Shown here in pieces: positions 1 to 25,799 of a stretch of 25,799 bases of DNA (positions are counted from its first letter, which is position 1; each line of letters begins with the position of its first letter). The notes below the pieces were generated by a model. That model saw nothing but the letters and a program-made list of their open reading frames with translations. It ran no database searches and was not told the origin of the DNA. Source of the DNA: a virus; IMG/VR virus record IMGVR_UViG_3300031758_000504, positions 1-25,799 of that record. One strand, written 5' to 3'. Position numbers and translations under genes: made by a program.

Positions 1-754
1 CTGATTCTTTTAAATCACCATATCCTGAGGATTTAAATTTACCTTTTGCTTCTTTTGGTTCACCTAAACCAGGAGCTTCAGTTTGGTAACCTACTCCTTT
101 AACTCCAAACTGTCCATCTTTAACATAATGAGAAATGTCTTTAGCTAAATTTTTAGCAACAATTGCTCTTAACTCTTCAACATTTTTACCTTCGTTTTTA
201 AGATCTTTCATTTCAGTGTAATATCCTTTTAAGAATTCTTGACCAAAGACATTATCATAATTTTTTTCATCTTTATAATCGTAACCACGTGTTGCCATAT
301 CTGTTACTTCTTTAGTGGTTTCTTTTTCTTCAGCTTTAGCTTCTTTAGCTTCTCTTAATGGGTTATTAGCTCCTAAAGGAGTTAAACTCATCATCACCTC
401 AAATTCTTCAACTCCAAATTTAGCAGCAGCGTCTTTCATTGAAATACGACCTTGATTTTGATTATAATATTCAAAAGCTTTTTTAATATTTTCCTTTTTA
501 GTAGCATCATCTTCTTTAAGCTTTTCCATGTTCTCATTAAAGATAGCATGCCAATCTTGCTTTTTACCTGTAGTAACTAATCCACCTATACCTTCTGATA
601 GTATACTCTTATTTTTTAAGATAGTAACAGCATCAGTATATGTTAATACAGGGGTGATTAGTTCTGGGAAATTATAGCAAGCCAACTTCATAAAGTGTTG
701 CTTATTTCCTTTACCTTCTTTAATAAGGTTATATTGTTCTTGTAATACTTTCAT
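1..754 (-). CDS. Conserved phage protein of the head-gene cluster, cut by the window edge
   Basis: The reading frame opens with ATG at 754 and stays open to base 1, giving about 251 residues with the C-terminus outside the window. I do not recognise a named family. The N-terminal 60 residues look helical. A Lys/Glu/Ala-rich linker lies around residues 130-150. It is followed by a segment with FGQEFLKGYYTEMKD and a Gly-rich stretch (DGQFGVKGVGYQTEAPGLG), then KFKSSGYGDLKES at the cut end. The gene starts 1 base after the stop of the 164-residue gene and so belongs to the portal transcript. In T4 the genes after the portal encode prohead core proteins, the prohead protease and the scaffold. A head-assembly or structural role is therefore likely by position only. 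Confidence 0.75.
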   Translation of the reverse strand, partial: MKVLQEQYNLIKEGKGNKQHFMKLACYNFPELITPVLTYTDAVTILKNKSILSEGIGGLVTTGKKQDWHAIFNENMEKLKEDDATKKENIKKAFEYYNQNQGRISMKDAAAKFGVEEFEVMMSLTPLGANNPLREAKEAKAEEKETTKEVTDMATRGYDYKDEKNYDNVFGQEFLKGYYTEMKDLKNEGKNVEELRAIVAKNLAKDISHYVKDGQFGVKGVGYQTEAPGLGEPKEAKGKFKSSGYGDLKES

Positions 755-755
755 T

Positions 756-1250
756 TTATTTAAATAGTTTTATTATATCATCAATAAGTGAAACAGCTAA
801 ATCTGTACCATAAATAGCTTTAAATTCAGGATTTTCTCTATATGAATTAATTGTTTCTTTTTTAGCCTCTTGGAGTAAAGTAATTAATTCTTTTAGTTTA
901 CTTGATATTAAATCAAAATCTCCTAAACGTCCAGCTATATATTTTTTAATTTCTTCATTATCAGTAGGTAAAGATGATAGATATGATTCTATATCTAATC
1001 CACCTTCTTCCTCCCATAATTTTTTTACATCAATTCCTTTAGCGGCTTTATTTAAAGCCTTCGCGTTAACTGGCTTAAATCCTAATTTATAATAATATAT
1101 ATTCTTAGCGCCTTTAGCGTTTGTATTCGGGTTAAAAGCCGCTGGAGTCGCATAGTTTTCACCCGCACCAGCAGTAAAAGAAGCACCAGTACCTGTGGCG
1201 CTTTCTTCTTCTAATTGTTTACGAATTATTTCTTTTAAACGGTTATTCAT
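756..1250 (-). CDS. Small conserved phage virion-type protein
   Basis: This 164-residue protein begins with the charged helix MNNRLKEIIRKQLEEE, which ends in L-E-E. A Gly/Ala/Thr-rich segment follows (GTGASFTAGAGENYATP, about residues 21-37), of a kind I associate with small structural proteins of T4-like phages. The remainder is helical and charged. Its ATG overlaps the stop of the 284-residue gene (ATGA, 4 bases), so the two are probably translationally coupled. It lies two genes after the portal, where T4 carries prohead core genes. The N-terminal helix resembles leaders on several other proteins here and may be a capsid-targeting signal (inference). No enzyme motif is visible. Confidence 0.8.
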   Translation of the reverse strand: MNNRLKEIIRKQLEEESATGTGASFTAGAGENYATPAAFNPNTNAKGAKNIYYYKLGFKPVNAKALNKAAKGIDVKKLWEEEGGLDIESYLSSLPTDNEEIKKYIAGRLGDFDLISSKLKELITLLQEAKKETINSYRENPEFKAIYGTDLAVSLIDDIIKLFK

Positions 1251-2101
1251 TTTACTGATTCTAATTCTTCTACTAATTGATAGTATTGAAGAAGATTAAT
1301 TAAATGATCATCATTAACTTTATCCATCTTGCCTAAATTAGGTAATATATTAATTACTTCTTTTATCTTAATTTGGATTGCTTGATCAGTAACAGATTTA
1401 TTAAGTTTATTTAAATGAGTTTTAATTTCATTTATTTTAGTGTTGTAGAATTCTTTTAGTTTAGGAGTACTATCAACACCGTTAATAAATTCTTTTAGAA
1501 CATTCTTCTGATTATTATTTAAATCAGCGTACTTGTCATTGAATTTTTCAAGTAATACTCTGTATGTTAATACACGAATATCTTTATCTTGATTTTTAAA
1601 TTCTTCTAGAATTGTTTCTTTAACTTCTTTTTTATTTACATTTTTAGATGTTAAATACTCTAAAAGAGCAGTTTTATTTTCAATAATCTGATCTGGGTTA
1701 GATAAATTATCACTATTATAAACTTCTAGTAATGTAAATAATGCTGCTTGAGCCTTATAGTTAGGTAATTTTACTTTAAAGAAATCCTCTAGATTATAGT
1801 GTTCTTTAATTTCTTTAATTAAATTATACTTTTGTCTTTTTAAAGAAGATCGGTTTAATTGTTTAGAACTCTCTATAAGAGTACTTATCACCATATCTGC
1901 TCTAGTATCACTAACATTAGTATTTTTAAAGAAACTTTCGTAAATTTTATATTCTCTACCTAATTCTGTTTTAGTAAAATACTTCTTAAGAATATTAGTT
2001 GCTGGTGAGTCATTACCTGATAATGTATCAGCTGTAATTTGTCTAACTAACAATTCAAAAAGGATACCAGTATTTTTATACTTTGAATGTTTTATATTCA
2101 T
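1247..2101 (-). CDS. Conserved phage protein directly after the portal gene
   Basis: This 284-residue protein is Lys/Asn/Leu-rich and looks almost entirely helical. Its N-terminus (KHSKYKNTGILFELLVRQIT) is of a type I have seen next to portal genes in other T4-supergroup phages, but it has no named function that I can assign. It has no membrane segment, Cys cluster or nucleotide-binding motif. The start codon lies 20 bases downstream of a late-type ATATTTAT element, and the 39-base gap to the portal gene holds only that promoter. A head-assembly role such as prohead core or chaperone is inferred from position alone. Confidence 0.8.
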   Translation of the reverse strand: MNIKHSKYKNTGILFELLVRQITADTLSGNDSPATNILKKYFTKTELGREYKIYESFFKNTNVSDTRADMVISTLIESSKQLNRSSLKRQKYNLIKEIKEHYNLEDFFKVKLPNYKAQAALFTLLEVYNSDNLSNPDQIIENKTALLEYLTSKNVNKKEVKETILEEFKNQDKDIRVLTYRVLLEKFNDKYADLNNNQKNVLKEFINGVDSTPKLKEFYNTKINEIKTHLNKLNKSVTDQAIQIKIKEVINILPNLGKMDKVNDDHLINLLQYYQLVEELESVK

Positions 2102-2121
2102 TCCTAGTTATTATTTTGTCT

Positions 2122-2129
2122 ATAAATAT
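2122..2129 (-). promoter_or_regulatory. Late-type promoter motif for the 284-residue gene
   Basis: On the minus strand this reads ATATTTAT followed by AGACAAAA, ending 20 bases before the ATG at 2101. It resembles the T4 late -10 element TATAAATA and fits the motif shared by ten gene starts in the window. Confidence 0.6.
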
Positions 2130-2140
2130 ATATGAAAATG

Positions 2141-4027
2141 TTATTCGCGTATCTGAGATTCATCTAAAAGCGAAGAATCGTCTTTTTTAAATACTAAGTT
2201 TTTTTCTAATGATTCAAGTAATCGCGAATTTTTTCTAGCACTTTCCATTGCTAGTGGTGAACCACCTTTATAGTTAGGTCTAATACCAGGACCTTCAGTA
2301 TCATCTACTTTCATATCATGAGTACCTAATCTGTCTCTACCAAAAGCATTTCCTTGAGTATTAATATTTGATGCTTTTTCTTCAGGTCTACCTAAAGGAG
2401 CGTCTTTATCATATCCATCAGGAACACCCATTCCATTTCTTCCTGTTCCATATAATGATGCTAAATCATGAGGTGTACCATATGATTTACCTGATTCAAG
2501 TGGATCATTACCTTCATTTTCAATTTGTTTAAATCTGAAAGTACGTTTTTGGTCTTCAGCAATTAATGCTCTATATTCATCAAATTGATCTTCACTTAAG
2601 TGGAATATATTATCATAAACCCAATCTGTAGGTAATATTTTAGTCTCAATAATACTACGAGCTAATTCAACTTTTTCCTTCATTAATGCTATTCTTTCTT
2701 GATCATATATGATAGAAGGAGTAGTTAATGATAGATCAAAATTAGTTAATTGTTCGTTTCTATATCCTTGAGTATACAAGTGAACTAAAGCAATTTTATT
2801 TAATTCTGACAAAATAATTCTTTGAATTCTGTCAATTGTACGAGCAAAACGAATATCTTCAGCTGCTAAAGTTGCTTTACCTGTTAAGTCTTTTTCATAT
2901 CCCATGAATGCTTTAGGTACTTTTAAAGCGGCAAATAGTTTATCTCTTAAATAAATTACATCATCAATAGCTGTATAATCTAAACCTTTAGTTGGTTCAA
3001 TTTTAGTAGCTGTATCATTACCTCTAACTGGGATATAAAAATCTTCTAATGAGTTTTGTAAATTATATTTTAAGTTATATTCACCTGTTTGTGGGTCAAT
3101 ATATGGAGTTCTTTTCATTGTTGAGATAGTCTTCTGCATGAAGTTTTCTACCTCATTTGGTGGAATTGAACCTACATTAATATAGAAAATACGTTTTTCT
3201 GGGGCACGAACAATACGATGAATCAACATAGCATCTTCCATTAAGATGTATTGTTTAAATAATTTACGTGCTGGTTCTAAATAAGAACGACCATAAGGTA
3301 AATAGTTAACATCAGTAATTAATCTAAAATGAGCCATTTCATAGTTGTCAAAATAGATTGTTCCTGCTTGTTTTTCTTTACTATAAGTTGAAGCTGCATT
3401 CACACCACCATATCCACCTGTCACACCTGAACTGTAACCATCGGGACTGTATTTATATCTTACTTCAGCTGGATTTCTAGGATCAATACCTTCTTCTCTT
3501 GCTATGTGGTAAGCAGTATATGGTATAACATTATATACACCAAATTTTTCAGCAATTTCTAATTTTAAGAAAAAGTCTCCATATTTACACATTTGACGAA
3601 TCCAAGACCATAGATTGAATTCAATATTTAACACATCATAGAATAGATTATAAAGAATCTTTTGAGTATCTTCATCACTACTTCTAATTTGAAGTACCTC
3701 TCCCATATCATTTTTTAAAGTACTCTCATCTGCTATAATGTCTAAGGCAGAGGCTACAATAGCGTCTGTATCCATAGCATCATAATCTGAGTAAACTTGA
3801 GTACGTAAGTATCTCCAGTTTAGATTTAATTGAGAACCATAAAGTGAGGTTGTATTACTTGAATAAACACGATTATATCTATCTACTAATGCATTTGTTT
3901 TAAATTCACCTGTTGATTGAATACTATTAACATCCATTACTTTTAACTGGTTACCACCAGCATTACGAATTATAACATCCGTTGAAAATAATTTCTGTAA
4001 TCTCGAAAATACACTTGTATCCGCCAT
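2141..4027 (-). CDS. Portal protein, T4 gp20 type
   Basis: The portal forms the dodecameric ring at the unique head vertex through which DNA is packaged and ejected, and on which the prohead starts to assemble. The 628-residue protein matches the T4 gp20 family along most of its length. Recognisable parts are MDTDAIVASALDIIADEST (near residue 85), the IHRIVRAPEKRIFYINVG block, the PYIDPQTGEYN segment, LEDFYIPVRG and the helical KVPKAFMGYEKDL region. T4 gp20 has 524 residues. The extra length is mostly a Gly/Asp-rich C-terminal tail after about residue 520, likely disordered. A late-type promoter motif lies 17 bases before the ATG. The terminase gene is immediately upstream, as in T4 where gene 17 lies near gene 20. 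Confidence 0.95.
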   Translation of the reverse strand: MADTSVFSRLQKLFSTDVIIRNAGGNQLKVMDVNSIQSTGEFKTNALVDRYNRVYSSNTTSLYGSQLNLNWRYLRTQVYSDYDAMDTDAIVASALDIIADESTLKNDMGEVLQIRSSDEDTQKILYNLFYDVLNIEFNLWSWIRQMCKYGDFFLKLEIAEKFGVYNVIPYTAYHIAREEGIDPRNPAEVRYKYSPDGYSSGVTGGYGGVNAASTYSKEKQAGTIYFDNYEMAHFRLITDVNYLPYGRSYLEPARKLFKQYILMEDAMLIHRIVRAPEKRIFYINVGSIPPNEVENFMQKTISTMKRTPYIDPQTGEYNLKYNLQNSLEDFYIPVRGNDTATKIEPTKGLDYTAIDDVIYLRDKLFAALKVPKAFMGYEKDLTGKATLAAEDIRFARTIDRIQRIILSELNKIALVHLYTQGYRNEQLTNFDLSLTTPSIIYDQERIALMKEKVELARSIIETKILPTDWVYDNIFHLSEDQFDEYRALIAEDQKRTFRFKQIENEGNDPLESGKSYGTPHDLASLYGTGRNGMGVPDGYDKDAPLGRPEEKASNINTQGNAFGRDRLGTHDMKVDDTEGPGIRPNYKGGSPLAMESARKNSRLLESLEKNLVFKKDDSSLLDESQIRE

Positions 4028-4044
4028 TTTAATTTAATTTATTT

Positions 4045-4052
4045 ATAAATAT
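4045..4052 (-). promoter_or_regulatory. Late-type promoter motif for the portal gene
   Basis: On the minus strand this reads ATATTTAT followed by AAATAAATT, ending 17 bases before the portal ATG. Its first base (4052) is also the last base of the terminase stop codon. The overlapping TATAAATA is an exact T4 late-promoter octamer. Confidence 0.65.
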
Positions 4053-5638
4053 CATAATAACCAGTCTAAACTCTCATTTTGCCCATTAATATCCATACGA
4101 TATGGATTATCATATTTTTGTGAGAATGGAGAAGTTGCAAATCCTGATCTAACTACTGTTATGTTGTTGATAGCGGCTCTAGCTAAGTCTAGATTTTGTG
4201 ATTTGAATTTTAAAGCTGTGTCTCTAACATACATTGCTGTAGCTATACTCATAACTAAATCATCATTATAACCTGATTGAGCCTCTGCTCTACCATTTTT
4301 CCACATAAATACTCTCATTTCTTCAAGTAATCGTTTGGATTGAATTGTTACACTTCTATCTCCTACATACTCTCTAAATTTATTAATTACAAGTGGTCTT
4401 GTTCTTAAAGACATTGTAAAGCCTGGGACCATTTTTGATGGATCATCCGCTCTATCTAGATAGTTTTCAGCTGTTAACGTGTCACTTTTTGTAGAATAAT
4501 ATAAATTTTTATATTCTCTTTCTTGTATTGCTTCAATTGTTGACCAACCTATATTAGCATTTTCTACTACCAACATAGCGTTATTATATTCAGTGGCTAA
4601 ACCACAAAGAAAATAACCAAATTCACGTGGTGGCAATTGACCTCTATACTCAGCTACTTGTGTATTTGATTCTATATCTATAACATGACAAGCAGAAAAG
4701 TCTTTACTATCACCTCGAGCTACATCGGCAACAACCATATAACTACGAGTATAATCTGCCATTTCCCATACCCATAAGTTACGATCAATTCCTCGCTTCT
4801 CCAAGGGATCTTTAATAGTTGTTTTAGAAATAAATTCTATTTGTTCACTAAAAAATACTGTATCACCTGAGGTATTAAAGTCACAATCACATTCTTGAGC
4901 CGCTAATCTAGGATCACCAAGTAATCCATCTTGAGCTTTTCTCCATTTCTCATCTCGTTCAGGATGAACATACCACGGTAATTTGATTGGTAAGAAACTA
5001 GGTACTCCTTCTTCAACTATTCCTGATTCTGCTTTAACCCATGTTTTATGAAACCAGTTACCTGTACCATATGGAGTAGATAATACAATTGCTCCACCAC
5101 CAGTTGCTAAGGTTTGTTGAGCTGATGCCCATATTTCTTCTACACCATCAATGAACGCTGCCTCATCTATAATAAGAAGTGATACTGCTTCTGAACGACC
5201 TGCATCACCTGCTGCTGAAACTGCTTTAACTTGAGAACCATTATTTAGTCGTAAAGTTAATTTATTATTTTCTTCAGCTGGTATTTTTAGCCATGAAGGA
5301 AGATTCTCGAACATGAATTTAACTTTTGTTACCATGTTCTTAGCTGTATCCTGTTTTGTAGCGATACAAAGTACGTTTTTATCCTTTTGGAATATCATTA
5401 ACCATAATGAGTATCCTGCTACTAGGGTAGAGATACCTAATTGTCGAGATTTAAGTACTATATCATATGGATTATCTCTCCATAAACGTAGTACTTTTTC
5501 TTGGAATGGGTATAGATTAAAAGGTATTCTACCTCTTGTTGGGTGTTGAATGTAGCAATACTTTTTCATAAAATGTGCTGGGTCTTGGGCACATTTCATA
5601 TATTCATCCCTAATAATTTGTTTTATATCTTGACTCAT
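4052..5638 (-). CDS. terL: Terminase large subunit, T4 gp17 type
   Basis: The packaging motor ATPase and nuclease docks on the portal, pumps DNA into the prohead and cuts the concatemer. In the ATPase domain Walker A is SRQLGIST (residues 64-71), close to SRQLGKTT of T4 gp17 but with Ile where Lys stands next to the Ser/Thr. Walker B is LLIIDEA with D158 and E159, and the coupling motif is STP at 187-189. The RNase H-like nuclease domain shows VADVARGD (D305), E359 in LVVENANIG and D459/D460 in GYNDDL, matching the acidic triad of gp17. The length of 528 residues is normal (gp17 has 610). It starts 18 bases after the preceding stop. AAAAGGG lies 4 bases before the ATG, one of the few Shine-Dalgarno-like sites here, and no promoter motif is visible. 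Confidence 0.96.
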   Translation of the reverse strand: MSQDIKQIIRDEYMKCAQDPAHFMKKYCYIQHPTRGRIPFNLYPFQEKVLRLWRDNPYDIVLKSRQLGISTLVAGYSLWLMIFQKDKNVLCIATKQDTAKNMVTKVKFMFENLPSWLKIPAEENNKLTLRLNNGSQVKAVSAAGDAGRSEAVSLLIIDEAAFIDGVEEIWASAQQTLATGGGAIVLSTPYGTGNWFHKTWVKAESGIVEEGVPSFLPIKLPWYVHPERDEKWRKAQDGLLGDPRLAAQECDCDFNTSGDTVFFSEQIEFISKTTIKDPLEKRGIDRNLWVWEMADYTRSYMVVADVARGDSKDFSACHVIDIESNTQVAEYRGQLPPREFGYFLCGLATEYNNAMLVVENANIGWSTIEAIQEREYKNLYYSTKSDTLTAENYLDRADDPSKMVPGFTMSLRTRPLVINKFREYVGDRSVTIQSKRLLEEMRVFMWKNGRAEAQSGYNDDLVMSIATAMYVRDTALKFKSQNLDLARAAINNITVVRSGFATSPFSQKYDNPYRMDINGQNESLDWLL

Positions 5639-5656
5639 AAAACCCTTTTAAATTAA

Positions 5657-6130
5657 TCAATTTACTTTTTGTAATTTTCTATAGGCTTTTATAATGTCTT
5701 GGTGTCGCTCTATCCAAGCTTTAGCTTCTTTATCACCACTATTGGCTGCTTTAGCTTTTGCTTTCACATCACCAGCTATTTTTTGATAAGCAGCTATAAT
5801 TTCGTCTCTTTTTTTATTAATTTTTTTATTTTTCTTTTCTTCTTCTTTAGCAGATTTATTAGATTCCTTATCAGAAGCGGTATCATCTAAAGTATCAAAT
5901 TCTTCGTCTTCATCTTCAGCTTCATTTGTTGGAACATTTGATATTATACCTGATGGATTGTCATCTATTTCTTTTTTTGCTTCTTTTTTTGCTTCAGCCC
6001 CAAGCTTAGATTTTTCAATATTTTGTTTGGCTTGATTTTTATTACTTGATCCCCATGCCACTGTTTCTCCTTCATCTAAGATTTCAACAATAGCATCTTC
6101 TATTTGTTTTTTTAATTCTGATAGTTTCAT
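5657..6130 (-). CDS. Small charged protein upstream of the terminase gene
   Basis: The 157-residue protein begins with the helix MKLSELKKQIEDAIVEILDE, which ends in L-D-E like other leaders in this window. A Gly/Asn-containing stretch, a very acidic block (about residues 72-90) and a Lys-rich coiled-coil-like helix follow. The C-terminal 45 residues (EIIAAYQKIAGDVKAKAK and onwards) look like an ordered helical hairpin. The position just before the large terminase recalls the T4 small terminase gp16 (164 residues). I see no DNA-binding domain of that family, so this is only a possibility. A packaged internal protein fits the leader and composition equally well. A late-type promoter motif lies 20 bases before the ATG. 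Confidence 0.75.
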   Translation of the reverse strand: MKLSELKKQIEDAIVEILDEGETVAWGSSNKNQAKQNIEKSKLGAEAKKEAKKEIDDNPSGIISNVPTNEAEDEDEEFDTLDDTASDKESNKSAKEEEKKNKKINKKRDEIIAAYQKIAGDVKAKAKAANSGDKEAKAWIERHQDIIKAYRKLQKVN

Positions 6131-6150
6131 TTGTATTTAGATTTTTGATT

Positions 6151-6158
6151 ATAAATAT
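6151..6158 (-). promoter_or_regulatory. Late-type promoter motif for the 157-residue gene
   Basis: On the minus strand this reads GATATTTATAATCAAAAATC, with the ATATTTAT core ending 20 bases before the ATG at 6130. It separates the late packaging module from the kinase gene upstream. Confidence 0.6.
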
Positions 6159-6688
6159 CAAAGTCCTAAATAAAATTTAACTTGTTCTATTCTTTGTTCT
6201 GTAGTACCTGATATTATACCAAAATTAGTAATATATGGAAGGGCTTCTTTACAAGTATGTCTGATGGTTAAATCAATTAAGTTACGATAATCAGCATCAG
6301 TTGTACGAACGCCATTGTCTTCGATTTTAACCCCAGTAGGTGCTACATAGAATATATAGTCATATTCAGGAATAAAGACAGAAGCATAATTGATAAATTC
6401 TTCTTTTTCATCACTTTCAATTGACTCAGCACAGTGAGCAAAAGCCATCACATCAATAATTGTTCTATCAGTTATAACATTCTCTCTTAATAATTCAGAA
6501 CAACGCTCAGCTAAGAATATTGTTTGACCTTTTAATGTACTATCAGTATTTAATGGAATACCTAAATCACGTAAATATTTACTACGTTCAGTAGCAAAGA
6601 AATAATCTTTAAATTCAGGTAATTCTTTTAAAGCATTAACTAATGTTGTTTTACCAACACTCATTGTCCCACAAAATCCTATCTTCAT
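6158..6688 (-). CDS. P-loop kinase-like protein (AAA_28 / NadR-type)
   Basis: This 176-residue P-loop NTPase has Walker A GTMSVGKTT at residues 7-15, directly after the first beta strand (MKIGFC). A DRTIIDVMAF segment (about 73-82) probably corresponds to the Walker B-like/DR motif of nucleotide kinases, and a helical C-terminus completes the fold. The overall pattern fits the AAA_28 family, which includes the ribosylnicotinamide kinase domain of NadR and uncharacterised phage kinases. Substrates could be a nucleoside, nucleotide or nicotinamide riboside, and the sequence does not decide. It is a stand-alone gene, with a host-type promoter 14 bases before the ATG overlapping a terminator for the gene upstream. 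That suggests early or middle expression, unlike the late genes on both sides. Confidence 0.85.
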   Translation of the reverse strand: MKIGFCGTMSVGKTTLVNALKELPEFKDYFFATERSKYLRDLGIPLNTDSTLKGQTIFLAERCSELLRENVITDRTIIDVMAFAHCAESIESDEKEEFINYASVFIPEYDYIFYVAPTGVKIEDNGVRTTDADYRNLIDLTIRHTCKEALPYITNFGIISGTTEQRIEQVKFYLGL

Positions 6689-6702
6689 AAATTGTTTTAT
6701 TT

Positions 6703-6734
6703 ATAATATAATAAAAAAGGCTTGCTAATGCAAG
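6703..6734 (-). promoter_or_regulatory. Host-type promoter for the kinase gene, overlapping a terminator
   Basis: On the minus strand a CTTG (-33 side) is followed after exactly 20 bases by TATATTAT (-7 side), then 14 bases to the ATG. The architecture fits the Bacteroidetes pattern TTTG-N19-21-TAnnTTTG. The -33 element lies within the stem of the upstream gene's terminator. Confidence 0.6.
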
Positions 6735-6737
6735 CCT
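6713..6737 (-). terminator. Rho-independent terminator after the 242-residue gene
   Basis: On the minus strand the stem is AGGCTTGC, the loop ATTA, and the return GCAAGCCT, running directly into TTTTTT. This is a perfect 8-bp stem followed by a U-tract, 24 bases after the stop at 6761. Confidence 0.9.
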
Positions 6738-6760
6738 AATTTAAAATATGTTTTTAGAGA

Positions 6761-7489
6761 TTATTTTTTAATAATTTTAAATGAAAGCAATTCAGGATAT
6801 TTCTCTATACTATTTTTATCTATCATATATGAAGAATTTTCAAGAACAGTTTTAATAATTGATAAAATTTCCTTTTTGAAGTTGAATATACTTACATTAA
6901 TACCATTAACATCAGTTTCTAAAGCAACATCATTTCCACTAAAATCTTCTAATGCTTTTTCTAGTTTATTACTTAAATCTTCTGTATTCTCATTTACTTG
7001 TTGAGTATCATATTTACCAGTCATTACTTTATCAGCTTTAAATTGTCCAAACATTTTTTCATAATCATCAGACATTTGTGCTTCATCTGAAGTGTCAAAT
7101 TTTAGATCTGTATTAAGAATTTTATCGATTCTAGCTGGGTCATTAGCATTAAAAAGTAAAACATTTTGTGATTGATAACCTTGATCTTTGGTTCTGTCTC
7201 CTATAGTCACACCCCAATATTCTTCTCCATCTTTTTCATTTTTGTATTTGGTTAATGTAACTCCATTTTCTCCAGTTTTTACTTCACCTGTTGGTTTTAA
7301 ATTCTTTTTTAAATCTTGGTTTTTAGCCCATTTAATAACTTTTTTCCCTCCAGCTACTGCTCCCGCTACTAAAGCTCCAAGAGCAAGAGCAGTTCCAACT
7401 ACTTCATTTAAATTTTTAACTTTTTCTTTATATTCTGATTCTGTGATTAAACCAGCAGTTTTTTGCATTTTATAGAATTCTTTATTCAT
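6761..7489 (-). CDS. KMQK-motif protein with a hydrophobic glycine-zipper segment
   Basis: The 242-residue protein opens with MNKEFYKMQKTAGLITE (residues 1-17), almost identical to the 91-residue protein at 19554-19829 and to an internal element of the 293-residue protein at 13588-14469. Residues 30-48 form a hydrophobic Gly/Ala-rich stretch (TALALGALVAGAVAGG), either a membrane segment or a glycine zipper. A beta-rich section (about 75-115, with GEEYWGVTIGDRTKD-type strands) and a C-terminal alpha/beta section follow. The leader ends in I-T-E, which fits the T4 prohead protease recognition rule. The gene is monocistronic, with a late-type promoter motif 23 bases before the ATG and a strong terminator after the stop. 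I infer a virion or packaged protein that may insert in the host membrane on ejection. Confidence 0.8.
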   Translation of the reverse strand: MNKEFYKMQKTAGLITESEYKEKVKNLNEVVGTALALGALVAGAVAGGKKVIKWAKNQDLKKNLKPTGEVKTGENGVTLTKYKNEKDGEEYWGVTIGDRTKDQGYQSQNVLLFNANDPARIDKILNTDLKFDTSDEAQMSDDYEKMFGQFKADKVMTGKYDTQQVNENTEDLSNKLEKALEDFSGNDVALETDVNGINVSIFNFKKEILSIIKTVLENSSYMIDKNSIEKYPELLSFKIIKK

Positions 7490-7512
7490 TATTTTAGTAT
7501 GTTTATTTATGT

Positions 7513-7520
7513 ATAAATAT
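7513..7520 (-). promoter_or_regulatory. Late-type promoter motif for the 242-residue KMQK gene
   Basis: On the minus strand this reads GATATTTATACATAAATAAA, with the ATATTTAT core ending 23 bases before the ATG at 7489. This is the longest spacing among the ten sites. Confidence 0.6.
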
Positions 7521-7530
7521 CTAAAAAAAA

Positions 7531-7785
7531 TTAGAATCGCTGTTTAGCAACTCCACTCTTATACCATGGTAATCCAATACCATCACGTTTTGCTTTGTGA
7601 TGACTATCCTTAGTGTGTGAGGTACCATTGATAAAATACTCCTCTTTTCCATCTGGATGAATCAAAGCTGGTCCTTCCCAGTTATGTAATTTTCCATCCT
7701 TCAGATAACGAACTGTTCCATCAGTTGATGTAAATTTCTTTGTTTGTAATGTTGGGTCTACTGACATTCTGTACGTGTTACTCAT
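7531..7785 (-). CDS. Small protein with a MORN/YwqK-like repeat
   Basis: This 84-residue protein has the pattern YLKDGKLHNWEGPALIHPDG, then KEEYFINGTSH. That is the D-G-x-L-H-x-x-x-G-P-A...D-G...Y-x-x-N-G-x-x-H pattern of small beta-hairpin repeat proteins found in many T4-like phages and related to MORN or YwqK-type repeats. The C-terminal 20 residues are basic (HHKAKRDGIG and onwards). The function of such phage proteins is unknown to me. A host-type promoter ends 18 bases before the ATG, so it is probably not expressed with the late genes that flank it. There is no Shine-Dalgarno site. Confidence 0.75.
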   Translation of the reverse strand: MSNTYRMSVDPTLQTKKFTSTDGTVRYLKDGKLHNWEGPALIHPDGKEEYFINGTSHTKDSHHKAKRDGIGLPWYKSGVAKQRF

Positions 7786-7803
7786 ATGTTTTTATTTTAT
7801 ATC

Positions 7804-7835
7804 TAAATATAACATCAAAATTATGGAGGGCCAAA
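7804..7835 (-). promoter_or_regulatory. Host-type promoter for the MORN-like gene
   Basis: On the minus strand TTTGGC is followed by TATATTTA, with exactly 20 bases between TTTG and TATATTTA, then 18 bases to the ATG. It is one of five sites with the same architecture. The -7 element matches the Bacteroidetes TAnnTTTG at all but the last base. Confidence 0.7.
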
Positions 7836-7841
7836 CAAAGG

Positions 7842-8081
7842 TTATACATTTTCTAAATACTCTAAGAAATTTTCGTATACTTCTCGTTGTTCTTTGCTTG
7901 ACTTTGCAATAGCTTCACGCAACATTATTGAAACATCTTGATTAGATTCAACTAAAAGTTTATGAAAACTATGAAGTGTGTGTTCTGCTATTATAAAATC
8001 AGCACTACTATCACCATAATCTTCTAAATCATTCAAGTACAACTGAATCCACTCGTTTATTTTATCTTTTGAGAGCTTCAT
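7842..8081 (-). CDS. Small acidic helical protein of unknown function
   Basis: The 79-residue protein is acidic and predicted to be helical throughout. I recognise no family. It overlaps the 3' end of the DUF6884 gene by 20 bases in a different frame, which implies translational coupling and a functional or regulatory link. No own promoter is visible. It ends just before the host-type promoter of the next gene. Confidence 0.65.
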   Translation of the reverse strand: MKLSKDKINEWIQLYLNDLEDYGDSSADFIIAEHTLHSFHKLLVESNQDVSIMLREAIAKSSKEQREVYENFLEYLENV

Positions 8082-8535
8082 ATATGATATTTTTTAATTT
8101 AGTAAATATTTCACTTAACTGGCTATTTAACCATTTTAAACGTTGTCCAAATCGTTTTCCCTCCATTGGTTTTTCCATGTTATTTTCTGGAATATAGTTG
8201 GCTAACGGCTTCATATACTCGCTACCAGTGAGGAATATGAATTTATCTTTTTCTGGGTTTATACCAGCTGATTTCATCTGCTTTACTGTTTCTTCACCCC
8301 ATTTTTCTTTTTCATCTTTAGGCATTTCTTTAAGAGTTTTGTCATAAGGAGCTAACTCTTTAGTTAAAGGTACTAAGTGATGTTTAGCAGATAGGATAAA
8401 CATCTTATCTGGTTTTAATTTCTTTCCGTACTCTAAAGTTTTCTGGAACATTGGAGAAGCAGAATACAGCTCCTGTGCAGGAGCCGTATGATCTAATTTT
8501 GATTTAGTGCAACTTAAAAGTACTATTTTTGCCAT
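8062..8535 (-). CDS. DUF6884-type protein
   Basis: The 157-residue protein carries the hallmarks I know for DUF6884 proteins: LLSCTKSK near the N-terminus (C9, K11, K13), an APAQELYSASPMF segment (about 18-30), FILSAKHHLVP (46-56, with H52/H53) and APYDKTL (62-68). These Cys, Lys, His and Tyr-Asp positions probably line an active site. The family occurs in bacteria and phages, its reaction is not established to my knowledge, and links to nucleoside or base chemistry are only suggestions. A late-type motif lies 18 bases before the ATG, although the surrounding accessory genes mostly use host-type promoters. It is followed by, and overlaps, the 79-residue gene. Confidence 0.8.
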   Translation of the reverse strand: MAKIVLLSCTKSKLDHTAPAQELYSASPMFQKTLEYGKKLKPDKMFILSAKHHLVPLTKELAPYDKTLKEMPKDEKEKWGEETVKQMKSAGINPEKDKFIFLTGSEYMKPLANYIPENNMEKPMEGKRFGQRLKWLNSQLSEIFTKLKNIIYEALKR

Positions 8536-8553
8536 TTATGAGATCTATTTGTC

Positions 8554-8561
8554 ATAAATAT
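8554..8561 (-). promoter_or_regulatory. Late-type promoter motif for the DUF6884 gene
   Basis: On the minus strand this reads ATATTTAT followed by GACAAATAG, ending 18 bases before the ATG at 8535. It begins 3 bases after the stop codon of the 358-residue gene. Confidence 0.5.
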
Positions 8562-8563
8562 TA

Positions 8564-9640
8564 TTATACTGTTATTTCTTTAATTACTTCTCTTCCCATC
8601 ATATGATTAAGATGAACTTTTAAACATTGAGCATAAGTTTCACTATATTGAGGAGCAACTTTATTTAAACCAATAAGTATTTCATCAATAGTGCATCTAT
8701 CATAACGCGTGTATACTTTGAATTTATTTAATTTTTTAATTAAAAATTTATAATTGTTATTACCATTAATTATTCTTAATTTAGGATGAACATTAAAGAT
8801 ATAAGAAAGATATGGTTCTGAAGCTTCATATTCTGAATTAGCCATAATTTCTTTGACCATATTCATATTTTCAATATCATTACTATCAATCATGTTTAAC
8901 ATACTTGAAAATATATCAATATCTAAAGTCATACCTTTATTTACTTCGTTTCCAAGTAAATCATCATACACTACTTCTATATCCCAATCTCGAATATGTT
9001 GAGGTAAATTCATAAAGAATCCATATTGAGAGAATGCTTTAGTATTACCATGATTATTAAATATTACAGCGCCATTAATAGGTTGATATCTAAGTTTTAA
9101 ACCACTAAAATTAGGATCATGCTGAATTGCTTTCTCTAAATTATCTGATTTAACTAAAACATATTCTTCATTAACTGAATCCCACCTACTATTTCCTTTA
9201 GGCATATATTTGCTAAAGTTTTTCTTTAGAACCGCTGTAGGAATTGGATAGTATTGGTCTGTTAGAGCATTTTTAGCATTAAATATTTCATCAATAAAAC
9301 TATTACCAATAACTACAGTATCTAATTCCTTCCATTTACGTCCAAAAGAAATATTTAATTTATTTTCTTCAATATAATTCTTTAATTTAAAAGGAGGTAA
9401 TTGAGATAATTGAGTAGAATATACTTTAGTGTTAGTTTTTAAAGTATTATCTTTCCACCTATCACGTAACTCTTGATATTCAAGAGCTACGCTTTGTGGT
9501 ATAAATAGTGGTTGTTTTCTTTCGTACCAAGTTTTACTAAAAAAAGCAACAGTATTACTTTTGCTATTAATGTTAACATGAAATGTCAAACTAGTAAAAG
9601 ATACTTGTTTATCAATCAGTTGTTTAACTATATCTTCCAT
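8564..9640 (-). CDS. Unknown protein cotranscribed with the MoxR ATPase
   Basis: This 358-residue protein belongs to no family I recognise. It has mixed alpha/beta composition and no signal peptide, membrane segment or clear catalytic motif. Visible elements include an N-terminal beta-rich section (TFHVNINSKSNTVAFFSKTW, about 19-38), a GAVIFNNHGN segment, and a helical C-terminal third with YSETYAQCLKVHLNHMMG. It starts 2 bases after the stop of the MoxR-type ATPase gene, with no promoter of its own, so the two are cotranscribed and probably work together. With the VWA protein just upstream it makes a three-gene set. It could be the substrate, adaptor or effector of the ATPase (inference). 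Confidence 0.75.
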   Translation of the reverse strand: MEDIVKQLIDKQVSFTSLTFHVNINSKSNTVAFFSKTWYERKQPLFIPQSVALEYQELRDRWKDNTLKTNTKVYSTQLSQLPPFKLKNYIEENKLNISFGRKWKELDTVVIGNSFIDEIFNAKNALTDQYYPIPTAVLKKNFSKYMPKGNSRWDSVNEEYVLVKSDNLEKAIQHDPNFSGLKLRYQPINGAVIFNNHGNTKAFSQYGFFMNLPQHIRDWDIEVVYDDLLGNEVNKGMTLDIDIFSSMLNMIDSNDIENMNMVKEIMANSEYEASEPYLSYIFNVHPKLRIINGNNNYKFLIKKLNKFKVYTRYDRCTIDEILIGLNKVAPQYSETYAQCLKVHLNHMMGREVIKEITV

Positions 9641-9642
9641 AA

Positions 9643-10848
9643 TTATTTAGTTAAGAATTTCAATAGTGTTTTATTTAGCATCAATGATTTGAAATTAGCT
9701 GAGTCACCATTGTAGATTTCTTTTACAATTTTGTATTTCAAATCCACAGCGAACAAATCTTCATTCATCAATAATGCTAAACGATCAATAACTGGTTTTT
9801 CAATTTTGTTATGTTTAGCATAGAATAAACTATAGTTTATAATACGTTGTGAGATGATTGATGCTAAATCTGCTCTATATTTATCATCTTTACCAATTGT
9901 ACTCTTTAATTGATTAAGTACATAATCCTCATTTTCATGAGTTAAAATTGATTGTGGTGAAATAATCTTATCTAAACGATTATTAATAAACATTGTGAAC
10001 AATGTTGAGAATTCACCACCAACACTACCTTCACCAATCATTTGAATTAAAGGTAATGTATTTTCAAACGATTCAAGTGATGAAATTGAATTGAAGAATG
10101 TAGTAATACTTCTTGAGTTGGTATTTGTAGTAACTAGTTCTGGATGTTTCAACAAGAAGTTAATACAACGACTATCTACTTGAGCATTCTCAGCCCACTC
10201 ACTCCAACAATTAATATCAAATTTCAAATTAGTTGAGATGAATCGTGTTTTTTGAGCGTTGTCAATACTATTTACTAAATACTCACCGTTATCAGGATTA
10301 CTTGTAAGAATGATATGCCAATCTTTTGGTAGTTCCCAACTAATATATTGTTGGCGGTCAATCAATTCCATTACAGCTTGAATGAAACGAATATCAGCGC
10401 GATTCCAGTCATCCAAAAGTAGAATACCACCACTTGATTTACCACTAATCCATTCAGGTGGACAGTAACTCATTCGATTTAAACCAGTAGAACGATAACC
10501 AAGTCGTGTATACTCTTCCATAGCATGTTCATCTATCCAACGAATAGTCTCATCATTCTTCATTTCGAACTGGCGAATTGGAAATCCTACTAAGTCACCT
10601 AATTCCTCAATTTGTGCTAAGTTCAACTTAACAAAGTTCAAATCTAATTCTTTAGCTAACTGAACAATAGTTGATGTTTTACCAATACCTGAGTCACCAA
10701 CTACTTCAACTGCTACAGGTGGTTTGCCTCCTTCTTGTAAGTAACGGTTGTTTTTAATAATGTGTTTTAGAAATTCTTTTGCTTCTTTAACATTCAAATC
10801 TACTTGACGTGAAGCATTACTTTTGCTTGTTGATTTTGTTTTTGCCAT
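9643..10848 (-). CDS. MoxR-type AAA+ ATPase
   Basis: This AAA+ ATPase is probably a hexameric remodelling chaperone that works with a VWA-domain partner, as RavA works with ViaA in E. coli. In 401 residues it shows Walker A GDSGIGKTS (51-59), a MoxR-like AQIEELGDLVGFP segment (78-90), Walker B GILLLDDWNRAD (141-152), sensor 1 LTSNPDNGEY with N184, and a likely arginine finger at R202 (AQKTRF). The N-terminal 15 residues are Ser/Lys-rich and likely disordered. The gene lies directly after the VWA/metallopeptidase gene. It has its own host-type promoter (TATATTAA 23 bases before the ATG) and is followed 2 bases later by the 358-residue gene. Confidence 0.9.
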   Translation of the reverse strand: MAKTKSTSKSNASRQVDLNVKEAKEFLKHIIKNNRYLQEGGKPPVAVEVVGDSGIGKTSTIVQLAKELDLNFVKLNLAQIEELGDLVGFPIRQFEMKNDETIRWIDEHAMEEYTRLGYRSTGLNRMSYCPPEWISGKSSGGILLLDDWNRADIRFIQAVMELIDRQQYISWELPKDWHIILTSNPDNGEYLVNSIDNAQKTRFISTNLKFDINCWSEWAENAQVDSRCINFLLKHPELVTTNTNSRSITTFFNSISSLESFENTLPLIQMIGEGSVGGEFSTLFTMFINNRLDKIISPQSILTHENEDYVLNQLKSTIGKDDKYRADLASIISQRIINYSLFYAKHNKIEKPVIDRLALLMNEDLFAVDLKYKIVKEIYNGDSANFKSLMLNKTLLKFLTK

Positions 10849-10871
10849 TTTTATAACCTATTTATTTTTTA

Positions 10872-10903
10872 TTAATATAATATTTAATTTTTGAAGAGCC
10901 AAA
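10872..10903 (-). promoter_or_regulatory. Host-type promoter for the MoxR ATPase gene
   Basis: On the minus strand TTTGGC begins immediately after the TAG stop of the VWA gene. TTTG and TATATTAA are separated by exactly 20 bases, with 23 bases to the ATG. No terminator separates the two genes, so transcription from the VWA promoter can add to it. Confidence 0.7.
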
Positions 10904-12085
10904 CTAGTATTGAATTTTGATTGTATGACCCCAACTTTGTTTTACTGTTTCCATATCTGCTCCAGCTTTACACAACACCATCATTGTTGGTTTATATGAA
11001 CGAACATTACGTTCTCCAATAAAACCATCAGTTAAAATAATCAAACTGCTATAATGACGCTGTTCATTAAAATACTCAATAATTGGATTCATATCTGTAC
11101 CACCTCTACCTCTAACTGCTTCAGGCATCTTACCATCATACTCCCATGTTCTATGAATAGCAGCGTCACATTCAGCAATAGTAATTTTGATACCTGTTTT
11201 CCACATATGATATATTTCATTGAAAAACTCAACTAAATCTGCATCACTAACAGAACCTGATGTATCTATTCCGACTAAAACATGTTTTTTAGTTTTAATC
11301 TTTAACGCTGGATTTTCTGAGAAACGTTTATTTAGTTTTCTACGTGTTTTCTTAGTATAAGTTTTATTTGAAGTACCAAAGAAACGTCTAAAATATGCTT
11401 TCCAATCATATGAAGGTGGCACTACTTCAAACAAACTATTAATAAATGACTCTAACTCAGACGGAACAAATCCTCTTGAACGGTCTTTATTAGATTCTAC
11501 AATTTCTTTAATTTGATGTTTAATCTGATTAGCAACTAATTTCTTTTCAGCATCAGTTAAACTTTCAAATTCTTTCCATGTTGGATGTAGTCCATCTCCT
11601 CCTTTTAAAGCATTCATTAAAGCATCTAGTTTAGGACTAGTACCATTTTTCTGTGCTTGTTTTAACAGATCATAATATACTCTTGTACCGGCTTTAAGAG
11701 GTAAATTTAACTCTGGAAATGATGATGGTAGGAGAATATCATCTGTTGGGTGAAATGCAGGTTCAATGTATTGATTGATTTCAATATCTGCTGCTACATT
11801 GTGAAGTTCATGATCATCAAATCTATCTCTGTCTTCTAAGTGATTGAAACATATATGTAACAATTCATGTTTCAAAAGACCGATTTTTTGATTGTCTCCT
11901 TTTAAAGAATTCCAAAATTCTTCATTAACTGCTAATTGATAGTTAATATTGTTTTTACAAACACCGGCTGTTGGGACATCTTTACGTACTACTTTGTTAA
12001 GAGTAGATAAAAACACACCATAAAACGGTTCTTTAAACATTAGTAACTTACCAATCTTACTAAGATCGTCGTGTACTGCTGACAT
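10904..12085 (-). CDS. Metallopeptidase-like / VWA domain protein (DUF2201 type)
   Basis: The 393-residue protein has two parts. The N-terminal half has a zinc-peptidase motif HELLH at 73-77, followed by a C-terminal ligand region HNVAADIEIN (95-104), as in DUF2201 putative metallopeptidases. The C-terminal half (about 268-393) is a von Willebrand A domain with a complete metal-ion-dependent adhesion site: DTSGS (D274, S276, S278), T330 in GRGGTDM, and D353 in LTDG. A basic stretch (about 241-256, KTYTKKTRRKLNKRF) links them. In bacteria this type of protein is commonly paired with a MoxR ATPase, which is the next gene here. A host-type promoter lies 18 bases before the ATG. Whether the peptidase is active cannot be told from sequence, but its motif residues are intact. 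Confidence 0.9.
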   Translation of the reverse strand: MSAVHDDLSKIGKLLMFKEPFYGVFLSTLNKVVRKDVPTAGVCKNNINYQLAVNEEFWNSLKGDNQKIGLLKHELLHICFNHLEDRDRFDDHELHNVAADIEINQYIEPAFHPTDDILLPSSFPELNLPLKAGTRVYYDLLKQAQKNGTSPKLDALMNALKGGDGLHPTWKEFESLTDAEKKLVANQIKHQIKEIVESNKDRSRGFVPSELESFINSLFEVVPPSYDWKAYFRRFFGTSNKTYTKKTRRKLNKRFSENPALKIKTKKHVLVGIDTSGSVSDADLVEFFNEIYHMWKTGIKITIAECDAAIHRTWEYDGKMPEAVRGRGGTDMNPIIEYFNEQRHYSSLIILTDGFIGERNVRSYKPTMMVLCKAGADMETVKQSWGHTIKIQY

Positions 12086-12103
12086 ATTTTAATTATTTAT
12101 ATT

Positions 12104-12135
12104 TAAATATAACAAGAAAGCCTGGCGAGGCCAAG
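12104..12135 (-). promoter_or_regulatory. Host-type promoter for the VWA gene, overlapping a hairpin
   Basis: On the minus strand CTTGGC and TATATTTA have exactly 20 bases between CTTG and TATATTTA, then 18 bases to the ATG. The -33 element forms part of the left arm of the terminator-like hairpin that follows the FAD gene. Confidence 0.7.
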
Positions 12136-12140
12136 CTTTC
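12116..12140 (-). terminator. Terminator-like hairpin after the FAD oxidoreductase gene
   Basis: On the minus strand GAAAGCTTGGC pairs with GCCAGGCTTTC around the loop CTC: 11 pairs with one T-G wobble. It begins 26 bases after the FAD gene stop. The tail (TTGTTATATTT) is only moderately U-rich. Confidence 0.65.
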
Positions 12141-12165
12141 ACTTTAAAAATATGCTGAATAGTGT

Positions 12166-13446
12166 TTATAGTAAACTCTCAGCTACATAAATACCATGAG
12201 CACCTGATACTGTGATACCACGAGCACTTAAAGCATCTCCTACAAAATAAACATTTTCATGTTCTACTAATGATAAATCCATATAATTTACTAATGGTTC
12301 AGGAGACAAATATTTTACCTCTGGTATATACATTCCCCAATCATCACCAAATTGAAATACTTCATTCATTTGTTCAATAAAAGTACCAATGTATGTAGCA
12401 TATTGTCCTAGTACTTCATAAAATACTTCTAAACTAGATATTTGATATGCTGATACAGTATTACCTTCTGATGTTATACCTGGTGTACGTGTTTTATTTG
12501 GTGAATAATATAATCCTTTTCCATCCACCTGTAGTTTATTTACTACTTCTCTTGACCATTCAAATGGATTTTCAATACCTTTAATCTCCATTAAGATACC
12601 AAAATTAGTCATATCATTTCTAAACTCCTCACCTTTCTTAGCATGACCATTATAAGTAATATCACCATATGTTTCCTCTACTGCTACATAAGCCGCGTTA
12701 TTATTAGTACAGAATGAGCGTAATGATACATTATCAAACTTTTGATATAGTTTAAAATCATAGCTGATATCGATTAGTTTTTGGAAGTATTTTTGTGGTG
12801 CTTCAAAACGGACTCCAATTTGCACTGATTTTGGTTCTGTTGGTAGATTATAATCATTTGATAGTTGTTGAGCAAAATCAATACCTGATTTACCTACTGC
12901 AAAAATAAGTTTATCGTATTTTAATGTAGTATTATGAGTATAAAGTGTACTATGATTAAAATCAATATCATCTACTTCAGTCTCCCACTCAAATTTCACA
13001 CCTCTATCAACTAAATAAGTATACCAATTGATAGCAATCTCATGTAGATAATTTGAACCAATATGCCATACTGGGAATAATCTTAATCCAAAGTGTGGTT
13101 TGATAAAATCAGGTTCTTCTTGTGGATCAGAACAAAATATTTCTTCTGGTTTAGGATGGAATCGTCTAAAGTTATTAATAACTTGATCCATCAATTTCAT
13201 TGCTTTTTCTTCACCACAATATTTTGATAATTGACCTCCAATTGCAGTATGGTAAGTTAATTTACCATCACTCCACCCTCCCGCACCTAACATACCTGTC
13301 ATCACCTCCTCAGGTTTACGTTTAAACGGGTCATTACCTTTGTCTATAATGGTGATAAGTTCACCTGGATAACCTTTATCGACAAGTGTAGTAGCTGCAT
13401 TTATACCAGCTACTCCTGCGCCTACAATAACTATTTTTTTATTCAT
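12166..13446 (-). CDS. FAD-dependent dehydrogenase (COG2509-like)
   Basis: This flavoprotein has an N-terminal Rossmann motif (IVIVGAGVAGINAA, with GxGxxG starting 9 residues from the chosen start), an acidic residue after the second strand (IIDKG), a PKSVQIGVRFEAP segment and a C-terminal FAD-closing motif (NVYFVGDALSARGITVSGAHG). The FCTNNNAAYVAVEE region recalls the FCMCPGG segment of uncharacterised COG2509 dehydrogenases, but the usual Cys and Gly pair is not conserved. The ATG at 13446 is preferred (426 residues). Another ATG at 13455 would lie only 8 bases after the promoter -7 element, against 14-23 elsewhere. The substrate is unknown. It is unusual in a phage and may be an auxiliary metabolic gene acquired from a bacterium. 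It is monocistronic, with a host-type promoter before it and a hairpin after it. Confidence 0.85.
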   Translation of the reverse strand: MNKKIVIVGAGVAGINAATTLVDKGYPGELITIIDKGNDPFKRKPEEVMTGMLGAGGWSDGKLTYHTAIGGQLSKYCGEEKAMKLMDQVINNFRRFHPKPEEIFCSDPQEEPDFIKPHFGLRLFPVWHIGSNYLHEIAINWYTYLVDRGVKFEWETEVDDIDFNHSTLYTHNTTLKYDKLIFAVGKSGIDFAQQLSNDYNLPTEPKSVQIGVRFEAPQKYFQKLIDISYDFKLYQKFDNVSLRSFCTNNNAAYVAVEETYGDITYNGHAKKGEEFRNDMTNFGILMEIKGIENPFEWSREVVNKLQVDGKGLYYSPNKTRTPGITSEGNTVSAYQISSLEVFYEVLGQYATYIGTFIEQMNEVFQFGDDWGMYIPEVKYLSPEPLVNYMDLSLVEHENVYFVGDALSARGITVSGAHGIYVAESLL

Positions 13447-13463
13447 TCTTCTCATTGTTTAAT

Positions 13464-13494
13464 ATAATATAATAAATTTATTTTTAAAGCCAAA
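13464..13494 (-). promoter_or_regulatory. Host-type promoter for the FAD oxidoreductase gene
   Basis: On the minus strand TTTGGC is followed by TATATTAT, with 19 bases between TTTG and TATATTAT, then 17 bases to the preferred ATG at 13446. The -33 element follows the terminator-like hairpin at 13509-13530. Confidence 0.65.
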
Positions 13495-13508
13495 CTAAGG
13501 ATAGAGAA

Positions 13509-13530
13509 GGCCCAATCATTTGATTGGGCC
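13509..13530 (-). terminator. Strong hairpin after the 293-residue gene
   Basis: GGCCCAATCA pairs perfectly with TGATTGGGCC around a 2-base centre, making a 10-bp perfect inverted repeat in a very AT-rich gap. On the minus strand it is followed by TTCTCTATCCTT, a weak U-tract. A bidirectional or partial terminator is the likely role. Confidence 0.65.
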
Positions 13531-13587
13531 ACAGCTCCATTTTTAGTTTTTAGTTAAAGCGACCGGCTATGAATCAGTCTATATATT

Positions 13588-14469
13588 TTAAGCGTTCCAT
13601 CCTAAATTACGGAGCATATCTTGATCATCCATCCCATAATTACTCTGATTTGATGAAGATGATTTTAACCATCCAGAAACAGCTTTTACTGCTTCATCAA
13701 AGGTCATATGCTCTCCAAAATCAAGACTAGAGTCATTTGAATTTATCACCCATACATTAGAGTTCTCATCATATTGATCTTGATATACATCGTCAACTCC
13801 AATTGCTATTTCTTGTTTTCCTTTTTTGTAAGTTAACATATCCATATCTCCATCTGTGTCTGATACACTAGGTAACCATGAAATTGAGCGGTATGGTTTA
13901 ATATTCCCACTTACTCCTGTGCTTTGTTTTATATAATCCATCAGATCATTGATGGCCTCGTATGCTGGTGGGGTGTAGTTTTCAACTAATCTTCTTTTTT
14001 GATTATATTGAGACTCTGTAATGACACCTGCTAATTTTTGCATTTTAAGGAATGATTCATTTAAAGATTCATCTTTCATACCCATTTTATCCATATTATA
14101 TGTTTCTTCAACATATGTTTCATCCATTGCATCTACTGTTTCATCAACAGATTCTTCTTTATCTGTTTCAGCATCAGTGGTTACTTCTTTACCTTTTTTC
14201 TTAGCTTTTTGCTTTTCAAGCTTTTCTTTAGTTTTCTTAAGATCTTTTAATTTCTTTTTAAGCTCATTAAGTTTACCTTCATCTACTAACTCTTTAACTT
14301 CTTCTAAGTTTTCAGCTTTAGTAATTTTGTCTTCACAAGTTTTGATAGCTTTATCATATTCAGCTAATCTAGCTTCCATAGCAGCAGCTTCAGCTACAGC
14401 TTCAATTTCTTTAATATGGTCTTTAACTGACTCTCTTATAAGGGAACGTAATTTTTCTACTTTATTCAT
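13588..14469 (-). CDS. KMQK-motif protein with N-terminal coiled coil
   Basis: The 293-residue protein combines both leader types of this window. The N-terminus is a charged helix (MNKVEKLRSLIRESVKDHIK, followed by E: I-K-E). A long Lys/Glu coiled coil follows (about 30-95), then an acidic linker (96-138). At residues 142-152 comes KMQKLAGVITE, nearly the same as the first 17 residues of two other proteins. The C-terminal 125 residues form a separate domain with aromatic and acidic residues (DVYQDQYDENSNVWVIN and a GEHMTFDEAVKAVSGWL helix). This looks like a fusion of a coiled-coil leader to a KMQK-type protein. It is monocistronic, with a late-type motif 15 bases before the ATG and a hairpin downstream. 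A packaged or structural role is inferred. Confidence 0.8.
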   Translation of the reverse strand: MNKVEKLRSLIRESVKDHIKEIEAVAEAAAMEARLAEYDKAIKTCEDKITKAENLEEVKELVDEGKLNELKKKLKDLKKTKEKLEKQKAKKKGKEVTTDAETDKEESVDETVDAMDETYVEETYNMDKMGMKDESLNESFLKMQKLAGVITESQYNQKRRLVENYTPPAYEAINDLMDYIKQSTGVSGNIKPYRSISWLPSVSDTDGDMDMLTYKKGKQEIAIGVDDVYQDQYDENSNVWVINSNDSSLDFGEHMTFDEAVKAVSGWLKSSSSNQSNYGMDDQDMLRNLGWNA

Positions 14470-14484
14470 TTTTAAGTTTTGTTT

Positions 14485-14492
14485 ATAAATAT
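14485..14492 (-). promoter_or_regulatory. Late-type promoter motif for the 293-residue gene
   Basis: On the minus strand this reads CATATTTATAAACAAAAC, with the core ending 15 bases before the ATG at 14469. Confidence 0.6.
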
Positions 14493-14503
14493 GTTGGGGT
14501 TTA

Positions 14504-15826
14504 TTAAACTGTTTTCTTTTCTACTGGTTTATTTAATTTAAAGTTTCTTACACCTTTAACTGCTCTAATATCTTTAAACATGTTTTGTAAATCATCATCT
14601 GAAAATCCAGTTGGGAATGGATGTGGATCTACTTTTATTTTTAAAATAGTACCATAATTTGGGTTACTAAAAGCAGTGTCTTCTGGGTTTATGTCTTTAG
14701 AAGATACAATTGTAATACCAGCTATAGCTCTAATATCAGATAAGATGTCTTTTTGAGGGCGTTCTTCTGTATTAGTGTAAAGGTATCCTTCAATATTGTA
14801 TTGAGTTGATTCCTCTTTAATAAGTTTATATAAATTAGTTAATTTAGTAGATTCATTAATCCCTAATTGTCTTAATTGGTCTCCTGAATCTTTTCTTTGT
14901 AAATAACCTTGCATTCTTTCTAATTTGTCTTCAATCCAAACTATTTGTTCTTCACTTAATGGTCTATCTGCTACAATATTACCTATAAATGAGAAAAATT
15001 TTTCCTCAGGTTCTAATTTAAGAACAGATATGTAAAAAAGAACAAATGTTCTTGGATCAATATCTGAAGGAGTAAATGCATTGTATATTGTCTCTAGTTT
15101 ACTAAAGATTATAGGTCCATAACGAATGTCTAATGGTTCATTTTCTAATTTATCTACTCTACTTATAGTAGCTAATTTTTCTTCCTCACTACCTGAGAGA
15201 CCAGATTGTGCTATTATGCTCCAATATCCTTTTAAAATTTCATGGACCAACATTGGAAAACAGAGAGCAGTAGCTTTAATCCCTAAAGCTTCAGTAACAA
15301 TTTGTGAAGAGCCTCCTATAGAACTATGACCTGAAGCTATAGCTGCTAACATCATATTAATAGCTTGATCATTATTATATACACCAAATGTATTATTCAT
15401 AATTTGGTTATATTTTTCATATAATGAGGGATTAATAGAATTTATTTTTTGTATTACTCGTTCTTTTTGGAATATTTTATACAATTCTTTAACTGAGGCT
15501 CCTTGTGCTAACGCGTTAGCAACTCTTCGTTTTTTGTCTTGAAGTGTATTTTCTTGAAGAGTAACATTACTCACTATCTTAGCTTCAATATTAATATTGT
15601 CTGATACTAAAGTTGGATAATGATTTTTGACTATTTCAATAGCTAATTGCTCTAATTGAGATTTATAAGATGATTCAGCTGAAATTATCTCATTTAGTAG
15701 TCTTTGGGAAGACATCATAACACTCATAAGAGTTTGATTCCCAAGCATAATTTGAGCACTCTCAGTTGATTTAGCATTTAGTTTGGCTAAAGTTTCAGAG
15801 TCAAATATGTCTTGGTAATTAGGCAT
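14504..15826 (-). CDS. Virion-type protein with a ferredoxin-like C-terminal domain
   Basis: The 440-residue protein is mostly helical up to about residue 345. A C-terminal domain of about 80 residues follows, with a beta-alpha-beta pattern: DILSDIRAIAGITIVSS, then LKIKVDPHPF, then FKDIRAVKGVRNFKL. I recognise this arrangement (helix, 'G-I/V-x-x-V' strand, 'K-I-x-x-D-P-x-P-F' strand) from uncharacterised structural proteins of many tailed phages, and it suggests a ferredoxin-like fold. A central Ala/Gly/Ser-rich segment (MLAAIASGHSSIGGSS) could be a turn or a short hydrophobic patch. It overlaps the preceding 81-residue gene by 8 bases and shares its transcript. The position in the late block and the length suggest a structural or internal head protein. 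No enzyme motif is visible. Confidence 0.8.
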   Translation of the reverse strand: MPNYQDIFDSETLAKLNAKSTESAQIMLGNQTLMSVMMSSQRLLNEIISAESSYKSQLEQLAIEIVKNHYPTLVSDNINIEAKIVSNVTLQENTLQDKKRRVANALAQGASVKELYKIFQKERVIQKINSINPSLYEKYNQIMNNTFGVYNNDQAINMMLAAIASGHSSIGGSSQIVTEALGIKATALCFPMLVHEILKGYWSIIAQSGLSGSEEEKLATISRVDKLENEPLDIRYGPIIFSKLETIYNAFTPSDIDPRTFVLFYISVLKLEPEEKFFSFIGNIVADRPLSEEQIVWIEDKLERMQGYLQRKDSGDQLRQLGINESTKLTNLYKLIKEESTQYNIEGYLYTNTEERPQKDILSDIRAIAGITIVSSKDINPEDTAFSNPNYGTILKIKVDPHPFPTGFSDDDLQNMFKDIRAVKGVRNFKLNKPVEKKTV

Positions 15827-16064
15827 TCTTTTTCTTTTTAAGGATATCAGTGTATCTTTTAGCTATTTTTTCAGATATTTTTTTAGCTACGTCTTGTTGT
15901 TTTGGAGGTTCAGGGAGTATTTCAGGAATACCAAATTCATCATCTTCTATAGAAGGTTTTGTTTTAATTTTTTCTTTTTCACGTGTAGGAGCTTCTAAAG
16001 GAGCTTCAGATAATACTTTTTGAATTTCTTCTTGGATAATACGTCTTAGATCTGATTTTTTCAT
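15819..16064 (-). CDS. Small protein with a capsid-targeting-like leader
   Basis: The 81-residue protein begins with MKKSDLRRIIQEEIQKVLSE, an amphipathic charged helix ending in L-S-E, followed by a Pro/Glu/Lys-rich linker and a basic helix (KKISEKIAKRYTDILKKKK) at the C-terminus. This architecture, a cleavable helix plus a disordered basic segment, is what one expects of an internal head protein (inference). The gene is wedged between, and overlaps, both neighbours (4 and 8 bases). A late-type motif lies within the last codons of the gene upstream, 16 bases before the ATG. Confidence 0.75.
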   Translation of the reverse strand: MKKSDLRRIIQEEIQKVLSEAPLEAPTREKEKIKTKPSIEDDEFGIPEILPEPPKQQDVAKKISEKIAKRYTDILKKKKNA

Positions 16065-18649
16065 TTTTTTAATGTTTGTAATAAATATTTGATTTCTTCT
16101 AACTCTTGTGGTCTAGTTAAAGCATGCATATGAATAACAGGTGCTTTCATTTCTTCCGCCAAGTTTCTTTGTTGTAATTGAGCTATTAATGCATTAGCGT
16201 TAGGTATTCTGAATGCAGTTTGTGTTGTTACAATATAATGTTGGGCGTCAGGTTGCATAGCTACTGATCCTATCATAGTACCACTTGCTAAACGAATAAC
16301 ATAGAATTTACTTTGTCCCGCTGTTATTACACCTGTTACTCTACCTCTTGCTCCTAAAGCACCATTTCTACGAGTTGCTCCTCCGTCAGTGTTAACTGGA
16401 GTTACTGTACCTGCTGTTAATCTAATTCTTACACCTGTAGGTAAAGCACTAAATCCAGTTATTAGTCCGGCTTGTGTTAATAAAGCTGCAACTCCTTCTC
16501 CTGCTTGAGCAGCAGGGGCAGCTGGGGCTTGTTGTCTGGCAGCTCCACCTGCTGGTCTTCCTCTTCTACCAGCCGCTGCTGCAGGTGCCGCAGGTGCTGC
16601 TGGGGGTTGAATTCCTAGTATTTGAGCTGCTTGTTGAGGTTTAAGATTAGCTTTGATTACTCTATTACTAACATTAGAGATTTTTCTACTTTCTTGTGGG
16701 TTATCTCTATTTACAAGATAAATTACACCTTCATATTGTTTTATAGTATATGGATTATCTGCAGTTAATGGAGGATTAGCAAGAGCAAATTTTTCACCAC
16801 CTCTCCAATCATCTTGAATACGAGCTATTAATTCATTAGTATTATACGCGATATTTTGACTTCTTAAATAATCAAAATAACCTTTCCACATATTTTTATC
16901 AGTTTTTGGGACTGATCTAAAATTTCCATTTGGATCCCAATACAAAAAAGGAGATGGAACAAAAGTTGGATATCTAGTGTCCCAACCTGAGATGCTATTG
17001 TCTTCGTTTGGGGTTAAAATATAATTTTCATCATTTATATTAACTATTCTTTTACTTGATGGAGTGTTTTTAAGTAAAGAAACAGCAGCGGGTATTGAGA
17101 CTGTTATTATATCTTTCCTACTAGCTAATAATCTTACTATAGATTTTTGAAAAGATTCATTTGTTTCTTCATTAGATAATATACTTTGTACTGAGTCATC
17201 TTCAAAAGGTATTTCTTCAAATTCTCCGTTTTTTATTTTATATGCTTTAAAAACATTTGAATCTAACAATATTTGGCCTTCATCTGTATCTTTAATAGTT
17301 ATAGCTGAGCTTTTATCTGTTTTTGCTTTTTCAATAACTTTATTTAAGGATTCTTTAGGTAGGATATTATCCTTAGCCAATTTAATTAGTAATGAAAAGG
17401 GAAATTGATCTAAATTAGGATAATCAGCTAAAACTTTACCTGTTCTTTCATTTACTTTCACATTTGGATAACTATTATCTTCTGTAAAAATACTTAGTGT
17501 TATATCTTTGCCTGAGGAATCAAGTACTATTTTAACTACTGCTTTCTCATTTGTAGTCACATAATATCTTTCATTATCTGATATCTTTAATATATCACCT
17601 TTAACTACTGCTTTTTTAGCTGAGAAAGGATAAGCATCTGATGGTAAGATATTGGGTTTTATCTTTTGAAATCTAGCAGTATTAGCTATGATTGATTTTT
17701 GATTTTGAGGAGAAAAAGAATCAAATTCTTCTAATAATATGTATGGGTCAATGTATCCAAAATTTTTAGCTATCATCTCAGCTATAGGTGGTATTTTAGG
17801 TAATACTTTAGATACAAAAGTTTGATTTGATATATCTGAAAAGAACTCAGAACCTTTTCTAACTACAAGATATTGTTCCTTATTTGATAATGGCATTTTA
17901 AGCCATTCTGATACATCAACAGGGTTATTTTTGTATACATTAGAAGTTTTTTCAGCTTTAGTGAGAGGAATATATTTTAAAATATTCTTTATATTAGGAA
18001 TACGACCTAACCAAGGAACTCTATTAATTAATTCTTCCCAAGAAAATGGACCTTCAGCTCCTGGGTTATTATTTCTATTAGTAAATTTATATAATCCATC
18101 ATTTCGTACTTGTACTGCTACAAAACTTAATTTGTCTTCATCTGGTAGATTACTGTTTTTAGCTAAATAAAATGTAGGTTGACCTTGACCATATCTATAA
18201 TTAGCCCAGAATCCTGCGCCAGGTTGTGTAATACACCATTTAGAACCATTTGGTAGTTTTTGAGAAGCTCCGTATGTGATACAGTTATCTTGCTTAGCAC
18301 CATTCCAAATAGTGATACCTTCTTCATTATATACTACATCTGGGGTGTTTTCTATTTTTTCATCTTCATCTTCTTCTGGTGCTCCTTTAACTGTACGCAT
18401 AAGATTAATTAAAGACTGTAATGAGTATTTAAATAAATCTTTTTCTTTAATATTAGTATTTTTTAATCGTGAATCAAAATAGTCAATGTAATCACTTAAT
18501 TGTTTATCAGATATTTCAATATTATAATCTTCAGCCTCTTCTTTAAACTTATCCATAAGCTGCTGTTTAACTCTAGGAGCTAAAGCCTCAGATAAATTGT
18601 TTGGCCAATTATTAACTATATGTTCTATTAATTTATTAATATTACTCAC
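16061..18649 (-). CDS. Large multidomain virion-type protein
   Basis: The 862-residue protein starts with GTG at 18649, overlapping the stop of the cupin-like gene by 4 bases. It opens with a helix ending in NNLSE, followed by a helical region up to about 90 and an acidic linker. Residues 120-165 hold a conserved pattern C123-x-x-Y-G, W-C-I (138-140), Y151-R152 and PTFY (158-161), which I have seen in large uncharacterised phage proteins; an enzymatic domain is possible. A long alpha/beta region follows. Residues 682-719 are an Ala/Pro/Gly/Arg linker, coded by DNA that is clearly more GC-rich (16493-16606). A Gly/Thr-rich beta domain and a short helix end the protein. I cannot assign a function. 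Size, late context and leader suggest an injected or head-internal protein. Confidence 0.85.
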   Translation of the reverse strand: MSNINKLIEHIVNNWPNNLSEALAPRVKQQLMDKFKEEAEDYNIEISDKQLSDYIDYFDSRLKNTNIKEKDLFKYSLQSLINLMRTVKGAPEEDEDEKIENTPDVVYNEEGITIWNGAKQDNCITYGASQKLPNGSKWCITQPGAGFWANYRYGQGQPTFYLAKNSNLPDEDKLSFVAVQVRNDGLYKFTNRNNNPGAEGPFSWEELINRVPWLGRIPNIKNILKYIPLTKAEKTSNVYKNNPVDVSEWLKMPLSNKEQYLVVRKGSEFFSDISNQTFVSKVLPKIPPIAEMIAKNFGYIDPYILLEEFDSFSPQNQKSIIANTARFQKIKPNILPSDAYPFSAKKAVVKGDILKISDNERYYVTTNEKAVVKIVLDSSGKDITLSIFTEDNSYPNVKVNERTGKVLADYPNLDQFPFSLLIKLAKDNILPKESLNKVIEKAKTDKSSAITIKDTDEGQILLDSNVFKAYKIKNGEFEEIPFEDDSVQSILSNEETNESFQKSIVRLLASRKDIITVSIPAAVSLLKNTPSSKRIVNINDENYILTPNEDNSISGWDTRYPTFVPSPFLYWDPNGNFRSVPKTDKNMWKGYFDYLRSQNIAYNTNELIARIQDDWRGGEKFALANPPLTADNPYTIKQYEGVIYLVNRDNPQESRKISNVSNRVIKANLKPQQAAQILGIQPPAAPAAPAAAAGRRGRPAGGAARQQAPAAPAAQAGEGVAALLTQAGLITGFSALPTGVRIRLTAGTVTPVNTDGGATRRNGALGARGRVTGVITAGQSKFYVIRLASGTMIGSVAMQPDAQHYIVTTQTAFRIPNANALIAQLQQRNLAEEMKAPVIHMHALTRPQELEEIKYLLQTLKK
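16081..16088 (-). promoter_or_regulatory. Late-type promoter motif embedded in the 862-residue gene
   Basis: On the minus strand CAAATATTTATTACAAA ends 16 bases before the ATG at 16064 and lies inside the codons for IKYLLQ of the preceding gene. The same 17 bases precede the ATG at 25225, which supports a regulatory role over coincidence. Confidence 0.55.
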
Positions 18650-18909
18650 GACTTATATATTTTTAATTTTAATGTTCCTGTTGTGCCTTTGATAAGGCGA
18701 TGCCATTCGCCTTTAGATATAAATATAGGCCCATTAATAGAAGTTGGTAATTGATTTTCAAGTTGTACTTTCCAATCTGTCTCTCCTATTATTTCTACAG
18801 TACGATTTTCTAGATCACGATGCCAAAGTAATTCAAGAGGATCAACATTTTCATCAAACTCTCGAATTATATATTTGTCTGTTATTTCAAGATCAGTATA
18901 TGGTTTCAT
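18646..18909 (-). CDS. Cupin-like small phage protein
   Basis: The 87-residue protein has the pattern ELLWHRDLENRTVEIIGETD, WKVQLENQLP, then GPIFISKGEWHRLIKGTTG. This is the layout of small single-domain cupin-like beta barrels found in many T4-like marine phages: an early His (about 30) and a late His (about 68) in 'P-I-F-I-x-K-G-x-W-H-R'. Two His residues could bind a metal, but a full cupin set of three His and one Glu is not obvious. The gene overlaps both neighbours by 4 bases (ATGA upstream, GTGA downstream), a typical translational coupling chain. The function is unknown. An ATATTTAT within it (18719-18726) has no start codon at the usual distance. Confidence 0.75.
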   Translation of the reverse strand: MKPYTDLEITDKYIIREFDENVDPLELLWHRDLENRTVEIIGETDWKVQLENQLPTSINGPIFISKGEWHRLIKGTTGTLKLKIYKS

Positions 18910-19148
18910 TTTCCTTTAGGCATAAACCAATTTGAACACCATTTTGAAGGATCTTTAATTTGATTTCCTTCATTATCTACTAATTCAGCTGTACCCATAT
19001 GTTCTTGATATTTTTTGTTTGAACACATATGTTTTTCATCTTCAACATAATAATACTTACAAACATGACAACCAAATCCTACAGGTGAGTACATGTAAGG
19101 AGGATACTCTCCTCCATTTTCTTTTAATAAATCTACTAGTTTTATCAT
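18906..19148 (-). CDS. Small four-cysteine protein
   Basis: The 80-residue protein begins with the helix MIKLVDLLKE. The core carries C-H-V-C (FGCHVCKYYY, about 27-30), C in HMCSNKKY (about 42) and C in SKWCSNWFMP (about 71). Four Cys spaced CxxC-x11-C-x28-C suggest a zinc ribbon-like knob or an iron-sulfur site such as that of high-potential iron proteins, and the sequence does not decide. The gene shares 4-base ATGA overlaps with both neighbours and so is translated with the Cys-rich 125-residue protein and the cupin-like protein. The leader could serve for head targeting. Confidence 0.7.
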   Translation of the reverse strand: MIKLVDLLKENGGEYPPYMYSPVGFGCHVCKYYYVEDEKHMCSNKKYQEHMGTAELVDNEGNQIKDPSKWCSNWFMPKGK

Positions 19149-19522
19149 TTTGTTTTACCCCATTTTTTACCTTTGCCTTTTGTTTTACATTGAGCTGGTG
19201 TTGGGCGGCATGAAGGATATTTAGCACGTTTTTCACCTTCTTTTCTACCACAAGGCTTGCATTTACCATTTCTGCATGTATTGCAATCTACCCATCCACC
19301 TTCTTTACCTGGTGTACCTCTACGTTTAAACCATTTATGTAATGATTCGTCTTCAGTTAATTCTTCTTCTTTTATGTCTTTCCAAATTTTACCTTGACGA
19401 CATCTAACAATTGCTCCTGATTTATAGGCAGAAGGCTTATCATATTTGCGATCAGCAATACGTTTGCATCTATCTGCTTTTTTCTCTAAAAGAAGTTGAA
19501 GGAGTATTTTGGTTAGTTTCAT
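19145..19522 (-). CDS. Basic Cys-rich conserved phage protein
   Basis: The 125-residue protein has the leader MKLTKILLQLLLEKKADRC (L-L-E), then KPSAYKSGAIVRCRQGKIWK (about 29-48), a GGWVDCNTC-x4-CKPCGRKEGEKR cluster and the C-terminal pattern YPSCRPTPAQCK followed by a GKGKKWGK tail. I recognise this as a widespread phage family of unknown function. The Cys pairs suggest a zinc-binding fold and the strong positive charge suggests nucleic acid binding. Its ATG lies just 1 base after the TAA of an 8-codon relic of the 229-residue protein family. That indicates this gene originally followed the gene at 20515-21180 directly. Confidence 0.8.
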   Translation of the reverse strand: MKLTKILLQLLLEKKADRCKRIADRKYDKPSAYKSGAIVRCRQGKIWKDIKEEELTEDESLHKWFKRRGTPGKEGGWVDCNTCRNGKCKPCGRKEGEKRAKYPSCRPTPAQCKTKGKGKKWGKTK

Positions 19523-19523
19523 A

Positions 19524-19550
19524 TTACCAGTATCCTGAGAATGTTGTTTT
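19524..19550 (-). pseudogene. C-terminal relic of a gene like that at 20515-21180
   Basis: On the minus strand the nine codons after position 19551 read K-T-T-F-S-G-Y-W-stop, directly before the ATG of the next gene. The gene at 20515-21180 ends K-T-T-F-T-G-Y-W-stop. Nearly every codon differs at the third base only, so this is an old homologous coding end and not a recent copy. It is in frame with, but separated by a TAA and one Asn codon from, the 91-residue gene. Confidence 0.65.
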
Positions 19551-19553
19551 GTT

Positions 19554-19829
19554 TTAGGTATATGATCCTGTTTTTCCTTTAATTGGGTTTAATTCAATTT
19601 TACCATCTATTGGTTGTCCAATTCTGTATATCTCACCATCTATCTCAGCTTTTAATATGTGATTATAGAACGCTATTTCAGGTTTTACTTCTTTACCATT
19701 TAAAGTATAGGTGTATTTTTCATATCTTTCAATTTTTTCATCAGATGTTTCATTTTCAACTAATTGTTTAAACTGGGTTTCAGTAATTAAACCAGCTGTT
19801 TTTTGCATTTTAAGGAACTCTTTGTTCAT
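19554..19829 (-). CDS. Short KMQK-motif protein in the endonuclease cassette
   Basis: The 91-residue protein begins MNKEFLKMQKTAGLITE, with only one change in 17 residues from the protein at 6761-7489. A Glu-rich helix and a small beta-rich section follow (YTYTLNGKEVKPEIAFYNH and KAEIDGEIYRIGQPIDGKIE), which may be a single compact domain. The leader ends in I-T-E. A late-type motif variant (ATATGTAT) lies 19 bases before the ATG and overlaps the stop codon of the homing endonuclease gene. The gene seems to travel with the endonuclease in an inserted cassette. After its TAA the frame continues for nine codons, through the relic, to a second TAA; readthrough would add NKTTFSGYW. Confidence 0.75.
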   Translation of the reverse strand: MNKEFLKMQKTAGLITETQFKQLVENETSDEKIERYEKYTYTLNGKEVKPEIAFYNHILKAEIDGEIYRIGQPIDGKIELNPIKGKTGSYT

Positions 19830-19846
19830 AGTATTTTGATTTTTAT

Positions 19847-20473
19847 TTATACATATTGTGCTCTATACTGCTTGTTCTTAATAGTTTGAGCCTTACCAAT
19901 AAGTTGACATCTTACTGTTTCTGGGTTGATTTGTAAGTCATAGGCTAAATCATGATAACTAGGATATGTTTTAATATACTCACCTGTTATTTTATAGAGA
20001 GCTACATGGTTACCTTTTCCTTTATTAGGGCTTACTCTACCTTTGTGTGCTTTAGAGACATTTGGTTTAGGACCATCAGGTTTACCTTTTTTAGGATTAG
20101 GTTTTCCTAGTTTAGCTTTAGAAATTTTATCACAGACTTCTTGAGAATATTTACGTCCTGTTAATTTTTCACTAACTGTTTTTTTGGTTTCTTCTTTATG
20201 GAGATTATTTCCTCTAGCATCATTAGTCATGTTATAGAACATTGGGTTGTTAGCGGCGTTAAATTTTATTAGATAGTGTGTCTCTATACCTCGAGCATCA
20301 CCATCTCCTTCCCATAATATTTCTCTAGTAAAATTTTCTTTACCATGTTTTTTTAAAGCACTTTTTATTGCTTTTCCACTTCCGTAGTAATCTTTATCAA
20401 TATCAGATTTTCTAGAAGATCCAATGTATTTTTTATTATTAATTAAATTGGTTATAAGATAAACATAAGCCAT
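19847..20473 (-). CDS. GIY-YIG homing endonuclease
   Basis: This is a free-standing homing endonuclease of the T4 Seg type. It cuts cognate sites in related phages, so that repair copies the gene across. In 208 residues the GIY-YIG domain shows V-Y-L at 4-6 (GIY variant), YIG at 16-18, SSRKSD, a catalytic Glu at 64 (GIETHYL) and N81. Residues about 110-155 carry NUMOD3-like repeats (KISKAKLGKPNPKKGK, VSKAHKGRVSPNKGK), and the last 55 residues a NUMOD1/helix-turn-helix-like DNA-binding part (YPSYHDLAYDLQINPETVR). Unlike its neighbours it has a strong Shine-Dalgarno site (GGAGGG, 4 bases before the ATG), which suggests origin in a different translation background. A late-type motif lies 16 bases before the ATG. 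Confidence 0.95.
   Translation of the reverse strand: MAYVYLITNLINNKKYIGSSRKSDIDKDYYGSGKAIKSALKKHGKENFTREILWEGDGDARGIETHYLIKFNAANNPMFYNMTNDARGNNLHKEETKKTVSEKLTGRKYSQEVCDKISKAKLGKPNPKKGKPDGPKPNVSKAHKGRVSPNKGKGNHVALYKITGEYIKTYPSYHDLAYDLQINPETVRCQLIGKAQTIKNKQYRAQYV
19849..19856 (-). promoter_or_regulatory. Late-type promoter variant for the 91-residue KMQK gene
   Basis: On the minus strand AATATGTATAAATAAAAATC contains an exact TATAAATA (T4 late octamer). The ATATGTAT core ends 19 bases before the ATG and shares bases with the last codons (Tyr-Val-stop) of the endonuclease gene. Confidence 0.6.
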
Positions 20474-20489
20474 ATTCCCTCCATTTATT

Positions 20490-20497
20490 ATAAATAT
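20490..20497 (-). promoter_or_regulatory. Late-type promoter motif and strong ribosome-binding site for the endonuclease
   Basis: On the minus strand CAATATTTATAATAAATGG places the core 16 bases before the ATG, with GGAGGG in between. It is the only strong Shine-Dalgarno sequence I found in the window. Confidence 0.6.
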
Positions 20498-20514
20498 TGG
20501 GGGTGCTGTTTACC

Positions 20515-21180
20515 TTACCAATAACCAGTAAAAGTAGTTTTGAACCCTAGCAATTTGGCAAATTTTGGCAACCTACAACTCCAGTAACTAGCTTTAGTGC
20601 GATCTTTTTTATTAGCACAGTCATGTCTTTTTGCAAATGCTTGACGTGCTTTTGGATTGTTAAGTTTTGCTCTTAACCCTCCACCTGCCATACCAAATGA
20701 TACTTTTTTAATACGTTTGGTTTTAGGATCTTTAACATAAACATAGAATTTCTTAGATCCACCACGTTTTGGTTTTCCTAAAGCAGGTTGTTTCTTTTCT
20801 TCTTCTATTTCTTCTTCAGTTAAATTTTCATGAATCATCATAAGAAAATCAAGTGGAACTACTTGAGATTCATAAATTCCAAATTTACCTAAATCTGTAT
20901 TTTCAAATAATTGTTTATCAATACCTGATAAGTTAATTATACCTTGCTTCCATAATAATCTTGCCTCATGAATTAGCTCAATATGTGCTTTAGAACCAGG
21001 TCTATATATGGTTTCTTGTAGTGAAAGTTTGTTATTTATATGGTATCTTAATCCTTCAGAGATTGGGGCGTTATATTGTTTTGATTCATTTAAACGCACT
21101 GCTTTACTACAGTCATCACATCCTAAACTTGGTTGTTCAGATAATATTTTTTTAAGAGTTTCTATTAGTTGCTGTTTCAT
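20515..21180 (-). CDS. Conserved phage protein with YVYVKDPKT and Cys-basic C-terminus
   Basis: The ATG at 21180 gives 221 residues beginning MKQQLIETLKKILSEQ (leader ending L-S-E). An ATG at 21204 would add eight residues and overlap the nuclease gene. A CDDC pair follows the leader. The middle has the conserved segment AHIELIHEARLLWKQGIINL, then DLGKFGIYESQVVPLDF. The C-terminal 90 residues show KRGGSKKFYVYVKDPKTKR, KVSFGMAGGGLRAK, ARQAFAKRHDC and KASYWSCRLPKF, ending TTFTGYW. I know this as a widespread T4-supergroup protein of unknown function, probably in the virion and possibly zinc- and DNA-binding. Its 3' end appears to have been replaced when the endonuclease cassette came in. Confidence 0.8.
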   Translation of the reverse strand: MKQQLIETLKKILSEQPSLGCDDCSKAVRLNESKQYNAPISEGLRYHINNKLSLQETIYRPGSKAHIELIHEARLLWKQGIINLSGIDKQLFENTDLGKFGIYESQVVPLDFLMMIHENLTEEEIEEEKKQPALGKPKRGGSKKFYVYVKDPKTKRIKKVSFGMAGGGLRAKLNNPKARQAFAKRHDCANKKDRTKASYWSCRLPKFAKLLGFKTTFTGYW

Positions 21181-21184
21181 AAAT

Positions 21185-22387
21185 TTATTTTTTAATGTAG
21201 TCACACATTATATGAGTAGGATATAACTCACCACCTTTATTTCTTATATTAAGTTTAAATTTATATAAAGCTGATTCAAAAGTTATGTCAATTCTTTTTC
21301 CTGTTCCTCCTATTCCACCATAATATACATTAACTGCATCTGTAATATCGGAGGACAAATTAACATATTTAGAGTCTATTTTAAAAAACTCATGTCCTTT
21401 ACCACCAGCTTTAACCATATAATATCCTTCACCTATACCAGATTTAATTAAATTTTTAAGTTTAGAAGAACTATATTTAACTGTGGGACCATTTATATTT
21501 GAAAAATCAGCGTCTGGGTAGTCATTAAATACTTTACAAAATGTTTTATTATCAACACCTAAAGCTTCTAGTAATGATTTACCATCTTGATTTTTAATTT
21601 CACCTTCTTCTATTTCTTTAGCTGGTAAAATTTTAGTAATTCCTGAGTTAAAGAATGTTAGAGTAGAACCAAATTTAGCTGAGATATAATAATTTTTAGA
21701 ATCTTTAGTTATAGTAATATCAGTTAAAGTAGCTGCGGCGGTTACATTTGAAAATTTTATCAATGGGTTACCACCTTCAAATGTTAAAGGACGAGATTGA
21801 TTTTTTTCTCCTTCAGATTTAACATCAAAATTACCTTGTTTAAGGTCTAATTCTTTTGAAATTTCAATTATTAGATCTGGGTATTTAAATTGATCTAAGG
21901 TAGATTGTTCAATACCATTGTCACGAAGTGTTTCTAAATCAGATAATAATTCTCCTTCAAATCCTATTCCTCTAGATTTAATACCTCTTCCACCTCTAGA
22001 ACCTTCACCCCATTTAATAGTTATACCTTCCCATTTTCCTCCACTAAAATTATTTAATTTAATATTTAATTTATCTGATAAGAAAGTAGTAAATTTAGGA
22101 TCTCTTTGTAATGAACGAGATATTTTAACTGTGTTAGGAGAATTAGAATCTAATACAATTGGATCTTCTAAAGATAATCCAGAATATGATTTTATAATAG
22201 AAAATAATTGTTGTATTTTTGGATTTTCTATTTTATCTTCAGATTTAGGAAAAATAGTAAAAGCCTCATCTAATACCTCACCTACTAATGATTCAAGCAA
22301 AGAAATATCCTGCTCATTATTCATGTCAGGATATCCTTTAGGGAATTTATAGGAGATACTATTTAAAAACTTTTCAAATATATTCAT
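21185..22387 (-). CDS. Predicted PD-(D/E)XK-like nuclease of the late block
   Basis: The 400-residue protein begins MNIFEKFLNSISYKFPKGYP (with DMNNEQD next), a start I associate with a conserved family in T4-like marine phages. In the centre, GFEGELL (E144, E146), TDITITKD (D223) and YYISAKFG (S236-A237-K238) give the E...D...(S/E/Q)-x-K order of the PD-(D/E)XK nuclease fold, with a GSTLTFFNSG loop after the Lys as in some restriction endonucleases. I therefore infer a metal-dependent DNA nuclease. Gly-rich segments (GEGSRGGRGIKSRGIG) lie before the catalytic Glu. It shares one base with the preceding gene's stop (TAATG). Lying among packaged-type proteins, it may enter the cell with the DNA or act late. 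Confidence 0.7.
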   Translation of the reverse strand: MNIFEKFLNSISYKFPKGYPDMNNEQDISLLESLVGEVLDEAFTIFPKSEDKIENPKIQQLFSIIKSYSGLSLEDPIVLDSNSPNTVKISRSLQRDPKFTTFLSDKLNIKLNNFSGGKWEGITIKWGEGSRGGRGIKSRGIGFEGELLSDLETLRDNGIEQSTLDQFKYPDLIIEISKELDLKQGNFDVKSEGEKNQSRPLTFEGGNPLIKFSNVTAAATLTDITITKDSKNYYISAKFGSTLTFFNSGITKILPAKEIEEGEIKNQDGKSLLEALGVDNKTFCKVFNDYPDADFSNINGPTVKYSSSKLKNLIKSGIGEGYYMVKAGGKGHEFFKIDSKYVNLSSDITDAVNVYYGGIGGTGKRIDITFESALYKFKLNIRNKGGELYPTHIMCDYIKK

Positions 22388-23370
22388 TACTTTACTTCCA
22401 TTTGTTTTAAATTTTGGAATATTTTGCTTAATAATGCATCATCAGAAGTTTTAATCATAGATACCATTAAATCCGCTAGTGTTTTATTGTGAGCAGGAGT
22501 TAATGCTGTATTTGTTTTAACAGCAGTGATAGCACTTTGGATATTAGCTGGAGTTATATTAGGGGCTAATTTTTTTAGTAATTCAATATTTAAAGTAGCT
22601 CCTTGTAATTGAGTAGCTTCATTTAATTTTTGGTTAAGAATATTTTGAATTTCTTCCTTAATAATCTTTTTTAATAATTCTTTTTTCATGTTGTTTTCAG
22701 TTTGGGGGATTGGGTTTAATTTTAAACTAAAAGCTTTGGTTTTAAATTTTTCAATAATAGGTTCTAATATATCAAATAATATCTCTGTTCCTTTTATAAT
22801 AGGCTGTAACCAACCGACATATGTTGAAAAATCTGTTAATTTACTAAAAATGTTATTTAACGCTTCATCTGAAAAATAAGCTATAATCCATTTTTTTAAT
22901 CCTTCAACTGATAATGAAGATAGTTTAGTTACAATATATGTTGTTATACTAGCTACAGATATAGCAGCTAAAAATTTCTGCCAGCCTGTTAAAGCAGTTA
23001 TTTTGTCTATTACTTTATTTACTATAGGGATATAATCTTTTAGTCCTGTTTTTTCTAATAAAGATTTAAACTTTGTATAGGTATTACGTTTAAAGTTTTT
23101 CCAAATTTGATGAGATAAACTAGTTAGTAATTCAGGATTATCAATAGTTTTTCCTATTAAAAAAGCTGCATCTTTCCAACCTGTTATAGTGGTAACTGCT
23201 TTATTCCATTTTTCACTAGCATATTTTTTAATTGAGTCTATAAAATTTTCATATATCATTTGTTCAGAAATGATATGTTTTTTTAGATCTTCACTTAAAT
23301 TATCAAGTGACTCATTTAACGGTAAATCAATACCTAAAGTAAATATTATATGTTCTCTAGTTAAATTCAT
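22387..23370 (-). CDS. Two-part protein with a hydrophobic segment and an internal leader
   Basis: The 327-residue protein has two sections. Residues 1-227 are helical, start with a segment ending PLNE, and hold a hydrophobic stretch about 130-150 (WQKFLAAISVASITTYIV) that may cross a membrane. At residue 228 an internal Met begins MKKELLKKIIKEEIQNILNQ, followed by KLNE: a typical N-terminal leader of this window, followed by a small Ala/Thr/Asn-rich helical domain. The second half could be made separately from the ATG at 22689 as a 100-residue protein, or the gene may be a fusion. One-base TAATG overlaps couple it to both neighbours. No known family. A packaged protein that inserts in the membrane at ejection would fit (inference). 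Confidence 0.75.
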   Translation of the reverse strand: MNLTREHIIFTLGIDLPLNESLDNLSEDLKKHIISEQMIYENFIDSIKKYASEKWNKAVTTITGWKDAAFLIGKTIDNPELLTSLSHQIWKNFKRNTYTKFKSLLEKTGLKDYIPIVNKVIDKITALTGWQKFLAAISVASITTYIVTKLSSLSVEGLKKWIIAYFSDEALNNIFSKLTDFSTYVGWLQPIIKGTEILFDILEPIIEKFKTKAFSLKLNPIPQTENNMKKELLKKIIKEEIQNILNQKLNEATQLQGATLNIELLKKLAPNITPANIQSAITAVKTNTALTPAHNKTLADLMVSMIKTSDDALLSKIFQNLKQMEVK

Positions 23371-23906
23371 TATGATGGTGGTAATTCTTCTGGTACTTCT
23401 TCTGTTGGTGGTGTTTCAGCTGCAGGTGCTTCTGGAGTTGTTTCATCTGCTGGTGTTTCACCTCCTGTTGGAACAGCATTCATTTCAGCATCTGTTTTTT
23501 CAGGTTCAGCTCCTCCACCATACATTAATATACGAGATATAGATTCAGCTGCTCTTTCTTCTTCATTTAAGTTTAACAAGTAATATTTTTTACCTTCAAC
23601 CTGAGCAATCCATGATCTTTCTGTGTATATTAGATAAAAGAATTGATCATTTGCTAAAATTATTTTAAATGTTGTTGGACGAGGAGCAACCCAATATATA
23701 TCAGATATAAAATCTTGATATTGTTTTGTTAATAAATTAATTATAGTGTGTTTTAAAGACGGGAACTTAGTTAGTAGAGGAAATAATTCATTGTCTAATT
23801 GAACATCATCTGTTGTAATACCTAAGGTATCATCTTTAATTTTAGCAGCGTAAACACGCTTAGCTATAATTTCAATTTTATCTTTAAGTTCTTGTCTTGT
23901 AGCCAT
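23370..23906 (-). CDS. Conserved virion-type protein with acidic Pro-rich tail
   Basis: The 178-residue protein has a conserved core of about 125 residues with FPSLKHTIINLLTKQYQDF, DIYWVAPRPTTFKI and AQVEGKKYYLLNLNEEERA, a pattern I have seen in other T4-supergroup phages without a function. The last 45 residues are Pro/Thr/Glu/Ala repeats (PTGGETPADETTPEAPAAET and onwards), certainly disordered. Its start lies 2 bases after the stop of the gene upstream and its stop overlaps the next start by one base. A structural or packaged role is likely by context. Confidence 0.8.
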   Translation of the reverse strand: MATRQELKDKIEIIAKRVYAAKIKDDTLGITTDDVQLDNELFPLLTKFPSLKHTIINLLTKQYQDFISDIYWVAPRPTTFKIILANDQFFYLIYTERSWIAQVEGKKYYLLNLNEEERAAESISRILMYGGGAEPEKTDAEMNAVPTGGETPADETTPEAPAAETPPTEEVPEELPPS

Positions 23907-23908
23907 AA

Positions 23909-24589
23909 TTATTTATCTAAAGTATAATCTAATCTTTCATCTGTCATATTTGGTTTAACAGATTGATATTTTAAGTATTGTGTTACTGAGTTTAGGTAGT
24001 CAGCTGCTTTAGTTATTTTGCTTTGTACCCATGCTTCTAATTGAGTGTTATCATCTAATATTTGGAATAATTCCTCAGCGTTCTCAATGATACGATATAA
24101 CTCAGATTTAGCCATTTCACCTTCATAGTCAGCTTCTTCTTTTATAGATTTTTTAATAGCAATGTCTCTGGCCATTAAGTAATCATCTGAGTCAATGTCT
24201 CTGTCTTTGTCTAAATCTTTACCTTTTTTCTCCTTTATAGGGGGAGTCATTAATTTTTTATTAATAATTTCTTTTAATTTTTCTTCGTTGCTCATTTTGA
24301 CTTGTTTTTTAGCTATATTCATTGCTCTACCACGTAATACATCTTCTGCGTCTGCACCATATCTTTTAACTGCGTTTCTACCAGATGATTTTTTCATAGC
24401 CTGATAAATGTCTTCGGCCCTATCTAAGATAGCTTGAGTCATCTTAGATGACTCTTCTTTGATATTGCCTTTTTCAGCAGCATATAAAGCTCTCATATAT
24501 GCTTTGGCTTTACCTACAGTACTAGAACAGCCTTTCTTTTCGCCTGTTTCTTTATTGTAAATACATTTACCTTTTCTTTCGTATGGCAT
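23909..24589 (-). CDS. Late-block protein with a dockerin-like calcium loop
   Basis: The 226-residue protein combines three modules. The N-terminus MPYERKGKCIYNKETGEKKG (with a second Cys next, C9 and C21) is a small Cys-containing motif common in phage proteins. The middle has the helix NEEKLKEIINKKLM, then DLDKDRDIDSDDYLMARD (D125, D127, D129, D133, S134, D136), which matches the spacing of dockerin/EF-hand calcium-binding loops. The C-terminal 80 residues (GEMAKSELYRIIENAEELFQ and NTQLEAWVQSKITKAADYLN) form a conserved helical domain I know from many T4-like phage virion proteins. It is the first gene after a terminator hairpin. No clear promoter motif was found, only a TATTTAAATTAAA stretch close to the ATG. 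Confidence 0.8.
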   Translation of the reverse strand: MPYERKGKCIYNKETGEKKGCSSTVGKAKAYMRALYAAEKGNIKEESSKMTQAILDRAEDIYQAMKKSSGRNAVKRYGADAEDVLRGRAMNIAKKQVKMSNEEKLKEIINKKLMTPPIKEKKGKDLDKDRDIDSDDYLMARDIAIKKSIKEEADYEGEMAKSELYRIIENAEELFQILDDNTQLEAWVQSKITKAADYLNSVTQYLKYQSVKPNMTDERLDYTLDK

Positions 24590-24611
24590 ATAAAATTTAA
24601 TTTAAATAAGA

Positions 24612-24636
24612 ATAAGGGGATCCTATGTCCCCTTAT
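24612..24636 (-). terminator. Terminator hairpin after the H1-like gene
   Basis: On the minus strand ATAAGGGGA pairs with TCCCCTTAT around a 7-base loop (9 bp), followed by TCTTATTT. It lies 15 bases after the stop of the 58-residue gene. Confidence 0.8.
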
Positions 24637-24651
24637 AACTTATTGTTTAGC

Positions 24652-24828
24652 TTATTTTTCAGCTCTATCTTCCGCGATAGACGCTTTACGGTAATCGCTT
24701 ACAGCTTTTTTCATTTCGCTAAGAGCTTTACGCGCACGTCCGTGAGCTGCTTTACTTGGCTTAGCATGATTAACTGTAAATTCTTCCCATAAACCATTCA
24801 AACTTTCGAATAACTCTTGAGTGTTCAT
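24652..24828 (-). CDS. Histone H1-like small DNA-binding protein
   Basis: This 58-residue gene translates as a helix (MNTQELFESLNGLWEEF), then HAKPSKAAHGRARKALSEMK (about 21-40) and AVSDYRKASIAEDRAEK. The pattern 'K-A-A-x-G-R-A-R-K-A-L-x-E-x-x-K-x-x-x-x-Y-R-K-x-S' closely follows the small H1-like proteins (Hc1 type, about 60 residues) of Bacteroidetes, which read roughly 'NKAAGTRARKxxLxLExLxKxFRKxS'. These bind DNA without strong sequence preference. The coding DNA holds more GC-rich codons (CGT, GCG, CGC) than the neighbours, which fits acquisition from a host. It is monocistronic, ended by a terminator hairpin, and separated from the gene upstream by 31 AT-rich bases. A role in compacting phage or host DNA is inferred. 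Confidence 0.8.
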   Translation of the reverse strand: MNTQELFESLNGLWEEFTVNHAKPSKAAHGRARKALSEMKKAVSDYRKASIAEDRAEK

Positions 24829-24859
24829 AGATTTTATTTATTTATTGGTTAATATAAAA

Positions 24860-25225
24860 TTACATCTGCTCTCCGGTTCCTGGGATTTGAGTCTTTAGGA
24901 AGAATAAAGCAGTGTTTCCGATTTGTCTTATTAATTTACTTTTATTTTCACTATCAGGTAATTGTTTAGCGGCATCTAAAGCCATTTGTAAACCTTTACC
25001 TACTTGTTTTTCTGTTGAATCACCTCCAGACATATCCATATCTGTTGCTGCTTCACCACCCATATCTATTGCTGGTTCTTCAGTTGGTGTTTCTTCGGCG
25101 GCTGGTTCTTCAGTAGGCATATCAATATCGACATCAACATCTTCAGATTTTTTAGCTTTTTTCTTTTCAGAAACAAACTCTTCTCTGATTATATTTTCTA
25201 TTAATGATTTTAATTTTTTATCCAT
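24860..25225 (-). CDS. Small acidic protein with a capsid-targeting-like leader
   Basis: The 121-residue protein begins MDKKLKSLIENIIREEFVSE, an amphipathic helix of the type seen in several proteins here, then a short basic patch (KKKAKK). A long acidic stretch rich in Glu, Asp, Pro and Thr (about 27-72) with imperfect repeats of EEPAAEETPTEEPA follows. The final 45 residues are a helical domain (KGLQMALDAAKQLP and onwards). A late-type promoter motif lies 13 bases before the ATG, the shortest spacing in the set, so the transcript would have almost no leader. A packaged, scaffold-like or internal head protein is the best guess. Confidence 0.8.
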   Translation of the reverse strand: MDKKLKSLIENIIREEFVSEKKKAKKSEDVDVDIDMPTEEPAAEETPTEEPAIDMGGEAATDMDMSGGDSTEKQVGKGLQMALDAAKQLPDSENKSKLIRQIGNTALFFLKTQIPGTGEQM

Positions 25226-25238
25226 TGTGTTATTTGTA

Positions 25239-25246
25239 ATAAATAT
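25239..25246 (-). promoter_or_regulatory. Late-type promoter motif for the 121-residue gene
   Basis: On the minus strand CAAATATTTATTACAAATAAC ends with the core 13 bases before the ATG. Its first 17 bases are identical to the site at 16081-16088 and flanks. Confidence 0.6.
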
Positions 25247-25250
25247 TTGA

Positions 25251-25799
25251 TTATTTGTTAGGAACGCAATTACTTACGAGTTTTCCGCCTTTCTTTTTCA
25301 TTCCTTGTTTTTTATATCCTGACCAACATGGTTTATTTTCCATAATTCTAGAAATAACTGCCTCTTTTATTTTATCCTTATATGTGTTTTGAACATTAGG
25401 ATTGTAGTTTGGGTCTTCAGCATTCCATTGTTGAGTTTGTTTACTTAAAAAGGTTTGAATAGGATCTTCTTTACTTTTAGGATTTTCTTTACTTTTAGGA
25501 TCTTTTTTACTTTTAGGATCTTTTTTACTTTTAGGATCTTCTTTACTTTCAGAATCTTCTTTACTTTCAGAATCTTCTTTACTTTCATTTGGATTTATAA
25601 ACATACGGCGTTCAGCCCACATATTTAAAATCTTGTCAATTTCGCTTTGTTCAAGTCCTGCTTGACCTAAGGTTTGTTCTAAATCATCAAAATCTTTACC
25701 GTTTAAATGTTTAGTAGCTACATCTCTCATTACATCTGGGCCTACTGTTCCAGCTGCCTTTTCAATGTCTGTAGGACTTGCCTCTTTAACTAGTTTATA
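25251..25799 (-). CDS. Conserved phage protein with hexapeptide repeats, N-terminus outside the window
   Basis: The frame is open from the stop at 25251 to the last base of the window, so the first in-window Met (25730) is probably not the start. At least 182 residues are visible. The upstream part is a helical domain (PTDIEKAAGTVGPDVMRDVA and onwards). About seven copies of a six-residue repeat (SKEDPK / SKEDSE / SKKDPK) follow, then a conserved C-terminal domain, IQTFLSKQTQQW to ENKPCWSGYKKQGMKKKGG and CVPNK. The 'K-P-C-W-x-G-Y-x-x-x-G-M-K-x-K-G-G-K...N-C-V-P' ending is common in T4-supergroup proteins of unknown function, often late or virion proteins. Two Cys in it could form a metal site with a partner. 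Confidence 0.8.
   Translation of the reverse strand, partial: YKLVKEASPTDIEKAAGTVGPDVMRDVATKHLNGKDFDDLEQTLGQAGLEQSEIDKILNMWAERRMFINPNESKEDSESKEDSESKEDPKSKKDPKSKKDPKSKENPKSKEDPIQTFLSKQTQQWNAEDPNYNPNVQNTYKDKIKEAVISRIMENKPCWSGYKKQGMKKKGGKLVSNCVPNK
25461..25586 (-). repeat. Seven tandem 18-bp repeats within a coding region
   Basis: The + strand unit is AGGATCTTCTTTACTTTT, in seven contiguous copies with 1-2 differences each. It encodes the charged hexapeptide SKEDPK and variants. There are no spacers, so it is not a CRISPR array. The copies are close enough to expand or contract by slippage or recombination. Confidence 0.9.

Follow-up and report, generated by a model that had tools for sequence, protein, structure and literature searches.

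Introduction

Free-standing homing endonucleases and the intronless homing that they drive have been well described in bacteriophage T4 (PMC2988022), and in intronless homing the donor sequence is assumed to make the recipient resistant (PMC12724721). The Seg enzymes of T4, like the enzyme of the phage cassette that we describe here, are GIY-YIG endonucleases of intergenic regions, their flanking sequences are transferred with them, and the donor is expected to resist cleavage; T4 enzymes, however, cut hundreds to thousands of base pairs from their own genes (PMC2988022), whereas in the phage cassette the altered target lies ~40–110 bp from the start of the endonuclease gene and fossils of the target remain. 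I-TevI also has a GIY-YIG catalytic domain and, after cutting, remains attached to the DNA on one side of the break, which biases co-conversion toward the other side (PMC2988022). Such asymmetry would fit a locus whose upstream part is replaced and whose downstream part is kept, but I-TevI is encoded within an intron, whereas the phage cassette has none and sits between a stop codon and a start codon. Phage homing endonucleases are likewise known to shuffle their domains, a swapped catalytic half being carried on a conserved DNA-binding half (PMC10448857); in the phage cassette such shuffled versions, A and B, both occupy the same insertion site.

The closest precedent is found in fungal mitochondria, where mobile ORFs (mORFs) supply the genes that they invade with new C-termini and the native ones persist, as in atp6 of Allomyces macrogynus and atp6, atp9, cox2 and nad3 of Glomus (PMC3630166). 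In these elements, as in the phage cassette, a free-standing endonuclease ORF brings in a replacement 3' end with the native end lying downstream, and in atp6, as in the phage gene considered here, the DNA differs but still encodes largely the same protein. The mORFs differ in that they reside in an organelle, mostly encode LAGLIDADG enzymes (one encodes a GIY-YIG enzyme) and have been interpreted as bringing in foreign C-termini that originated in other species, whereas the phage cassette has an ordinary phage composition except in its tail, and its one site is represented by many alleles, some empty, some occupied and some decayed. The phage cassette therefore works like the mORFs without being a member of that group, since it lies on a phage contig and the best-matching families of its enzyme are phage homing endonucleases. 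In the open-access literature that we searched, we found no phage report of this arrangement as a population series at one site.

Here we analyze a 25,799-nucleotide metagenomic contig from an uncultured phage (hereafter the window) by comparison with other metagenomic contigs of IMG/VR. Comparison of alleles leads us to conclude, with considerable confidence, that the window carries a homing cassette of the free-standing GIY-YIG type, directed at the DNA of the last codons of its upstream neighbor.

Results

Two versions of one gene end flank an endonuclease gene

All of the features of the locus lie on the minus strand of the window. The invaded gene, which we call G221 (20515–21180; its ORF can also be read from a GTG at 21204), encodes 221 amino acids with a C-terminal domain like phrog_7595, and its last 17 codons and stop (20515–20568) make up a recoded 3' end carried with the endonuclease. 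A leader that contains CCCCCAATATTTATAATAAATGGAGGG and is missing in empty alleles extends from the G221 stop to the endonuclease ATG (20474–20514) and is followed by the endonuclease gene itself (19847–20473; 208 amino acids), which is assigned to the GIY-YIG family by domain matches and to homing by comparison. Overlapping the stop codon of this gene is TATAAATA (19844–19851), a box that resembles a T4 late promoter; it lies just 5' of a 91-residue cargo gene, the KMQK gene (19554–19829), and may be the promoter of that gene. Between the cargo gene and the downstream gene G125 (19145–19522; 125 amino acids, DUF5872) lies what remains of the original 3' end of G221, a fossil (19524–19550) that reads KTTFSGYW-stop (AAAACAACATTCTCAGGATACTGGTAA) and is separated by a single base (19523) from the G125 ATG at 19522.

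The two ends can be compared directly. In particular, G221 now terminates (20515–20541) in AAA ACT ACT TTT ACT GGT TAT TGG TAA, encoding KTTFTGYW-stop, whereas the orphan end reads AAA ACA ACA TTC TCA GGA TAC TGG TAA; the two are alike at 20 of 27 bases and differ mainly at third positions. A degenerate gene-end pattern had exactly two matches in the whole record, namely these two ends, and the orphan agreed with the native-tail pattern at 31 of 31 positions, compared with a maximum of 21 of 31 in shuffled sequence. Although the orphan is in frame with the 91-residue gene, it lies 3' of the stop codon of that gene. The sequence thus reads as the initial annotation had described it, with respect to the two ends, the gene order and the position of the orphan before the G125 ATG.

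Relatives contain the uninvaded site

We searched IMG/VR with G125 and G221 and mapped the contents of the interval between the two genes in relatives. In many relatives free of the endonuclease, G221 ends in KTTFSG(Y/F)W-stop, a single T follows, and the ATG of G125 or of another small gene comes next. The native G221 end has the sequence GGATTTAAAACAACATTCTCAGGATACTGGTAATATG, and six distinct tails from endonuclease-free relatives are identical to the orphan of the window at 27 of 27 bases, which identifies the orphan as the old end of G221. At many loci G221 and G125 are adjacent across a 1-base gap with one KTTFSGYW end, bearing out the proposal that the flanking genes originally adjoined in this way. 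The sole near-relative that has both ends but lacks the endonuclease (L008/L095) retains ~45 bp of the 3' end of a deleted endonuclease gene and so does not speak against the insertion; its recoded tail is still in place, as are a cargo gene and a fossil that has acquired mutations. Cultured phages yielded no close cassette, the best-covered matches among isolates being ~32% identical; in the G221 relative of Flavobacterium phage immuto, the downstream gene starts one base past the stop codon and no endonuclease is annotated there.

Within the last eight G221 codons of empty alleles (for example L084, L087 and L327), the synonymous mismatch was 0.13, compared with 0.39 upstream. The native end is thus unusually conserved at synonymous sites across phages, even where different genes lie downstream, perhaps because it contains start signals of the next gene. 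As a separate observation, the G125 homologues in L300, L302, L094 and L316 contain large internal insertions (up to 411 amino acids, compared with 125), at least one of which has an asparagine-rich stretch.

The recoded end travels with the endonuclease

We aligned the codons of nine G221 alleles that carry or once carried the cassette with those of 19 empty alleles. Over the last 11 codons, the mismatch among codons for the same residue was 0.74 between the two classes, as against 0.18 and 0.25 within them, whereas over codons 26–49 from the stop it was 0.39 both between the classes and within each. The excess of between-class mismatch in the tail (0.53) compares with a permutation maximum of 0.145. 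The two threonine codons illustrate the split: all of the empty alleles compared have ACA ACA, whereas every cassette allele has ACT as the second codon and either ACT or ACC as the first. Upstream of the last ~17–22 codons, G221 did not separate endonuclease-bearing from empty phages, and in a tree of the G221 body (minus the last 25 codons) the cassette label was scattered, changing 8 times, as did shuffled labels on average (8.0), a pattern that bears only indirectly on preferential inheritance in mixed infection.

Close pairs agree with the codon test and the body tree. L299, which has the cassette, and L087, which is empty, are 90–92% identical on both flanks, and their divergence is concentrated in the insert and the final ~21 codons of G221; L095 and L117 are 93% identical over 3.2 kb. 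The recoded tract varies in length between phages, from ~17 to 22 codons, as would be expected of co-conversion. These findings support the view that the endonuclease and the altered 3' end of G221 arrive together, the nine carriers differing from the 19 empties in the very stretch that would be the target. The clean split between recoded and native tails applies mainly to the clade with KTTF ends, because among more distant phages, whose ends read KSSF or KSNF, some of the empty tails look like recoded ones (L113).

Decay of the cassette leaves the recoded end in place. In addition to L095, two loci (L064 and L131) have apparently undergone other deletions and have kept tails of the recoded type and short pieces of the cassette.

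Only the tail of G221 has an unusual composition

Recoded tails had a mean GC3 of 0.46, compared with 0.17 upstream in the same genes and 0.16 in empty tails. GC3 ranged from 0.10 to 0.15 in the endonuclease genes, from 0.10 to 0.22 in the body of G221 and from 0.25 to 0.62 in its last ~17 codons, the recoded tail of the window being the mildest case (0.25). Recoded tails favor codons that are rare in the phage, such as CCC, AGC, GGG and ACC. A GC-rich foreign donor of the whole cassette is unsupported, since it would have marked the endonuclease gene too, and the GC3 of that gene is as low as that of the host gene. The simplest reading is that the tail has been recoded by selection to differ from the AT-ending native target.

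The initial annotation had taken the new 3' end to be foreign, and one form of that idea fares better than the other alternatives while still appearing unlikely: the recoded end would derive from a foreign G221 homologue, part of which had been picked up along with the endonuclease, and its divergence would simply be that of the donor lineage. The tail is indeed sharply unlike the body and sorts with the endonuclease, and the C-terminal replacements of fungi have been explained in this way (PMC3630166). But only the tail has a raised GC3, the endonuclease and the G221 body having ordinary codon use, and the protein is nearly unchanged while synonymous sites have changed toward phage-rare codons, all of which local recoding fits better; no donor G221 for the recoded end was identified.

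It is less probable again, and on balance doubtful, that the tail was recoded because it forms, with the leader, an RNA structure that governs how the endonuclease transcript is translated or processed. T4 homing endonucleases are regulated by RNA structures (PMC2988022), and in some cassette alleles a predicted stem covers the stop codon (L314, z = −2.7; L107, z = −1.8). The tail and leader of cassette alleles nonetheless fold only slightly better than shuffled sequence (mean z = −0.8, compared with 0.1), the value for the window is +0.7, the predicted structures differ between alleles, and retention of the recoding in deleted cassettes is not predicted by such a role. An RNA hairpin is therefore a weak candidate for the main cause of recoding, although selection at the RNA level could contribute.

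One insertion site, two catalytic halves

Residues 2–81 of the endonuclease form a GIY-YIG domain of the SegE type (Pfam SegE_GIY-YIG, 40.3 bits; cut-off, 25), and the C-terminal half has weak matches to NUMOD3 and NUMOD1; close relatives pass PF01541, and no solved relative was found by sequence. All 21 of the distinct endonuclease copies with readable upstream sequence lie directly 3' of a G221-type end, and relatives contain empty alleles of this site. Among these endonucleases, two different catalytic halves, A (SegE-like) and B (of another GIY-YIG type), each precede one shared C-terminal half, and both versions occupy a single insertion site, as would be expected if the C-terminal half picks the target. 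This natural domain swap separates L091, L093 and L004 from L094, L025 and the gene of the window (19847–20473), the C-terminal halves being closely similar. A group I intron or an intein was considered and rejected: G221 is complete with its own stop codon, the endonuclease gene is inserted between a stop and a start codon, outside of any such element, and no Rfam intron matched within 19100–21300.

Fossil ends share a junction, and the cargo slot is reused

Fossils of the native end are present in three unrelated loci, those of the window, L218 and L304, and all three start with the first nucleotide of codon −8. They agree with native ends at 27, 26 and 24 of 27 bases, respectively, and with the tails of their own G221 genes at 20, 21 and 17. 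In L218 the fossil is kept before a different downstream gene, and a close genotype recurs in a second dataset; in L304 a fossil of the KSSF type comes immediately after a B-type cassette, without cargo between them. In the stretch of L304 that lies 673–969 bases past the G221 stop, the fossil apparently now provides the start codon and N-terminus of the next gene in another frame. The locus thus combines an endonuclease ORF, a replacement 3' end and a native end displaced downstream, as the mORFs do. A fossil end would then be the 3' part of the target, severed at a junction common to three independent loci, and the edge at codon −8, our best estimate of the cutting or joining point, probably marks the cut. 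The junctions are A-rich (AAAA), so microhomology rather than the cut could partly explain the common edge.

The cargo differs from locus to locus. The position is occupied by the KMQK gene in the window, an 87-residue gene in L218, a 124-residue gene in L298 and a gene that follows the deleted endonuclease gene in L095, and four cassettes (L219, L299, L300 and L302) have none. The only near full-length relative of the 91-residue protein, in L163, is encoded by a gene that stands alone, has a different N-terminus and shares nearly the same end residues; it stops at the same place, in ...KGKTGLYT-stop, without a GYW tail, and we therefore reject GYW as the normal C-terminus of the 91-residue gene. 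Since this relative has no endonuclease beside it, four cassettes are free of cargo and the other cargo genes are unrelated, the suggestion that the KMQK gene is a passenger of the homing element finds no support as a lasting partnership; the comparison points instead to a cargo slot reused by different genes.

In the window, three proteins (19743–19841, 7403–7501 and 13978–14076) contain the motif F(L/Y)KMQK-AG-(I/V)TE, at or near the N-terminus in two of them. The motif resembles capsid-targeting peptides of the T4 type, with their LxE/IxE protease site, and by this likeness the small cargo proteins might be packaged.

More generally, relatives in IMG/VR have a hotspot of small-gene exchange between G221 and G125, where many different genes are found even if the endonuclease is absent. 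This exchange lends some plausibility to an origin of the duplicated end by insertion of a small gene through short-homology recombination at the conserved tail, with the endonuclease unrelated, but we consider such an origin improbable: among 35 distinct contexts in which a native tail is followed by ATG, all are real G221 ends except those of the window and the L218 genotype, both of which have the endonuclease, the L304 remnant directly follows an endonuclease gene without cargo, and L095 retains endonuclease debris. That the structure is a metagenome-assembly chimera of two phage variants is very improbable, even though the window is a fragmentary record, because the L218 genotype has the same architecture on two contigs from different datasets (98.5% identity over 3.2 kb) and cassette, empty and decayed forms occur on many independent contigs.

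Discussion

Comparison of contigs reveals that the site exists in an empty form, that tail and endonuclease are inherited together, that the site has been invaded repeatedly, that loci share a junction and that some copies have decayed. These observations are most likely explained by intronless homing in which the target is synonymously recoded, and from this we infer cleavage, the position of the cut, the resistance of the recoded end and the route of repair. In a phage with a native end, the enzyme would bind the conserved 3' end of G221 and cut near codon −8 (GGATTT/AAAACAACA). The upstream side of the break would be resected and copied from a co-infecting phage that bears the cassette, bringing in ~50–70 bp of synonymously recoded G221 end, the leader and the endonuclease gene; because the incoming end is synonymously recoded, the G221 protein would be essentially unchanged. 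The downstream side would either be repaired by homology, with complete removal of the old end (L219, L299 and L302), or be joined as it is, sometimes with a small gene in between, in which case the old end would persist as a fossil (as in the window, L218 and L304). Replacement upstream and retention downstream would follow if the enzyme behaves like I-TevI and holds on to only one side of the break. The endonuclease is probably unable to cut the recoded end, which would thereby protect the new carrier from its own enzyme and would stay in place when the endonuclease gene is later deleted (L095, L064 and L131).

We raise more tentatively, as an idea with somewhat less than even chances, that homing cassettes of this kind spread an immunity allele: a synonymously altered gene end selected to be maximally unlike the native target within the limits set by the amino-acid sequence, which would outlive the endonuclease as nuclease-free resistance, while the fossils would record the cut and the cargo.

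Carriers of homing endonucleases are thought to be spared by sequence differences in the target, which have usually been seen in one pair of phages. Here, natural alleles of one site, whether empty, freshly invaded, cargo-bearing or decayed, allow the recoded stretch, the probable cut and the outcome of repair to be read. The findings extend the gene-end-swapping architecture of fungal mitochondria to phages, and they suggest a route by which phages may gain small genes between conserved neighbors.
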